64,000 nucleotides of DNA from Chlorobaculum parvum NCIB 8327. Its GTDB lineage: Bacteria > Bacteroidota > Chlorobiia > Chlorobiales > Chlorobiaceae. Shown here piece by piece: positions 1-64,000 of this stretch. Position numbers and translations under genes: made by a program. The notes below the pieces were generated by a model. The model was not told where the DNA came from and did not search any database. It saw only the letters and a program-made list of their open reading frames with translations. The first letter of the stretch is position 1; each line of letters opens with the position of its first letter. The stretch is taken from positions 1,782,001 to 1,846,000 of the forward strand of contig NC_011027.1 of the NCBI RefSeq assembly GCF_000020505.1. The letters run 5' to 3'.

Positions 1-500
1 CGATGAACAGCGCCGACGCCACCGGCTACGGCTTCGAGCTGGAGGGTGAATACAAGCCGTCGAGCAAGCTCAAATGCTACGGATCGTTCTCGTGGAACCG
101 CTTCTCGTTCGATCAGGCGATCTACTCCGACGCTACAGGCTCGCTCATCGACGTCAAGGGAATGCAGGTACCCGACGCGCCGGAGTTCATGGCCAAGGGG
201 CTGGTGAGCTACACGGTCGGTGACGTCACCATCTCGCCGGTCGTGCGGTACATGTCATCGCGCTATGGCGACGTGCAGCACACCCAGAAGATCGACGGCA
301 CGACGCTTTTCGACCTCGACCTCACCTGGAGCCGCCCGATTGCCGGACTGCGCAACGTGGACTGCTCGCTGTCGTTCATCAACCTGTTCGACACGAAATA
401 TGTCAGCATGATCAGCGCCTCCGACTACAAAACCCTGAAGACCTCCTACCAGCCCGGAGCGCCCTTCACGGTGGTAGCATCGGTAGCGATCCATTACTGA
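1..500 (+). CDS. TonB-dependent receptor, C-terminal part (5' end outside window)
   Basis: Only the last ~165 residues are present and the frame is open to the left edge. The sequence alternates short polar and aromatic beta-strands, as in the C-terminal barrel of TonB-dependent outer-membrane receptors. It contains the typical late motif NLFDTKYVS and ends on an aromatic residue (AIHY), the usual signal for barrel assembly. Such receptors take up metal chelates or vitamins with energy from TonB-ExbBD. The substrate cannot be read from this fragment. The following genes are modE and modA, so a link with molybdate or another oxyanion/metal is possible but is inference. A strong hairpin terminator follows the stop codon. 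Confidence 0.85.
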   Translation, partial: MNSADATGYGFELEGEYKPSSKLKCYGSFSWNRFSFDQAIYSDATGSLIDVKGMQVPDAPEFMAKGLVSYTVGDVTISPVVRYMSSRYGDVQHTQKIDGTTLFDLDLTWSRPIAGLRNVDCSLSFINLFDTKYVSMISASDYKTLKTSYQPGAPFTVVASVAIHY

Positions 501-552
501 TCGACGAACTTTTTTCGATGTGTTCTCCCCTGTTCTTTCTCCGTTACACTGC

Positions 553-583
553 ATCCCGGCGGCTGGTTCCCGCCGGGATTTTA
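553..583 (+). terminator. Rho-independent terminator after the TonB receptor
   Basis: A perfect 10-bp stem (553-562 with 570-579, ATCCCGGCGG arm) encloses a 7-nt loop and is followed by a short T-rich run. It lies 52 bp after the receptor stop and before modE, so the two are probably separate transcripts. Confidence 0.75.
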
Positions 584-640
584 TGCTTGAGGGTTCTATA
601 TTACCACATGACCATTTATGAACAGTAACGGACTTTACCC

Positions 641-1450
641 GTGAGCAAAACCAAAGACCCCATCGGAATCGAAGGCTCGATCTGGTTCCAGAAATCGCAG
701 AACCGCTTTCTCGGCGGCGACCGCATCGAACTGCTTGAACGGATCGAGGAGCTGGGCTCGATCAACAGCGCGGCCAAAGCGGTCGGCATCAGCTACAAAA
801 CCGCGTGGCATCTGGTGAACATGATGAACAACCTCTCCGACAAACCGCTCGTCGAGCGCATGACCGGCGGAAAGGGCGGCGGCGGCACCGTGCTCACGCG
901 CGAAGGCCGGCAGGTGGTCGAAAAGTACCGCATCGTGCAGGACGAGCACCGCAAGTTCCTCGAAAACCTTGAAGAGCGGCTGGGCGAAACCGGCAACCTC
1001 TACCAGTTTTTGAGGAGGATTTCAATGCGGATCAGCGCGCGCAATACCTTTGCCGGAACCATCGCCGACATCGTCAAGGGCGCGGTCAATTCTGAAATCA
1101 CCATCACGCTCAACGGCGGCCAGCACATCGTCTCGGTCATCACCAATGGCGCAGTCGACAACCTCGGCCTCAAAGAGGGCATGAGCGCCTACGCCATCAT
1201 CAAGTCCAACGCAGTCATCGTGGGCCGCGATCTGCACAACACGAAGCTCAGCACCCGCAACATCATGTGCGGCACCGTGCAGCGCGTCATCGACGGCCCC
1301 GTCAGCAGCGAAGTGGATATCGACATCGGCGGAGGCAACATCATCTCGGCCATCATCACCAAAACCAGCTCCCGCAAACTCGGCTTCAAAGAGGGCGAAC
1401 ACGCCTGCACCATTTTCAAAGCCTCAGACGTCATTATCGGGGTGAATTAA
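641..1450 (+). CDS. modE: Molybdate-responsive transcriptional regulator ModE
   Basis: 269 residues with a GTG start. The N-terminal ~110 residues form a LysR-like winged helix typical of ModE (GSINSAAKAVGISYKTAW, then TGGKGGGGTVLTREG). Two consecutive Mop/TOBE domains follow at about 128-195 and 200-268 (SARNTFAGTI... and STRNIMCGTV...), which bind molybdate. ModE binds DNA when loaded with molybdate, repressing molybdate-uptake genes and in some species activating molybdoenzyme genes. The length matches full-length ModE. modA follows on the same strand after a 97-bp spacer occupied by a dispersed repeat, so ModE may control it. Confidence 0.93.
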   Translation: MSKTKDPIGIEGSIWFQKSQNRFLGGDRIELLERIEELGSINSAAKAVGISYKTAWHLVNMMNNLSDKPLVERMTGGKGGGGTVLTREGRQVVEKYRIVQDEHRKFLENLEERLGETGNLYQFLRRISMRISARNTFAGTIADIVKGAVNSEITITLNGGQHIVSVITNGAVDNLGLKEGMSAYAIIKSNAVIVGRDLHNTKLSTRNIMCGTVQRVIDGPVSSEVDIDIGGGNIISAIITKTSSRKLGFKEGEHACTIFKASDVIIGVN

Positions 1451-1500
1451 TGGATAATTGTAGGGGCAGTCCCGACTTGCCGGGATGCCCATCCACGCAT
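1448..1500 (+). repeat. Short dispersed intergenic repeat (GTAGGGGC type)
   Basis: Just after the modE stop, ATGGATAATTG is followed by GTAGGGGCAGTCCC and a matching GGGATGCCC arm. The GTAGGGGC core with a GC-rich inverted arm recurs at about 13276, 13328, 39794, 47271 and 47361. The ATGGATAATTG part recurs at about 25667. Confidence 0.55.
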
Positions 1501-1547
1501 GCCTATGAACGCCTAGCGCTATAACCACACAGAAACAACGAATTCTA

Positions 1548-2294
1548 ATGCTCCGACAGATAAAACCCCTGCTCATCGCACTCCTGCTCGCCCTGACCGC
1601 CACCCCGGCACTTGCTGGTGAAATCCGACTCGCGGCAGGCATGGGCATGAAAGAAGTGCTGAACGTGCTCACGACCGATTTCACGAAAGCGCACCCCGGC
1701 ACGACCTTCATCAAAACCTACGCGGCGGCGGGCGCGCTGGCCATGCAGATCGAAAACGGTGCACCGATCGACCTGTACATTTCAGCCGATACCAAGTGGG
1801 TGAACTATCTGCAAAAGAAAAACCTGATTGACGGAAAATGGGTCGCGCCCTTCGCCTGGAACGACATCGTTGTGGTCGGCAGACCGTCGCTGAAGATTGG
1901 ATCGATGCAGGATCTAACGAAGCTCAAACGAATCGCCATCGGCAACCCCACCAGCGCCCCTGCCGGTGAATCGGCGATGGAAGCGTTCCGAAACGCTGGC
2001 ATCGAAAAGCAGCTCGCAGGCAAGCTCGTCATGACCCGCGACATCCTGCAATGCCTCATGTACGCCGAAACCGGAGTCGTCGATGCCTCGGTGGTACACC
2101 TCACCGAAGCTCTCACGGCGAAACGCTCGAAAATCCTCTACACCGTCCCGCACGAGCTTTATACGCGCACACCCTTCACGATGGCTGTAACCAATCGCGA
2201 TGCAAGCAATGGAGATGCAAAGGCATTTTTCAGGTATCTGGAAAGTGCGGAGGCGAAGGGGATTCTGGAGAAGTATGGGTATTTGAAGGAATAA
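1548..2294 (+). CDS. modA: Molybdate ABC transporter, periplasmic substrate-binding protein ModA
   Basis: 248 residues with a clear Sec signal peptide ending near residue 23 (LLALTATPALA, then GEIRLAA). The mature part has the ModA pattern: AAGMGMKEVLNVL, a GAPIDLYISAD segment and VVGRPSL, then IAIGNPTSAPAG and YAETGVVDASVVH. It would bind molybdate or tungstate and deliver it to a ModBC permease. No modB or modC lies downstream. An AT-rich convergent radical SAM gene begins within 25 bp, so the rest of the transporter must be elsewhere or was displaced. Confidence 0.93.
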   Translation: MLRQIKPLLIALLLALTATPALAGEIRLAAGMGMKEVLNVLTTDFTKAHPGTTFIKTYAAAGALAMQIENGAPIDLYISADTKWVNYLQKKNLIDGKWVAPFAWNDIVVVGRPSLKIGSMQDLTKLKRIAIGNPTSAPAGESAMEAFRNAGIEKQLAGKLVMTRDILQCLMYAETGVVDASVVHLTEALTAKRSKILYTVPHELYTRTPFTMAVTNRDASNGDAKAFFRYLESAEAKGILEKYGYLKE

Positions 2295-2317
2295 AAAAAG
2301 AGGTATTAAAAAGCATT

Positions 2318-3190
2318 TTACACACTATTTTTATATGTATTTATATGCCACTCCTCTATCTCTTGCTTACCGGAAGACCAGCTAAATTCAGGGGAAAACT
2401 CCGCACACCACCTACAAGTTTCTATAGGTCGTGACAAATAGTCTATAATTTCTCTTGAGGTACTCTTATATATATCAAGCCCTTTAGATTCAGCAATATT
2501 CTTATCAAATCGTTTATTATAATAACGCACCGCATATGAAATCGCGCAGGAATATATCGCGCCATCTTTCAAAAACGGAACAAAATAATTATTTCGACAG
2601 GCATTAAAGGCCTTCTTCATATCCGAATCCCCCTCCGGATTGATTCGCGCAGTAAAAAACCACTTTATTTTGCTGCTTTTAAAAGCAACTCCATTCTGTT
2701 TAGCTAATTCTCTATAATAGCTAACCTTATTCTGCAAGGGCGGATAAACAGACATTTCAATCGCTGTATTTTTTTCTTTACAAACCGACCAAAAAACAGG
2801 CTCAACTTTTGGCAACAAAATACCATTCGTAACAACAACTATATCAGATAACGGAAAACAATCACGAGCTATCCGAATAAACGAAATCAACTCAGGATGC
2901 AAAAACGGCTCTCCCCCCAACAACTTGATCTTGTTAATTTTTTTAAATAATCGCTTCAATCGATTCATATCTTTTTCAAACTGAGGCAAATCATAAAACA
3001 CACGATCAGCAATCCCACAAAAGTGAGAACAACCCCTGCAATTCAAGTTGCATTGATCAACAATCTGTACTTCAATTTTTGGCAATCCATTTTTAGATAG
3101 ATTATATCTGTAATAATCCTCAGCCTGCCTTGCACGTACAGACAAATTTCTTTTTACGTTTGAATACGTTCGACTCAGTTTACTAACCAT
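2318..3190 (-). CDS. Radical SAM protein in an AT-rich, probably transferred cassette
   Basis: About 290 residues from the ATG at 3190. An extension to 3271 is possible but would overlap the end of hypE. The [4Fe-4S]/SAM motif CNLNCRGC (CxxxCxxC, Cys47, 51, 54) is followed by LLGGEPFLHP, typical of radical SAM enzymes. A further C-terminal cysteine pair (CRWCAEF) and a Trp-rich tail resemble radical SAM proteins found in surface-glycan or capsule loci, but the substrate is unknown. The DNA from about 2295 to 3230 is visibly AT-rich with rare codons, unlike both flanking genes. It lies convergent to modA and directly after hypE. Recent horizontal acquisition is the simplest inference. Confidence 0.82.
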   Translation of the reverse strand: MVSKLSRTYSNVKRNLSVRARQAEDYYRYNLSKNGLPKIEVQIVDQCNLNCRGCSHFCGIADRVFYDLPQFEKDMNRLKRLFKKINKIKLLGGEPFLHPELISFIRIARDCFPLSDIVVVTNGILLPKVEPVFWSVCKEKNTAIEMSVYPPLQNKVSYYRELAKQNGVAFKSSKIKWFFTARINPEGDSDMKKAFNACRNNYFVPFLKDGAIYSCAISYAVRYYNKRFDKNIAESKGLDIYKSTSREIIDYLSRPIETCRWCAEFSPEFSWSSGKQEIEEWHINTYKNSV

Positions 3191-3227
3191 AAATAGAAAG
3201 CTACACTTTATAAAAGAAAGCACAGCA

Positions 3228-4271
3228 TCAGCAAATCCGCGGCAACTGCTCCCCCAGCGGCATTTCAACAATGCGTCGGCTGCCGAAGGGCGTGCGCATC
3301 ACCACCATGCCGGGGTGCTCTTCAGTGACTTTGCCGATGACGGCGGCCTCGCGTCCGTGCTCGTGCGAGCGCATGGCGGCAAGCGCCGCATCGGATTCGG
3401 CGGCGGGAACGACGACGAGCATTTTGCCTTCGTTGGCGACGGTGAGCGGGTCGATGCCGAGCAGTTCGGCGGCTCCGCGCACCTCCTCGCGCACGGGAAT
3501 GGCGGCTTCGTCGAGTTCGATGCCGACCGATGAGGAGGCGGCGAGTTCGTTGAGCGTGGCCGCGACGCCGCCGCGCGTGGGGTCGCGCATGGCATGGAGG
3601 TTCGGCGCGGCTGCGAGCAGGTCGGCAATCATGCCGTTCAAGGCAGCGGAGTCGCTCCGGATGCGGCTCTGGAAGGAGAGGCCCTCGCGGGTGGTGAGGA
3701 TCGCCATGCCGTGGTCGCCGATGGTGCCGGAGAGCAGCACCGCGTCGCCGGGGCGGAGGTTGCGGCACGACACTTCGCGGCCCGGCGGGATGAAGCCGAT
3801 GCCGGAGGTGTTGATGAAAATTCGATCGCACTGCCCTTTCTGCACCACTTTCGTGTCGCCGCACGCGATGACCACCCACGCCTTCCGCGCGGCCTCGGCC
3901 ATGCTTTTGACGATCCGTTCGAGGTCGGCGAGCGGCAATCCCTCTTCAAGCACGAACCCGGCGCTGAGGTAGCGCGGCACCGCGCCGCCGACGGCGAGAT
4001 CGTTCACCGTGCCGTTGACCGCCAGATCGCCGATGGTGCCGCCGGGGAAAAAGATCGGCGAGACGACGTAGGTGTCGGTGGTGAAGGCGATGCGCCCCGG
4101 CTCGGCCTCGAACCGCGCCTGATCGTCGAGCTGGTCGAGCACCGGATTGCCGAGGTGCGGCATGAACACCCGCGCCGTCAGCTCCTGCGACAAACGCCCG
4201 CCCGCGCCATGAGCCATCTGGACGGTTTCATGCTGAAGAATCGGCGAAGGGCAGCTCAGTTGCATGGTCAT
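3228..4271 (-). CDS. hypE: Hydrogenase maturation protein HypE
   Basis: About 347 residues from the ATG at 4271; a second ATG lies at 4265 and a TTG at 4295. HypE converts the carbamoyl group passed by HypF to its C-terminal cysteine into a thiocyanate, supplying the CN ligands of the [NiFe] active site. The sequence has the AIRS/PurM-like signature MAHGAGGRLSQEL, the ATP-binding DTYVVSPIFFPGG region and DPTRGGVAATLNELA. It ends precisely in PRIC, the modified cysteine. It is the last hyp gene in the minus-strand order A-B-F-C-D-E but is separated from hypD by a Sel1 lipoprotein gene ending 12 bp before the TTG candidate. Confidence 0.95.
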   Translation of the reverse strand: MTMQLSCPSPILQHETVQMAHGAGGRLSQELTARVFMPHLGNPVLDQLDDQARFEAEPGRIAFTTDTYVVSPIFFPGGTIGDLAVNGTVNDLAVGGAVPRYLSAGFVLEEGLPLADLERIVKSMAEAARKAWVVIACGDTKVVQKGQCDRIFINTSGIGFIPPGREVSCRNLRPGDAVLLSGTIGDHGMAILTTREGLSFQSRIRSDSAALNGMIADLLAAAPNLHAMRDPTRGGVAATLNELAASSSVGIELDEAAIPVREEVRGAAELLGIDPLTVANEGKMLVVVPAAESDAALAAMRSHEHGREAAVIGKVTEEHPGMVVMRTPFGSRRIVEMPLGEQLPRIC

Positions 4272-4306
4272 TGGGGGATTGGATTTAACGGACAAAAGTT
4301 GATGGT

Positions 4307-5881
4307 TCAGTAGCCTTGCTCTGCCAATTTTTTGTATGCTTCACACCCCTCTTTTAGATTGTTGTCACAAGCTTTTCTATACCACTCTTTGGCCGTACTC
4401 TCGTCCTGTATCACACCTTGCCCTTTTTCGTACGTCTCTCCAATGTTGAATTGCGCTTCGGCATTTCCCTGTGCGGCGGACAGACGATACCATTTCAGTG
4501 CTTCCCCGTAATCCTGCTTCACGCCTTCGCCACGGGCATACATTGTTCCAAGGTTACATTGTGCGAAATCGTAACCCTTCTCTGCAGAAAGTCTTAACAG
4601 CCTTAATGCTTCAGCATAATCTTGTCTTACACCAACTCCCATGACATACATCACTCCGAGGTTGCTTTGAGCACCAGCATTCCCCTGTGCGGCGGACAGA
4701 CGATACCATTTCAATGCTTCAGTGTAGTCCTGTCTCACGCCCATACCCTTGTGATACATCACTCCGGTGTTGTATTGTGCGAGAGCGTTACCCTGTGTGG
4801 CCGACAGAAGATACCATTTCAATGCTTCCACATAGTCCTGTCTCACTCCATAGCCCTTTTCATACATCACTCCGATGTTGAATTGCGCTTCGGTATTTCC
4901 CTGTGCCGCAGATAGCCGATACCACTTCAAAGCTTCGATATAATCCTGCCTAACGCTGTAGCCATTCTTATAAAACCATCCAATGTTGTATTGTGCTTTG
5001 GCGTCACCCTGTGCCGCGGCCTTGTGGTACCATTTCAGCGCTTCCGCATAATCCTGTCTCACTCCATAGCCTTTGGCATACATCAATCCAAGATTGAATT
5101 GCGCATCAGAGTCACCCTTTGCAGCAGACAACCGGTACCACTTCAAGGCTTCCACATAGTCCTGTCTCACCCCTTCACCGTTAGCGTACATCAATCCAAT
5201 GTCGTATTGTGCGCCAGCATTTCCTTGTGCAGCGGACAGACGAAACCACTTCAGCGCTTCAGCATAGTCCTGGCTCACTCCCTCGCCTTTAACATAACTC
5301 AATCCAATGTCGCGTTGTGCGCCCGCATTCCCTTGTGCCGCAGACAGACGGAGCCACTTCAGGGCTTCCACATAATCCTGCTTCACGCCATAGCCCTTAT
5401 AGTAAAAAACTCCGATCCTGCGTTGTGCTTCGGAGTTCCCCTGCGCTGCGGACAGATGATACCATTTCAAAGCTTCCTCATAGTCCTGTCTTACACCATG
5501 GCCATTCTCATAAATAAATCCGATGCTGTATTGTGGGACATCATACCCCTGCGCAGCAGACAGACGAAACCACTTCAGGGCTTCAGCATAGTCCTGCCTC
5601 ACCCCACGGCCATTGGCGTACATCACTCCAAGGTTGCCTTGCGCTCCAGCGTTACCCTGTGCAGCGGACAGGCGAAACCACTTCAAGGCCTCGACATAGT
5701 CCTGCCTAACTTCTTTGCCCAAAGCATACATCAATCCGATTTTAAATTGTGCTTCGGCATCACCCTGTTCAGCCCCTTTTTTCAATTCAAAAATTTTTTC
5801 CGGCTCTGGCGATTGGTTACAACTCGCTATGGGTGCAAACAGTACCAATGCTGTTAGTGTCCTGAAAATCAGTTTTTTCAT
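4307..5881 (-). CDS. Sel1-repeat (SEL1-like TPR) lipoprotein inside the hyp operon
   Basis: 524 residues from the ATG at 5881. Longer in-frame starts would run into hypD and are rejected. The N-terminus is a lipoprotein signal (MKKLIFRTLTALVLF, lipobox IASC, then NQSPEP). The rest is about 13 near-identical 36-residue Sel1 repeats with the core GVRQDYAEALKWYRLSAAQG. Such solenoids mediate protein-protein contacts, and many are envelope or stress-signalling proteins. The partner is unknown. The gene separates hypD from hypE, with only 20 bp to hypD, so it is probably cotranscribed. It has no known hydrogenase role and may be an insertion. Confidence 0.88.
   Translation of the reverse strand: MKKLIFRTLTALVLFAPIASCNQSPEPEKIFELKKGAEQGDAEAQFKIGLMYALGKEVRQDYVEALKWFRLSAAQGNAGAQGNLGVMYANGRGVRQDYAEALKWFRLSAAQGYDVPQYSIGFIYENGHGVRQDYEEALKWYHLSAAQGNSEAQRRIGVFYYKGYGVKQDYVEALKWLRLSAAQGNAGAQRDIGLSYVKGEGVSQDYAEALKWFRLSAAQGNAGAQYDIGLMYANGEGVRQDYVEALKWYRLSAAKGDSDAQFNLGLMYAKGYGVRQDYAEALKWYHKAAAQGDAKAQYNIGWFYKNGYSVRQDYIEALKWYRLSAAQGNTEAQFNIGVMYEKGYGVRQDYVEALKWYLLSATQGNALAQYNTGVMYHKGMGVRQDYTEALKWYRLSAAQGNAGAQSNLGVMYVMGVGVRQDYAEALRLLRLSAEKGYDFAQCNLGTMYARGEGVKQDYGEALKWYRLSAAQGNAEAQFNIGETYEKGQGVIQDESTAKEWYRKACDNNLKEGCEAYKKLAEQGY
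4400..5765 (-). repeat. Tandem 108-bp coding repeats (Sel1 units)
   Basis: The Sel1 gene consists of about 13 tandem units of 108 bp. Recurrent words such as CATAGTCCTGTCTCAC and GCATACATCAATCC appear at regular 108-bp spacing. Similarity between units is high enough that copy number may vary by recombination. Confidence 0.85.
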
Positions 5882-5901
5882 CGTTGTTAGGGGTAAATGG
5901 T

Positions 5902-6996
5902 TCAACTGCTGACGTTGCGGTGATAGCGATAATATGCGGCGCAGGCTCCTTCGGAGGAGACCATCGTTGCACCGAGCGGGGTTTGCGGGGTGCATTCCCG
6001 CGCGAAGGCCGGGCAGTCGGAGGGTTTGAGGTGGCCTTGCAGCACCTCGCCGCTCTTGCACAACGGCGACTCCTGCGGGGCGATGTGGCCCACGTCGAAA
6101 CGCTTTTCGGCGTCGAAACGCTCGTACTCCCGGCGCAGCACGAGGCCGCTCTGCGGAATGACGCCGATACCGCGCCACGGTCGGTCGGCGACCTCGAACA
6201 CCTCCTGCATCACCCGCCGCGCCTCGGGATTGCCCTCGCGGCTCACCACGCGCCCGTAAGCGTTCACCACGCCCGAACGGCCCGCTTCGAGCAACTCGAC
6301 CGTTTTCAGAATCGCGTCGAGCAGATCGACCGGCTCGAACCCGGCAGGCACAATCGGCACGCCGAACTCCGCCGCCACCGGCTCGTACTCCTCGTAGCCC
6401 ATGATGGCGCAGACGTGCCCGGCAGCGAGGAACCCCTGCACGCGGTTGTCGGGTGACGACAGAATCGCCCGCATCGCCGGCGGCACCATCACCTGGCTCA
6501 CCAGCTCGCTGAAATTCGAGAGCCCCTCCCGCGCCGCCTGATGGACGGCCATCGCGTTGGCCGGAGCCGTGGTTTCGAAACCGACCGCAAGAAACACAAC
6601 CTCTTTCGACGGATTGTCGCGCGCGATCTGCAACGCTTCAAGCGGCGAAAAAACGACCCGCACATCCGCCCCCTCGCTCCGCGCCATGAACAGGTCTTTC
6701 GAGTTGCCCGGCACGCGCAGCATGTCGCCGAAGCTCGTGAGAATCGTGTTCGGCATCGCCGCAATCGCCAGCGCCCGCTCGATAGTCTCCAGCGGCGTCA
6801 CGCACACCGGACACCCCGGCCCATGCACAAGCTGCACATTCGGTGGCAAAAGCTGATCGATACCATTCCGCAAAATCGAATGCGTCTGCCCGCCGCAAAT
6901 CTCCATGATCGTCCAGTCGTGGCGAGCCACCTGCCGGATGCGGTCAAGCAAAGCGCGAGCGCGAGCCGGGTCGCGGTATTCGTCGATGAATTTCAT
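5902..6996 (-). CDS. hypD: Hydrogenase maturation protein HypD
   Basis: 364 residues, the usual HypD length. HypD is the [4Fe-4S] scaffold that, with HypC, holds the Fe(CN)2CO unit while it is built for [NiFe] hydrogenases. Visible signatures are [10 protein letters not shown] near the N-terminus, [22 protein letters not shown] and the C-terminal cysteine cluster ([22 protein letters not shown]). Its ATG overlaps the hypC stop by 4 bp, indicating translational coupling. Downstream comes the Sel1 lipoprotein gene. Confidence 0.97.
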
Positions 6997-7277
6997 GCGT
7001 CCGGATTCTGGATGGGCGACGGCGGAAGTTCGCCATCAACATCAAACGCACCGCTTTTAATGAGCTCATCCCAGAGCTTCAGGCTTTCGGCAGCCTCCTC
7101 CTCGTCGATGATCTTCAGCGCGAACCCCGCGTGGACGATGGTGTACTGGCCGATGGCGATCTCCGGCACGTATTCAAGGCACGCCTTGGTGAGCGCACCG
7201 CTGATGTCCACCGTGCCCATTTTCAGGCCGTTCTCTTCGCGAATTTCTATGAGTTTTCCAGGAATAGCTAAGCACAT
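6993..7277 (-). CDS. hypC: Hydrogenase maturation chaperone HypC
   Basis: 94 residues, starting at the ATG at 7277 that gives the invariant MCLAIPGK. The N-terminal Cys2 binds iron and contacts HypD and the hydrogenase large-subunit precursor. Upstream in-frame codons encode only translated intergenic repeat (MITVEQENTINYQ), so the longer frame is rejected. The DNA just upstream is a TCAACTATCAATTATCAAC-type repeat with no visible Shine-Dalgarno, suggesting that a repeat cassette landed next to the start codon. Confidence 0.95.
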
Positions 7278-7279
7278 GG

Positions 7280-7308
7280 TATCAGTTGATAATTGATAGT
7301 TGATAGTG
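7280..7308. repeat. Short repeat, left arm flanking the four-helix-bundle cassette
   Basis: AGTTGATAATTGATAGTTGA lies within this span, abutting the hypC start. The same family appears inverted at 7697-7728 and again at 25711-25742. The two hyp-operon copies bracket the broken four-helix-bundle gene. Confidence 0.65.
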
Positions 7309-7317
7309 TTTTCTTGC

Positions 7318-7688
7318 TCAACCGTTATCACGGCGATTTTTTGTGGATTTGATAATGCTGGTCAGGAGTTTTAGCAATTCGACGATATCGGGTTTGATCG
7401 ACTCATATCCTTTCTTTTCAATGAGTTGCGACTGGTAGAGCAAATCGATCCAATACTCGGTTTCATTAGCTTCCTTCAGTGCAATTGACAGTTTGTGAAT
7501 AAAATCAGCCCTGCTTTCGGCCTGCTGAGCTTCACGAATCAGAGCCCCGATGGCAGTACCAGACTTGAGCAATTGCCTATTTCCTTCTCAAGAAACCGGC
7601 AAAGCTTGACAACCCGAAGCGCAAACTCGAATGAAAGCTCACGAACCCCACTCCCATTCATCTCATTTTTTTGCGCCACGCTCTTCAT
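7318..7688 (-). pseudogene. Four-helix bundle (S23/IVP-type) protein gene, frameshifted
   Basis: Two frames together encode one protein of the four-helix-bundle family (TIGR02436, related to 23S intervening-sequence proteins). The first part starts at the ATG at 7688 (MKSVAQKNEM, then ELSFEFALRVVKLCRFLEKE). It reads to about 7575 and would otherwise soon stop. The second part, from about 7572, carries LLKSGTAIGALIREAQQAES and the family hallmark ADFIHKLSIALKEANETEYW. Joining them needs a one-base change in the ATAGGCAATTGCTC stretch near 7570-7580. The second part alone (84 residues) lacks the first helix. Function of intact members is unclear. It sits between inverted short repeats within the hyp operon. 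Confidence 0.75.
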
Positions 7689-7696
7689 CTTTTTAA

Positions 7697-7728
7697 ACTG
7701 TCAATTGTCAATTGTCAACTATCAACTC
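7697..7728. repeat. Short repeat, right arm flanking the four-helix-bundle cassette
   Basis: TCAATTGTCAACTATCAACT here is the inverted counterpart of the 7280-7308 copy. It overlaps the 3' end of hypF and encodes its last residues and stop codon. Confidence 0.65.
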
Positions 7729-10045
7729 CACGATACCGCCCGCGCAAGAACTCCTGCCCAATCACTGCCTGCCCCAAGCTGATGCCACCGTCGTTGGTGG
7801 GCACTTGCTGGTGCAGAAGCACGGTAAATCCTGCGGCTTCTAGTTCGTGCACAAGGGCTTCAACAAGCAGTACATTCTGGAACACGCCGCCGCTTAATGC
7901 GACGGTTTTCAGGCCGGTTTCAAGATAGGCCTTACGTGTAATTTCTGAAAGCATGACGACGAGCGTCCGGTGGAAGCGTTGGGCGATTTCTCCAGCTTTA
8001 GCGCCTGCTTGGACGGCTTTGGCGATGTCGCGGATGATGGGTGAAACGAGCATCTGCCAGCGGCTGTCGCGGCGCTCGATGCCAAAGCTGTAGGCGGTGT
8101 CGGCGATCTGGCCGCGTGCGGCTTGCATCAGTTCGATGGCGGCCTGGCCTTCGTAGCGGGCTTCGTGGCGCAGAGCGCAGATGGAGGCGACGGCGTCGAA
8201 GAGGCGTCCGCAGCTTGAGCTTTCCGCCGTACCGACTCCTTTGTCGAGCAGTTCGAGCACCTGCGCCGACTGCGGCTGGCGGAGGCATTCCAGGCCTTCG
8301 GGTGACGCACAGCTGCGGTGGAGCCAGCCGAGGGCCGTGCGCCACACCTGCCGCGTGGCCGCGTCGCCGCCGGGCAGCGGCATCGGCTCCAGCGAAGCGA
8401 AGCGTGTCGCTCCGGCGGCGACGCCGATCAGCACTTCGCCGCCCCACACCGTGCCGTCCGGGCCGTAGCCGGTGCCGTCGAGCGTGAGACCGATGGCCGG
8501 GCCGTCGCAGCGGTGTTCGGCGAGGCACGAGGCGAGGTGCGCGTGGTGGTGCTGCACGCCGAGCGTCGGCTTGCCTTGCTCCAGCGCCCAGCGCGTGGTC
8601 ATGTAGGCGGGGTGCAGGTCGTGCACGAGCAGCTCGGCTTCCGTCTGGAAAATGCGTTGCAGGTGCGCAGCCACGTCGTCGAAGTGACGGTACGCCTCGT
8701 AGTTTTTCATGTCGCCGATGTGCTGGCTCAGGAACGCTTCGCCGCCCTTCACGAGGCAGAGCGCGTTCTTCAGCTCGCCGCCCGTGCCGAGAACCGGCGG
8801 GCCGCTTTGGCGCAGCCTGATCGGCGCGGGTGCGTAACCACGGCTGCGGCGAATCAGGCGCACGGCGTCAGCCATCGACATCACCACCGAGTCGTCGCAG
8901 CGCCGGGCGATTGGCCGGTCGTGCATCAGGAACGCATCGGCGATGCCCGTGAGCCGTTCGAGCGCTTCGGCGTTGTCGGCTACCAACGGCTCCTCGCTGA
9001 AGTTCGCGCTGGTCATCACGAGCACCTCCGGGCCTTCCCGCAAGAGCAGCCAGTGCAGCGGCGAGTAGGGCAGTATCACGCCGAGCCGGTCATTGCCCGG
9101 CGAGATGGACGGGGCGAGGGGCAGATCCGAACGCTTGCGCAGCAGCACGATGGGCGCTTGCGGCGAAGCGAGCGCGACCTCCTCCTCTGGGCCGATTTCG
9201 CACAGGGCGCGGGCGGTGTCAAGGTCGCGCACCATCACGGCGAACGGCTTCTCCTCGCGTCCCTTGCGAGTTCGGAGAAGCTGGACGGCCTGTTCGTTCG
9301 AGGCATCGACCGCGAGATGAAATCCACCGATCCCCTTGATCGCCAGAATCTTTCCGCCCGCAAGCAGCTCGCCCGCCGCCGTGATCTCGTCGCCGACCTC
9401 CAGCCGGACACCCGCCGCATCGCGCAGTTCGAGCTTCGGGCCGCAGACCGGGCAGGCGTTGGGCTGGGCGTGAAAGCGGCGGTCGGCGGGGTCGTCGTAT
9501 TCGCGCTGGCAGTCGGGACACAGGGCGAACCCTTTCATCGTGGTAAAGGGGCGGTCGTAGGGAATGCGCTCGACGATGGTGTAGCGCGGACCGCAGTCGG
9601 TACAGTTGGTGAAGGCGTAGCGGTAGCGCCGTCCGGCGGGATCAGCGATGTCGGCAAGGCAGGCCGGGCAGACGGCGATGTCGGGCGAGATGAGCGTCTG
9701 CATCGCGTCACCGCCGGAGGATTCGGAGATGACGAAGCCCTGCTCACCGCAGACGGACGGGATACTTTGGCGGTCAATCGAATCGATGCGGGAGAGCGGC
9801 GGCGCTTCGTCGCGGAGAGCGGCCTCGAAGCGGTCGAGAGCGTTCGGTTCGCCTTCGACTTCGATCACCACGCCGGAACTTGCATTACAGACAAATCCAG
9901 CCAGATCGAGCTGATGAGCAAGCCGCCAGACGAAGGGGCGGAAACCCACCCCCTGCACGATGCCGCGAACCTCGATCCGGCGGCGTTCACAGTGCGACGA
10001 TCCGCTCAGAGCGCCGCGAGTTTGGCGTTCAGCCAGGCGATCCAC
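7715..10045 (-). CDS. hypF: Carbamoyltransferase HypF
   Basis: About 776 residues from a GTG at 10045. The exact start is uncertain and overlaps the 3' end of hypB. HypF activates carbamoyl phosphate and transfers the carbamoyl group to HypE. Domains in order are an acylphosphatase domain (RGIVQGVGFRPFVWRLA), two zinc-finger CxxC units (CPACLADIADP, CTDCGPRY, CPDCQREYDD, CPVCGPKL), a YrdC-like domain (LAIKGIGGFHLAVDA) and a Kae1-like domain (VQHHHAHLASCLAEH). The C-terminal residues RYRGVDS are partly encoded by an intergenic repeat, so the natural end may have been altered. It belongs to the hypABFCDE order. Confidence 0.95.
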   Translation of the reverse strand: MDRLAERQTRGALSGSSHCERRRIEVRGIVQGVGFRPFVWRLAHQLDLAGFVCNASSGVVIEVEGEPNALDRFEAALRDEAPPLSRIDSIDRQSIPSVCGEQGFVISESSGGDAMQTLISPDIAVCPACLADIADPAGRRYRYAFTNCTDCGPRYTIVERIPYDRPFTTMKGFALCPDCQREYDDPADRRFHAQPNACPVCGPKLELRDAAGVRLEVGDEITAAGELLAGGKILAIKGIGGFHLAVDASNEQAVQLLRTRKGREEKPFAVMVRDLDTARALCEIGPEEEVALASPQAPIVLLRKRSDLPLAPSISPGNDRLGVILPYSPLHWLLLREGPEVLVMTSANFSEEPLVADNAEALERLTGIADAFLMHDRPIARRCDDSVVMSMADAVRLIRRSRGYAPAPIRLRQSGPPVLGTGGELKNALCLVKGGEAFLSQHIGDMKNYEAYRHFDDVAAHLQRIFQTEAELLVHDLHPAYMTTRWALEQGKPTLGVQHHHAHLASCLAEHRCDGPAIGLTLDGTGYGPDGTVWGGEVLIGVAAGATRFASLEPMPLPGGDAATRQVWRTALGWLHRSCASPEGLECLRQPQSAQVLELLDKGVGTAESSSCGRLFDAVASICALRHEARYEGQAAIELMQAARGQIADTAYSFGIERRDSRWQMLVSPIIRDIAKAVQAGAKAGEIAQRFHRTLVVMLSEITRKAYLETGLKTVALSGGVFQNVLLVEALVHELEAAGFTVLLHQQVPTNDGGISLGQAVIGQEFLRGRYRGVDS

Positions 10046-10824
10046 TCGTCGAAGCCCTCGCCGGTTCGCGCCGAAAGCTCGATCCATTCGAGGTGGTGGT
10101 TGACCTGCATGGCGTACTCGCGGCATTTGGCGGGGTCGAAATCGACGTGCGGCAACAGGTCGGTTTTGTTGAGCAGGCAGATGTCCGCCTCGTGGAACAT
10201 GGTGGGATATTTCAGCGGTTTGTCGTCGCCCTCGGTGACGCTGATGACCACCACTTTCGCCGCCTCGCCAAGGTCGAAAAGCGCCGGGCAGACCAGGTTG
10301 CCGACGTTCTCGATGCAGAGCAGCGAGCGCTCCGCCGGGTCGAGTTCCTTCACGGCGCGCTGCACCATCTGCGCGTCAAGGTGGCAGCCGGTGCCGGTGT
10401 TGACCTGGATGACCGGCACGCCGAGCGCGTCGATCCGGTCGGCGTCGTTGGTGGTCTGCTGGTCGCCCTCGATCACGGTAACGGGATGGCGCTCCAGCAG
10501 CGCCGGGATGGTTTTTTCGAGAATCGAGGTCTTGCCGGAACCGGGCGAGCTGAGGAAGTTCAGCGCCAGTACCCGCCGCGCCTCGAACCAGCCGCGGTTG
10601 CGCTCGGCGAGCATGTTGTTCTGCAACAGAACATCCTGCTCCATCTGCACCTTGCGAGCCTCGCCGTGGTGGTGATCATGCGCATGATCGTGGCTGTGAC
10701 CATGGTCGTGACTATGTTCATGGTCGTGATGGCCGTCATCGCCGACGTGGACATGATAATTTTTGACGCCCGGCTTACGCAGCACCACGCCTCCATCGCC
10801 TGAACAACCGCAAGTATCGCACAT
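10006..10824 (-). CDS. hypB: Hydrogenase nickel-incorporation GTPase HypB
   Basis: 272 residues. HypB is the GTPase that, with HypA, inserts nickel into the hydrogenase large subunit. The N-terminus has the high-affinity metal motif MCDTCGCSG, followed by a His/Asp stretch (residues ~28-55, HDHEHSHDHGHSHDH) that can store nickel. The G1 loop is SSPGSGKTSILE, and VIEGDQQT, IENVGNLVCPA and LLNKTDLL follow. It lies 61 bp downstream of hypA on the same strand. Confidence 0.97.
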   Translation of the reverse strand: MCDTCGCSGDGGVVLRKPGVKNYHVHVGDDGHHDHEHSHDHGHSHDHAHDHHHGEARKVQMEQDVLLQNNMLAERNRGWFEARRVLALNFLSSPGSGKTSILEKTIPALLERHPVTVIEGDQQTTNDADRIDALGVPVIQVNTGTGCHLDAQMVQRAVKELDPAERSLLCIENVGNLVCPALFDLGEAAKVVVISVTEGDDKPLKYPTMFHEADICLLNKTDLLPHVDFDPAKCREYAMQVNHHLEWIELSARTGEGFDEWIAWLNAKLAAL

Positions 10825-10885
10825 AGCTTGGTTACTCCTGTCTTTTCTGATAATTACTACTGTCTAACGCCTCACCGACACGCAT

Positions 10886-11227
10886 CTATTCGATGGTAAT
10901 CGAACGTACCGAAAGCTCCTGGCCCGATTCGATCTGCACCCGGAACTGGGCGCATGACGGGCACTTCGCGTAAAAGCTCGTGATCGGAAAGGTTTCGCCG
11001 CACGCTTCACAGCGACCGACCGCCTCGCACTCCTCGATGACCAGCTCGGCCCCGTCGGCAGGCGTGTCGCGGCAAGCCGCTGAAAAGCAGAACTTGAGCG
11101 ACTCGACTTCTACTCCGGAAAGATGGCCGACCACAAGCTCGATGCCGGTCACCTTCGAGCACCCTTCCTGGCGGGCCTTTTCGGTCACGGCATCGATAAC
11201 CGACATGGCAATGGACATCTCATGCAT
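10886..11227 (-). CDS. hypA: Hydrogenase nickel-insertion protein HypA
   Basis: 113 residues. It starts MHEMSIAMSV with the nickel-binding His2, and has a zinc site of two CxxC pairs (CEACGETF and CPSC). It delivers nickel together with HypB. It is the first gene of the minus-strand hyp cluster. The 176-bp gap to the divergent pyrB should hold the operon promoter. Confidence 0.96.
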   Translation of the reverse strand: MHEMSIAMSVIDAVTEKARQEGCSKVTGIELVVGHLSGVEVESLKFCFSAACRDTPADGAELVIEECEAVGRCEACGETFPITSFYAKCPSCAQFRVQIESGQELSVRSITIE

Positions 11228-11403
11228 CGCAAATGCTTTGGCTTTGAAGCTTGAAAAAACTGAAAAACGTAAGTCTGTACAGCTCTTTTCTTAAAATAGT
11301 TCCGGTCATCGGATAACAGCGTGACTGCATAGTGCTATGATCGTTAAATTTTTCTTAATTTTCGAAACAACATTCATTTCAACGCATAAACGTCCATGAA
11401 GTA
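11228..11403. promoter_or_regulatory. Divergent intergenic region between hypA and pyrB
   Basis: This 176-bp AT-rich spacer separates the minus-strand hyp operon from plus-strand pyrB and must carry both promoters. I cannot assign -35/-10 boxes confidently. Confidence 0.4.
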
Positions 11404-12330
11404 TTGAACCACCTCACGGGACTTTTCGGATTACCGGCAAGCACGCTGGTCGAGCTGCTCGACCTTGCCGCCGGATACAGAGAGGGGCTCAACAGAGAGC
11501 CTGAAACCTTCGCCCCGTTGCTCTCGAACCGGCGAATCGCCCTTGTTTTCTTTGAGAATTCCACCCGCACCCGCTTTTCGTTCGAGCTCGCCGCACGGCA
11601 TCTTGGCGCGGGAACGCTGAGCTTCACGGCAGCATCGAGCAGCGTCAGCAAAGGCGAAACCCTGTCGGACACCATCCGCAACCTCGAAGCGATGAAAGTC
11701 GATGCGTTTGTGTTGCGGCACCCATCATCGGGCGCGGCGGACTTCGTGACATCGATTACCAACCGGCCGGTCATCAACGCCGGAGACGGCACGCACGAGC
11801 ACCCGACCCAGGCGCTGCTTGACATTCTCACTCTCAGAAGCTACTTCGGAAAGATCGAAGGGCTAAAAATCATGATTCTCGGCGACATCCTGCACAGCCG
11901 GGTTGCCCGCTCGAACATCCTCGGCCTGAAAACCCTCGGCGCAGAGATCGCCGTCTGCGCGCCTTCGACGCTGCTCCCCGGCCGGATTGACCAGCTTGGC
12001 GTGCAGGTCTTCACCAATCTCGACAAAGCGCTGGCCTGGGCCGATGCGGCCATCGTGCTGCGCCTCCAGCTCGAACGGGCCACCGGCGGCTACATTCCGT
12101 CGCTCGAAGAGTACTCTGCGGGATACGGCCTGACTGACGAGAAATTCGACCGCCTGAAACGGCTCATGCCGGTGCTGCATCCCGGGCCGATCAACCGTGA
12201 AATTGAAATTTCAAACATGGTAGCCGACCGGATTCAGCCGCCCGGCTATTCAAGCAGCATGCTGATGGAACAGGTAACCAACGGCGTAGCGGTTCGAATG
12301 GCCGTGCTGCATCGCCTGCTGGCCAAGTGA
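11404..12330 (+). CDS. pyrB: Aspartate carbamoyltransferase catalytic subunit
   Basis: 308 residues with a TTG start; no in-frame ATG lies closer to the conserved N-terminus. It catalyses carbamoyl phosphate + aspartate to carbamoyl aspartate in pyrimidine synthesis. The carbamoyl-phosphate loop FFENSTRTRFSFE is present, as are HPSSGAADF (residues ~101-109), GDGTHEHPTQALLD, ILGDILHSRVARSN and the late HPGPINREIE. The length matches the catalytic chain. No pyrI regulatory-chain gene is adjacent. Confidence 0.96.
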   Translation: MNHLTGLFGLPASTLVELLDLAAGYREGLNREPETFAPLLSNRRIALVFFENSTRTRFSFELAARHLGAGTLSFTAASSSVSKGETLSDTIRNLEAMKVDAFVLRHPSSGAADFVTSITNRPVINAGDGTHEHPTQALLDILTLRSYFGKIEGLKIMILGDILHSRVARSNILGLKTLGAEIAVCAPSTLLPGRIDQLGVQVFTNLDKALAWADAAIVLRLQLERATGGYIPSLEEYSAGYGLTDEKFDRLKRLMPVLHPGPINREIEISNMVADRIQPPGYSSSMLMEQVTNGVAVRMAVLHRLLAK

Positions 12331-12393
12331 AACGGCGGCAGACAGTCAACGAATATTTATTAACATCACCATACCCCTGAAAAACGACAAACC

Positions 12394-13269
12394 ATGAACA
12401 AACGCTTTTCGATAGTGACCGCCGCGCTGTTGGCAACCGTCGGCATCACCGCCCCTGCCAACACAGCCAAAGCTGAATCGGGACTCCATCCGACACTCGA
12501 CACCCTGTTCGAACCGCTGCTGGCCGACCCGATGGAACCCCGCATCGCCGTTATGCCGAAGCTCGGCAAAAAGCAGCTCCAGCTCGACATCGGCACCTCG
12601 GCCGACCTGTACCAGAACGAGAAAAAGACCTTCGCCGCCGGTATCGACTTCGCCACCTGGTCATTGCTGAACCGGACGAGCAACTTCAAGTTCCCGGTTG
12701 ACAGCATCGACTACCTCTTCGGCGTGAACGCCACGTTCCGTCGCCAGCTCACCGACACGCTCATTCCGTTCGATGAAGCCGCTGTCAGAGTTCGGTGGAG
12801 CCACATCTCGGCGCACTTCGAAGATGGCCACACCGACGACGCGGGCGAATGGCTCCATCCGGAGGAGAGTCCCTTCGGCATTCCGTTCACCTACAGCCGG
12901 GAGTTCATCAACGTCACGGCTTCGCTCAGCTCGCCGGGCCGCAGAATCTATCTTGGCTACCAGTACATGTACCACACCATTCCCGATGAAATCAGCGCAA
13001 GCTCATTCCAGGCCGGCGCGGAGATCGGCCTGCCTTATGACGCCTACTTGGCCGCCGACTTCAAGCTGTTGCCTGTCTGGCAGTGGGATGAAGGCAAAAC
13101 CGACGGCTACCGCGGCACCTGGAACCTCCAGGCCGGCATGCGCCTTAGCTCGATCGGTCTGGACAATGTGCGGGTCGCCGCCAACTACTTTTCGGGCATG
13201 AGCCGCCACGGCATGTATTTCTACAAACCTGAAAGCTACACGACGCTGGGCATGATTGTTGATTTGTAG
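12394..13269 (+). CDS. DUF1207 family protein, exported
   Basis: 291 residues with a Sec signal peptide (cleavage after ANTAKA, about residue 27). The mature start FEPLLADPMEPRIAV matches the characteristic opening of the DUF1207 family. The remainder has beta-rich aromatic segments (YQYMYHTIP, YLAADFKLLPVWQW), consistent with an outer-membrane or periplasmic beta protein. Function is unknown. It follows pyrB by 63 bp and may share its transcript. Confidence 0.75.
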   Translation: MNKRFSIVTAALLATVGITAPANTAKAESGLHPTLDTLFEPLLADPMEPRIAVMPKLGKKQLQLDIGTSADLYQNEKKTFAAGIDFATWSLLNRTSNFKFPVDSIDYLFGVNATFRRQLTDTLIPFDEAAVRVRWSHISAHFEDGHTDDAGEWLHPEESPFGIPFTYSREFINVTASLSSPGRRIYLGYQYMYHTIPDEISASSFQAGAEIGLPYDAYLAADFKLLPVWQWDEGKTDGYRGTWNLQAGMRLSSIGLDNVRVAANYFSGMSRHGMYFYKPESYTTLGMIVDL

Positions 13270-13275
13270 GATGAT

Positions 13276-13362
13276 GTAGAGGCAGGTGCAAGGTCTACCC
13301 CTACGAAAATGCCATCACCAATTCTTTTGTAGGGGTAGTCCTTGCGGCTACCCCTTTTTTTA
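13276..13362. repeat. Two short GTAGGGG-type repeats with hairpin potential
   Basis: Between the DUF1207 gene and the convergent NUDIX gene lie GTAGAGGCAGGTGC...TCTACCCCTAC and TGTAGGGGTAGTCC...GGCTACCCCTTTTTTT. The second forms a hairpin ending in a T-run and probably also terminates the DUF1207 transcript. Confidence 0.6.
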
Positions 13363-13373
13363 TCCCCCACCTC

Positions 13374-13895
13374 TCACAACATCGAATCGAAAAATCCGGG
13401 ACATGGGTTGTCAAACCCATGCTGATGCCCCGACGCTATCAATTCATACAGAAATGGCGGATAGAGGCGATAAGAGGTCAACGAGGAGATTGGCAGCCAA
13501 CTGCTCTGCAAAATCATCTGCCGGTCGTCGGGCAGTTCCGGATCGCGGCCGGTCACAAGCGTGCCACCGGTCACCTCGCAATGAAACCCGAGGGAAACCG
13601 AGTGGTGCCGCTCTCCCTGCTCCGGCAAACCGGGATATGGATAGAGCAACTCCTTGACGAAAACCATACCGCCAACCGAGCACTCCAGACCGGTCTCCTC
13701 CATCACCTCCCGTCTGAGCGCCTCATGCAAGGTTTCGCCCCGTTCGACCACACCGCCGGGCAAAATCCAGTAGGTTTCCGGAAAAGCGGGATCTCCCGGC
13801 GCGAAACTCCGATGTTCGACAAACAGCACCTCGTCATCCCGAATACACAAGGCACTTGCCCTGAGATGAACCGGTTTTCTTGACAGATCATGCAT
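13374..13895 (-). CDS. NUDIX hydrolase
   Basis: 173 residues. The full Nudix box is present (GGVVERGETLHEALRREV, then MEETGLE), matching GX5EX7REUXEEXGU. These enzymes hydrolyse nucleoside diphosphate-linked compounds with Mg2+. The substrate cannot be predicted. The protein ends FDSML and is transcribed away from the following porin-like gene. Confidence 0.9.
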   Translation of the reverse strand: MHDLSRKPVHLRASALCIRDDEVLFVEHRSFAPGDPAFPETYWILPGGVVERGETLHEALRREVMEETGLECSVGGMVFVKELLYPYPGLPEQGERHHSVSLGFHCEVTGGTLVTGRDPELPDDRQMILQSSWLPISSLTSYRLYPPFLYELIASGHQHGFDNPCPGFFDSML

Positions 13896-14236
13896 AAAAT
13901 CACAGCCACCTTAAGCGTTGTAACAACGTATTTTCATTTTGAAAGAATAAATGAAAAATCCGACAACTATCCTTTGACATTCGACACAACAGAGCAGCAT
14001 ACCTTATATCGATATATAACCTTCAAAATACATGCCAATACAACGAAAAAGCGGAAAAAGCGCTTTTCTTTTGGACTAATGAATACTATTTCCTTAATTT
14101 AGCGTTAACCATAACCACACCTGTTCTTTTTAGTGTCATAAGGTTCCCACACTCCGATGATGGTAACCGGCCGTTGTAAAGCGGTTTTTATTTGAATTGA
14201 CCAAAACGCATCACACAACCTAACGGAGAACACACA
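13896..14236. other. AT-rich intergenic region upstream of the porin-like gene
   Basis: 341 bp without a convincing gene, between divergent NUDIX and barrel genes. It is AT-rich and must contain both promoters. TTGACA occurs at 13974, but no well-spaced -10 box follows it. A short frame at 13890-14102 has no protein-like features. A GGAG ribosome-binding site precedes the ATG at 14237. Confidence 0.5.
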
Positions 14237-15385
14237 ATGAAAAAAATGCTGTCACTTGCTGCGATGTTCGCAGTGTTAGCATCTGCTTCCCCCGCTCAGG
14301 CTGAACTGAAATTTGGCGGTGACGCTAGCGTCCGTCTGAGAGACGTATCCTATTTCGGCGACGCCGATCAGTTTTCGTTCACTGGTTCCGCCAACGATGA
14401 CGTTGTCTTCCAGTACAGAGTTCGCCTGAAGGCAGCTGCAGATCTGGGTAATGGCTACTTCTTCAAGGCTCTGCTTCAGAACGAAAGCTTGGGTTCTGGC
14501 ATCTTTGGTGAAGGGCAACCATACATCATTGCTGGTGGCTGGCAGAGTGTTGGTTATGCAAACACCGAAGAGATCAATGTCGATGTCTCGAACTTCTACT
14601 TTGGGCGCATGCTCGAGGACTGCCACTATATGGTTGGCCGCCTTCCGCTGGGCTCACTCAACAACCCGATCTTCGATCTCACCATCTACCCGGGACAGCC
14701 ACTCGGCACCCCTGTATTCAACATCAATTTCGACCGTGTTTTGGGACTCAACTACGGGCACAAAATCGGCAACGGAATGCTGAATGCAACGCTTGTTGTG
14801 CTTGACAACGAATCTGGCGACAATACTGCTTATGATGGCGACGGTCTCTTTAACGACGGCTATGCACTGCACCTTGACTACAAGGTCAACGTTGGAAATG
14901 TTACACTTGAGCCCCAGTTCTTGACCGTTCTGACAAACTCTGATGTCTTCACGCAGGATATCAGGGGAGCGGGCACCGTTGTCGCTCAAAAAGTCACGCC
15001 ATACACCTTTGGCGCTCTCATTGGCGTTCCTGCCGGTGATGCAAAGCTGACCTTCGGTGCATTCTATACCAATTGCGATGACACGACCCCGAATTCTGGT
15101 TACAAAGTCGATTATGATGGCTACCTGTTCAGGGTGAAAGGTGAAATCGGAAACTTCATGGCTTGGTATGATTTCAACCGCACCGATGTCAACGATGGTT
15201 ACGATACCAAACTCACCAACCACTTCGTATGGGCACAGTACAAGATTCCGGTGTACTCTTCTGCTGCTGGCAGTGTGACAATTCAGCCGACTCTTCGCTA
15301 CCTCGCATCAAAGGCTGAAGACGACTTTGGCAGTGCCTCTGGCGAGCGTCTGCGCAGCGAGCTCTGGGCAACCGTCACCTTCTAA
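14237..15385 (+). CDS. Outer-membrane porin-like beta-barrel protein
   Basis: 382 residues with a signal peptide (MKKMLSLAAMFAVLASA, cleavage after PAQA). The mature protein has repeated amphipathic strands, such as DDVVFQYRVRLKAAADLG, GYLFRVKGEIG and QPTLRYLASKAEDD. It ends in a strand with terminal Phe (SELWATVTF), the outer-membrane barrel assembly signal. It probably acts as a porin; specificity is unknown. A long AT-rich leader and a strong terminator suggest a single, possibly highly expressed, transcript. Confidence 0.8.
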   Translation: MKKMLSLAAMFAVLASASPAQAELKFGGDASVRLRDVSYFGDADQFSFTGSANDDVVFQYRVRLKAAADLGNGYFFKALLQNESLGSGIFGEGQPYIIAGGWQSVGYANTEEINVDVSNFYFGRMLEDCHYMVGRLPLGSLNNPIFDLTIYPGQPLGTPVFNINFDRVLGLNYGHKIGNGMLNATLVVLDNESGDNTAYDGDGLFNDGYALHLDYKVNVGNVTLEPQFLTVLTNSDVFTQDIRGAGTVVAQKVTPYTFGALIGVPAGDAKLTFGAFYTNCDDTTPNSGYKVDYDGYLFRVKGEIGNFMAWYDFNRTDVNDGYDTKLTNHFVWAQYKIPVYSSAAGSVTIQPTLRYLASKAEDDFGSASGERLRSELWATVTF

Positions 15386-15407
15386 GGCTTGCCTCAGCTT
15401 TAAATAA

Positions 15408-15436
15408 AAAAGCCGCAGGAAACTGCGGCTTTTTTA
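15408..15436 (+). terminator. Rho-independent terminator after the porin-like gene
   Basis: The stem AAAAGCCGCA (15408-15417) pairs with TGCGGCTTTT (15424-15433) around a 6-nt loop and runs into a T-tract. Confidence 0.9.
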
Positions 15437-15777
15437 TCGTCAGAGGAACAGAATGCTGACGGACAGTATAGGCGCGAAATGAACAATTATGAGTTCCGCC
15501 CTATATCGCGTATATTGTTAACAATCGGTAAAAATGCATTGGCTGTCGGAAGCTCATAACCGGAAAGCTCAATGAATCCGAATAGCCTACACTTCAGTTC
15601 GATTTGTGATTGTGATTAAGACGCATGGCCGGAAACCCCTCTTTTCCGACATGAATGTCTGACAGAATAAGTGGTTACGTCCGTTTATACGACTGTTCTC
15701 TTTATTATCGGCATCGCCCTACATGGTGCCATGTTCTGTCTTTAGTAGTTCTCAACAAGCACAAACTTACCAATGCC
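15437..15777. other. Intergenic region upstream of the DUF4212/symporter pair
   Basis: About 340 bp with no recognisable gene. It contains the perfect palindrome ATTGTTAACAAT at 15514-15525, which overlaps the word TAACAATCG also found upstream of both terminal oxidases. An in-frame extension from 15655 to the DUF4212 start is not protein-like. Confidence 0.45.
15514..15525. promoter_or_regulatory. Perfect 12-bp palindrome ATTGTTAACAAT
   Basis: It lies about 250 bp upstream of the DUF4212 start. The right half continues as TAACAATCGGTA. It could be an operator for an unidentified regulator; this is speculative. Confidence 0.3.
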
Positions 15778-16035
15778 ATGGAAAAAGCGAAACTCCAGGA
15801 GTACTGGAAAATCAACCTCGGCTACCTTATCGGCCTGCTGGTTGTATGGTTCGTCGTCTCGTATGGATTCGGCATTCTTCTTGTCGAACCCCTGAACGCG
15901 ATCCGGCTCGGAGGCTTCAAACTGGGCTTCTGGTTTGCCCAGCAGGGTTCTATCTACGTTTTCGTAGTGGAGATCTTTGTTTACGTCATGCTGATGAACA
16001 AGCTCGACAAGAGGTTTGACGTTCACGAAGACTGA
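15778..16035 (+). CDS. DUF4212 family small subunit of a sodium:solute symporter
   Basis: 85 residues from the ATG at 15778. Two hydrophobic helices (residues ~15-40 and 55-75: YLIGLLVVWFVVSYGFGILL and FVVEIFVYVMLM) are joined by the family motif LNAIRLGGFKLGFWFAQQGS. DUF4212 proteins are encoded just upstream of SSS-family symporters of the acetate/ActP-like class and are thought to be their small subunit. Here the symporter starts 55 bp downstream but is frameshifted. Confidence 0.88.
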   Translation: MEKAKLQEYWKINLGYLIGLLVVWFVVSYGFGILLVEPLNAIRLGGFKLGFWFAQQGSIYVFVVEIFVYVMLMNKLDKRFDVHED

Positions 16036-16090
16036 ACCGGCCAAAACGCTATCCGAAAACCATTTTCCAAACGCTTAACAAACAACCATC

Positions 16091-17897
16091 ATGAGTGTTC
16101 AATTATGGACCTACCTTATCGTAGGCCTGACCTTTGCGCTCTATATCGCCATTGCGGTATGGGCGAAGGCTGGTTCAACGAAAGAGTTCTATGTTGCCGG
16201 TGCGGGTGTTCCACCGCTGATGAACGGCATGGCAACCGCTGCAGACTGGATGTCGGCGGCTTCATTTATTTCGATGGCCGGTCTCATTTCTTTCATGGGT
16301 TATGACGGCTCGGTTTATCTGATGGGCTGGACGGGCGGCTACGTGCTGCTGGCTCTTCTGCTCGCCCCCTACCTCAGAAAGTTCGGCAAGTTCACCGTGC
16401 CCGATTTCGTGGGTGACCGTTACTACTCGAACGTGGCCCGCACCGTGGCTGTCATCTGCGCAATCTTCGTGTCGTTCACCTACGTGGCCGGCCAGATGCG
16501 CGGCGTCGGCGTGGTGTTCTCCCGCTTCCTTGAAGTAGACATCAACATGGGTATTTTCATCGGCATGGCTATCGTGTTCTTCTACGCCGTGCTTGGTGGC
16601 ATGAAAGGCATCACCTACACCCAGGTCGCCCAGTACTGCGTGCTGATCTTCGCCTACATGGTTCCGGCTATCTTCCTTTCGCTGATGATTGCAGGAACCC
16701 CGATTCCACAGCTCGGACTTGGTGGCACCGGTTCTGACGGCGTTTACCTGCTCGACAAGCTCGATGGACTGTCTCAACAGCTCGGCTTTGCGGCCTACAC
16801 CACCGGCTCGAAACCGATGATCGACGTCTTTGCGATCACCGTCGCTCTGATGGTAGGTACTGCCGGTCTTCCGCACGTTATCGTTCGCTTCTTCACCGTG
16901 CCGAAGGTTCGCGACGCCCGCGTCTCGGCTGGCTGGGCTCTGCTCTTCATCGCCCTGCTCTACACCACGGCTCCGGCAATTGCAGCTTTCGCCCGTATCA
17001 ACCTGATCGACACGGTCAGCGACAAGAGCTATGCTGCCTTGGCTGAAAATCCAAAAACCCAGTGGTTCGAAAAATGGGAAAAAACCGGTCTGCTGGCATG
17101 GATGGACAAAAACAACGATGGCAAGATTCAGTACCTTGGTAAAAATGCCAACGGTGGTGATGCTTTTGAGGGCAAACCGTCGTTCACCTCTGAAACCGGC
17201 CCGGCAGGACAGATGCTGCTTTCCAACGCACCGACCGACAACGCCAACGAGCTCTACATCGACAAGGACATCATGGTGCTTGCCAACCCGGAAATCGGCC
17301 AGCTGCCGAACTGGGTGATCGCACTGGTTGCCGCTGGTGGTCTTGCCGCCGCTCTTTCGACGGCTGCCGGTCTCCTGCTGGTCATCTCGACCTCGGTGTC
17401 GCATGACCTCATCAAGAAGCAGATCAACCCCAACATCAGCGAAAGCGCCGAGCTGATGTATGCCCGTATCGCCGTGGCCATCGCGATCTGCATCGCCGGC
17501 TATCGCCGGCTACTTCGGCATCAACCCGCCCGGCTTCGTGGCACAGGTTGTGGCCTTCGCGTTCGGTCTGGCCGCTTCGTCGTTCTTCCCGGTCATCATC
17601 CTCGGCATCTTCTCTAAGAGGATGAACAAAGAGGGCGCGATCGCCGGTATGCTTACCGGTCTGATCTTCACGGCTGCCTACATCATCAACTTCAAGTTCA
17701 TCAACCCTGGTGACAACAACCCGGAACACTGGCTCCTCGGCATCTCGCCGGAAGGCATCGGTACGGTGGGTATGGTGATCAACTTCGTGGTCAGCTTCGT
17801 GGTTTCGCGGATCACTCCTGCACCTCCGGAAGAGATTCAGGAGCTGGTTGACAGCCTGCGCTATCCTAAAGGCGCTGGTGAAGCTTCGGCACACTGA
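16091..17897 (+). pseudogene. Sodium:solute symporter (SSS family), frameshifted by a 10-bp tandem duplication
   Basis: The first frame (16091 to about 17505) encodes an SSS transporter with about 13 helices, including ATAADWMSAASFISMAG, VPDFVGDRYYSN and LAAALSTAAGLLLVIS. The C-terminal part (GYFGINPPGFVAQVVAFAFG onward to 17897) continues in another frame. At 17492-17511 the decamer ATCGCCGGCT occurs twice in tandem. Removing one copy restores one open frame of about 600 residues. As written the product stops at 17617 with about 35 foreign residues and lacks the last helices. A loop at about residues 339-350 (DKNNDGKIQYLG) resembles a calcium-binding EF-hand. It pairs with the DUF4212 gene. 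It may be a true pseudogene, a phase-variable gene or an assembly error. Confidence 0.85.
17492..17511 (+). repeat. Tandem 10-bp duplication causing the symporter frameshift
   Basis: ATCGCCGGCT at 17492-17501 is repeated exactly at 17502-17511. Ten is not a multiple of three, so the frame shifts by +1. Confidence 0.9.
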
Positions 17898-17921
17898 TTC
17901 CGAACACAACCATCGACAAAC

Positions 17922-17955
17922 AAAAAAAGGCGTGGAACCATCCGCGCCTTTTTTT
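17922..17955 (+). terminator. Rho-independent terminator after the symporter
   Basis: An 8-bp stem GGCGTGGA (17929-17936) / TCCGCGCC (17941-17948), with one G-T pair, is flanked by A- and T-runs. Confidence 0.88.
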
Positions 17956-18003
17956 GTTATCATAAATCCGGAAACCCAGTAACGCAGACTGCACGATTTC
18001 GTC

Positions 18004-19893
18004 ATGGCCGACACCTCCGCAACAATACCGGAAAAGCCCGCACGCGAAACACTTGCTGAAAAGCTCGCCTCGCTGCCAACTTCGCCCGGCGTGTACCGGT
18101 TCAGCAATGCGGCAGGCACGGTGATCTATGTCGGCAAAGCACGAAACCTGCGCAACCGGGTTCGCTCCTACTTCAACAGTCAGGGGCGCCAGCCGGGCAA
18201 AACCGCCGTGCTGGTGAGCCACATCGCCGATCTGAACGTCATCATCACCTCATCGGAGGTCGAGGCGCTGATTCTCGAAAACAACCTCATCAAGGAGCTG
18301 AAGCCGCGCTACAACGTCAACCTCAAGGATGACAAAAGCTACCCCTACGTGGTCATCACCAACGAGCGGTTCCCGCGCATTTTTCTGACGCGGCAGGTTC
18401 GGCGTGACGGCTCGCAGTACTTCGGCCCCTACACCGAAGCTTCCCAGCTCCGGCTGATTCTCGACCTAATCGGCTCGATCTTTCCGGTGAGAAGCTGCAA
18501 ATACAAGCTCACCGAAGAGGCGGTCGCAGCAGGCAAGTACCGGGTCTGCCTCGACTACCACATCCACAAATGCAAAGGGCCGTGCGAAGGGCTGCAATCG
18601 GAGGAGGAGTACCAGGCGATGATCCGCGAGATCGTCACCCTTCTCAAAGGAAAAACCTCGGCGCTTGTGCGCGACCTGACTGCCGAAATGCAGCAGAAAG
18701 CCGCGGAATTGAAGTTCGAGGAAGCGGCCACGCTGAAAGCACAGATCGAAGGACTGAAGCGTTACGCCGAACGGCAGAAGGTGGTAAGCAACGAACCGGT
18801 TGACCGCGACGTATTCGCCATAGCGACCGGCGAGGAGGACGCCTGCGGGGTGATCTTCCGCATCCGCGAGGGCAAGCTCATCGGCTCGCGCCACACCTAT
18901 CTGACCAACACCGGCAACACGCCGCTGCCGAACCTGCTCGCCTCGTTCCTCGAACACTACTACCTGGAAACGCCCGACCTTATCCCGCAGGAGATATTCC
19001 TGCAAGCCGAGCTGCCGGAGGAGGAGCTTGAAGCGCTGCGCCAGCTCCTCGCATCACGCCAGACCGGGCAGCGGCAGGTGCGCTTCACGGTACCGCGCAT
19101 CGGTGAAAAGGCGCAGCTCATCGCCATGTGCCTCGACAACGCCGAGCACCACCTGCACGAATTCATGGTGCAGAAGCGGCTCCGCGGCGAGATGTCGCGC
19201 AAGTCACCAGCTCTTGAATCACTCAAGCAGGTGCTGCATCTCGACAAGCTTCCCGAACGGATCGAGTGCTTCGACAACTCGCATTTTCAGGGCACCGATT
19301 ACGTCAGCTCGATGGTCACCTTCGTCTTAGGCAAACCGAAAAAATCGGATTACCGAAAGTTCAAACTGAAAAGCTTCGAGGGCTCGGACGACTACGCCGC
19401 CATGCAAGAAGCGGTCACCCGGCGCTACAGCGGAACACTTGCCGAGGAGCTGCCGATGCCCGATCTGGTGCTCATCGACGGCGGCAAGGGGCAGGTCAAC
19501 GTAGCCTGGAAAGCCTTGCAGGAACTCGGCATCGACGTCCCGGTGGCAGGCCTGGCCAAACGGCTCGAAGAGATTTTCGTACCGAACGAGCGCGACCCGT
19601 ACAACCTGCCGAAAACCTCCCCGGCGCTCAAGCTTTTGCAACAATTGCGTGACGAAGCGCACCGCTTCGCCATCACCTACCACCGCAAGCTCCGGAGCGA
19701 CCGGACCATCCGCACCGAGCTGACCGGCATCAAGGGTGTGGGCGAAAAAAGCGCCGAAAAGCTGCTGAGCCGCTTCGGATCTGTCGAAACCGTCGCAAAA
19801 GCCTCGATCGAAGAACTTTCTGAAGTAACCGGAAGAAAAACTGCCGAAAGCATTTACCGCTATTTCCGGCAGCAGGATGCCGATCAACCATAA
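18004..19893 (+). CDS. uvrC: Excinuclease ABC subunit C
   Basis: 629 residues. It makes the 3' and 5' incisions in nucleotide excision repair with UvrAB. The GIY-YIG nuclease is at residues ~27-105 (SPGVYRF, IYVGKARNLRNRVRSYF). The UVR motif is near 215 (FEEAATLKAQIEGLKRYA). The RNase H-like nuclease follows (ECFDNSHFQGTDYVSSMV, VLIDGGKGQVN), with C-terminal helix-hairpin-helix repeats (LTGIKGVGEKSAEKLLSRFG). The length is normal. It starts a plus-strand run of housekeeping genes. Confidence 0.97.
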   Translation: MADTSATIPEKPARETLAEKLASLPTSPGVYRFSNAAGTVIYVGKARNLRNRVRSYFNSQGRQPGKTAVLVSHIADLNVIITSSEVEALILENNLIKELKPRYNVNLKDDKSYPYVVITNERFPRIFLTRQVRRDGSQYFGPYTEASQLRLILDLIGSIFPVRSCKYKLTEEAVAAGKYRVCLDYHIHKCKGPCEGLQSEEEYQAMIREIVTLLKGKTSALVRDLTAEMQQKAAELKFEEAATLKAQIEGLKRYAERQKVVSNEPVDRDVFAIATGEEDACGVIFRIREGKLIGSRHTYLTNTGNTPLPNLLASFLEHYYLETPDLIPQEIFLQAELPEEELEALRQLLASRQTGQRQVRFTVPRIGEKAQLIAMCLDNAEHHLHEFMVQKRLRGEMSRKSPALESLKQVLHLDKLPERIECFDNSHFQGTDYVSSMVTFVLGKPKKSDYRKFKLKSFEGSDDYAAMQEAVTRRYSGTLAEELPMPDLVLIDGGKGQVNVAWKALQELGIDVPVAGLAKRLEEIFVPNERDPYNLPKTSPALKLLQQLRDEAHRFAITYHRKLRSDRTIRTELTGIKGVGEKSAEKLLSRFGSVETVAKASIEELSEVTGRKTAESIYRYFRQQDADQP

Positions 19894-19987
19894 ACGCACC
19901 TTCCGGAAAGGGCTCTTTTTTTGAAAAAAAATCTGCTATATTTTCTCGTGTGATTTTTTATGATCGTGAAAGCTTGAAAAAGCGTGT

Positions 19988-21385
19988 ATGAGTCTGCTTG
20001 ATTTTTTTGATGATGACCAGAACTATTCGGCGGAAGATTTTCCATACCGTCCGGAAGGGGATTCCGACCCCGATTTAATCCACGATCCCGAAGAACTGAT
20101 CGACCTGATCGCCCGCCTCAACGAAGAGGGCGTGTACGATCAGTCGCTTGTTGCAGCCCGCCGACTTGAAGAACTCGCCCCATACAATGCGGAAACCTGG
20201 TTTCACCTGGGCAACAGCCTGACGCTCAACAGCCTGTTTGACGAAGCGCTCGAAGCGTTCCAGCACGCCATGGTGCTCAGCCCCGCAGATAGCGAAATGA
20301 CCCTCAACCTCGCGCTGGCGTACTTCAATACCGGAAAGCTCGAAGAGGCGCTCGATGAAATCGACAGGGTCGTGACCGATTCGACCACCGAAAAGGAGAC
20401 GCACTTCTATCGTGGGCTCATTCTCCAGCGACTCGAACGGTTCGATGAGGCCGAAGGCCATTTCAGCCACAGCCTCAGCTTCGACCCGGAGTTCGCCGAG
20501 GCCTGGTACGAGCTGGCTTATTCGCGCGATATCCTCGGCAAGCTGGACGAAGCCCTCGTCGCTTACGACAAAGCCATCGATCTCGATCCGTACAACATCA
20601 ACGCCTGGTACAACAAGGGCCTTGTACTGAGCAAGCTCAAACGCTACAGCGAAGCGCTTGAGGCTTACGACATGGCGCTGGCCATTTCGGACGATTTCAG
20701 CTCGGCATGGTACAACCGCGCCAATGTGCTGGCCATCACAGGCAGAATCGAAGAGGCTGCCGAAAGCTATTCGAAAACCCTTGAGATCGAACCGGACGAA
20801 ATCAACGCGCTCTACAATCTCGGCATCGCAAGGGAAGAGCTCGAAGAGTACGAACAGGCCATCGCCTGCTACAACCGCTGCATCGAGCTGAACCCCGAGT
20901 TCGCCGACGCCTGGTTCGCGCTCGCCTGCTGCTACGAAGCTCAGGAAAAGTACGAAGCGTCCCTGGAGTCCATCGGCCATGCACTTTCGGAAATACCGGA
21001 AAGCCTCGACTTCCTTCTGCTCAAGGCGGAGATCGAATACAACCTCGGTCGGCTCGACCAGTCACGCCGCACCTACGAAACCATCATCCCGCTGGAGCCG
21101 GAAAGCCCACAGATCTGGCTCGACTATGCGATGGTGCTGCGCGAGGCCGGTGCAATGGACGACTCCATCCGCGCCCTCGAAGAGTCCATCTCGCTGCAAC
21201 CGTTCTCGGCGGAAGCGCACTTCGAGATCGCCGCAACCTACTTCGCGATGGGCGACAATCAGAGCACGGTCAAGGCGCTCAGCAAAGCCTTCAAGATCGA
21301 TCCTGACAAGAAGCAGCTCTTCCAGAGCACCTTCCCTGAACTTTATCAGCAGGATGCGGTGCGCAGGCTGCTCGACATTTCCTGA
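19988..21385 (+). CDS. Tetratricopeptide-repeat protein
   Basis: 465 residues, almost entirely 34-residue TPR units (about 11), for example [40 protein letters not shown] and [19 protein letters not shown]. The N-terminus is acidic ([19 protein letters not shown]). No signal peptide or membrane helix is seen, so it is probably a cytoplasmic scaffold with unknown partners. It lies between uvrC (94 bp) and aroE (21 bp) and is likely cotranscribed with aroE. Confidence 0.88.
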
Positions 21386-21406
21386 ACCGAAGGTTCAACG
21401 CTCCTC

Positions 21407-22297
21407 GTGTCAAAACGGCAGGCAATAAAGGTTTTCGGACTCATCGGCAGGAATGTCGATTACTCGTGGTCGCCGCTGATTCACAACACGGCGTTTCAGG
21501 CCCTCGGACTTCCCAGCATCTATACCATCTTCAATATCGCCGCTCCGGAACTGGTGGGCAACGCCCTCACCGGAGCTCGCGCGCTCGGCATCGCCGGGTT
21601 CAACGTCACCATTCCGTACAAGAAAACCGTCGTCCCATTCCTTGACGAGCTGTCACCGGAAGCGCAGGCCATCGGCGCGGTGAACACCATCGTTAACGAC
21701 AATGGCCGCCTGACTGGGCACAATACCGACATCGCCGGATTCGCCGCGCCGCTGCTGCCGATGGCGGAGCAAATTCACGGCAAGCCGGTCTGCATCTTCG
21801 GAAATGGCGGAGCTGCCCTCGCCGCTGTCGAGGCGTTTCGACTCCACTTCCACCCTTCGTCGGTACGGCTCATGGTTCGGAATCTCGAAAAAGCCGAAGC
21901 GATGCTCGAAGGGTACGCACACCGCGAGCTGGTCGAGCCCTGCCTGACCGCAGAGCTTGACACGCCGGATGGCGAACGGCTACTCGGCGAGTGCTGCGTC
22001 ATCGTCAACGCAACGCCCATCGGCACAGCCGGGCGGAGTGACGCCATCCAAAGCGTCGTACCAGCGAGACGCAAGCTGCTGCACGAAGGCCAGATCGTCT
22101 ATGATATGGTGTACAATCCGCTCGAAACGCCACTGCTCGCCGAAGCACGCGCAGCTGGCGCCGAGACCATTTCGGGCATCGAGATGCTCATCGGCCAGGC
22201 AGCCCGCTCCTTCTCGATCTGGACTGGTCAGGAGATGCCCGTCGACACCGTCAGAAAAACCGTGCTCGACGAAATCGAAATCAGCGTAAATGTCTGA
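21407..22297 (+). CDS. aroE: Shikimate dehydrogenase
   Basis: 296 residues with a GTG start. It reduces 3-dehydroshikimate to shikimate with NADPH in aromatic amino-acid synthesis. Signatures are [17 protein letters not shown] (shikimate binding), FNVTIPYKK with the catalytic Lys, GAVNTIV, the nucleotide loop [14 protein letters not shown] and [12 protein letters not shown]. The length is normal. Confidence 0.94.
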
Positions 22298-22384
22298 TCC
22301 AGTGGTTTGAAAATCAGCCCTGGTGATGATATTTTACGTTTTGAATGCACGATACACCCGTCCCCAACATTAACACTCTTTTCA

Positions 22385-22867
22385 ATGGTACAATTTTACC
22401 TCCTGACGTTGGTATTCATCGTCGTCGATCGCTTCGCAAAACTATTTGCGATCAACGTACTAAGAGACCTCCCCAACGGGATCGTGCTCGTACCGGACTG
22501 GTTCAAACTTATGTACGCCGAAAACCTTGGCATTGCTTTCGGGTTGCGATTACTACCGCCCGAAGGCATTCTGCTGTTAGCCCTCGCTATCTCCGCTGGG
22601 CTAACTTGGTATGTCTGGATATCGCAAAACCGCAGCCCGTTGTTCATCTTAACCTTCGCGCTCATCCTGGGCGGAGGTCTCGGCAACCTCATTGACCGCT
22701 TAATATTCGGCCATGTTGTTGACTTCATCTATTTCGATATTTACCAAGGAACACTTTTCGGCAAATACGTATCGCTCTGGCCGATCTTCAACATCGCCGA
22801 TGCGTGCATCACCATCGGCGCGTGCCTGCTGTTTTTCTTTCACGATAAGATTTTCAACCCGCGATAA
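22385..22867 (+). CDS. lspA: Lipoprotein signal peptidase (signal peptidase II)
   Basis: 160 residues from the ATG at 22385. The longer frame from 22307 adds a non-conserved leader and is not preferred. Four hydrophobic helices are visible. Conserved blocks are DRFAKLFAI, NLGIAFGL, GGGLGNLIDRLIFGHVVDFI and FNIADACI. The two aspartates in the last two blocks form the membrane aspartyl protease site that cleaves prolipoproteins. Lipoproteins in this window (Sel1 protein, lipocalin) would be substrates. Confidence 0.93.
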   Translation: MVQFYLLTLVFIVVDRFAKLFAINVLRDLPNGIVLVPDWFKLMYAENLGIAFGLRLLPPEGILLLALAISAGLTWYVWISQNRSPLFILTFALILGGGLGNLIDRLIFGHVVDFIYFDIYQGTLFGKYVSLWPIFNIADACITIGACLLFFFHDKIFNPR

Positions 22868-22869
22868 CC

Positions 22870-23649
22870 ATGACGTCGTCCTCCCTGGCCGACATCCACT
22901 GCCACCTCTCGTTCCCGGAGTTCGACGAAGACCGCGAGCAGGTGATCGAGCGGCTCCGGGAGGCGGGCGTCGGACTACTCATCGATCCCGGCACCTGCGC
23001 TGAATCGAGCCGTCGTTCGATCGAACTTGCCGACCGCTACGATTTTATCTACGCCAATGTCGGCCTGCATCCGCATGAGGTAACCGCTCAACTGAGCCCG
23101 GATCGTTATGATGAGCTTGAAACATTGGCACGATCGGAAAAGGTGGTCGGCATCGGCGAGATCGGGCTCGACTATCACTGGCCAGACCACCATCCGGAAG
23201 CTCAGCAGGAGGCGTTTCGCGAAATGCTCCGCATGGCTACTCGCCTGGACCTGCCGGTGGTGATCCACTGCCGCGACGCCTGGCCCGACATGCTGCGCAT
23301 CCTCGGCGAAGAGCGCTCGTCAGCGCTGAGAGGCGCAATGCACTGCTTTTCGGGAGACATCGAAATGGCGCAACACTGCATCGAGCTCGGCCTGAAACTC
23401 TCGATTCCCGGCATCGTTACCTACAAGAAATCGACCCTGCCCGAAGTGGTACAGGCCGTCGGTCTGGATGACCTGCTTTCCGAAACCGACGCCCCCTACC
23501 TTGCGCCGGTTCCCAAACGAGGCAAACGGAACGAACCGGCATTCGTGAAGCACACCGTCAACAAAATCGCCGACCTTCGTCCTGAGCCGTTCGAAGAGGT
23601 CACCGGAGCCCTGTTCAGCAATGCAAAAGAGCTGTTCGCCATTGCGTAA
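22870..23649 (+). CDS. TatD family metal-dependent DNase
   Basis: 259 residues, starting 2 bp after lspA, so translationally linked. The amidohydrolase-type metal ligands of TatD proteins are present: ADIHCHLSF, GEIGLDYHW, VIHCRDAW, MHCFSGD and LSETDAPYLAP. Members are 3'-5' exonucleases or deoxyribonucleases thought to act in DNA repair or turnover. Confidence 0.93.
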   Translation: MTSSSLADIHCHLSFPEFDEDREQVIERLREAGVGLLIDPGTCAESSRRSIELADRYDFIYANVGLHPHEVTAQLSPDRYDELETLARSEKVVGIGEIGLDYHWPDHHPEAQQEAFREMLRMATRLDLPVVIHCRDAWPDMLRILGEERSSALRGAMHCFSGDIEMAQHCIELGLKLSIPGIVTYKKSTLPEVVQAVGLDDLLSETDAPYLAPVPKRGKRNEPAFVKHTVNKIADLRPEPFEEVTGALFSNAKELFAIA

Positions 23650-23759
23650 CTGATGCTATGGCCGGATTTTGAAATTCATGGTAACTTACGTAGGTTGATC
23701 GACGCCAGCAGCCGGAAAACGGCTGGGCGACCTGCCAGAAAACGAGATCACAGAACAAC

Positions 23760-24449
23760 ATGAACACCACGCAGAACAAGAACGCGTTTGATGATTCAAC
23801 GCTGGCCGACGGCTGGCTTGAAATCGTCATGCTCCATAAAAATAAAATCATCATCCTCGTCTCGGTCATTCTGCTTGCGGCGGGCGGAAGTTTCTACTGG
23901 TTACAGAAGAGCCGCGTCGATGAACAGCAGGCCTCGGCTGCACTGTCGAAGCTCATCCCTGCTATCGAAGTGGCAAGCGAAACCGGCGATACTGACAACG
24001 CGAAGCTGGTAAGCAACATGCAAACCATCATCAAGCGCTGGGGCTACACGCCGAGCGGCAACAAAACCAGGCTTTATCTGGCAACGCTTTGGTACAACAA
24101 TGGCAAGACCAGTGAAGCGCTTGCGCTCTACGAAAAGGTCAAGAGCGACAACAAGGATCTCCAAGCCGCAGCAATCGCCGGAGCTGCCGCCTGCCACGTG
24201 CAGGACAAGCAATTCACCAAAGCCGCAACCGCATACGCAAAAGCATCGGAAACGGCTGAAAACGAAGCCCTCAAGGCGATGTACCTCAACAAGGCCGCAG
24301 ACAGTTACGTGCTTGACGAGCAACCTGCCGAAGCGGTCAAACAGCTTGAAAAGGTCATCAAATCCTGGCCCGAAACCAGCTCGGCTGTGGTCGCCAACCG
24401 CACTCTCTGGCGTCTTGAAGGCGCAGGCGTCCCGATTCCGCAACTCTGA
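23760..24449 (+). CDS. Membrane-anchored TPR protein (YfgM-like)
   Basis: 229 residues. An N-terminal cytoplasmic stretch (~25 residues) precedes one transmembrane helix (IIILVSVILLAAGGSFYWLQ, ~27-46) and a helical TPR region (ARLYLATLWYNNGKTSEALA-type units). This architecture matches the YfgM/TPR_21 family, which in E. coli associates with the SecYEG translocon and the periplasmic chaperone PpiD. Here the next gene is a cyclophilin-type prolyl isomerase, which fits a folding role, but this is inference. Confidence 0.75.
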   Translation: MNTTQNKNAFDDSTLADGWLEIVMLHKNKIIILVSVILLAAGGSFYWLQKSRVDEQQASAALSKLIPAIEVASETGDTDNAKLVSNMQTIIKRWGYTPSGNKTRLYLATLWYNNGKTSEALALYEKVKSDNKDLQAAAIAGAAACHVQDKQFTKAATAYAKASETAENEALKAMYLNKAADSYVLDEQPAEAVKQLEKVIKSWPETSSAVVANRTLWRLEGAGVPIPQL

Positions 24450-24476
24450 ATTTTTCCGACACTCAAACAGCAGAAC

Positions 24477-24965
24477 ATGCCAGCACAATTCATTATCAAG
24501 ACCAGCATGGGAGACATTGCGATCTCCCTGTACGACGACACCCCGCAGCACCGCGACAACTTCATCAAACTCGTTGACGAAAAATACTACGACGGCATCC
24601 GGTTCCACCGGGTCATCGAGGGCTTCATGATCCAGTCGGGCGATCCGCTCTCCCGCCACGACGACAAACGCATGATGCACGGCACCGGCGGCCCCGAGTA
24701 CCGCGTTCCGGCTGAAATCAAGCACTCCAACAAGAAAGGAACGCTTGCCGCCGCGAGGGATAACAACCCGCAGAAAGCCTCGTCGGGCAGCCAGTTCTAC
24801 ATCAACCAGGCCGACAACAACTTCCTCGATGGCGAGTACACCGTGTTCGGCGTCGTTGAGTCCGGAATCGACGTGGTCGATGCGATTGCGGCTGTCGATA
24901 CCGACATGCGCGACAACCCGATCAAACCGGTCACCATCGAAACTATCACCCCGGTAACCGCCTGA
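24477..24965 (+). CDS. Peptidyl-prolyl cis-trans isomerase, cyclophilin type
   Basis: 162 residues, a single-domain cyclophilin without a signal peptide, so cytoplasmic. Motifs are FHRVIEGFMIQSGDP (catalytic Arg and Phe), SSGSQFYINQADNNFLDGEY and VFGVVESGIDVVDAI. It accelerates prolyl-bond isomerisation in protein folding. It follows the TPR membrane protein by 27 bp. Confidence 0.94.
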   Translation: MPAQFIIKTSMGDIAISLYDDTPQHRDNFIKLVDEKYYDGIRFHRVIEGFMIQSGDPLSRHDDKRMMHGTGGPEYRVPAEIKHSNKKGTLAAARDNNPQKASSGSQFYINQADNNFLDGEYTVFGVVESGIDVVDAIAAVDTDMRDNPIKPVTIETITPVTA

Positions 24966-24976
24966 ACGAACCTGTC

Positions 24977-25666
24977 ATGGAAAGCATCTCCTCGAACCTC
25001 GCCGCCGTCAGGGAACAGATCGCCGAGGCCTGCCGCAAAGCGGGCCGAAGTGTGGATGAGGTCACTCTCATCGCCGTTTCCAAAACCAAAAGTGCCGCCG
25101 CCGTACGCAAAGCATGGGAGGCTGGACAGCGGGAGTTCGGGGAGAGCTATGTGCAGGAGTTCCTCGAAAAGTGCGAAGCGCCCGAGCTGTCGGGCCTGCC
25201 GGTTTCGTGGCACTTCATCGGACACCTCCAGTCCAACAAGGTTCGTCAGATCGTCGACAAGGTGACGATGGTGCACGGCATCGACAAGGTTTCGACCGCC
25301 GAGGAGCTGTCCAAACGCGCGGTTCAGCACGGGCTGAACGTCGATTTCCTGCTTGAAGTGAACGTGTCGCGCGAAGGCACGAAGTACGGCCTCGGTCCCG
25401 ACTCGGTGTTGCAGGCCGCCGAAGAGTGCTTCGCTCTGCCGAACGTGCGCCTGCGCGGACTGATGACCATCGCCTCGCCCGATCCGGACACCGCACGCCG
25501 CGAATTCTCGGAGCTGCGCGAAACCCTCGACATGATCCGCAACAACGCTCCCGAACCAGCCGCGCTCTCCGAGCTTTCGATGGGCATGAGCGGCGATTTC
25601 GAGGAAGCCATCCTCGAAGGCGCCACCATGATCCGCATCGGAACGGCAATTTTCGGATGGCGATAA
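24977..25666 (+). CDS. YggS/PLPBP family pyridoxal-phosphate homeostasis protein
   Basis: 229 residues. The PLP lysine lies in LIAVSKTKSAAAVRKAW. Other hallmarks are FIGHLQSNKVRQIV, GLMTIASPD and SMGMSGDFEEAILEGATMIR followed by IGTAIFG. It is a single-domain alanine-racemase-fold protein that binds PLP but has no known catalytic reaction. It affects vitamin B6 and amino-acid balance. It is spaced 11 bp from the cyclophilin gene. Confidence 0.94.
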   Translation: MESISSNLAAVREQIAEACRKAGRSVDEVTLIAVSKTKSAAAVRKAWEAGQREFGESYVQEFLEKCEAPELSGLPVSWHFIGHLQSNKVRQIVDKVTMVHGIDKVSTAEELSKRAVQHGLNVDFLLEVNVSREGTKYGLGPDSVLQAAEECFALPNVRLRGLMTIASPDPDTARREFSELRETLDMIRNNAPEPAALSELSMGMSGDFEEAILEGATMIRIGTAIFGWR

Positions 25667-25742
25667 ATGGATAATTGAAAGAGCTGGCCTCCTCACTTGC
25701 TCTTGTTGCATTTATCCACTGTCAACTGTCAATTATCAACTC
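25667..25742. repeat. Dispersed intergenic repeat (GGATAATTG / GTCAATTATCAAC type)
   Basis: ATGGATAATTG immediately follows the yggS-like stop. TTTATCCACTGTCAACTGTC and AATTATCAAC follow at 25711-25740. The latter belongs to the same family as the copies at 7280 and 7697 in the hyp operon. Confidence 0.6.
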
Positions 25743-25832
25743 CTCCCCGCCTTTCATCTCTCCCCGTAGCTGCTTATATTTAATGTCTTTTTTGCATGCC
25801 GTTTTAAATCCATCAAAACCACAGGGAATATC

Positions 25833-26654
25833 ATGACTGAACAAAGGCAGAAAATCCGGGAAGCCGTTGAATTCATCAGAAAAAAAACTACGGCTGAATA
25901 TCCGGTAGGTATCGTGCTCGGAACCGGCCTTGGCGGACTGGTCAAGGAGATCGAAATCGATTTTTCGCTCGATTATGCCGACATTCCCTATTTTCCGATT
26001 TCGACGGTTGAAACCCATCACGGCAAGCTGATTTTCGGCACCCTCGCTGGCAAGAAGGTCGTTGCCATGCAGGGCCGTTTCCACTACTACGAAGGCTACT
26101 CGATGACGCAGATCGTCTTCCCGATCAGGGTCATGAAGCAGCTCGGCATGAAGACCCTCGGCATCACCAACGCCTGCGGTGGCATGAACCCCGGCTACAG
26201 CAAAGGCGACATCATGCTCATCGACGACCATATCAACCTGCTCGGCGGCAACCCGCTGATCGGCCCGAACGATCCTGAAATGGGCCCCCGCTTCCCCGAC
26301 ATGTGCGCTCCCTACTCGCCGAGAATCCTCGAAATCGCAGAGAAAGTGGCACTCGAAAATGGCATCAAGGTGCAGCGCGGTGTTTACGTCGCCGTCTCTG
26401 GCCCGTGCCTCGAAACCCGCGCCGAGTACCGCATGCTCAGGACGCTGGGCGCTGACGTGGTCGGCATGTCCACCGTACCGGAAGTGATCGCCGCCGTGCA
26501 CCAGGGCACCGAGGTGTTCGGCATGTCCATCGTCACCGACGAGTGCTTCCCGGACTGCCTCGTTCCTGTCGGTATCGAAGAGATCATCGAAGTCTCCAAC
26601 CGCGCCGAGCCGAACATGACCACCATTTTCAGGAACGTCGTAGCCAATCTTTAA
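25833..26654 (+). CDS. Purine-nucleoside phosphorylase (type I, inosine/guanosine)
   Basis: 273 residues, the trimeric PNP type. Signatures are VLGTGLGGLVKEIE (phosphate loop), MQGRFHYYEGYSM, NACGGMNPGYSKGDIMLIDD, NLLGGNPLIGPND and GADVVGMSTVPEVI. It cleaves purine nucleosides with phosphate for salvage. It is followed 28 bp later by mtnA. An MTA-phosphorylase-like role is possible in that context, but the sequence favours inosine/guanosine PNP. Confidence 0.92.
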   Translation: MTEQRQKIREAVEFIRKKTTAEYPVGIVLGTGLGGLVKEIEIDFSLDYADIPYFPISTVETHHGKLIFGTLAGKKVVAMQGRFHYYEGYSMTQIVFPIRVMKQLGMKTLGITNACGGMNPGYSKGDIMLIDDHINLLGGNPLIGPNDPEMGPRFPDMCAPYSPRILEIAEKVALENGIKVQRGVYVAVSGPCLETRAEYRMLRTLGADVVGMSTVPEVIAAVHQGTEVFGMSIVTDECFPDCLVPVGIEEIIEVSNRAEPNMTTIFRNVVANL

Positions 26655-26682
26655 TCCTTAACAAGGCAATACCTGTTCTCTC

Positions 26683-27747
26683 ATGATAGACGCTATCTCA
26701 TTTAAAAACGGCACTTTCCGTTACCTCGACCAGCGCTTCCTGCCCCTGCAGGAGATCCATGTTGAAACGAAGGATCACCAGGAAGCCATCGAAGCCATCA
26801 AAACCCTCGCCGTGCGCGGCGCTCCGCTTATCGGCGCTTCGGCAGGCTACACGGTCGTGCTCGGCATCAACGAATACACGGGCGACAAGGCAGGCTTCCC
26901 GGCCTATTTCGAGAAGCTGATCGCCGATGTGAACGCTTCGCGCCCGACCGCCGTAAACCTCTTCTTCGCCACGAAAAAAATGCAGGAGGTTTATGACGCC
27001 AACTTCGAGAACGATTCGCTCGAAACGCTCTTCGCGAAGATGACCGACATGGCGCACAAAATCTACAACGACGAAGTCGACAACTGCGACAAGATCGCGC
27101 GCCACGGCGTCGATCTCATCAAGCAGGATTTCGCCGAGGTGCTCAAGACCCGCAAGCTCAACGTACTCACCCACTGCAACACCGGCACGCTCGCCTGCTG
27201 CGGCATCGGTACGGCGCTTGGCGTCATCCGCTTGGCGTATCAGGAAGGGCTGATCGAGCGCGTGATTTCCGCCGAGAGCCGCCCGCTCTTGCAGGGCCTG
27301 CGCCTCACCGCCTGGGAACTGGAACATGATGGCATTCCGTTCGCCTCGATTTCCGACTCTTCGTCGGCGATTCTGATGCAGCGTGGCATGATCGACTTTG
27401 CCGTCACCGGCGCTGACCGCATCACGGCCAACGGCGACACGGCCAACAAGATCGGTACCTTCGCCCACGCCATCAGCGCGAAGTACCACGGGCTGCCGTT
27501 CTACATCGCGGCTCCGGTCTCGACCATCGACATCACCATGGCCGAAGGCTCGGAGATTCCGATCGAAGAGCGCAACGCCGACGAACTGCGCCAGATCTTC
27601 GGCACGCAGGTCGCCACCCCGACCACCCCGGTGGTGAACTATGCTTTCGACGTCACCCCCGGCACCCTCATCCGCGGCATCATCACCGAGAAAGAGGCCG
27701 TCGTGGGCAACTACAACGAAGGACTGACCAGGGTCGTCAACGGCTGA
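26683..27747 (+). CDS. mtnA: S-methyl-5-thioribose-1-phosphate isomerase
   Basis: 354 residues of the eIF2B-like aldose-1-phosphate isomerase family. Recognisable blocks are LAVRGAPLIGASAGY, LTHCNTGTLACCGIGTALG with the catalytic Cys, AESRPLLQGLRLTAWEL and VTGADRITANGDTANKIGT with the catalytic Asp. It isomerises MTR-1-P to methylthioribulose-1-P in methionine salvage. No other mtn gene is nearby. The upstream PNP could supply the preceding phosphorolysis. Confidence 0.94.
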   Translation: MIDAISFKNGTFRYLDQRFLPLQEIHVETKDHQEAIEAIKTLAVRGAPLIGASAGYTVVLGINEYTGDKAGFPAYFEKLIADVNASRPTAVNLFFATKKMQEVYDANFENDSLETLFAKMTDMAHKIYNDEVDNCDKIARHGVDLIKQDFAEVLKTRKLNVLTHCNTGTLACCGIGTALGVIRLAYQEGLIERVISAESRPLLQGLRLTAWELEHDGIPFASISDSSSAILMQRGMIDFAVTGADRITANGDTANKIGTFAHAISAKYHGLPFYIAAPVSTIDITMAEGSEIPIEERNADELRQIFGTQVATPTTPVVNYAFDVTPGTLIRGIITEKEAVVGNYNEGLTRVVNG

Positions 27748-27778
27748 ACCGGTCTGGACTGACAAGATCGATAGGCAA

Positions 27779-27805
27779 CAAGGCTCCCTCACAAAGGGGG
27801 CCTTG
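27779..27805 (+). terminator. Hairpin after mtnA
   Basis: The 10-bp stem CAAGGCTCCC (27779-27788) / GGGGGCCTTG (27796-27805), with one T-G pair, has a 7-nt loop. There is no clear T-tract, so termination is likely but not certain. Confidence 0.6.
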
Positions 27806-27881
27806 TGCGTTTACGGCTTCAGCCACCAGCCTGTCGCCGGGACAGATTCATCTTTCATGAACAAGATCGTTTCCGTACTTT

Positions 27882-27900
27882 TGATAAACGATTGTTATCA
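27882..27900. promoter_or_regulatory. Inverted repeat TGATAA-N7-TTATCA upstream of the cbb3 operon
   Basis: A 6-bp perfect inverted repeat with a 7-bp centre (ACGATTG) lies 176 bp before ccoN. It has the size and AT-rich arms of sites for Fur- or CRP/FNR-type regulators but matches no consensus exactly. The word CGATTGTTA inside it recurs, inverted, upstream of cydA. The regulator is unknown. Confidence 0.35.
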
Positions 27901-28075
27901 TATCTGTACTTTGTACTGTTGCCGCCACCATTCAGTCACTGAGGACATCCCTGATCCTGCGCTTTCCCGCTTTTGAAAGAGTTGTCGCCAGCATCTTTCC
28001 GAAACCGGAAAAAACAGTCGAACAGTCGTGCCCTCTCACGCCATCTTATCAACCAGAACTCTTGAGGAGAAGGGC

Positions 28076-29476
28076 ATGAACGATTCCGGTTATGATTACT
28101 CCATCGTGCGGGGTTTCGCCTATTCGGCGCTCTTCTGGCTCATCGTAGGGCTGATTATCGGGCTCTGGATAGCGTTCGAGATGTTCGATCCGTCGCTGAA
28201 CCTGACGCCCTGGCTCAGCTTCGGACGCCTGCGCGTGGTGCACACCAACGGCCTCGGCGTCGGCTTCGGGCTTTCAGGCATCTTCGCTACCGCTTACTAC
28301 ATGCTCCAGCGCCTGACGCGCACCCCGCTGCCCTTCCCCCGTCTGGCCAAGGCGCAGATGTACTTCTTCAACCTCATCATCGCTGCTGCCGCCGTCACCC
28401 TCATGGCGGGCATGAACACCACCAAGGAGTATGCCGAACTCGAATGGCCGCTTGACATCGCCGTGGTGGTCATGTGGGTAATGTTCGCCATCAACGTTTT
28501 CGCCATTTTGATCAAGCGCCGCGAAGAGCAGATGTACATTTCGCTCTGGTACCTGATCGCCATGACCGTAACCATCGCGGTGCTCTACATCGTCAACAAC
28601 CTCGAAATTCCGGTCACGCTCTTCAAATCGTACAGCATCTACGCAGGTAACAACGATGCCAATGTGCAGTGGTGGTACGGCCACAACATCGTGGGCTTCA
28701 TCTTCACCGTGCCGATCCTGGCCATGTTCTACTACTTCCTGCCCAAGGCCACGGGCCTGCCGATCTACAGCCACCGGCTCTCGATCGTCTCGTTCTGGTC
28801 GCTGATCTTCGCCTACCTCTGGACGGGCGCGCACCACCTGATGCTCACCCCGCTGCCGGAGTGGATCCAGACGGTGGCCATCGCCTTCAGCATCTTTCTG
28901 ATCGCGCCGTCGTGGGGTTCGGTGGTGAACGGCTACTACACCCTGCAGGGCAACTGGGAGCAGATGCGCACCAATTATCTGACCAAATTCTTCATTCTCG
29001 GCATCACCTTCTACGGCCTCCAGACCTTGCAGGGCCCGCTGCAGGGACTCCGGACGCTCAACGCCTTCTTCCACTACACCGATTGGGTGATCGGCCACGT
29101 ACATATGGGCACGATGGGCTGGGTGACGATGATTATCTCGGCCTCGTTCTACTACATGATCCCGAGAATCAGCGGTCGTGAGCTTTACAGCATCAAACTG
29201 GCGAACATTCACTTCTGGCTGATTCTCGTCGGCCAGCTCGCCTGGACCATCACCATGTGGATCGGCGGCATCCAGCAGGGCGCGATGTGGAAAGCCACCA
29301 ATCCCGACGGATCGCTCATGTACAGCTTCCTCGACGGGCTGACATCGCTCTATCCCTATTACCGGATGCGCTTTGCCGCCGGACTGGTCTATTTCGCCGG
29401 CATCCTGATTTTTGCCTGGAACATTTTCCAGACGGTCAGGCAAGCACCGCAAACCACTGAAACCGCCGAAGCATAA
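28076..29476 (+). CDS. ccoN: cbb3-type cytochrome c oxidase catalytic subunit I
   Basis: About 466 residues from the ATG at 28076, which has an AGGAG site. It is the haem b/b3-CuB subunit that reduces O2 with high affinity. It has about 12 membrane helices. Metal-ligand histidines lie in RVVHTNGLGVGFG, WWYGHNIVGF, TGAHHLMLTPLPEW (the HH pair for CuB) and DWVIGHVHMGTMGW. The operon continues ccoO-Q-P. In a presumed anaerobic phototroph this enzyme would scavenge oxygen or allow microaerobic respiration. Confidence 0.96.
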   Translation: MNDSGYDYSIVRGFAYSALFWLIVGLIIGLWIAFEMFDPSLNLTPWLSFGRLRVVHTNGLGVGFGLSGIFATAYYMLQRLTRTPLPFPRLAKAQMYFFNLIIAAAAVTLMAGMNTTKEYAELEWPLDIAVVVMWVMFAINVFAILIKRREEQMYISLWYLIAMTVTIAVLYIVNNLEIPVTLFKSYSIYAGNNDANVQWWYGHNIVGFIFTVPILAMFYYFLPKATGLPIYSHRLSIVSFWSLIFAYLWTGAHHLMLTPLPEWIQTVAIAFSIFLIAPSWGSVVNGYYTLQGNWEQMRTNYLTKFFILGITFYGLQTLQGPLQGLRTLNAFFHYTDWVIGHVHMGTMGWVTMIISASFYYMIPRISGRELYSIKLANIHFWLILVGQLAWTITMWIGGIQQGAMWKATNPDGSLMYSFLDGLTSLYPYYRMRFAAGLVYFAGILIFAWNIFQTVRQAPQTTETAEA

Positions 29477-29500
29477 CGTTTAAATTCAGGAGTTCTGATC

Positions 29501-30172
29501 ATGGGAATCAATTCCAAGCCGCTGCTCTTTGCGGTTGTCTCCGCACTGGTCATCCTCGTCGGAACGGTGGTGACGGTGTTCGTGCCGATGTTCATGCCTT
29601 CGACCCAGCCGGTGAGCCGGTTCGTCAAGCCCTACACGGCCATCGAGCAGGAGGGGCGCGACCTCTATATTCGGGAAGGGTGCAACAACTGCCACACCCA
29701 GACCGTCCGGCCGCTCCGCACCGAGGTGCTGCGGTACGGCGAGTACTCGAAAGCCGAGGAGTTCGCCTGGGATCGCCCGTTCCTCTGGGGGTCGCGCCGC
29801 ACGGGCCCCGACCTGAACCGTGTCGGCGGCAAATACCCCGATTCGTGGCACTACAAGCACATGCACAGCCCGCAGTCGATGTTCGCGCTCTCCAACATGC
29901 CGCCCTACGGCTGGCTCGCCGCCAACAAGCTCGACACCTCGAACTCGTACAGAAAGTGCGAAATCCTCGGCTACGGCTACAGCGAAGCAGAGGTACAGCA
30001 ACAAATCGCCGACTACAAGCAGCGCGTAACCTCGCCGGAGTACGACTCTAAAGCCACCCGCGACCTGGTAACGCCACCGGCCCTGCAGAGCGAGCTGACC
30101 GAAATGGACGCCATCATCGCCTACCTGCAGAAGCTCGGGCGCGACGTCAAGGCAATGGGGGCGCAACAATGA
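29501..30172 (+). CDS. ccoO: cbb3-type cytochrome c oxidase subunit II (mono-haem)
   Basis: 223 residues. One N-terminal membrane anchor (LLFAVVSALVILVGTVVTVF) is followed by a periplasmic domain with a single haem c motif, CNNCHTQ, at about residue 64, and the family words YIREGCNN and RTGPDLNRVGGKYPDSWHY. It passes electrons from CcoP to CcoN. Its stop overlaps the ccoQ start (ATGA). Confidence 0.95.
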   Translation: MGINSKPLLFAVVSALVILVGTVVTVFVPMFMPSTQPVSRFVKPYTAIEQEGRDLYIREGCNNCHTQTVRPLRTEVLRYGEYSKAEEFAWDRPFLWGSRRTGPDLNRVGGKYPDSWHYKHMHSPQSMFALSNMPPYGWLAANKLDTSNSYRKCEILGYGYSEAEVQQQIADYKQRVTSPEYDSKATRDLVTPPALQSELTEMDAIIAYLQKLGRDVKAMGAQQ

Positions 30173-30333
30173 ATTGGGAACAGATCGCTTACGTTGCCTT
30201 CACCATAATGCTTGCGCTCGTCATGGCAGGAATCATTCTCTATTACTACAACCCGAAGCGCAAGAAAAAGGTCGAGGAACCGAAGTTCCGGATGCTGGAC
30301 AAGGACGAAGAAGAGCAAGAGCATCAACGGTAA
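30169..30333 (+). CDS. ccoQ: cbb3 oxidase small subunit CcoQ
   Basis: 54 residues. It begins MNWEQIAYVAFTIMLALVMA with one transmembrane helix. A basic segment (NPKRKKKVEEPKFRML) and an acidic tail (DKDEEEQEHQR) follow. Position, size and layout match CcoQ/FixQ, which stabilises the oxidase. The tail PKFRMLD resembles that of the CcoS-like protein at 35319 (PKYRMLDDDDE). The start overlaps the ccoO stop by 4 bp. Confidence 0.85.
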   Translation: MNWEQIAYVAFTIMLALVMAGIILYYYNPKRKKKVEEPKFRMLDKDEEEQEHQR

Positions 30334-30371
30334 AACACCTTTATAACCCACATCGACAGCAGGAGAGCAGC

Positions 30372-30836
30372 ATGAACGATTCCGGAGTACCGCACGAAGG
30401 CCACAACAAAATCCCGAAAGGGTGGATGGCCTTTTTTATCGGCATGATCATCTTTCTCGTCTGGTACATCGCCTCCTTCACCCCCGCCATTTCGGGCTGG
30501 TCGTTCTACAAGATTTTCGAGGATGAAATGAAGGCCGGTAAGCAAAAGGCGGTGGCGGCGGCCTCCTCATCCGATCCGGGCCGCTATATCGGCAAGACCG
30601 ATGCGATCGCGGCTGGCAAGGCGGAGTTCGAGACCAGTTGCGCCGCCTGCCACATGGCCGACGCCAGCGGCGGAATCGGCCCGAACCTCAAGACAAAGCT
30701 CAAGTTCGGCTCGACGCCCGCAGACCTCTACGAATCGATTGCCAACGGTCGTCCGGGCGGCATGCCGCCGTTCGGCCAGCAGCTTGGCAACGACAAGGTC
30801 TGCAAAATCATATCCTTCATCGAAAGCCTGCGATGA
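30372..30836 (+). CDS. ccoP: cbb3 oxidase subunit III, short mono-haem form
   Basis: 154 residues from the ATG at 30372, preceded by AGGAG. An N-terminal helix (AFFIGMIIFLVWYIASF) is followed by one haem c domain with CAACH and the distal Met in GMPPFGQQLG. Classical CcoP has two haem c domains and about 300 residues; only one is present here, with no sign of truncation at either end. A close paralogue lies at 36609-37046. Confidence 0.88.
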   Translation: MNDSGVPHEGHNKIPKGWMAFFIGMIIFLVWYIASFTPAISGWSFYKIFEDEMKAGKQKAVAAASSSDPGRYIGKTDAIAAGKAEFETSCAACHMADASGGIGPNLKTKLKFGSTPADLYESIANGRPGGMPPFGQQLGNDKVCKIISFIESLR

Positions 30837-30941
30837 CCTGTGCCGCGCCGCCGCCCACGGAACCAATTCCAGAGCGGCGGCGTCTTCTAAAAGAAAAGTA
30901 TTCCGTCGCTCCAACCCTCTGAACCAACTCCCCCGATCACC

Positions 30942-32054
30942 ATGCAACCTGTCTGGAGACGATACCGGCGAGCGGCGGCAATCGCGCAGGCCATTCTGCT
31001 GACCGGGCTTCCGTTCCTGAAAATCAACGGACAGAGTGCCCTGCGGTTCGACATCGGTGAACTGAACCTCTATTTCTTCGGCACGATCATCCGGATCGGC
31101 GACTTCTACCTTATCCTCGCGGCAACGCTCTTCCTGCTGTTTTTCATCGCTACGGTCACGGTGATCTTCGGAAGGGTCTGGTGCGGCTGGCTCTGCCCCC
31201 AGACCGTACTGCTCGACCTGACCGGCAGCTTGGCGACGATCATCGGGCAGAAGCACCGCAACCTTATCGGCAAGCTGGTGCTCGTACCGCTTTCGGCGCT
31301 GGTGTCCATCACCATGATCTGGTACTTCGTGCCCCCGGCTGAGGCAATCGCCGGGCTCTTTTCATCGCCGTTAATTGCGGGATTTTTCATCGTACTCTGG
31401 GCGCTGGTGTGGATGGAACTGGCCCTGCTCGGCAGGGGGTTCTGCACCTCGATCTGCCCCTACGCCATGATGCAGAACGCGCTGTTCGACAAGGATACGC
31501 TGGTGATCGAATACGACAAGTCGCGCGACTCGACCTGCATGAAGTGCGACGACTGCGTGCGCGCCTGCCCGGTCGGCATCGACATCAAGGAGGGGCTCAG
31601 CAACCGCTGCATCGCCTGCGCCGAGTGCATCGACGCCTGCTGGCTGAAGAGCAGCAAACGCGACCTTCCGCCCTTCCCGAACTACAAAGGCCGGATCATG
31701 CGCCCGAAAACCTTCCTGCTCGGCGGTCTGACGGCAGCCTCGGCGCTGGTGGTCGTGCTGCTCTTCGCCATGCGCCCGCCGGTTGAATTCACCCTCAGCC
31801 GTGTGCAGGAGCCACTGCCCGCTGGTCTGAACCGCTACGCCTACACGATCTACAACAACAGCAGCAAGCCGCTTGAACTCGAACTCGACGCCCCGGAAGG
31901 CATCACGCTCATCGGTGAGCGCACCATCTCGATCGCGCCTTTCGGCGTCATCCGGAACAAAGTACTGCTCCGGGCGAGCGGAAAACCCGACGAAGTATCG
32001 CTGACCCTGCACGGCGACGGCATCAGCATCACAAAGGAGGCCGGATTTTTATGA
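30942..32054 (+). CDS. ccoG: Cytochrome c oxidase accessory protein CcoG (FixG/RdxA)
   Basis: 370 residues. It is a membrane protein with two ferredoxin-type [4Fe-4S] clusters: CMKCDDCVRACPVG and CIACAECIDACW. The upstream motifs WCGWLCPQTVLLDL and GRGFCTSICPYAMMQ belong to the same family. CcoG is needed for copper reduction during cbb3 assembly. It overlaps the next gene by 4 bp (ATGA). The C-terminal ~110 residues form the usual periplasmic Ig-like FixG domain. Confidence 0.94.
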   Translation: MQPVWRRYRRAAAIAQAILLTGLPFLKINGQSALRFDIGELNLYFFGTIIRIGDFYLILAATLFLLFFIATVTVIFGRVWCGWLCPQTVLLDLTGSLATIIGQKHRNLIGKLVLVPLSALVSITMIWYFVPPAEAIAGLFSSPLIAGFFIVLWALVWMELALLGRGFCTSICPYAMMQNALFDKDTLVIEYDKSRDSTCMKCDDCVRACPVGIDIKEGLSNRCIACAECIDACWLKSSKRDLPPFPNYKGRIMRPKTFLLGGLTAASALVVVLLFAMRPPVEFTLSRVQEPLPAGLNRYAYTIYNNSSKPLELELDAPEGITLIGERTISIAPFGVIRNKVLLRASGKPDEVSLTLHGDGISITKEAGFL

Positions 32055-32488
32055 AACTCTTCATCGCGGCACTCTACGGGCTGTTTCTCGTAGCCATGAT
32101 CAGCGGGATTTTCATTGCATTCCGCACCTCCGAGGGACTTGTCGAAAGCGATTATTACCTTAAACAGAAACGCTGGTTCAGCCAGAAAAGTGAGGAAAGA
32201 AAGCGTGGCATCGGCATCGAAGCGCCGGCATCGATCCGGCAGGGCGAAAACGAGCTGACCTTCGTGCTCACCGAAGGCGGCAAGCCGCTGAAAAACGCCA
32301 AAATCCAGCTCTTTATCGGCAACATCTCCAGCAAGTCGGGTGACCAGACCTGCCCGATGTACGAAACAGCTCCGGGAGTCTATCAGGCCAAAGCGTTCGT
32401 GGCATCGGCAGGCAAATGGCTGGTCAGGCTCGACTTCGAATCATCAACTCTCAACAGCAGCAGATCATGGTTTTACGACGTTCATTGA
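32051..32488 (+). CDS. FixH family protein
   Basis: 145 residues. One N-terminal helix (AALYGLFLVAMISGIFIAF) is followed by the conserved ESDYYLKQKRWFSQK stretch. A periplasmic beta domain then carries LTFVLTEGGKPLKNAKIQL. FixH/CcoH proteins are needed for stable cbb3 oxidase assembly with the copper ATPase encoded just downstream. Overlaps on both sides show tight coupling in the cco operon. Confidence 0.85.
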   Translation: MKLFIAALYGLFLVAMISGIFIAFRTSEGLVESDYYLKQKRWFSQKSEERKRGIGIEAPASIRQGENELTFVLTEGGKPLKNAKIQLFIGNISSKSGDQTCPMYETAPGVYQAKAFVASAGKWLVRLDFESSTLNSSRSWFYDVH

Positions 32489-32898
32489 TGCTTGCTCCGA
32501 TCGCCCTCTTCGCCGCAATGACGCTCAATAGCGCCGCGCTCAAAGCAGAGCAGATCGGCGACAGCAACATCCTGCACACCGCCCCCTGCACGAAGCAGGC
32601 CGGAGAGCGGCAGGTAACGCTCGACATCAACCCGAAGCCGGTCAGGCACATGCAGGAACTGACCTTCAGAGTGAACGCAGAACCGGCCAAGGGGCTTCCC
32701 GCAACCCTTGTGATCGACCTCTCCATGCCGGGCATGATGATGGGCAAAAACCAGGTCACCCTTAAGCGGCAGGCGGACGGCGCATGGGTCGGCAAAGGGC
32801 TGATCGTCAAGTGCATGAGTGGCCGCAAACTCTGGCAGGCGACCATCCTCTCGCCGGAACTCGGCAATCCCGCGTTCACCTTCAATGTCCGTGACTGA
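32467..32898 (+). CDS. Exported YtkA/FixH-like protein
   Basis: 143 residues from the ATG at 32467, overlapping the FixH gene by 22 bp. The signal peptide LMLAPIALFAAMTLNSAALKA is followed by a beta domain with the motif DLSMPGMMMGKNQVTLKRQ. Paired Met residues and a late KCMSGRKLW Cys suggest metal (copper) contact. The fold resembles the YtkA-like/FixH domain. The role in oxidase copper supply is inferred from context. Confidence 0.68.
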   Translation: MVLRRSLMLAPIALFAAMTLNSAALKAEQIGDSNILHTAPCTKQAGERQVTLDINPKPVRHMQELTFRVNAEPAKGLPATLVIDLSMPGMMMGKNQVTLKRQADGAWVGKGLIVKCMSGRKLWQATILSPELGNPAFTFNVRD

Positions 32899-35308
32899 AC
32901 GGCGAAACAAAGAAAAGCTCCACTGCGACCACTGCCAGCAGGAGATGGAATACTCGGCAGCCGTCACAGCAGTGATCGACGGGCAAACACGATACTTCTG
33001 CTGCCACGGCTGCCTCGGCGTCTATGAACTGATTCACAGCGAGTCGCTCGACGCCTTCTATCAGCAGCGCTGCGACTGGCAACCGGGCCGCCCGGCGTTC
33101 GGCAAAGTGGATGCGCGGGAATTCGAAGGTAACGTTCGCAACGACGGCTCGTCCAGCAAGATCGATCTGCTGCTCTCGGGCATCCGCTGCGCCTCGTGCG
33201 TCTGGCTGGTTGAAAAGGCGCTGGCGCGGCTCGACGGCATCGTCTCGGCGAGGGTAAACTACGCAACCCACCGGGCGACTATCCAGTGGCGTACCGGCGA
33301 GATCACCCTTGAGACGATCCTGAACACCCTCGCAGGCCTTGGCTACCTTCCACGCCCGGTCCGGCATGGTGCGCAGGTCGAGGCGTTCACGGAGGAAAAG
33401 CGCGACCTGCTGCTGCGCTTCGGCACGGCGGGCTTCTTTTCGATGCAGTTGATGCTCATCATCGCCGCGCTCTACGCAGGCTTTTTTCAGGGCATCGAAA
33501 CCACCTACCGCCTGACTTTCCAGATTATTTCCTGGGCGTTGGCCACGCCGGTGGTCTTCTACTCCGGCTGGCCATTCATCTCCAACGCCCTGCGCTCGCT
33601 ACGAAACCGATCGCTGAACATGGACGCGCTGGTGGCGCTCGGCTCGCTCTCGGCCTACTTCTACAGCGTGGCGATGATCTTCACCGGCGGCGAAGTGTTC
33701 TTTGACACCTCGGCGATGATTATCACCTTCATCCTGCTCGGTCGATTCCTCGAAGCCGGTTCGCGTTTGAAGGCGGGCAGCGCTCTCGCGGCACTGGCCG
33801 ACCTGCAACCATCCGAAGCGCTGCTGGTCGGAGAGGATGGGCACGCAGCCCCGGCACCACTCGAACAGATCAACGCAGGCGCGGTGATCGAGGTTCTACC
33901 CGGCGGACGGGTGCCGCTGGACGGCACGGTGACGGCAGGCGAGTCGGATGTCGATGAGTCGATGCTCACCGGCGAGTCAGCGCCCGTAGCCAAAGCGCCG
34001 GGCAGCACGGTCTATGCGGGCACGCTGGCCATCACCGGACGCCTGCTGGTGTCGGTCACGGGCAATGCGCACGAAACGCTGCTGTCTGGCATCATCCGCA
34101 CCGTCGAGGAGGCGCAGGCGCGCAAAGCCCCGATCCAGGGCGTGGCCGACCGCGTTGCTGGATGGTTCGTGCCAGCGATCATCCTTCTTGCGGCCGGCAC
34201 CTTCGCTTGGTGGCGGATTGACGGAGCGCCGACGGTAACGGCGCTCATGACCGCCGTTTCGGTGCTGGTGATCGCCTGCCCCTGCGCGCTGGGGCTTGCA
34301 ACGCCGCTGGCGATCCTCGTCGGCACCACGGCGGTCAGCCGCAAAGGCATCCTCGTCAAGGGTGGCGATATTTTCGAAACCGTCTCCAAAACCACCACCG
34401 TCGTGCTCGACAAAACCGGCACCATCACGCGCGGCAAGCCGTCCGTGACCGACACTTTCGACTACGGCATTTCCAACCGTTTCATGCAGTGCTGCGCCTC
34501 GCTCGAAGCGTGGTCGAGCCATCCGGCCGGTCAGGCAATCACCGACGCATGGCTCGGCGAGAGGCTGCCGCTCGACGGACTCCGGGTGATTCCCGGCATG
34601 GGAGTCTCAGGAAAAATCGAGGGCGAAACGTGGCTTGCAGGTTCACGCGTCCTGCTCGAAAAGAAAGGGGTGACGCTCGACGACAAATGCCTCGAAACCA
34701 CCGACCGGCTCGAAGCCGAGGGGAAGACCACGGTGCTCGTCGCCTGCAACGGCCATGTGGCAGGCCTCTTCGGCCTGATCGACGACCTGCGCGACGATGC
34801 CGAACGGATGATCGAGGCACTCCGGGCGCAAGGACTGGGGCTGATGATCCTCACCGGCGACAACGCTGGCGTAGCACGCTACATCGCCGAAAAATGCGGC
34901 ATCACGCAAGTGCGCTCCGGCCTCGATCCGCTCGGCAAGGCCGAAGCGATCAGGGAGCTGAAGCGCTCGGGCGAAACCGTGCTGATGGCCGGGGACGGCA
35001 TCAACGACGCCCCGGCGCTTACTGAAGCCGACACTGGCGTCTCGTTCGGCACGGCCACGGCGGTGGCGATCGACAGCGCCGGAGTGACCATCATGAACGA
35101 CGATTTGACGCTGCTCGACACGCTCGTCGCCCACTCTCGCCGCTGCTTCGCCATCATCCGCCAGAACCTCGCCTGGGCGTTCGGCTACAACCTGATCGCC
35201 CTGCCGCTGGCCGTCACCGGCGTGCTGCACCCGATTGTTTCAGCGCTCCTCATGGCAACCAGTTCGCTCGTAGTGGTCAGTAACTCGCTCCGACTCCGAA
35301 AACTCTGA
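32885..35308 (+). CDS. ccoI: Copper-transporting P-type ATPase for cbb3 assembly (CcoI/FixI)
   Basis: 807 residues from the ATG at 32885. A Cys-rich N-terminal metal domain (CDHC at 14-17, CCHGC at 39-43) is followed by an HMA-like CASC (102-105). The membrane CPC site lies in IACPCALGLATPLA, the phosphorylated Asp in DKTGTITRG, and the hinge in MAGDGINDAPAL. The N-terminal cluster is typical of CcoI/CtpA2-type ATPases, which export Cu+ for cytochrome oxidase rather than for detoxification. It overlaps the preceding gene by 14 bp and is followed by ccoS. Confidence 0.95.
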   Translation: MSVTERRNKEKLHCDHCQQEMEYSAAVTAVIDGQTRYFCCHGCLGVYELIHSESLDAFYQQRCDWQPGRPAFGKVDAREFEGNVRNDGSSSKIDLLLSGIRCASCVWLVEKALARLDGIVSARVNYATHRATIQWRTGEITLETILNTLAGLGYLPRPVRHGAQVEAFTEEKRDLLLRFGTAGFFSMQLMLIIAALYAGFFQGIETTYRLTFQIISWALATPVVFYSGWPFISNALRSLRNRSLNMDALVALGSLSAYFYSVAMIFTGGEVFFDTSAMIITFILLGRFLEAGSRLKAGSALAALADLQPSEALLVGEDGHAAPAPLEQINAGAVIEVLPGGRVPLDGTVTAGESDVDESMLTGESAPVAKAPGSTVYAGTLAITGRLLVSVTGNAHETLLSGIIRTVEEAQARKAPIQGVADRVAGWFVPAIILLAAGTFAWWRIDGAPTVTALMTAVSVLVIACPCALGLATPLAILVGTTAVSRKGILVKGGDIFETVSKTTTVVLDKTGTITRGKPSVTDTFDYGISNRFMQCCASLEAWSSHPAGQAITDAWLGERLPLDGLRVIPGMGVSGKIEGETWLAGSRVLLEKKGVTLDDKCLETTDRLEAEGKTTVLVACNGHVAGLFGLIDDLRDDAERMIEALRAQGLGLMILTGDNAGVARYIAEKCGITQVRSGLDPLGKAEAIRELKRSGETVLMAGDGINDAPALTEADTGVSFGTATAVAIDSAGVTIMNDDLTLLDTLVAHSRRCFAIIRQNLAWAFGYNLIALPLAVTGVLHPIVSALLMATSSLVVVSNSLRLRKL

Positions 35309-35318
35309 ACCTGCAATC

Positions 35319-35492
35319 ATGGCAAGCACCTTCTTTCTCATAGGCATCGGCTTCGTCATCGGCCTTGCCGGATGGGCTCTCTTCCTCTGGGCAGTACGCA
35401 GCGGACAGCTTGACGATCCGGAAGCGCCCAAGTACCGTATGCTCGATGATGACGACGAGGTGCAGAACAAGCCGAAGAAAATGGACAAGTGA
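35319..35492 (+). CDS. ccoS: cbb3 oxidase maturation protein CcoS
   Basis: 57 residues. It begins MASTFFLIGIGFVIGLAGWA with one transmembrane helix, continues FLWAVRSGQLDDPEAPKYRM and ends in an acidic then basic tail. The FLWAVRSGQLDDPE block is the CcoS signature. CcoS is needed to insert haem and copper cofactors into cbb3. It lies 10 bp after ccoI. Confidence 0.9.
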   Translation: MASTFFLIGIGFVIGLAGWALFLWAVRSGQLDDPEAPKYRMLDDDDEVQNKPKKMDK

Positions 35493-35536
35493 TTCCAACT
35501 CCAGATCATTCATGCATCAATAAAATGCCGTTTCCT

Positions 35537-35609
35537 CGTCATTGCCGCGCAGGCGGGAATCCAGAATCTGAAACAAGCGTATGGATTCCCGCTTTCGCGG
35601 GAATGACGG
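35537..35609. repeat. Inverted repeat with nested ATTCCCGC...GCGGGAAT palindrome
   Basis: Arms at 35537-35563 and 35582-35609 are imperfect reverse complements (CGTCATT..CGGGAATCCA). The right arm itself contains the palindrome ATTCCCGC-TTTC-GCGGGAAT at 35585-35604. Similar ATTCCC/GGGAAT palindromic elements are widespread in bacteria (e.g. Neisseria dRS3). It may terminate the cco transcript. Confidence 0.6.
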
Positions 35610-35721
35610 ACTGAAATGCCACAAGCCCGATAATGATGCATATTTGTTATGGAATGGAATAAAAAAGGCAAGTGCAAGAACGATTTCGATCAATACAATG
35701 GAGGAATAAACCATCGCAACC

Positions 35722-36402
35722 ATGAAAAGTGAACTGCTTGCAATGCTGCTGGCCGGACTGGCGGGCGGCTTCGGCCACTGCATCGGCATGTGCGGGCCGC
35801 TGGTTGCGGCGCTCTCGCTCGGCCAGCACAAGCCCGGCCTCGGGCACCATCTGCTCTACAACCTCGGACGGGTGACGACCTACACCATCCTCGGTGCGGT
35901 GGTCGGCGTAACCGGATCGTTCCTGTCGCTCGCCTCCTCGATCGACCCGATCCAGACTGCGGTCATGGCGCTCTCAGGCCTCTTCATCGTGCTGATGGGT
36001 CTGGCCTCTGCTGGCTGGCTGCCCTTTGGTCAGCGCCTGATGAGCTGCAACCCCTCCACACCGTTCATCAGGAAGACAGTGGAACTGTTCAGAAGCCCGG
36101 CCTCAGCAGGCGCCTGGTTTCCACTCGGCATCGTGCTCGGCTTCCTGCCCTGCGGCCTCACCTACACCGCCCTGCTCGCCGCTGCCCGAGCCGCGATGGA
36201 CGCTCCCGACCACTTTGCAGGTATGGTGCTGGGCGCGCTCATGATGCTGCTTTTCGGCATCGGCACTGCCCCGGCGCTGCTACTCGTCGGCAAAACTGCA
36301 ACCCTGATCGGCGAAAAGACCCGCCAGCGCCTCTACCGCCTGGCAGGCATCATCATGATCCTCACCGGCATCTGGTTCATCTACGGCGCATTTCGAGGTT
36401 AG
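35722..36402 (+). CDS. Membrane protein of the sulfite exporter TauE / DsbD_2 type
   Basis: 226 residues with six hydrophobic helices. The opening GLAGGFGHCIGMCGPLVAAL carries the GHCxGMCGP motif seen in family members near cytochrome oxidase genes. LGFLPCGLTYTALLAAARA, with a second Cys, comes later. Homologues beside ccoGHIS are thought to move metal or reductant across the membrane for copper/haem maturation. The substrate is not known. Confidence 0.8.
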   Translation: MKSELLAMLLAGLAGGFGHCIGMCGPLVAALSLGQHKPGLGHHLLYNLGRVTTYTILGAVVGVTGSFLSLASSIDPIQTAVMALSGLFIVLMGLASAGWLPFGQRLMSCNPSTPFIRKTVELFRSPASAGAWFPLGIVLGFLPCGLTYTALLAAARAAMDAPDHFAGMVLGALMMLLFGIGTAPALLLVGKTATLIGEKTRQRLYRLAGIIMILTGIWFIYGAFRG

Positions 36403-36608
36403 CGTCTCTCATCCAGATCCAGATTAAAATCGCTATCGAGATCGGATTTGAAAATCAAGCGCTGACGCTCCGAGAATTCAAAGACACAAACATGAACGAC
36501 GAGCAGGCCGCCGGTGTTTTCTTCACAAAACTGCTCGAATAGCACATCGCTGCGACTCGAAAAAAGTCTATGGACTCACCGGGGCAACAGCAACAACAGG
36601 AGAAAAGC

Positions 36609-37046
36609 ATGAGCGAATCCGGAAAATCGAAAGGATGGCTGGTCATCTCTTTCGGTATCCTTGTTTTGACCATCGTGTATGTGGTCTTTCAACCCCCGCA
36701 AAATACAGAGGTTCTGCCCCGGAAAATCGATCCGGAGGTGATGGGAGCTCTCGAACAGAGTACAGCAACGGAGACCACAGCCGGTCCGGGGCGGTACATC
36801 GACAATCCCGACGCCATCGCCGCAGGCAAGGCTGAATATGAAACCCACTGCGCCGCCTGCCACCTGAGCGACGCCAGAGGAGCCATCGGCCCGAACCTCA
36901 GAAAACGCCTCAAATTCGGCTCGACCCCTGAAAAAATCTACAAGTCGATCGAGAAAGGCCGACCAGCCGGTATGCCCGCATTTGGCAAACAGCTCAGCAA
37001 CGACAAAATCAGCAAGATCATCGCCTACATTGAAAGTCTGCGGTGA
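36609..37046 (+). CDS. Membrane-anchored mono-haem cytochrome c, CcoP paralogue
   Basis: 145 residues from the ATG at 36609 (site CAGGAGAAAAGC). An N-terminal helix (WLVISFGILVLTIVYVVF) is followed by a haem c domain with CAACH. The domain closely matches the ccoP product: PGRYIDNPDAIAAGKAEYET against PGRYIGKTDAIAAGKAEFET, and LKFGSTPEKIYKSI against LKFGSTPADLYESI. It is probably a duplicated electron donor for cbb3, or a carrier shared between chains. Confidence 0.87.
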   Translation: MSESGKSKGWLVISFGILVLTIVYVVFQPPQNTEVLPRKIDPEVMGALEQSTATETTAGPGRYIDNPDAIAAGKAEYETHCAACHLSDARGAIGPNLRKRLKFGSTPEKIYKSIEKGRPAGMPAFGKQLSNDKISKIIAYIESLR

Positions 37047-37374
37047 ACTGCTGCATCCATCGTTCTGGAAAAATAAGCCCCAAAACGATGGATATTTGCG
37101 AACTAACCGTTCGGTTGATTCATCGATAAACTGAGCATCTCTGGCACCAGCTCATTCATTCAAATCTATTTCGACAACGAGAAAAACGACAATACCGATC
37201 TGGACAACTCCTCTCTGACCACACTTTTTAACGGAAAAACCTACGACCTCCCGCACCCGTAACAATCGTTAAAATAAAAAAATAGCCTCATCAGTGAATT
37301 TTTCAGCCTCACGCGAGGTTTTGGAAATCGTTATCACTCATAACAACCACACATCAACCATTCATTAAGTAAAA
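37047..37374. other. Intergenic region before cydA with an orphan coding fragment
   Basis: 328 bp. At 37119-37262 an open frame after a stop codon encodes about 47 residues (FIDKLSISGTSSFIQIYFDN, then NTDLDNSSLTTLFNGKTYDL) and ends PHP. It lacks a start codon and looks like the remnant 3' end of an unidentified gene. TAACAATCG follows at 37260. The cydA promoter must lie in the last ~110 bp. Confidence 0.5.
37260..37270. promoter_or_regulatory. TAACAATCGTT word upstream of cydA
   Basis: It shares TAACAATCG with the palindrome region at 15519 and, inverted, with the inverted repeat upstream of ccoN at 27889-27897. It is a candidate common regulatory site, by sequence similarity only. Confidence 0.25.
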
Positions 37375-38730
37375 ATGGACACACTCTTTCTTGCGCGGCT
37401 TCAATTCGCCCTGACGTCGGTGTTCCACTTCTTCTTCGTACCGCTTACCCTCGGACTCTCCATCTTCACGGCGATCATGGAAACCGCATGGGTCAGGACG
37501 GGCAAGGAGAAGTACCGTCAGCTGACCAAATTCTGGGGGCATCTGTTCCTCATCAACTTTGCCATCGGCGTCGTTACCGGTATTGTCATGGAGTTCCAGT
37601 TCGGCATGAACTGGTCACAGTACTCCCGTTTCGTCGGCGACATCTTTGGCGTGCCGCTCGCCATCGAGGCGCTGCTCGCTTTCTTCCTCGAATCGACCTT
37701 CCTCGGCATCTGGGTCTTCGGCTGGGATCGCATCCCTAAAGGGCTGCACGCCGCCGCCATCTGGCTGGTAGCCATCGGCTCGAACCTCTCGGCGCTCTGG
37801 ATTCTGGTCGCCAATTCTTTCATGCAGTCTCCGGTCGGCTTCCAGATGGCCGCTGACGGCTCACGCGCTGAAATGACCAGCTTCTCGGAGCTGCTCTTCA
37901 ACCCCTACGTCTGGTTGCAGTTCCCGCACGTGATCACCGCCGGAATCGCCACGGGTGGCTTTCTCGTAATCGCGGTCAGCGCCTGGCACCTGATGAAAAA
38001 GACCAAGGACGAGGAGCAGTTCAGGACCTCGCTCAAATTCGGTGCAATTTACGCGTTTATCGGCTCGCTGCTGGTCAGCCTCGCCGGTCACACGCAGATG
38101 CAGGAGATGGTGCACAACCAGCCGATGAAAGTGGCCGCCGCCGAAGCGCTCTGGCACTCTGAAGATCCAGCCAGCTTCTCGCTTTTCACCATTGGTGACG
38201 AAGAAAAGATGGAGGACGTTTTCTCGATCCGCGTACCTGCCATGTTGTCGTTCCTTGCCTACAACAAATTCTCGGGTGAGGTCAAGGGCCTCAGCGAACT
38301 TCAGGAAGAGGCCGTCGCCAAATACGGCCCCGGCGACTACATTCCGTCGGTCATCACCGCCTACTGGAGCTTCCGTTTCATGGTTGGCGCCGGCACGCTG
38401 ATGCTGCTGGCCGCTGCGGTGGCGCTTTTCAAGGTGATCCGCGAGGACTATACCTTCGGCAAGCTCACCGGTGCGCTGCTGCTCTCGGCGTTCATCCTGC
38501 CCTTCATCGCCAACTCGGCGGGCTGGATTCTGACCGAGATGGGCCGCCAGCCGTGGATCGTGGTCGGGCTGCTCAAAACCGAGCAGGCAGTCACGCCCGC
38601 ATCGGTGGTTAGCGGCGCTGAACTGCTGACCTCGGTCGTAGTGTTCACGCTCATCTACAGTGCTCTGACGCTGGTGGATGTGTTTCTCTTGAAAAAATAT
38701 GCAACGGCTGGCCTTCACGGCGCTGAATAA
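37375..38730 (+). CDS. cydA: Cytochrome bd quinol oxidase subunit I
   Basis: 451 residues, the short-Q-loop type. It opens MDTLFLARLQFALTSVFHFF with the conserved early His. It has the ETAW/GVVTGIVMEFQFGMNW region and the GRQPWIV motif near residue 395. It holds haems b558, b595 and d and oxidises quinol to reduce O2. cydB follows 18 bp later. With cydDC downstream this is a complete bd oxidase set. Confidence 0.96.
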   Translation: MDTLFLARLQFALTSVFHFFFVPLTLGLSIFTAIMETAWVRTGKEKYRQLTKFWGHLFLINFAIGVVTGIVMEFQFGMNWSQYSRFVGDIFGVPLAIEALLAFFLESTFLGIWVFGWDRIPKGLHAAAIWLVAIGSNLSALWILVANSFMQSPVGFQMAADGSRAEMTSFSELLFNPYVWLQFPHVITAGIATGGFLVIAVSAWHLMKKTKDEEQFRTSLKFGAIYAFIGSLLVSLAGHTQMQEMVHNQPMKVAAAEALWHSEDPASFSLFTIGDEEKMEDVFSIRVPAMLSFLAYNKFSGEVKGLSELQEEAVAKYGPGDYIPSVITAYWSFRFMVGAGTLMLLAAAVALFKVIREDYTFGKLTGALLLSAFILPFIANSAGWILTEMGRQPWIVVGLLKTEQAVTPASVVSGAELLTSVVVFTLIYSALTLVDVFLLKKYATAGLHGAE

Positions 38731-38748
38731 ACCGAAAAGGAGAAAACA

Positions 38749-39771
38749 ATGGATTTGCAGACATTGCAGATAATCTGGTTCGTCCTGGTCGCCGTCCTGT
38801 TTACCGGATTCTTCATTCTCGAAGGATTCGACTTCGGCGTCGGCATCCTGCTGCCTTTCATGGGCAAAGACGACCTCGATCGCCGCGCGGTGATCAACAC
38901 CATCGGCCCATTCTGGGACGGTAACGAAGTGTGGCTTATCACGGCCGGCGGCGCGATTTTCGCCGCGTTCCCGCACTGGTACGCCACGCTGTTCAGCGGC
39001 TTCTACCTTGCGCTTCTGCTCATGGTGGTGGCACTCATTTTTCGTGGCGTGGCCTTCGAGTACCGGAGCAAAAGCGACAGCCCGGCGTGGCGCAGCTTCT
39101 GGGACTGGAGCATCTTCCTCGGCAGCGCCATTCCTGCCCTGCTCTGGGGTGTAGCGATGGCCAACTTCATCCGTGGCGTGCCGATCGATGAAACGATGAA
39201 CTACACTGGCGGCTTCTTCAACCTGCTCAACCCGTACGCGCTCGCTTGCGGCCTGGCCTCGCTGATGATCTTCACGCTGCACGGTGCGGTGTTCCTGACG
39301 CTCAAAACTACCGATGACCTCCACGAACGCGCGATGGGGCTGGCCAAAAAGCTCTGGGTTCCGGCTACTGTGCTCTCGCTGGTCTTTGCGGTTTACACCT
39401 TCGTGGAAACCGACCTGTTCGCACGCCTCGGCGTCAACCCTGGCGCAATCCCGATCTTCAGCGTGCTCGCACTGCTCTCGGTGATCGTGCTGCTCAACAA
39501 GGGCGCATCCGGCTGGGCGTTCGTCATGACCGCCGTTTCGATTGCGTTCTCGACCATCACCATCTTCATGGGACTCTTCCCGAGAGTGCTGGTTTCGAGC
39601 ACCAATCCCGACTGGAGCCTGACGATTTACAACGCTTCGTCGTCGCAGTACACCCTCGGCATCATGACCACGGTCGCGGCGATTTTCGTGCCGATCGTGC
39701 TGCTCTATCAGGGCTGGAGCTACTGGGTCTTCCGCCAGCGCGTAACGAAAGACTCGAAGATGGAGTATTGA
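38749..39771 (+). CDS. cydB: Cytochrome bd quinol oxidase subunit II
   Basis: 340 residues. Hydrophobic helices occur throughout. Family signatures are FFILEGFDFGVGILLPF near the start, INTIGPFWDGNEVWLITAGG and FRGVAFEYRSK. The stop is followed by a strong hairpin terminator. Confidence 0.96.
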   Translation: MDLQTLQIIWFVLVAVLFTGFFILEGFDFGVGILLPFMGKDDLDRRAVINTIGPFWDGNEVWLITAGGAIFAAFPHWYATLFSGFYLALLLMVVALIFRGVAFEYRSKSDSPAWRSFWDWSIFLGSAIPALLWGVAMANFIRGVPIDETMNYTGGFFNLLNPYALACGLASLMIFTLHGAVFLTLKTTDDLHERAMGLAKKLWVPATVLSLVFAVYTFVETDLFARLGVNPGAIPIFSVLALLSVIVLLNKGASGWAFVMTAVSIAFSTITIFMGLFPRVLVSSTNPDWSLTIYNASSSQYTLGIMTTVAAIFVPIVLLYQGWSYWVFRQRVTKDSKMEY

Positions 39772-39797
39772 GCTGACAACACATTTTCTTTCTGTAG

Positions 39798-39823
39798 GGG
39801 CGACCGGTTGGTCGCCCTTCTTT
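39798..39823 (+). terminator. Terminator/repeat hairpin after cydB
   Basis: A perfect 8-bp stem GGGCGACC (39798-39805) / GGTCGCCC (39810-39817) has loop GGTT and a following pyrimidine/T-rich run. It is preceded by TGTAG, so it is also a GTAGGGGC-family dispersed repeat. Confidence 0.75.
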
Positions 39824-39879
39824 GTTATCTTTCTTTCACATTTGATGATTCAATCAGAAATCGCCCTGTTGCAAAGAGG

Positions 39880-39957
39880 ATGGGAATTCTTTACCATGGT
39901 TCCCATGTTGAAGTCCCAAAATCCACGCATGATTACTCAACCGATTCCTTCCGATAC
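39880..39957 (+). pseudogene. Possible DUF3990-like gene remnant
   Basis: An open frame starting MGILYHGSHVEVPKS, after an AGAGG site, resembles the N-terminus of DUF3990 proteins (ILYHGSxVEV). The similarity ends after about 25 residues and the frame runs into cydD. It is likely a relic of an ADP-ribosyltransferase-fold toxin-type gene. Evidence is a short motif only. Confidence 0.35.
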
Positions 39958-39969
39958 AGCCCAGTCGCG

Positions 39970-41712
39970 ATGAACATTGACCGGAACCTCATGCGGCTGC
40001 TTGCTGAACAGAAGCGGCCTTTTCTCGTTTCGGGCCTCGCGGGCGCGGCGGCAGCGCTGATGCTCGTGGCGCAGGCGTGGGTGCTGAGCGGCGTGATCGA
40101 CACGGTTTTCCGCGCCGCCCCGGCGTGGGCCGCGATTGCGCCGCTTGTTGGGCTGTTCGCTCTCTTCAGCACGTTGCGCGTGCTCTTCAGCTGGGCGGGG
40201 CATCACGCGGCGAAAGCTGGCACGCTCGCCATCCGCAAGACGTTAACTGAACGGCTCTCCGGCACGGTGGCGGCGCTCGGGCCATCCTACACCCGCTCAG
40301 GGCAAAGCGGGCGCATCGTCACCACGCTACTCAAGGGCGTCGAGTCGGTCGATGCGTGGTTCAGCCAGTACATTCCGCAGCTCTTCCTGGCGCTCATCAT
40401 TCCGGTGGTGATCCTCGCGGCGGTCTTTCCGGCGGACTGGCTGTCGGGCGTGATTCTCGTCGTGACCGCGCCGCTGATTCCGGTGTTCATGATTCTGATC
40501 GGCAAGCGGGCCAGCGCGGCCACCGAAAAGCAGTGGAACACCATGAGCCGCATGAGCGGCCACTTCCTCGACATGTTGCAGGGCCTCTCGACGCTCAAGC
40601 TTTTCGCGCAGGCCAAAACGCGGCGCGATGGCATTGCTGAGGCGAGCGAGAATTTCCGCCACTCGACGATGCAGGTGCTCAAAATCGCGTTCCTCTCGTC
40701 GCTGACTCTCGAACTGGTCGGCACGCTCGGCACGGCGGTGGTGGCGGTGAGCATCGGCGTGCGGATGCTCGGCGGCCATCTCGCCTTCCGCCCCGGCTTC
40801 TTCGCACTGTTGCTCGTGCCGGATTTCTACCTCACGCTCCGCCAGCTCGGCACGAAGTTCCACGCGGGCATGGAGGGCGTAACCGCTTCGAAGGAGATGC
40901 ACGAAATTCTCGACCGCTCCGCCGAGATTCCCGAAGCGGGTTCGCGCGAGTTGACCGCCAGTGATATTTCGTCGCAACCGATTGTTTTTGATGGAGTTGA
41001 CTACCGCTTCCCCGGCAGCGACAAACCAGCGCTCGACGGCGTGAGCCTCACTATCGAGCCAGGCACCGTGACCGCCCTGACCGGGCCGAGCGGCGCAGGC
41101 AAGAGCACGCTGATGAACCTGCTTCTGCGCTTCATCGAACCCTCAGAAGGCGCGATTTCAATCGGCGACCGCAAAGCACGAGAGTTCAGTCTCGATTCGT
41201 GGTACCAAGAGATCGCCTGGGTGCCGCAGCACCCGTTCCTCTTCAACGCCAGCATCCGCGAAAATCTGCTGATGGCCCGGCGCGACGCCACGCCGGATCA
41301 GATTGATAACGCATTGAAACAGGCCGGATTGCTCGACATGGTGCGCTCGCTGCCCGACGGCCTGGAGACGATGATCGGCGAAGAGGGCGCACGGCTGAGC
41401 GGCGGCGAGGCACAACGGCTGTCACTGGCCCGCGCCTTCCTGAAAGACGCGCCGCTCCTGCTGCTCGACGAGCCGACCTCGCACACCGACCCGATCCTCG
41501 AAGCGCAGCTCCGCAAAGCGATGGAGGTGCTCATGCGCGGGCGCACGGTGGTGATGATCGCCCACCGGCTCGAAAGCATCCGTAACGCCGACAAAATCGT
41601 GGTTTTGGACAGTGGCCACATCGTGCAGAGTGGCACGCACGACGAGCTGATGACAAATGAAGGATTTTACCGCGAAGCGGTGTTCTCGTCGATGCAGGAG
41701 GCTGCGGCATGA
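39970..41712 (+). CDS. cydD: ABC transporter for bd oxidase assembly, subunit CydD
   Basis: 580 residues from the ATG at 39970. The frame is open further upstream but that part is a non-conserved remnant. Six membrane helices are followed by an ATPase domain with GPSGAGKSTLMNLL (Walker A), LSGGEAQRLSLARAF (signature) and LLLLDEPTSHTD (Walker B). CydDC exports cysteine/glutathione and is needed for haem insertion into cytochrome bd. The first gene of the CydDC pair overlaps cydC by 4 bp. Confidence 0.92.
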   Translation: MNIDRNLMRLLAEQKRPFLVSGLAGAAAALMLVAQAWVLSGVIDTVFRAAPAWAAIAPLVGLFALFSTLRVLFSWAGHHAAKAGTLAIRKTLTERLSGTVAALGPSYTRSGQSGRIVTTLLKGVESVDAWFSQYIPQLFLALIIPVVILAAVFPADWLSGVILVVTAPLIPVFMILIGKRASAATEKQWNTMSRMSGHFLDMLQGLSTLKLFAQAKTRRDGIAEASENFRHSTMQVLKIAFLSSLTLELVGTLGTAVVAVSIGVRMLGGHLAFRPGFFALLLVPDFYLTLRQLGTKFHAGMEGVTASKEMHEILDRSAEIPEAGSRELTASDISSQPIVFDGVDYRFPGSDKPALDGVSLTIEPGTVTALTGPSGAGKSTLMNLLLRFIEPSEGAISIGDRKAREFSLDSWYQEIAWVPQHPFLFNASIRENLLMARRDATPDQIDNALKQAGLLDMVRSLPDGLETMIGEEGARLSGGEAQRLSLARAFLKDAPLLLLDEPTSHTDPILEAQLRKAMEVLMRGRTVVMIAHRLESIRNADKIVVLDSGHIVQSGTHDELMTNEGFYREAVFSSMQEAAA

Positions 41713-43427
41713 AAACCTTTTTGCGACTGGCGGGCCTGACGCGCCCCTTTGCCTGGTGGATGCTGCTCGCCGCGCTGATCGGCTTCGCCACCATCGGCAG
41801 CGGCATCGGTTTGTTGATGGCCTCCGCCTGGCTGATTACCACCGCCGCGCTCATGCCCGCGCTCTCGGCGTTGCAGGTGGGCATCACCGGCGTGCGATTT
41901 TTCGGCATTTCGCGTGGCGTCATCCGCTACGCTGAACGGCTCATTTCGCACGACACCACCTTCAAGATTCTCACCCGCCTGCGCGTCTGGTTCTACGACT
42001 CCGTCGAGCCGCTCGCCCCGGCCCGGCTCGCTTCGTACCGCAGTGCCGACCTGCTCAAGCGGATCGTCGATGACATCCAGAGCCTCGAAAACATCTACGC
42101 CCGCGTGCTCGCCCCACCTGTCACCGCTGCGCTCGTCACGCTGCTGATGTGGTTCATCGTCGGCCACTGGTCAACCACCGCCGCCGAAGGCGTGCTCGCG
42201 AGCCAGCTCTTCGCGGGACTTGCCGTGCCGGTGCTGACCGCGCGGCTCGCCGCCGGCACGGCGCGCGGCATCACTGCGCTCCAGGGCGAACAGCAGGTGC
42301 TCGCGGTCGATATGGTGCAGGGCATGAGCGAACTGCGCGTCTTCGGCATGGTCGGCGACTACACTGAAAAGCTGCATGAGGCTGAAGTAAAAAAGCTCAC
42401 GTTGCAGAAGCGGGCCGCTTTCATCGAGGGGCTGCACGAATCGCTTACCGGACTTGCGATGAACGGGGCGGTGATCTGGATTCTCTACTCGATGCTACCG
42501 ATGGTGCGAACCGGCGCGACGAGCGCCATCACGCTCGCATCGGTGGTGTTCGGCGTCATGGCCTCGTTCGAGGCGTTCCTACCGCTCACTGGCTCGGTGC
42601 AAAACATCGAGGCTGACGTCCGCGCAGGCGAACGACTCTTCGAGATCATCGATGCCAAGCCCGAAGTCACCGCGCCCGAACGCCCGGAAGTCTTCCCAAA
42701 AACGACCGGCATCGAAGTCAAAAACCTCGCCTTCACCTACCCCGGCTCGGATCGCCCCGCGCTCGACGGCGTTTCGTTCAGCGTGCCGCAGGGCGGACGG
42801 ATCGCGATTGTCGGCCCGAGCGGCGCAGGCAAATCGACCATCACCTCGCTCATGGTGCGCTTCTGGAATCCGACGCAGGGCAGCATTTCGATTGGCGGAC
42901 AAACCATCGACCAGTTTGACCCCGAAGAGCTGCGCCGCAACATCGCGGTCGTTTCGCAACGAACCTACCTCTTCGGCCAAACCATCCGCGAAAACCTGCT
43001 CCTCGCCGCACCCGAAGCCACGGACGAGCAGCTCCGCAACGCCCTCACCCTGTCGGGACTCGGCGACCTGCAAAGCCGCCTTGACGACTGGGCCGGTCAG
43101 CACGGCATGAACCTCAGCGGCGGCGAACGCCAGCGCCTCGCGGTGGCGAGAATGATTCTGCAAGACGCCCCAATCATTGTGCTCGACGAAGCCACGGCCA
43201 ACCTCGACGCCCTCACCGAACAAGCCCTCCTCGACACCCTCGACCGCACGAGCCATGGCAAGACCGTGCTCGCCATCACCCACAACCTCCACCGGATGGA
43301 GCGCTACGACGAAATTGTGGTGCTCTACGAAGGCAGGGCTATTGAGCGAGGAAGCCACGAAGAACTGCTGAAAAGCGACGGGTTCTATGCCGGAATGTGG
43401 AAATTGCAACACCAACGGAAAGCATGA
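41709..43427 (+). CDS. cydC: ABC transporter for bd oxidase assembly, subunit CydC
   Basis: 572 residues. The transmembrane half (FLRLAGLTRPFAWWMLLAAL, then SAWLITTAALMPALS and ISRGVIRYAERLISHD) is typical of CydC. The ATPase half has GPSGAGKSTITSLM, LSGGERQRLAVARM and IIVLDEATANLDA. It forms the heterodimer with CydD. A perfect 12-bp inverted repeat follows, shared as terminator with the convergent lipocalin gene. Confidence 0.93.
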   Translation: MKTFLRLAGLTRPFAWWMLLAALIGFATIGSGIGLLMASAWLITTAALMPALSALQVGITGVRFFGISRGVIRYAERLISHDTTFKILTRLRVWFYDSVEPLAPARLASYRSADLLKRIVDDIQSLENIYARVLAPPVTAALVTLLMWFIVGHWSTTAAEGVLASQLFAGLAVPVLTARLAAGTARGITALQGEQQVLAVDMVQGMSELRVFGMVGDYTEKLHEAEVKKLTLQKRAAFIEGLHESLTGLAMNGAVIWILYSMLPMVRTGATSAITLASVVFGVMASFEAFLPLTGSVQNIEADVRAGERLFEIIDAKPEVTAPERPEVFPKTTGIEVKNLAFTYPGSDRPALDGVSFSVPQGGRIAIVGPSGAGKSTITSLMVRFWNPTQGSISIGGQTIDQFDPEELRRNIAVVSQRTYLFGQTIRENLLLAAPEATDEQLRNALTLSGLGDLQSRLDDWAGQHGMNLSGGERQRLAVARMILQDAPIIVLDEATANLDALTEQALLDTLDRTSHGKTVLAITHNLHRMERYDEIVVLYEGRAIERGSHEELLKSDGFYAGMWKLQHQRKA

Positions 43428-43432
43428 GAAGA

Positions 43433-43472
43433 GGATGTTGTGGACATTATTGCAATGATTTCCACAACATCC
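43433..43472. terminator. Bidirectional hairpin between cydC and the lipocalin gene
   Basis: A perfect 12-bp inverted repeat GGATGTTGTGGA (43433-43444) / TCCACAACATCC (43461-43472) with a 16-nt loop lies between convergent genes. No T-tract is visible. Confidence 0.55.
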
Positions 43473-43491
43473 ATGCAACCCACCGAGTCAA

Positions 43492-44010
43492 CTACTGCGG
43501 CGTTTTCATAACCCGCGATGTGTCGAAGCCCTGCGCTTTCGCCTCTTCGAGGAGCTTTTGGTAGAGCGCGTCGTCCATCTGCGGAGTTCTGGCTAAAATC
43601 CAGAAGTAGTCGCGGCTGGAGGCGGTGACCATTGCCCACGAGTAGTTTTCGTGGTCGAGAGCGAAAACAGTATACGGGCCGTAGAAGGGGCCGAAGAATG
43701 AGACCTTGAGCGCTCCGACGTTCGGATCTCCGGCGAATTTGGCTTTGCCTTCGGCGGTTTTCCACTTTTTCTTTTCGGGATAGTAGCCCTTGTTGAGCAC
43801 CTGAACCTTGCCGTCGTCGCGGAGGGTGTAGGTGGCCGAGACGTGATCGGAGCCGCGCTCGAACCAGTTGTCGATTCTGGCGATTTCATACCAGGTGCCG
43901 AGGTAGCGATCGAGCTTGAAGTTATCGACCGCCTCAATCCCCTTCGGCGCACTGCCGCACCCGGCAAGCGCAACCATCCACAAGAGCAAAGGCAATAAAA
44001 GTTTTTTCAT
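43492..44010 (-). CDS. Lipocalin family lipoprotein (Blc-like)
   Basis: 172 residues. The lipoprotein signal MKKLLLPLLLWMVALAGC has lipobox LAGC. The lipocalin signature DRYLGTWYEIARID is at about residue 33-46. The later YTLRDDGKVQVLNKGYYPEK and the lipid-pocket segment ARTPQMDDALYQKLLEEA match bacterial Blc. Such proteins bind fatty acids or lysophospholipids at the outer membrane under stress. Confidence 0.92.
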   Translation of the reverse strand: MKKLLLPLLLWMVALAGCGSAPKGIEAVDNFKLDRYLGTWYEIARIDNWFERGSDHVSATYTLRDDGKVQVLNKGYYPEKKKWKTAEGKAKFAGDPNVGALKVSFFGPFYGPYTVFALDHENYSWAMVTASSRDYFWILARTPQMDDALYQKLLEEAKAQGFDTSRVMKTPQ

Positions 44011-44077
44011 CGGTGTTCTCCCGTTTTTTCAGATGAACAACAAAATCTCCGCTTCAGAGTTCCGGGGAACTGGATGA

Positions 44078-47000
44078 TCAGGATTTCAGGGTATCGGCTG
44101 AGCGTACGACACGAAAACCAAAAAAACTACCAGCACTACCTGGAGTGAGATAATAACGCCAAGTACACCGAAGTTTATCTTTATAACCGCTATTAGGGCT
44201 TCCTCGCAAAGCACGAGCTATTTTCGTATCATCATAGCTGTTTTCCTGCCACTGCCAGACATTACCAACCATATCATATAATCCTTCTGGTGTCGCTCCT
44301 TCAGGGCAACTTCCAACCGGAGTAGTCAAGTCAACATTATCACCACCAGCTCGTTTCGTGCTTGGTTTTTCTGCACCCCACGGATAACGCCGCCTTTCCT
44401 TTCCTGCCGCCGCCCATTCCCACTCAATTTCCATCGGCAAACGGTAAAGATCAAACTTCTTGCCTTTGCTCTCCATCAGAGAAAGCCACAGGCAATAGGA
44501 ACGTGCAGCATACCAAGGAATACTCACGACAGGTTGTTCTGCACCTCCAAATTTCCGGTCATCATCGTCCATAGATCGGAACCAACCAGCAAGATTACTT
44601 TTTCCTTCATTGAGATAATCTGCAAATTTTGTATCCCACGTTTTTTCATTCGCAATCTTTTGCAACTCCTCTTGAAATCCCGATACCGGAAAAAGAGACT
44701 CGCATTCCGGCGACTTCGATCGTAAATAATCTATGAACCGCCGATAAAGCCTGTTTGTCACCGGATATTTGGCAAAGTACAAATCGGAGACTTTCACCTC
44801 TTTTTTGGTTACCGAATAAACATAGCTGCCGCCTTTTATAAGAATGTACTGCGCATATTGTTCAAAGGGGTTGTGAAATGATGGAGAAGCTCGAAAACCT
44901 GAAGACAAATGATAACTCCAAAGACGATCTGGTAATGAGTATTCTGAATGGGTGGCATCAAGTTCTATCAGAACCTCAATTGCTCGTCCAGATGCATCTT
45001 CATCCTTCGCCAGTTTTCCAGTCACAAATTTCCTGACCAAAACAATAGATGATTCTTTATCAACTGCCCGAATACAATCCAAAATCACCCGCTGTCGCAT
45101 CGCGCTATTCTCCGGCTTCATCAAATGCTCGCAAAGCGCATCAGGCTTTTTCATTGGAGCTTCTTCAATCAATGTCCGAAGAAAGAGTTGCTTTTGTTGC
45201 AAAACATCATCACTGACATTTGACGAAAAAAGCTTGTCCATGAAGAGTTCGAAAAGCTCTTCGTCGCCGTGGGCAATGAAAAAGCGGAGCGGTTCTTCCC
45301 ACCAGTCTTCGCCGAAGCTTTTGATGATTGGGTCGAGATAACCCGAAGTCCGATTCACCTTTTTCACCAGTTCGATACCCGCGAGAAACTCACGGAACGA
45401 CTTGTGGCGGAAGACGTAGCTTTGCTTGCCGTACTCCATGAGCAGACCCGCTCGGTCAACGAGATAGTCACAAAAATCCTGCGCTGACGGGGATTTGTCG
45501 AGATTGCACAGGCGCTCGTCCATCGCGCTGCGCATCGCCCCTTTTTCCGCGTCATCCTCCTTCTGCTCCTGCATCCAGAGCGAAACCGGACCAAGCACCA
45601 TGCGGGCGTCTCTGGCTGGCAGCAACGGCTTGATGTTCCGGCGAGCATCCCGAAACTGGAGCAAGTAATCGAGCACCGAGTTGTACAGATCGACCCGGCT
45701 GTTGGGCAGGTGGTCGCGCTCTTTCCAGAGGATGGCCATGATCTGCAAAATCATTGGAATGGCCGCGAGCTGGCGCAGGCTGCGGTTGCCCTCCTCGCGG
45801 AGATGAGCGACGATTTTGGTGGTGCGCTCCTCTGCCCGGTGCTCCTGCCTGCTCTGCCACTCGGCCTCGGACAGACGCGCGTCGTTGTAGTCGCGCAGGA
45901 AGGCCGCCCGGAACCAGTTGGCGAGAAACCGCTCCTGCTGCTCCCGCGTGAAATCCTCGACATCGGCCCGGTCGTGATCGACCTCAAGCTCGACGCCGTC
46001 ATCCTTGCGGTAGCCGGTGCGCCGCGAGGTGACCACGAACCTCGCGCCGGTGTAGCTTTTCCACGCCCCCTCGATCCAGCGACACGCCTTTTTGCGCTCC
46101 TCGACGCTGCCAATTTCGTCGAGTCCGTCGAGCAAAACCAGCGAGCGGCTCTGTCGCAACCAGCCGTCGAACAGCTTGCGGTCAATCTCCAACTGATTGG
46201 CCGACGCCCACCGCGCGAGGCTATCGGCGAGATGATGAAAGCCGCCGTCGTCCTTTTTGACCAGCTCTCGCAACGGCAGGTAAAAGACGTTCACCGGCTC
46301 CGCGAATCCGAGGCGGCTGAAGCGTTCCGGGCCGAGGCAGCAGAGCGCGTAATACTTGAGCAGCGTCGTCTTGCCCGCGCCCGGATCGCCGATGACGAGT
46401 AGCATCCGCCGGTCACTTTTGAACGCCTCTTGCATCACCCGGTCGGGCGTAAGGATGTTCTCTTCGAGCATCGAATGCATCCGCTCCGGCCCGTCAGGCG
46501 CGAACTTCCGGCTGCGCGTGAACCGCAACGGCACGAAGGTGTCGTCATCGAGATTCACATCAATCCGCTCGATATTGGGCAGGCCCAGCATCCGGATCCA
46601 GCGCAGCTCCTCTTTCAGCGTTGACTGGTAGCACTGGAGGTCGGCGGCGCTGTCAGGTTGGGGAGGATCGGCTGGCTGGGAATCGGGATCACCGAACCAG
46701 CGAGGGATTTGCAGGTCGAGGTGGCGGGAGAGGTCGTGCTCAAATTTGTTGCGGTCGGAGAAGGAGTGGGTGAGCCATTTTTTAGTGACAATCGCCTTGA
46801 ATTCATCGAGCTTTGCTTCCTGCTCTTTATCGACCTGTGAACGGGACACCGGCACATCTGAGAAATAAACCATGATGTGCTTTTTATTTTTGACCATCTG
46901 CTCGATCTCTTCCACCGTTCCGCTCGGCGCGACGCCCGTATCGGTGCCGATTCGCGTCCAGAAGATGGCGATAGCGCAATGACACTCGTCAACAATCTGC

Positions 47001-47188
47001 TCGTTGACACTCCCCTGAAGTCGCTCGCCTGCCTCCGGAGCCGTGTGTGTTTCCCAGAGCACCGGTTCCAGCCAAATGCCATATTTGCTCTTGTGACGAG
47101 TATTCCATTCATGAACAACCGATTCGGCAATCTTGCGTTCCTCGCCGACATCGGAGGGTGAGGCGATCAGCACTTTGATGATTCGCAT
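44078..47188 (-). CDS. Large DUF4062 - NACHT NTPase - FGE/SUMF1-like protein
   Basis: 1036 residues, no signal peptide. Residues ~1-110 resemble DUF4062 (VLIASPSDVGEERKIAESVV), an N-terminal effector/adaptor domain found next to NACHT modules. A NACHT NTPase follows: Walker A GDPGAGKTTLL at 267-277, Walker B LVLLDGLDEIG at 350-360, a TSRRTGY sensor at ~387 and the winged-helix FRHKSFREFLAG at ~593. After a helical linker, residues ~785-1032 form a formylglycine-generating-enzyme/C-type-lectin-like domain (FAKYPVTNRLYRRF, RLPMEIEWEWAAAG, GLYDMVGNVWQW, FFGFRVVRS). NACHT proteins of this plan are STAND signalling ATPases, and several bacterial ones protect against phage. A defence role is inferred. 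The C-terminal half is more AT-rich than the N-terminal half. Confidence 0.88.
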   Translation of the reverse strand: MRIIKVLIASPSDVGEERKIAESVVHEWNTRHKSKYGIWLEPVLWETHTAPEAGERLQGSVNEQIVDECHCAIAIFWTRIGTDTGVAPSGTVEEIEQMVKNKKHIMVYFSDVPVSRSQVDKEQEAKLDEFKAIVTKKWLTHSFSDRNKFEHDLSRHLDLQIPRWFGDPDSQPADPPQPDSAADLQCYQSTLKEELRWIRMLGLPNIERIDVNLDDDTFVPLRFTRSRKFAPDGPERMHSMLEENILTPDRVMQEAFKSDRRMLLVIGDPGAGKTTLLKYYALCCLGPERFSRLGFAEPVNVFYLPLRELVKKDDGGFHHLADSLARWASANQLEIDRKLFDGWLRQSRSLVLLDGLDEIGSVEERKKACRWIEGAWKSYTGARFVVTSRRTGYRKDDGVELEVDHDRADVEDFTREQQERFLANWFRAAFLRDYNDARLSEAEWQSRQEHRAEERTTKIVAHLREEGNRSLRQLAAIPMILQIMAILWKERDHLPNSRVDLYNSVLDYLLQFRDARRNIKPLLPARDARMVLGPVSLWMQEQKEDDAEKGAMRSAMDERLCNLDKSPSAQDFCDYLVDRAGLLMEYGKQSYVFRHKSFREFLAGIELVKKVNRTSGYLDPIIKSFGEDWWEEPLRFFIAHGDEELFELFMDKLFSSNVSDDVLQQKQLFLRTLIEEAPMKKPDALCEHLMKPENSAMRQRVILDCIRAVDKESSIVLVRKFVTGKLAKDEDASGRAIEVLIELDATHSEYSLPDRLWSYHLSSGFRASPSFHNPFEQYAQYILIKGGSYVYSVTKKEVKVSDLYFAKYPVTNRLYRRFIDYLRSKSPECESLFPVSGFQEELQKIANEKTWDTKFADYLNEGKSNLAGWFRSMDDDDRKFGGAEQPVVSIPWYAARSYCLWLSLMESKGKKFDLYRLPMEIEWEWAAAGKERRRYPWGAEKPSTKRAGGDNVDLTTPVGSCPEGATPEGLYDMVGNVWQWQENSYDDTKIARALRGSPNSGYKDKLRCTWRYYLTPGSAGSFFGFRVVRSADTLKS

Positions 47189-47270
47189 GGCTCGTGGGAA
47201 TGGGGTTGACGGCTCGTTTTCGCAAAAGGGAAATTACGCAAAAATGCCGAGAGGGCGCACGCCATGCGGG

Positions 47271-47382
47271 GAAAGGGCGAACACGCAGGTTCGCCCCTAC
47301 AGGAAGAATGGTGGTTAGCGAACCGGACGTAGGGAAATATCCGACTGATTTGACCGATCTGGCGACCAGCCGGTCGCCCCTA
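47271..47382. repeat. Two GTAGGGGCGA-type dispersed repeats
   Basis: GGGCGAACACGCAGGTTCGCCCC at about 47275 and GGCGACCAGCCGGTCGCCCC at 47361-47380 are hairpins, both followed by TAC. They are further copies of the repeat seen after cydB. The second supplies the stop codon (TAG, minus strand) of the CDF transporter. Confidence 0.65.
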
Positions 47383-48327
47383 CCCGCCTTTGTGCGGCTC
47401 GTTCCTGCACACTTCGCCGGGATATTCGAGCTCTACGGTGGAATGGTAAATGCCGTGGCGGGCGACGAGCTTGCGAATCTCCTCTTTGATGCTGGCGTAT
47501 TCGGCAGGGTTGACTTCGCAGCCGATTTCGAGGTGAGCGGTGAAAACCGTGCGCTGGCCGTCGAGCGACCAGAGGTGCGCGTGATGCACGCCCGTGACGT
47601 GCTCGGTCTGCTGAATGTCGGCGACAACCTTGTCGAGGCTGAGCTCGCTTGGCACGGCTTGCAGGAAGACGGGAACCATTGCGCGGAGATTCTTCACCAC
47701 GCCGGTGAGGATGTAGAGGGTGATGACGATGGCGAGCAGCGGGTCGAGAATCGGCAAGTTCACGAAAAGCAACACCACGGAGACCAGCAGCACCGAGAGC
47801 CAGCCGAGCACGTCTTCAAGCAGGTGCAGGGCGATGACGCGGGCGTTCATGCCCGTCTGGCCCTTGAGGCGCAGCATCGCGAGCGAGTTAACCGCCACGC
47901 CAACCAGCGCGAAGGCGACCATCCCTTTGGCATCGGGAAGCTCCGGATGGATAAGGCGAGGCAGCGCTTCGACGAGCACCACGAACGAGCTGACGAGCAT
48001 CATCAGGGCGCTGAGGAGCGCGCCGAAAATCGAGAAGCGCTGGTAGCCGTAGGAGTAGCGCTTGTCGCCCGTCCGCCCGGCGAGCCTCTCGAAGTACCAC
48101 GCCTGACCGAGCGCAATGGAGTCGCCGAAGTCGTGCACGGCGTTGGCGAGAATGGCCGTGCTGTTGGTCAGCACGCCGCCGATCGCTTCGAGAATCGTGA
48201 AGCCGAAGTTCAGGAAAAAGGCGGTCTTAATGCTCCCGACCACATGGTGGTGATGCCCGGCATGACCGTGTTGATGGTCATGCTCGTGGCCGTGATCGTG
48301 ACTATGGTCGTGATGGTGCTCGCTCAT
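47380..48327 (-). CDS. Cation diffusion facilitator (CDF) family metal transporter
   Basis: About 315 residues from the ATG at 48327, giving the His-rich start MSEHHHDHSHDHGHEHDHQH. The longer frame would intrude into purU. Six membrane helices carry the paired metal sites HDFGDS (helix 2) and, later, LHLLEDVLGWLSVL (helix 5). The cytoplasmic C-terminal domain has TGVHHAHLWSLDGQ. It exports Zn2+ or similar divalent ions in exchange for protons. The His-rich tail probably senses or buffers the metal. Confidence 0.92.
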   Translation of the reverse strand: MSEHHHDHSHDHGHEHDHQHGHAGHHHHVVGSIKTAFFLNFGFTILEAIGGVLTNSTAILANAVHDFGDSIALGQAWYFERLAGRTGDKRYSYGYQRFSIFGALLSALMMLVSSFVVLVEALPRLIHPELPDAKGMVAFALVGVAVNSLAMLRLKGQTGMNARVIALHLLEDVLGWLSVLLVSVVLLFVNLPILDPLLAIVITLYILTGVVKNLRAMVPVFLQAVPSELSLDKVVADIQQTEHVTGVHHAHLWSLDGQRTVFTAHLEIGCEVNPAEYASIKEEIRKLVARHGIYHSTVELEYPGEVCRNEPHKGG

Positions 48328-48379
48328 GCTGAAACAACAACCAAACCAGCGCTGGGAATTCCCGGTGAACCGGATTGGC

Positions 48380-49249
48380 TCAGTCGAACACGACGGTCTT
48401 ACGCCCGTTGATGAGAATGCGGTGATCGCAGTGCAGGCGCAGGGCACGAGCCAGCACGAGCCGTTCGAGGTCACGCCCTTTGCGCACAAGGTCGTCGAGC
48501 GTGTCGCGGTGCGTAATGCGGATGATATCCTGCTCGATGATCGGCCCTTCATCGAGCTCGTCGGTGACGTAGTGGCTGGTCGCGCCGATGAGCTTCACGC
48601 CGCGCCGGTAGGCCTGGCGGTACGGATTGCCGCCGACAAAGGCCGGGAGGAACGAGTGGTGGATGTTGATGATCCGGCCCGCCCAGCGCCCTGTGAACTC
48701 CGGCGAGAGCACCTGCATGTACCGCGCCAGCACGATGGTGTCGATGCCATGCTCCTCGCACAGCGCCATCTGCCGCTGCTCGGCTGCGGCCTTGGTTTCA
48801 GGCGTCACCGGAACGACGTGGAACGGTATGCCGTGCGCTTCGACAAGCGGCGCGAGATCGGGATGATTGGAGATGACGAGCGGAATGTCGATGTCGAACT
48901 CACCGAGGCTGTGCCGCCAGAGAATCTCGCGCAGGCAGTGGTCGTACTTCGAGACGAAAACCGCCATCCGGTTGCGCGTGCCCGAAAACCGGATCGTCCA
49001 GTTCGCCCGAAATTCGCGAGCCAGCGGCGCAAAGGCCGATTCGAGGTCGTCGGCGGGAATCGAGAAATTATCGAGACTCCACGAAACGCGGAGAAAAAAC
49101 TGACGCTCGTCCACATCGACATGCTCGTTGAGGTCGAGAATGTTGCCTCCGCGCTCGTAGATGAAATTGGCGATCCGCGCCACAAGCCCCACGCGGTCGG
49201 GGCAGGAGAGCAAAAGCACGGCTTTGGAGGGTTCGGCGGCAGCGGTCAT
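48380..49249 (-). CDS. purU: Formyltetrahydrofolate deformylase
   Basis: 289 residues. The N-terminal ACT domain (LLSCPDRVGLVARIANFIY) senses one-carbon status. The C-terminal formyltransferase-fold domain has the catalytic region INIHHSFLPAF, GATSHYVTDELDEGPII and the conserved Asp. It releases formate from 10-formyl-THF, balancing folate pools and supplying formate for PurT. The CDF gene lies 52 bp downstream on the same strand. Confidence 0.95.
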   Translation of the reverse strand: MTAAAEPSKAVLLLSCPDRVGLVARIANFIYERGGNILDLNEHVDVDERQFFLRVSWSLDNFSIPADDLESAFAPLAREFRANWTIRFSGTRNRMAVFVSKYDHCLREILWRHSLGEFDIDIPLVISNHPDLAPLVEAHGIPFHVVPVTPETKAAAEQRQMALCEEHGIDTIVLARYMQVLSPEFTGRWAGRIINIHHSFLPAFVGGNPYRQAYRRGVKLIGATSHYVTDELDEGPIIEQDIIRITHRDTLDDLVRKGRDLERLVLARALRLHCDHRILINGRKTVVFD

Positions 49250-49360
49250 GGGCGCAAAACTGGGCTTGGCGTTAACGATGAAACTACGGCAAGATAATGA
49301 ACCTGAGCGGTTATTGGTTTCACTGAAACGCGAAGCTTATGACGATAATAGCTGAAACGA

Positions 49361-49401
49361 AAAAGAGCGGAAAGGAAATTCGGCTACCTTTCCGCTCTTT
49401 T
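49361..49401 (-). terminator. Rho-independent terminator of the subtilase gene
   Basis: A perfect 15-bp stem AAAAGAGCGGAAAGG (49361-49375) / CCTTTCCGCTCTTTT (49387-49401) with an 11-nt loop lies just downstream of the minus-strand subtilase stop at 49438. Confidence 0.92.
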
Positions 49402-49437
49402 CGATTCAAACCGGCATCGTTCCAGATGTCCTGAGAA

Positions 49438-51669
49438 TCACACGGCGAAGACTTCTTGACCGTCCAGTACAAAATCTAGGACTCCGGTCAAGCCTACCTG
49501 TTCGGCATCATTGCCGTTTCCAGCAGCATCAACAAGACCGTGGAAGTATGCCTCGGTGCCCAATTCGAAATGGTGGGCCAAGGCCGCTTGAATTTTCGAG
49601 GCAACTCCCTCGTGACCGTCAAGCAAGAAATCAAGAGCTCCGGTCAAACCTGCTGGCAGCTCAGCATTGACACCGTTGCCATGACCGATACCCGCATCGA
49701 CCAAACCGAGGAATTCAGCTTCGGTGCTCAATCCGAAATCGTTAGCTGAAGATGCCGCACCAAGCTCCGATTCAGTTCCGGTCGAAGCGGCAAGCGCGCT
49801 GGTTCCGAGGAAGTCCGCCGAGTTGGTTAGGATATTTTCAAGCTCTTCAACTGTCCAGATCGATGCGAAGTCCGCTTCCGCTGAAAGCAGCAGCGCAGCG
49901 GCACCCGCGACGTAAGGCGTAGCCATCGAGGTTCCGCTCATCGAGGCGTAACCGCCAGTGTAATAGCTGCTGTAAATGCTCACGCCGGGCGCAACGACAA
50001 AATCGTAAGGATCGGTGTCGCCTGCATCGTTGCTGAACGAAGCTACAACGTTACTGCTGTTGACCGCACCGACCGCGATGCCGCCGAGGGTTTGAGCGAG
50101 GATTCCCGGATAGGTTGGCGAGGTTTCATAGTCATTGCCTGAAGCCATACAGACGATAACCCCGTGATCGAGCGCATAGGATACAGCGTTGTAAACATCG
50201 CTGGAGTATGCGCCATAAGCACCGAGCGACATGTTGATCACATCGGCACCGTTATCAACGGCATAGATAATGCCGTCCGCAACTGCCGCGAAGGAGCCGC
50301 TGCCCGAAGAGCTGAGTACTTTGACCGCCATGATCGAGGCATCGTAAGCGACACCGGTCACTCCGGTACCGTCATCCTCTCCAGCAATGATACCGGCAAC
50401 ATGAGTGCCATGTCCATGATCATCGATCGGATCACCATCATTGTTGATGAAGTCATAGCCGTAAACGTCATCGATATAGCCGTTACCATCATTATCGATA
50501 CCGTCACCAGCAATCTCTCCAGAATTGACCCACATGTTCGCATCAAGATCGCTGTGGGTGTAGAGCACGCCGGTATCAATCACCGCCACGACAATGCCTT
50601 CGCCGGTGTATCCGGCCTGCCAGGCGTCAGGAGCCTGGATGTCGTTCAAGCCCCAATCCCAGGAGTCGTAACCGTCACCATAAAGGGGCGCGTCGGCAAT
50701 GCTCTGACCAGTCGCGGCTTCCAGCATGGCGTCAATATTGAGCAATCCATGACCGGAAACCGGATCCCACGAAACAGGATCAGGAGCGGTTTCGGTTGTG
50801 AAATCATACTCGGTCGTTCCAGCGTAGCTGTTGCCCGCAAGGTCATGCACCGCATCGGTTCCGATGGTGACATAGTAATGCGTTTCATTGGCAAGATCGC
50901 TGGTCGGATCGATCGTCAGCGTGCTTCCCGAAAAATTCAGGTTACTGCTGGTCGCCGCATCGAAGCTTTCGATCACCGTTCCTGTCGGCGAATCGACATG
51001 AATCTCGATGGTACCGCTACCGGCCTGAATCGCTTCGTTGAAGGTCAGGGTGATGTTGGTGCCCACCGCGACATTGCCGCTATCGTCAGCCGGGCTGAAA
51101 TCGATAACTAACGGCGCATCCGTATCAGAACCGGCTTCGGTTGTGAAATCGTAGGTTTTTGTTCCGGCATAGTCGTTGCCTGCAAGATCTTCAACGCTTC
51201 CCCTGCCAAGCACCACATAGTAATGGGTTTCAGGATCGAGGTCAAATGTCGGATTGATGGTCAGAGTGCTGCCTGAAAACGTGAGGTTATCGCTGCTGGA
51301 AACATCGAAACTCTCAAATATGGTGCCACGAGAAGAGTCGACACGAATGGTAATTGTGCCGCTACCAGCTTGAATATCCTCACTAAATGTCAGCGTGATA
51401 TTGGATCCTACCTCGACACCAGAACTGTTGTCTGAAGGCTCGAAGCTGGTAACCGTAGGAGCTGTTTTATCGCCTGTAGGAACATCAGGATCAGGGAGTG
51501 GTTTTTTCTGGATTCCAAGCTCTCCGTCATCCGGAAAATCGATAACAGGCGATGAAAAGTGAGAGGTCGACCATCCTCTGGCAGAAAAATCGGGCTCGTT
51601 GGGAGCAGCCCCTGCGAACAGGTACTGGAAAGCATCAGCTTGATGGTTCAGCAAGGTTTTGTTATTCAT
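49438..51669 (-). CDS. Subtilisin-family serine protease with two Ig-like domains and C-terminal repeats
   Basis: 743 residues from the ATG at 51669. Two related Ig-like (Big_5/SbsA-type) domains at ~68-182 and ~185-297 share NITLTFSEDIQAGSGTI / NITLTFNEAIQAGSGTI and end AGTKTYDFTTE / AGTTEYDFTTE. The S8 catalytic domain (~340-620) has Asp365 in AVIDTGV, His420 in HGHGTHVAG, Asn512 in ASGN and Ser581 in SGTSMATPYVAG. An Asp-rich insert (DGIDNDGNGYIDD) looks calcium-binding. The C-terminus has two copies of a ~40-residue unit (TEAEFLGLVDAG..LTGALDFLLDG and TEAYFHGLVDAA..LTGVLDFVLDG). No Sec signal peptide is visible, so export by a type I system or another route is inferred. Confidence 0.9.
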   Translation of the reverse strand: MNNKTLLNHQADAFQYLFAGAAPNEPDFSARGWSTSHFSSPVIDFPDDGELGIQKKPLPDPDVPTGDKTAPTVTSFEPSDNSSGVEVGSNITLTFSEDIQAGSGTITIRVDSSRGTIFESFDVSSSDNLTFSGSTLTINPTFDLDPETHYYVVLGRGSVEDLAGNDYAGTKTYDFTTEAGSDTDAPLVIDFSPADDSGNVAVGTNITLTFNEAIQAGSGTIEIHVDSPTGTVIESFDAATSSNLNFSGSTLTIDPTSDLANETHYYVTIGTDAVHDLAGNSYAGTTEYDFTTETAPDPVSWDPVSGHGLLNIDAMLEAATGQSIADAPLYGDGYDSWDWGLNDIQAPDAWQAGYTGEGIVVAVIDTGVLYTHSDLDANMWVNSGEIAGDGIDNDGNGYIDDVYGYDFINNDGDPIDDHGHGTHVAGIIAGEDDGTGVTGVAYDASIMAVKVLSSSGSGSFAAVADGIIYAVDNGADVINMSLGAYGAYSSDVYNAVSYALDHGVIVCMASGNDYETSPTYPGILAQTLGGIAVGAVNSSNVVASFSNDAGDTDPYDFVVAPGVSIYSSYYTGGYASMSGTSMATPYVAGAAALLLSAEADFASIWTVEELENILTNSADFLGTSALAASTGTESELGAASSANDFGLSTEAEFLGLVDAGIGHGNGVNAELPAGLTGALDFLLDGHEGVASKIQAALAHHFELGTEAYFHGLVDAAGNGNDAEQVGLTGVLDFVLDGQEVFAV

Positions 51670-52037
51670 GACCACAGGGGTTTACAGTTGATTGGTATAG
51701 ACCCTCACATAAAAAAAGACAATAACATATACACTCTTTTATTACTCTTTAAATAAAAAAATACAACACTATAGGCTCAATCCCAAGACAAAAACATATA
51801 CGCGGTGTTCCCACTTACAATCCATAAGCAAACTCTTCGCGTCAATAAGTCTGCCTTCATATCATCCTGACAGACACCTTGGCAAACACCCGTGGAGACT
51901 CGCTGAAAATGGTTATTTTCAGAGCCAGCGACATACTGAACGGTATGATGAAGCGATCAGAGCTGGCAGCAATAGCGCAACATCCGCACATTTAATTCAA
52001 AGTCGCCACTGGTCATCGAAGCAAAACGCAGAGCAAC
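51670..52037. other. AT-rich divergent intergenic region between the subtilase and PAP2 genes
   Basis: 368 bp, markedly AT-rich near 51700-51790, presumably holding the subtilase promoter. It contains only a 28-codon frame at about 51909-51995 (MVIFRASDILNGMMKRSELA) without supporting features. No RNA gene or repeat is recognised. Confidence 0.45.
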
Positions 52038-52709
52038 ATGATTGATGAAAGAAATCAGAAACAACACCTGCTCCTTGCGGCAGTCCTGCTGTTCTGTGCC
52101 GTCTCCTTTTTTCTGCTCGACCAGTCTCTGACGCTGTTTTTTCATCAGCTTGACACCGGAGCCTGGCATACAACCTGGAAAGCCGTCACCAAAGCCGGGC
52201 AGTCGGAATGGTATCTTATCGGAGGTCTCGCGCTGTTTGCATGGTACCGAAAGCGAAACCGGCAGCTTTCGATGAAAGGACTGTTCCTGTTCACCACAGT
52301 GGCTGTTTCGGGGCTGAGTGCCGATTTGCTCAAATTCATCTTCGGTAGGGCCCGGCCAAAACTGTTGCTGCATGACGGCATCTACGGATTCGAGCCGTTC
52401 CAGCATATGTTCGATCATGCGTGGCAATCGTTTCCATCCGGGCATTCAGCTACGGCCCTGAGCGCTGCCCTGAGCCTGTCGCTGCTGCTTCCAAGATTCA
52501 GACCCGTGTTCATCATTGTCGCCTTTATCATTGCGGCAAGCCGCGTGGTGCTCTGCCAGCACTACCTGAGCGACATCGTGGCCGGTTCAGCGCTCGGCAT
52601 CGTAACGGTCGTGCTGCTCCAGCAACGCTTTTTCCCGGCCAATTCCGGGGAAAAACCCACTCACCGGCCACAACGATGTTCAATGAAACTTCCCGACGAT
52701 TCGCCATGA
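52038..52709 (+). CDS. PAP2-family membrane phosphatase
   Basis: 223 residues with about five to six membrane helices. All three phosphatase motifs are seen: KFIFGRARPK, PSGHSAT and SRVVLCQHYLSDIVAG, with the catalytic His residues in the last two. These enzymes dephosphorylate undecaprenyl pyrophosphate, phosphatidic acid or lipid A. It overlaps the next glycosyltransferase gene by 4 bp, suggesting a role in polyprenyl-phosphate sugar metabolism. Confidence 0.92.
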   Translation: MIDERNQKQHLLLAAVLLFCAVSFFLLDQSLTLFFHQLDTGAWHTTWKAVTKAGQSEWYLIGGLALFAWYRKRNRQLSMKGLFLFTTVAVSGLSADLLKFIFGRARPKLLLHDGIYGFEPFQHMFDHAWQSFPSGHSATALSAALSLSLLLPRFRPVFIIVAFIIAASRVVLCQHYLSDIVAGSALGIVTVVLLQQRFFPANSGEKPTHRPQRCSMKLPDDSP

Positions 52710-54271
52710 AACCAGAGTCAAAAACACTGAACAGGAACTTGCTGCTAGCTGGTCTCGGTCTTATCGTTTTCCTGTGCTTTTTTGCAGGCATCGGCTCCGG
52801 GCCTCTGTTCGACGTGGATGAAGGTGCGTTCAGCGAGGCGACGCGGGAGATGCTTGTGTCGAAGAATTACCTGACCACCTACCTGAACGGCGCACTGCGG
52901 TTCGACAAGCCGATTCTGATCTACTGGTTGCAGTTGCTTTCAGTCAAATCGTTCGGCATCAACGAGTTCGCGTTCCGACTGCCATCCGCAATTTCAGCAG
53001 CGTTCTGGGCATTGGTGATCTTTCTCTTCGTTCGCCGCGAGCGAAACGAAACCGAGGCTGTATGGGCGACGGCGCTAATGGCGACGGCGCTCCAGGTGAG
53101 CATCATCGCCAAGGCAGCCATCGCCGATGCGCTGCTCAACCTCTGTCTTGCTGTGACGCTGCTCAGCATCTACCGCTACTGGCGACACGGCAAGCGTTCG
53201 GCAATCTACCTCGCCTTCGCAGCGATGGGATTCGGCGTGCTCGACAAAGGACCGGTAGCGATCCTCATTCCCGTCGTGGTGTCGTTCCTGTTCTTCCTCG
53301 TTCAGAAGGACTTGAAACGCTGGTTCAAACTTGCACTGAACCCGGCAGGCATTGCACTGTTCCTGGTGATCGCGCTGCCGTGGTACGTTCTCGAATACCT
53401 CGATCAGGGCCAGGCGTTCATCGAAGGCTTTTTCATGAAGCACAACGTCAGCCGCTTCAAGGGCTCGATGGAGGGGCACTCCGGTTCGCTGTTCTACTAC
53501 CTGCCGGTGGTGCTGATCGGCCTCATGCCCTCGACGGGCCTCCTCTTCCGGGTATTCTCGAAACTCCGGTCGCGCTGGTCTGATCCGCTCTGGCAGTTCT
53601 GCCTGATCTGGTTTGCGTTCGTCTTTATCTTCTTTTCCCTGTCGGGCACCAAGCTGCCGCACTACATGATTTACGGCTACACGCCGCTCTTCATCCTGCT
53701 CGGCATCGAACTGGCCGAGGTTGACCGCACCTGGCTGCTCGCGCTCTGGCCAGCGGCTCTACTGCTGATCTTTGCAGCCCTGCCACTGGTGTTGCCACAG
53801 GTGCTGCCGTCGATTGAAAGCCGTTTCGTGCAGGCGCAGGTTCAGGGCTTTTTGGATCAGATGGCATCCAACCACTTCTCGCTGTTGATGATCGCCGCAG
53901 CCGCGTTTTGTCTGCTGCTGCAATTCGTGCCAGCGCTCATGCCGCCAGTGCGCTTCATCATCGGCGGGGCGCTGCTGACCCTTTCGTTCAACTTCATCGC
54001 CATGCCGATGGCCGCCAGGGTGATGCAGCAGCCGGTGAAAGAGGCCGCGCTCTTGGCCCGCGAGGAGGGGCTCAAAATCGTGATGTGGAAAGTCTATTAC
54101 CCCTCTTTTTTAGTATATTCGGGTTCTTTTGCCGAACAGCGCGAACCCCTGCCGGGTGACGTGGTGCTGACCAGCATCGATCGTCTCGACAAGCTCGGTC
54201 CGGTCGAACGCCTGTACGGTAAACATGGAATCGTCCTTGTCAGAATACCCGATCAACCGGATACCCGATGA
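52706..54271 (+). CDS. PMT/ArnT-like (GT83) integral membrane glycosyltransferase
   Basis: 521 residues from the ATG at 52706. Many hydrophobic helices are present. The first loop carries FDVDEGAFSEATREML with the Asp-Glu pair used by ArnT/PMT enzymes, followed by RFDKPILIYWLQ. Such enzymes transfer a sugar from a polyprenyl-phosphate carrier to lipid A, protein or another acceptor on the outer face of the membrane. It overlaps the PAP2 gene and the GT2 gene (ATGA at both ends), so these act together. Confidence 0.9.
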   Translation: MKPESKTLNRNLLLAGLGLIVFLCFFAGIGSGPLFDVDEGAFSEATREMLVSKNYLTTYLNGALRFDKPILIYWLQLLSVKSFGINEFAFRLPSAISAAFWALVIFLFVRRERNETEAVWATALMATALQVSIIAKAAIADALLNLCLAVTLLSIYRYWRHGKRSAIYLAFAAMGFGVLDKGPVAILIPVVVSFLFFLVQKDLKRWFKLALNPAGIALFLVIALPWYVLEYLDQGQAFIEGFFMKHNVSRFKGSMEGHSGSLFYYLPVVLIGLMPSTGLLFRVFSKLRSRWSDPLWQFCLIWFAFVFIFFSLSGTKLPHYMIYGYTPLFILLGIELAEVDRTWLLALWPAALLLIFAALPLVLPQVLPSIESRFVQAQVQGFLDQMASNHFSLLMIAAAAFCLLLQFVPALMPPVRFIIGGALLTLSFNFIAMPMAARVMQQPVKEAALLAREEGLKIVMWKVYYPSFLVYSGSFAEQREPLPGDVVLTSIDRLDKLGPVERLYGKHGIVLVRIPDQPDTR

Positions 54272-55202
54272 AACTCTCCGTCGTCATACCGCTCATGAAC
54301 GAAGCCGAAAGCATCAAGCCGCTCTTCGATGCGCTTGCTTCGGCACTCGGCGGCATCGAACATGAAATCATCCTGGTCGATGATGGCTCGACCGACTCGA
54401 CAGTGGCCGAAATCGAGCGCTACGCCCCGTCGAACGCGCGCTGCGTTGTGCTGAACAAGAATTACGGACAGACCGCTGCCATGTCGGCGGGCATCAACGA
54501 AGCCAAAGGCGAACTGATCGCCACGATGGACGGCGACCTGCAGAACGATCCTGCGGACATTCCGATGATGATCGAGCGTCTCGAATCGAGGGGGCTCGAC
54601 GTGGTGGCCGGAAGGCGCGCCGGACGAAGGACGGCATGGTGCTGCGCAAGATTCCAAGCAAGATCGCCAACGCGATGATCCGGAACATGACCAACGTCCA
54701 CATCCGCGATTACGGCTGTACTCTGAAACTCTTCAAGCGCGATGTGGCCCGAAACCTCGGATTATACGGCGAGCTGCACCGCTTCATTCCGGTGCTCGTG
54801 CAGTTGTACGGCGCAAAGATGGAGGAGGTTGACGTACGGCACCACGCCCGCCAGTTCGGCAAATCGAAGTACGGTATCGGCAGAACCCTGAAGGTGCTCA
54901 GCGATCTCTTCTTCATGGTCTTTTTCCAGAAATACGCCCACAAGCCGATGCATCTGTTCGGCACGCTCGGCTTCATCACCCTGTTCCTCGGCATCGGCAT
55001 CGATCTGTACCTGGTCGCCCTGAAGATTTTCGGTAACGACATCGGCGGCCGCCCGCTGCTGACCCTCGGGGTCATCATGACCTTCATCGGCATTCAGCTC
55101 ATCACGACAGGCTTCATCGCCGAATTCATCATGCGCACCTACTACGAGTCGCAGAACAAGAAACCCTATATCATCCGCCAGATCGTTGACAAAAGCAAGT
55201 AG
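54268..55202 (+). pseudogene. GT2 family glycosyltransferase (DPM1/ArnC/GtrB-like), frameshifted
   Basis: The N-terminal frame has MKLSVVIPLMNEAESIKPLF, IILVDDGSTDST, NKNYGQTAAMSAGINEAKGE and the metal site MDGDLQNDP. After GRRAG at about 54625 it runs into non-homologous sequence and stops at 54678. The rest continues in the next frame: KDGMVLRKIPSKIANAMIRN, then FGKSKYGIGRTLKVLSDLFF and two C-terminal helices (to 55202). A one-base deletion in CGGACGAAGGAC near 54621-54632 explains it. The intact enzyme would load a sugar onto undecaprenyl phosphate for the adjacent GT83 enzyme. Whether it is a true mutation or a sequencing error is undecided. Confidence 0.88.
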
Positions 55203-56088
55203 CTCTATAAAAAGCAAACTCATCAAGACGGCGATTCAGGTCATCCTGACCGTGGCCGCGCTGGCCATCGTGCTGAGCAAGACCGACCTCAACCGTTTGT
55301 GGGCCATCATCAGCAACGCGCGCCCCGGCTACCTGCTCGGAGCCGTTCTGTTTTTCAATATCTCCAAAATCATCAACGCCCTGAGGCTGAACCGGTTTTT
55401 CACGGCGATCGGCTTACGCCTGTCAACCTGGTACAACATGAAGCTCTACTACCTGGGCATGTTCTACAACCTCTTCCTGCCGGGCGGCATCGGAGGGGAC
55501 GGGTACAAGATCTACGTTCTGAAAAAACATCACGGTCTGACGGTCGTCAACATCTTCGGCGCAGTGTTCTGGGATCGGGTCAGCGGCATTTTCGCGCTTA
55601 TCTTCCTGTCGGCGCTGCTCATCGTCCCGAGCTCATTCGCGGCGCTCTATCCCGGTGAAATGCTCTGGGTCTGGGTGATCGCCGGAATTTCCTACCCCCT
55701 GTCGCTGCTCCTGACCTGGCTCTTTTACCGTCAGTTCATGCCGGTGTTCCTCATCACAGCGGTTGAATCGCTGGCCATTCAGGCAACACAGGTCATTTCG
55801 GCCTGGTTCATCCTCATGGCCCTGTCGGCCTCGTCACACCATATCGACTATCTCGCGATCTTCCTGATTTCAAGCGTCGCCACCATCCTGCCGCTCACCA
55901 TCGGCGGAGCGGGTGCGCGTGAGGTGACCTTTTTCTACGCCCTGAACCATCTCGGGCTAGACGTCAACACAGGCATTGCCCTGTCGCTGGTGTTCTTCGT
56001 GGTTTCGGCCATTTCGTCACTGCCGGGCATCCTGGCCAAGATGCGCCACGAACCCGGCCACTCGCTGGCAGCCGTCGAGAAGGAATAG
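55186..56088 (+). CDS. Flippase-like membrane protein (UPF0104 / LPG synthase TM-region family)
   Basis: 300 residues from a TTG overlapping the GT2 end by 17 bp. About eight helices are present. Family motifs are FFNISKIINALRLNRFF, FYNLFLPGGIGGDGYKIYVL, VFWDRVSGIFAL and LPLTIGGAGAREVTFFY. Proteins of this family adjoin glycosyltransferases and are thought to move or modify lipid-linked substrates. The precise activity is unknown. Confidence 0.86.
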   Translation: MTKASSSIKSKLIKTAIQVILTVAALAIVLSKTDLNRLWAIISNARPGYLLGAVLFFNISKIINALRLNRFFTAIGLRLSTWYNMKLYYLGMFYNLFLPGGIGGDGYKIYVLKKHHGLTVVNIFGAVFWDRVSGIFALIFLSALLIVPSSFAALYPGEMLWVWVIAGISYPLSLLLTWLFYRQFMPVFLITAVESLAIQATQVISAWFILMALSASSHHIDYLAIFLISSVATILPLTIGGAGAREVTFFYALNHLGLDVNTGIALSLVFFVVSAISSLPGILAKMRHEPGHSLAAVEKE

Positions 56089-56151
56089 AAGAGAAAGGAG
56101 TTTCACCGAAGCGCTCAGAACCGGAACGATGCGGAGCAGTGGATAATCAAC

Positions 56152-57867
56152 TTATCCATGCTCACTGAACGCCATATCCTTCAGACGCAGCTGCACGTAC
56201 TCCCGACCGTTCCACTGCTTTTTTTCCGGAATGCACACCAGCTGGAGCGGCGCAACGTTGCCGATACGCTCCAGATCCTTGTAGATGTCCGGGCGGTCGA
56301 AGCCGATCACTTCGAACCTGGAACTGCGCTCTCCCTGCACCATGAATTTGACGTGGCGTTCTTTCAGCAGTTTCGGCTTGCCGACAAGGCGGCATGGCGC
56401 GGTGACGAACAGCGGCTCGCGGTTGGCAAACCCGAAGGGTGAAAACTGTTCGAGCACGTTGAGAAAGTTCGGGGTGATGTCGTCAAGCGACAGCTCGGCA
56501 TCGATCAGCAGCTCTTTCTGGCGCTTCTCGACCGGCAGCATCTCGCGGCAAACTTCGTCGAACCGCTCCCTGAAGGCGGCCAACCGGTCGGGCCTGAGGG
56601 TAAAACCGGCTGCCTGGTGATGACCGCCAAACTGTTCGAGATGCTCTCGACAGTGTTGGAGCACCTCGTGAATGTTGAGATTATCGACACTTCTGACCGA
56701 GCCCTTGATCAATCCGTTCGCCCCTCCCATCACCGCGGTTGGCAGAAGGTGCTTGTCCAGCAGCTTCGAGGCCACGATACCAAGCACGCCGAGGTGCCAC
56801 GCTTCATCGTAAAGAACGATGGATGAGCAGTAGCTTGCGCAATGACCGGCAACCATGGTTTCGGCTTTGGTGGTGATTTCGGCGTCGATCTCCCGACGGG
56901 AGGCGTTCAGCTCTTCAAGGGCCGTCGCGCAACGATGCGCCTCATCCGGCTCCCTGGCCAAAAGCCAGCGCATGGCAACCTCGACAGAGCCCATCCGTCC
57001 GGCAGCATTGATCCGGGGTGCAATGCCGAAGGTGATGTTCATCAGATCGAATTCGACCGGCTTGACCTTCATGAACGCCAGCATCGCTTTCAGGCTCTCC
57101 CTCGGCGAACGGCGCATCAGTTCGAGCCCTTCCCGGAGATAGACCCGGTTCTCGTCTGTCAGCGAAACCAGATCGGCAGCAGTCGCGATGGCCACCAGAT
57201 CGAGATACTGCACCCAGCGGCTTCGAGGCCATCCCTGCGTTTCGACGATCGCCTGCACAAGCTTCAGAGCCACACCGCAGCCGCAGAGCTCCCGAAACGG
57301 ATAACTGCACCCCTCGACCTTCGGATCGAGAATAGCGTGGGCCGCCGGAAGCTCTTCGGCTTCGTGATGATCGCAAACGATGACGTCGATGCCCCGGTCG
57401 GCGCACGCCTGCACTTCATCGAGCGCCCGAATCCCGCAATCGACCGTAATGACGAGCCTCACTCCCTGCTCGACGGCATAGTCGAGACCAGCTTCCGAAA
57501 GGCCATACCCCTCGCTGAACCGGTCGTTGATGTAGTGGCAAACACGGGCCCCCATCTCACTGAGAAACAGCGAAAGCATGGCCGTTCCGGTCGTACCGTC
57601 AACATCGTAATCGCCGTAGATCATGATGGGCTCACCACCCGATACCGCCTTCAGAACGCGCGTGACGGCCAGCTTCATCTGGTTGAACAGAAACGGCGAG
57701 AGCACATCGTCGAGCGACGGACGAAAGAACTGGCGTGCCTCCTCGAAGCTCGAAATACCGCGATTGCAGAGAGCAGCCGCAATCGGCATACTGACGTTGA
57801 TCGATTCGGCAAGCCCTTGTACCAGGGTAGGTTCGGGATCGAGACGGGTCCAGCGGTAGCGTTTCAT
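56152..57867 (-). CDS. recJ: Single-stranded-DNA-specific exonuclease RecJ
   Basis: 571 residues. DHH-family metal motifs are present: MIYGDYDVDGTTGTAML, VITVDCGI and VIVCDHHEAEE. The DHHA1 motif is FGGHHQAAGFTL. It degrades 5'-ended single strands in recombination and mismatch repair. The C-terminal OB-like domain is present, so the protein is full length. It is convergent with the flippase-like gene. Confidence 0.95.
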   Translation of the reverse strand: MKRYRWTRLDPEPTLVQGLAESINVSMPIAAALCNRGISSFEEARQFFRPSLDDVLSPFLFNQMKLAVTRVLKAVSGGEPIMIYGDYDVDGTTGTAMLSLFLSEMGARVCHYINDRFSEGYGLSEAGLDYAVEQGVRLVITVDCGIRALDEVQACADRGIDVIVCDHHEAEELPAAHAILDPKVEGCSYPFRELCGCGVALKLVQAIVETQGWPRSRWVQYLDLVAIATAADLVSLTDENRVYLREGLELMRRSPRESLKAMLAFMKVKPVEFDLMNITFGIAPRINAAGRMGSVEVAMRWLLAREPDEAHRCATALEELNASRREIDAEITTKAETMVAGHCASYCSSIVLYDEAWHLGVLGIVASKLLDKHLLPTAVMGGANGLIKGSVRSVDNLNIHEVLQHCREHLEQFGGHHQAAGFTLRPDRLAAFRERFDEVCREMLPVEKRQKELLIDAELSLDDITPNFLNVLEQFSPFGFANREPLFVTAPCRLVGKPKLLKERHVKFMVQGERSSRFEVIGFDRPDIYKDLERIGNVAPLQLVCIPEKKQWNGREYVQLRLKDMAFSEHG

Positions 57868-58111
57868 GAATACGGTTTTGAATCGAAAATGCAGGTCGGT
57901 GAATGTACGGATATTTGTCCCTTCAGAAAAAAAGAAGCCGGCAGTTGCTCAGCCTTGAGAGCCGTATCATTGCAAGAACTTTGAAAATAGCATAAATTAG
58001 AAATTCGAGTGTATTTAATCATCTATCCGGACAAGCAGCGCCAGCCTCTGCATTTTCAGCGCCGGATCCCGCGGTCTCTTCGGCCGTCATTCAATCATTC
58101 TGAACGATTTT
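57868..58111. promoter_or_regulatory. Divergent promoter region between recJ and fbp
   Basis: About 245 bp separating minus-strand recJ from plus-strand fbp. It is AT-rich around 57970-58020. No box can be assigned with confidence. Confidence 0.35.
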
Positions 58112-58114
58112 GTG

Positions 58115-59116
58115 ATGAACAAGCTCACCACCATTGAAAGCCATTTTCTCCAGCAGCAGAAGCTCTATCCCGAAATCAACAGCGAGGTGACCGGCCTTCT
58201 GAACGATGTCGCCTTTGCCGCAAAACTGGTACGGCGCGAAGTCGTGCGCGCCGGACTTGCCGACATTCTCGGCCTTGCCGGTTCCACCAACGTGCAGGGC
58301 GAGGAGGTCAAAAAGCTCGATCTGTTCGCCAACGAACGGCTCATCAACGCCATCGGCCAGCACGGGCGCTTCGCCATTATGGGCTCCGAGGAGAACGAAG
58401 AGACCATCACGCCGCCGAAGTTCGAGTCGGGCGAATACGTTCTGCTTTTCGACCCGCTCGACGGCTCATCGAACATCGACGTGAATGTCAGCGTCGGCAC
58501 CATCTTTTCGATCTACCGGCTCAAGAGCGACAACCCTTCGCAAGCGAGCATCGAGGACTGCCTGCAGAAAGGCGCTGATCAGGTGGCTGCCGGCTACGTC
58601 ATTTACGGCTCGTCGGTCATGCTGGTCTACACCACCGGCCACGGCGTGCATGGTTTCACCTTCGACCAGACCGTCGGCGAATTCCTGCTCTCGCACGAGA
58701 ACATCACCACCCCGGAGCACGGTAAATACTACTCGGTTAACGAGGGCTCATGGAATGAGTTTCACGACGGCACGAAGCTCTTTCTGGACTACCTCAAGGA
58801 GGAGGACAAGGCAACCGGCCGCCCCTACAGCACGCGCTACATCGGCTCGTTCGTGGCCGACTTCCACCGCAACCTGCTGACCGGCGGCGTGTTCATCTAC
58901 CCGGCAACGAAGAAGCACAAAAATGGCAAGCTGCGCCTGATGTACGAAGCCAACCCGATGGCCTTCATCTGCGAGCAGGCCGGAGGTCGCGCCACCGACG
59001 GACACCGCCGGATTCTCGACATCGAGCCGGTAGAGCTGCACCAGCGCACGCCGCTCTACATCGGCAGCAAGAACGACGTGCTCATAGCCGAAGAGTTCGA
59101 GCAGGACAAGCGATGA
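58115..59116 (+). CDS. fbp: Fructose-1,6-bisphosphatase, class I
   Basis: 333 residues from the ATG at 58115; a GTG at 58112 is an alternative. Signatures are IMGSEENEE (metal loop), the active site [20 protein letters not shown] and IFSIYR, and the late [20 protein letters not shown]. It makes fructose-6-phosphate in gluconeogenesis, needed by an autotroph that fixes carbon through the reductive TCA cycle. Confidence 0.96.
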
Positions 59117-59140
59117 TTTTTATTAGACTTTGCAGACAAC

Positions 59141-59172
59141 AAAACCCCAACCAAATGGCTGGGGTTTTTGTT
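59141..59172 (+). terminator. Rho-independent terminator after fbp
   Basis: The stem AAAACCCCA (59141-59149) / TGGGGTTTT (59160-59168) has an inner CCA/TGG pair and is followed by more T residues. Confidence 0.88.
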
Positions 59173-59221
59173 TTTCAATTTCGATAATAGGGCAACCTCA
59201 TCCTGACCTGATTACTCGCAC

Positions 59222-60043
59222 TCACCCCTGCGACGCAACCGATTCGAACTCCGGATAGAAAATCCTTTTGATCCCGACCGCTTTACCAGTTTCCACATCC
59301 AGCGTGATGAGCACGGCGGAGAGGTGAACGTCGTCGGTGGCGCATTCGTATTTGTGGGGAGTCTGGTAGAGCATCCGGTCAACGGCCGATTTGACCTGCA
59401 TGCCAATGACCGACTGGTGCGGCCCGGTCATGCCGACGTCGGTCAGGTAAGCCGTGCCTTTCGGGAAAATGCGCTCGTCGGCAGTCTGCACGTGGGTGTG
59501 GGTGCCGATGACAGCCGACACACGGCCGTCGAGGTACCAGGCCAGCGCCAGCTTTTCAGCTGTCGCTTCGGCATGCATATCAACAAAAATCATCGACGAT
59601 TTGTCCTTCACCTGCTTGATAACCCAGTCGGCCGTGCGGAACGGGCAGTCGATGGGGTACATGAAGGTGCGCCCCTGCAGGTTGAGCACGGTAATTTCGC
59701 CCAGCCCGCGCGGGAGTTTGTAGGTGCCGTAACCTTTACCGTAGGTGCCTCGGGGGTAGTTCTGTGGACGGAGTACCCGTTCGTGGGTCTTGAGGGTATC
59801 GAAGAAGTTGAAGTTGTTCCAGGTGTGATTGCCGCCGGTCACCACATCGACGCCCGCTTCAAGCATCTGGTTCAGCGCCTCAAGACTCATGCCTTTGCCG
59901 TGATGAGCATTCTCGCCGTTGCAGATGACGAAATCTACCTCGTATTTCGAGATAAATCCTTTGAGCATCCGGCTGACGATCTGCAGGCCGGGATTGCCGA
60001 CGACGTCACCGATGAAAAGGATATTGGTGGTTTTTGCTGACAT
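59222..60043 (-). CDS. YmdB-family metallophosphoesterase (cyclic-nucleotide phosphodiesterase type)
   Basis: 273 residues from the ATG at 60043, which has an AAGGA site; a start at 60076 is possible. Di-metal motifs are FIGDVVGNPG, NGENAHHGKG, TGGNHTWNN, VDMHAEATAEK and GTHTHVQTAD. Family members (TIGR00282) such as B. subtilis YmdB hydrolyse 2',3'-cyclic nucleotides and cAMP and influence biofilm decisions. The exact substrate here is unknown. Confidence 0.92.
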   Translation of the reverse strand: MSAKTTNILFIGDVVGNPGLQIVSRMLKGFISKYEVDFVICNGENAHHGKGMSLEALNQMLEAGVDVVTGGNHTWNNFNFFDTLKTHERVLRPQNYPRGTYGKGYGTYKLPRGLGEITVLNLQGRTFMYPIDCPFRTADWVIKQVKDKSSMIFVDMHAEATAEKLALAWYLDGRVSAVIGTHTHVQTADERIFPKGTAYLTDVGMTGPHQSVIGMQVKSAVDRMLYQTPHKYECATDDVHLSAVLITLDVETGKAVGIKRIFYPEFESVASQG

Positions 60044-60248
60044 ATCGGCTTTCCTTGGTAAATCTGGTGTTTTCATTCATTTGTTGGCGTGAAGTTACAC
60101 ATTAACAGCCATATTTCGATCATCGGCAGAAAATTCATCGCTTCCCCGACTATGCCCTCAGGGTCGCCGGATGTGAACTTAATGGCTCCGGCTGATCGTT
60201 TCTTCTCTGATCGCGCACCCTCGCAAATCCAGAACAGGAGCGAATGCC

Positions 60249-61157
60249 ATGGCTATCCAAAGAACCATCAGCAAGGTGTTCAGAAGCAAACCGGTCATCG
60301 AAGGCGCCGGAGTGCATCTCAAACGAGCCTTCGGATTCGGCGAAGTTCCGCAGTTCGACCCGTTCCTGCTGCTCGACGATTTCCGTTCCGGAGATCCTGA
60401 GGACTATCGCAAGGGATTTCCCTGGCACCCGCACCGCGGTATCGAAACCATCACCTACATGCTCGAAGGAGAGGTGGAGCACGGCGATAGCCTGGGCAAC
60501 CGGGGCGTGATCCGGCCAGGCGGATTGCAGTGGATGACCGCCGGCAGCGGCATCATCCATCAGGAGATGCCGGAGGGAGACCGGAACGGCAGGATGGGCG
60601 GCTTCCAGCTCTGGGCGAACCTGCCCGCGTCACAGAAAATGACCAGGCCACGGTACCGCGACATTACCGATTCGCAGGTGCCGAAGTTGAAGCTTGACAA
60701 CGGCGTCACCATCTCGCTCTTCAGCGGCAGAATCGGGGATACGGTCGGCCCCGTGGACAACATCGCGATCGACCCGGAATATCTTGATATCACCGTTCCC
60801 CCATCGACCTCTTTCACCCATCCGGTCAAACGGGGGCATACAGCGCTCGCCTACGTTATCGAAGGCAGGGGCATTTTCTGCCATGCCAACGAGCCGTTTT
60901 CACATGATACGGAGGGGGTCAACTATTTCGACATGAAACCCGAACGGTATCAGGATAATGAAACCCTCATTCTGTTCAGCGATGGAGACAGCGTGACGGT
61001 CAGCACGGAAAACGATCCGGTCCGGTTTCTGCTCATCTCGGGCAAACCGCTCAACGAGCCGGTCGCATGGTATGGCCCGATCGTCATGAACACCAGGGAG
61101 GAGTTGCGCGCCGCCTTCGAGGAGTACCAGAACGGCACATTCATCAAGGAGCACTGA
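60249..61157 (+). CDS. Pirin family protein
   Basis: 302 residues with two cupin domains. The metal ligands are in FPWHPHRGIETITYMLEGEVEHGDS and the next block has WMTAGSGIIHQEMP. Bacterial pirins are Fe-binding and some act as quercetinases or regulators. No partner is evident. The start at 60249 follows GGAGCGA within 10 bp. Confidence 0.93.
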   Translation: MAIQRTISKVFRSKPVIEGAGVHLKRAFGFGEVPQFDPFLLLDDFRSGDPEDYRKGFPWHPHRGIETITYMLEGEVEHGDSLGNRGVIRPGGLQWMTAGSGIIHQEMPEGDRNGRMGGFQLWANLPASQKMTRPRYRDITDSQVPKLKLDNGVTISLFSGRIGDTVGPVDNIAIDPEYLDITVPPSTSFTHPVKRGHTALAYVIEGRGIFCHANEPFSHDTEGVNYFDMKPERYQDNETLILFSDGDSVTVSTENDPVRFLLISGKPLNEPVAWYGPIVMNTREELRAAFEEYQNGTFIKEH

Positions 61158-61241
61158 ACGGAACCGGCGTTTGGTCGAATTGAACGAGACGGGCTATTTT
61201 GAACGATACACCGCACCAGAAAATCCATCAACTCCAGATCC

Positions 61242-61892
61242 ATGTTCGTGAATCCAGTAAAGAGAGCGATGAGAGCGGCAGGCTTGCTGATTCTTCTCCT
61301 GCTGAACCTCGGGACAATCGCGCTCCTGCTTGATTCGGGACATGTTTCAGCGGAAGCGATAAAAGAGGCGTTTGCCGCCATGCAGGAGTACCAGCGCCTG
61401 AACCCTGCAATCGCGCCACCCCGGGCGCTTGCCGTCATCGACTACAGCCAGCCGTCATATGTGAAGCGGATGGTCATCATCAACCTGAAAACCGGTCGGC
61501 AATCGTTCTATCGGGTCGCCCACGGCAAAAACTCCGGCGAGCTTTACGCGCGGCGCTTTTCCGATGTGCCGGAGACCAACATGAGCAGCCTCGGGCTGTT
61601 CCGCGTCACCAGACTGTATTACGGCGAACACGGCCTCGCGCTGAGGCTTGACGGCCTCGACTCGCTGCGCAACGGCAACGCCGCCAAGCGAGACATCGTG
61701 CTGCATCAGGCGCGGTACGTCTCCATCCCCTACATCCTGCTGAACATCGCAACCCTGCATGGTCCGATGATCGGGCGCAGCAACGGCTGTTTTGCTGTCT
61801 CGAAGCAGAACATCGGCGAGGTGGTGCAGAAGCTCCACGCTGGAGGATTCATCTACGCATGGTCGCCTGAGAACAACTTGCCACGAAAATAA
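61242..61892 (+). CDS. YkuD_2-type murein L,D-transpeptidase-like protein
   Basis: 216 residues. An N-terminal membrane helix or signal (LLILLLLNLGTIALLL) is followed by a catalytic-like domain: MVIINLKTGRQSFYRVAHGK, DIVLHQARYVS and the Cys motif GRSNGCFAVS. This matches PF13645-type proteins related to L,D-transpeptidases, which crosslink or modify peptidoglycan in the periplasm. The catalytic Cys and the preceding His are present, so it may be active. Confidence 0.85.
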   Translation: MFVNPVKRAMRAAGLLILLLLNLGTIALLLDSGHVSAEAIKEAFAAMQEYQRLNPAIAPPRALAVIDYSQPSYVKRMVIINLKTGRQSFYRVAHGKNSGELYARRFSDVPETNMSSLGLFRVTRLYYGEHGLALRLDGLDSLRNGNAAKRDIVLHQARYVSIPYILLNIATLHGPMIGRSNGCFAVSKQNIGEVVQKLHAGGFIYAWSPENNLPRK

Positions 61893-61921
61893 AGAAGCCC
61901 GGCTGAAAACCGGGCTTCTGC
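61893..61921. terminator. Bidirectional terminator between the YkuD_2 gene and icd
   Basis: A 10-bp stem AGAAGCCCGG (61893-61902) / CCGGGCTTCT (61910-61919) with a 7-nt loop lies between convergent genes. Confidence 0.82.
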
Positions 61922-61949
61922 GTTATGATGTGCTGCCTTGCGGCAAGAA

Positions 61950-64000
<2,051 letters not shown>

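What the first reader, a model, noticed from the sequence alone, without database searches (positions are those of the whole stretch)
44078..47188. Single-gene DUF4062-NACHT-FGE protein: candidate antiphage or signalling STAND NTPase
Seen: an N-terminal DUF4062-like domain, a complete NACHT core (Walker A GDPGAGKTT, Walker B LLDGLDE, FRHKSFREFLAG) and a C-terminal FGE/C-type-lectin-like domain in one 1036-residue cytosolic protein. Known: NACHT proteins in bacteria include antiphage systems (bNACHT) that recognise a trigger through the C-terminus and act through the N-terminus. DUF4062 also precedes NACHT in some animal STAND proteins. Inference: DUF4062 is the effector or adaptor and the FGE/lectin domain is the sensor. 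I do not know a described system with exactly this order.
Basis: partly seen in the sequence, partly recalled or inferred. Interest (0 to 1): 0.78.

Follow-up and report, generated by a model that had tools for sequence, protein, structure and literature searches.

The report
Bacterial NLR-like receptor, retroelement-diversified family
This green sulfur bacterium carries a single-gene immune-receptor-like protein (an NAD-destroying-type domain, an NLR-type switch and a lectin-like sensor) from a family whose sensor tips are rewritten in sister species by a mutation-making reverse transcriptase and whose killing domains are interchangeable; the copy here seems to be a stranded member that has lost its diversifier.

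Summary
The ORF is real, on the minus strand (47188→44078, 1036 aa): DUF4062 (TIR-like, invariant E94), a complete NACHT core and helical region, and a C-terminal FGE/C-type-lectin fold. The full-length model matches NLRC4/NLRP3, and the FGE half matches the known DGR variable protein TvpA. I find 112 non-redundant relatives, nearly all from Chlorobiaceae. They keep the NACHT-FGE chassis but swap the N-terminus: two DUF4062 types, a third weakly related module, metallophosphoesterase, TM segments, AlbA_2. The FGE C-terminus is hypervariable. In relatives this is caused by a diversity-generating retroelement (DGR): template repeats beside DGR reverse transcriptases differ from the variable repeats only at template adenines (19/19, 13/13, 18/18, 23/23). 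In two genomes one template serves a DUF4062 receptor and a receptor with another N-terminus. The window genome has no reverse transcriptase or template, and its own variable region shows no adenine signature, so I read it as an orphan. Its slot between cation-transporter and lipocalin genes is empty, decayed or differently filled in congeners. Best reading: an abortive-infection receptor acting by NAD+ depletion. DUF4062 as NADase (Swarozyc) and DGR-diversified NACHT-lectin sensors are each known; I found no report of the combination. Function is untested.

The parts
44078..47188 (-). DUF4062-NACHT-FGE receptor gene, 1036 aa (P0001)
   Evidence: family-wide conservation
46694..47188 (-). N-terminal DUF4062 TIR-like effector domain, aa 1-165; five strands and five helices; invariant E94 (codon 46907-46909)
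   Evidence: closest DUF4062 among the relatives compared is L062:9988 (71%) while the NACHT is closest to L059 (94%)
45905..46408 (-). NACHT NTPase domain, aa 261-428; Walker A aa 267-275 (46364-46390), Walker B aa 350-358 (46115-46141)
   Evidence: Pfam PF05729 E 4.7e-13; residues invariant in 39 relatives
44909..45868 (-). Helical region after the NACHT, aa 441-760, with FRHKSFREFLAG at aa 593-604 (45377-45412)
   Evidence: Helices in the AlphaFold model; fold match to NLRC4/NLRP3
44102..44809 (-). C-terminal FGE / C-type-lectin-like sensor domain, aa 794-1029
   Evidence: Pfam PF03781 E 6e-32; fold match to FGE and to TvpA 2y3c; only one Cys (C1008) in aa 985-1036
44120..44212 (-). Variable region, aa 993-1023, equivalent to the DGR-mutated VR of relatives; 23-29% identical to orthologues whose NACHT is 92-94% identical
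   Evidence: no adenine signature against the available template in this copy (p=0.21)
43492..44010 (-). Lipocalin gene, conserved flank of the slot (flank, not part of the system)
47380..48552 (-). Cation transporter gene, conserved flank of the slot (flank, not part of the system)
   Evidence: directly next to the lipocalin gene in 13 congeners without the receptor

Best explanation
A single-chain NLR-like (STAND/NACHT) immune receptor. At rest the NACHT-helical core holds the protein inactive. The C-terminal FGE/C-type-lectin domain binds a foreign ligand through a cluster of variable surface residues, the NACHT exchanges nucleotide and oligomerises, and the clustered N-terminal DUF4062 (TIR-like) domains hydrolyse NAD+, arresting or killing the infected cell. 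Shown here: architecture, the NLR-type fold match, the invariant candidate catalytic Glu, modular exchange of the N-terminal domain on a common NACHT-FGE chassis, hypervariation confined to the lectin tip, and DGR-mediated diversification of that tip in relatives, including receptors of the same DUF4062-NACHT-FGE order. Inferred: NADase activity of this protein, ligand type (phage), oligomeric activation and cell death. In the window genome the DGR is absent, so this copy is probably a frozen member that keeps one sensor specificity.
For: Domains. Fold: full-length model best PDB hits NLRC4 E 2e-15, NLRP3, NOD2; FGE enzymes; TvpA 2y3c E 6.6e-7. E94 invariant in 44 DUF4062 domains. Chassis with swapped N-termini: 112 non-redundant members, 41 DUF4062-A, 22 TM, 16 metallophosphoesterase, 11 DUF4062-B, 10 GHSDD, 2 AlbA_2, 4 combined, 6 other or truncated. 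DGR: template/variable mismatches only at template A in L209 (19/19), L154 (DUF4062 type, same MAG, 13/13), L069 (18/18), L068 (DUF4062 type, same genome, 23/23); reverse transcriptases with the LPIGNLTSQ/YVDD-type motif beside the templates. A template predicted from variable-region codons was found in 4 of 81 family genomes, control pattern 0. P0001 against orthologue L059: NACHT 94%, variable region 23%. Slot polymorphism. DUF4062 is a phage-triggered NADase in KpSwz (PMC13174449).
Against: No phage-defence or NADase data for this family. No defence-island setting at this locus, and the neighbour scan elsewhere was not decisive. The alignment of E94 to KpSwz E97 is ambiguous by two residues: the Pfam profile and strand spacing support it, MAFFT and hhalign place E94 two residues earlier. 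Foldseek of the N-domain alone gives generic flavodoxin/Rossmann hits, with a TIR only at rank 18. P0001's own variable region shows no adenine-specific signature, and its fixed GGSW motif has become GSPN.
Confidence: 0.72

Rival explanations
1. A STAND receptor that senses self, kin or stress signals and regulates development or cell contact, not phage; DUF4062 makes a signalling nucleotide.
For: No defence island at this locus and no decisive defence enrichment among neighbours elsewhere. TIR-type enzymes can make signals (general knowledge). Some members have TM segments, and many DGR targets are surface ligand binders (PMC8144416).
Against: Presence/absence, decay and replacement at one slot, exchangeable effectors and a hypermutated sensor look like an arms race; KpSwz DUF4062 is antiphage (PMC13174449).
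Confidence: 0.17
2. This particular copy is a decaying relic: intact reading frame but no longer functional, like the remnants in congeners.
For: Remnants at the same slot: 55-aa remnant in G015, internally deleted copy in G010. No DGR left; fixed VR residues GGSW changed to GSPN.
Against: Frame of 1036 codons intact, NACHT 92-94% identical to orthologues, all catalytic motifs kept. A frozen sensor can still work.
Confidence: 0.2
3. The hypervariable tip arises by ordinary positive selection or gene conversion between paralogues, not by a DGR.
For: In the window's own genus no matching template or reverse transcriptase of this type was found, even in the one-contig genome G020. P0001 and L059 give no adenine signature.
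Against: Template/variable mismatches are 100% at template A and 0% at VR A in L209, L154, L069 and L068. Same-genus members L060, L062 (three), L066, L033, L046, L074 show mismatch at template A 0.52-0.69 against 0.08-0.13 elsewhere, p 2e-4 to 2e-8.
Confidence: 0.08
4. FGE is an active formylglycine-type modifying enzyme and the protein is an ATP-regulated enzyme.
For: Pfam name FGE-sulfatase, E 6e-32.
Against: Only one Cys (C1008) in aa 985-1036, so the Cys pair of the FGE copper site (general knowledge) cannot form there. The region that carries the catalytic site is the hypervariable one. The same fold is the standard DGR ligand-binding scaffold (TvpA).
Confidence: 0.02

Closest known systems
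DGR-diversified NACHT/nSTAND-CLec antigen sensors of multicellular bacteria (Dore et al. 2024, PMC10907252)
   Same: Central NACHT, C-terminal C-type-lectin (FGE subtype) carrying the variable repeat, several targets per genome, in-trans use of a template; PB-PSB1 also has a target with metallophosphoesterase and NACHT.
   Different: That paper does not mention DUF4062. Here one template serves receptors with different N-termini in Chlorobiaceae, and the window copy has no DGR.
Swarozyc (KpSwz), DUF4062 TIR-like NADase (PMC13174449; PDB 10wc)
   Same: N-terminal DUF4062 with a conserved candidate catalytic Glu; predicted abortive infection by NAD+ loss.
   Different: KpSwz has a short winged-helix auxiliary domain and no NACHT or FGE. 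It binds the phage portal directly.
Animal DUF4062-NACHT STAND proteins TEP1, NWD1, NWD2, NPHP3
   Same: DUF4062 next to a NACHT, in the place of the APAF-1 CARD (PMC13174449).
   Different: Sensors are WD40 or other repeats instead of an FGE lectin; no hypermutation.
bNACHT / Avs antiphage STAND proteins
   Same: Tripartite effector-NTPase-sensor chain, single gene, FRHKSFREFL-type motif.
   Different: Different C-terminal sensors; known effectors are mostly nucleases and others, not DUF4062 (general knowledge). No DGR in the characterised ones.
TvpA (Treponema denticola variable protein, 2y3c)
   Same: FGE-type C-type-lectin fold with the variable region at the C-terminus.
   Different: A surface lipoprotein without NACHT or effector (general knowledge).

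Membership tests
STAND/NACHT NLR-like proteins | NACHT NTPase with Walker A and B, tripartite chain, NLR-type fold | tested here: met
STAND/NACHT NLR-like proteins | Ligand-triggered oligomerisation | not testable with these tools
   Needs biochemistry
DUF4062 TIR-like NADases (Swarozyc effector) | DUF4062 sequence family | tested here: met
   P0001 alone is below the Pfam cut-off (13.7 against 24.7 bits); 38 of 44 homologous domains hit DUF4062, best E 1.8e-6
DUF4062 TIR-like NADases (Swarozyc effector) | Catalytic Glu equivalent to KpSwz E97 | tested here: inconclusive
   E94 invariant in 44/44. Pfam profile register and spacing to strand D put it on the KpSwz mutated column (A84 in 10wc_A, which I read as E97A); MAFFT and hhalign place it two residues earlier
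DUF4062 TIR-like NADases (Swarozyc effector) | NADase activity | not testable with these tools
   Needs an enzyme assay
Swarozyc system as described | C-terminal winged-helix auxiliary domain binding the portal | tested here: not met
   The C-terminus is NACHT-FGE; it is not a Swarozyc, though its effector is of that family
DGR target protein | C-type-lectin/FGE fold with hypervariable C-terminal repeat | tested here: met
DGR target protein | Template repeat with mismatches confined to adenines, for relatives of the same architecture | tested here: met
   L068 23/23 and L154 13/13, both DUF4062-NACHT-FGE
DGR target protein | The same, for the window copy itself: template and reverse transcriptase in the genome | tested here: not met
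   No RVT_1, no L207-type reverse transcriptase, no template in G000; no adenine signature against the L209 template
Defence-island gene | Enrichment of defence genes in the neighbourhood | tested here: inconclusive
   Flanks are housekeeping at the window slot; among 100 sampled neighbours elsewhere two match type III methyltransferases, but the number of neighbours with any hit was not given

The most novel reading that the evidence does not exclude
In Chlorobiaceae a single diversity-generating retroelement keeps rewriting one shared lectin sensor tip on a set of NLR-like receptors that differ in their killing domain (NADase-type, phosphoesterase, membrane), giving a combinatorial, somatically diversified bacterial immune repertoire, with DUF4062-NACHT-FGE as its NAD-depleting arm and the window gene as a member that has been uncoupled and fixed.
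Probability: 0.5. Interest if true: 0.85.

Novelty: new variant of a known kind. Interest (0 to 1): 0.62.

Why it matters
Two recent threads meet here: DUF4062 as an antiphage NADase, and retroelement-hypermutated NLR-like sensors whose immune role was proposed but not tested. Two genomes in which one template serves a DUF4062 receptor and a receptor with another N-terminus give a direct way to ask whether bacteria diversify immune receptors the way vertebrates do. The window genome may also offer a frozen single-gene member, free of retroelement components, that can be assayed in a laboratory strain.

Tried and rejected
(1) Template for P0001's own variable region in its genome: none. (2) Reverse transcriptase in the window genome: none. 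(3) Finding the N-domain in PDB by sequence profile A2: only chance hits; KpSwz was reached only weakly, from the canonical DUF4062-B domain (E 1). (4) Fold search of the N-domain alone: generic flavodoxin/Rossmann hits, a TIR at rank 18, so the TIR-like claim rests on DUF4062 membership rather than on this search. (5) Active FGE enzyme: rejected, a single Cys in the region. (6) Defence-island test by scanning 100 neighbours against PADLOC: not decisive, because only tallies per model are returned. (7) Phage origin: no phage record covers more than 25% of the protein, FGE part only.

Full report
WHAT IS THERE. The ORF at 44078-47188 is on the minus strand, 1036 aa, ATG start. Pfam finds FGE-sulfatase (aa 794-1029, E 6e-32) and NACHT (aa 261-428, E 4.7e-13); DUF4062 (aa 5-96) is present but below the curated cut-off in this single sequence. 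A set of 44 homologous N-domains settles it: 38 hit DUF4062 (best E 1.8e-6) and all 44 hit the PADLOC candidate PDC-S60. The N-domain model (pLDDT 83.9) has the five-strand, five-helix alternating order described for KpSwz (PMC13174449). The full-length model (mean pLDDT 79.6) has as best PDB matches NLRC4 (E 2e-15), NLRP3 and NOD2, and for the C-terminal part FGE enzymes and the Treponema DGR protein TvpA, 2y3c.

A FAMILY WITH A FIXED CHASSIS AND EXCHANGED N-TERMINI. 17 of 61 genomes searched have a match at E 1e-10 or better; within the genus and family many carry several copies, up to 14 matches in one genome, while the window genome has one. A scan of genome contigs found 327 relatives; the best 80 are nearly all Chlorobiaceae, with a few from KSB1 and Aminicenantes. 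Many copies align only from about aa 185 onward. Of 112 non-redundant members, the N-terminus is DUF4062 like the window's (41), a signal-peptide/TM type by a crude hydropathy rule (22), a calcineurin-like phosphoesterase (16), a canonical DUF4062 (11), a 'GHSDD' module weakly related to DUF4062 (10; profile E 9e-5), AlbA_2 (2), combinations (4), other or truncated (6). P0001 is itself a mosaic: against L059 its NACHT is 94% and its helical part 90% identical but its DUF4062 only 60%, whereas its DUF4062 is 71% identical to L062:9988, whose NACHT is only 61%. Third-position GC drops from 76% in aa 1-640 to 38% afterwards.

THE SENSOR TIP IS A DGR VARIABLE REGION. In alignment A3, columns 1000-1005, 1012-1015 and 1017-1022 have mostly about 3 bits of entropy between invariant or nearly invariant G996, R1011, P1016 and G1024. 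In several members the variable codons are NNC/NNT between fixed codons. From these I predicted a template repeat; it was found within 3 mismatches in 4 of 81 family genomes, with no hit for the reversed control pattern. The clearest case is L209: phosphoesterase-NACHT-FGE gene, template, then a reverse transcriptase with the DGR motif LPIGNLTSQ, variable region differing from the template at 19 positions, all of them template adenines. In the same MAG, L154:2051-5062, a DUF4062-NACHT-FGE gene on another contig, differs at 13 positions, again all adenines. A second genome repeats this: L069 (TM type, beside the template and reverse transcriptase) 18/18 and L068 (DUF4062-NACHT-FGE, other contig) 23/23. 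In these comparisons no mismatch lay at an adenine of the variable region, a built-in direction control. L207-type reverse transcriptases are associated with presence of the family in the 37 genomes of the bacterial family (Fisher p 0.002 at E 1e-35, p 0.04 at E 1e-15; phylogeny not corrected).

THE WINDOW COPY. G000 has no RVT_1 match, no L207-type reverse transcriptase and no template. Against the L209 template P0001 mismatches at 66% of adenines and 54% of other sites (p 0.21), so the adenine signature is absent here, while eight members from the same genus give p from 2e-4 to 2e-8. Its variable region is 23-29% identical to orthologues whose NACHT is 92-94% identical. I read it as an orphaned, diverged variable region. 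Position: purU - cation transporter - [receptor] - lipocalin - cydC. In 13 congeners transporter and lipocalin are direct neighbours; a member occupies the slot in G020 and, as far as the contigs reach, lies next to the lipocalin in G011 and G001; G010 has a different, TM-type, internally deleted copy; G015 keeps a 55-aa remnant.

MECHANISM. DUF4062 domains of KpSwz and human TEP1 are shown NADases, and KpSwz gives abortive infection (PMC13174449). E94 is invariant in 44 domains and is the candidate catalytic residue; its register to KpSwz E97 is supported by the Pfam profile and the spacing to strand D but contradicted by two residues in MAFFT and hhalign alignments. Only one Cys (C1008) lies in aa 985-1036, so formylglycine chemistry is unlikely and a binding role fits. 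The proposed chain, lectin binds ligand, NACHT oligomerises, DUF4062 hydrolyses NAD+, is inference beyond these points.

COMPARISON AND NOVELTY. DGR-diversified NACHT-lectin sensors are described in multicellular bacteria, including in-trans diversification and a metallophosphoesterase-NACHT-lectin target (PMC10907252). The FGE domain as a DGR-linked conflict-system module is in PMC7159879. DUF4062 as an antiphage NADase is PMC13174449. No held paper contains both DUF4062 and 'diversity-generating'. The part that looks new is the combination and the sharing of one template between receptors with different N-termini; hence a new variant of a known kind. Defence-island clustering was not demonstrated.

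HOST.

Noticed in passing
L155:5061-10856; similar in L157, L161, L163: Very long single ORFs: in L155 Mrr-type endonuclease, NACHT, DUF4062, then the second NACHT and FGE in one chain of about 1930 aa, two STAND switches in one protein; in L162 the DUF4062-NACHT-FGE part is a separate ORF.
   Followed up: partly
L055:920-2356: An FGE protein without NACHT, with a weak CAP12/Pycsar-type TIR match in its N-terminus, on the same strand downstream of a DGR reverse transcriptase (L055:3085-4248) and upstream of a DUF4062-NACHT gene: a possible minimal TIR-lectin DGR target.
   Followed up: partly
L203:1585-5406: Aminicenantes member of the chassis with a ParA/MinD-like ATPase as N-terminus.
   Followed up: no
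L048:9200-9364 and L052:5458-6987: Decayed copies at the same slot as the window gene: a 55-aa N-terminal remnant in G015 and an internally deleted TM-type copy in G010.
   Followed up: yes
window 44078-45270: The 3' 40% of the gene has GC3 of 38% against 76% in the 5' part, pointing to a sensor half from another source; orthologues L059 and L057 show the same step more weakly.
   Followed up: partly
L060, L062, L066, L033, L046, L074: Same-genus variable regions with strong adenine signatures, although no matching template or L207-type reverse transcriptase was found in these assemblies, G020 being a single contig: DGR loss or spread of pre-diversified genes.
   Followed up: partly
L209 near 9200 (G073:C78 contig end): The DGR reverse transcriptase frame reads YVDD then changes into unlike sequence close to the contig end; assembly error or broken gene.
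   Followed up: no
window 49438-51675: S8 subtilase with two N-terminal repeats (SbsA-Ig-like by eye), a likely surface or secreted protein, near the slot.
   Followed up: no
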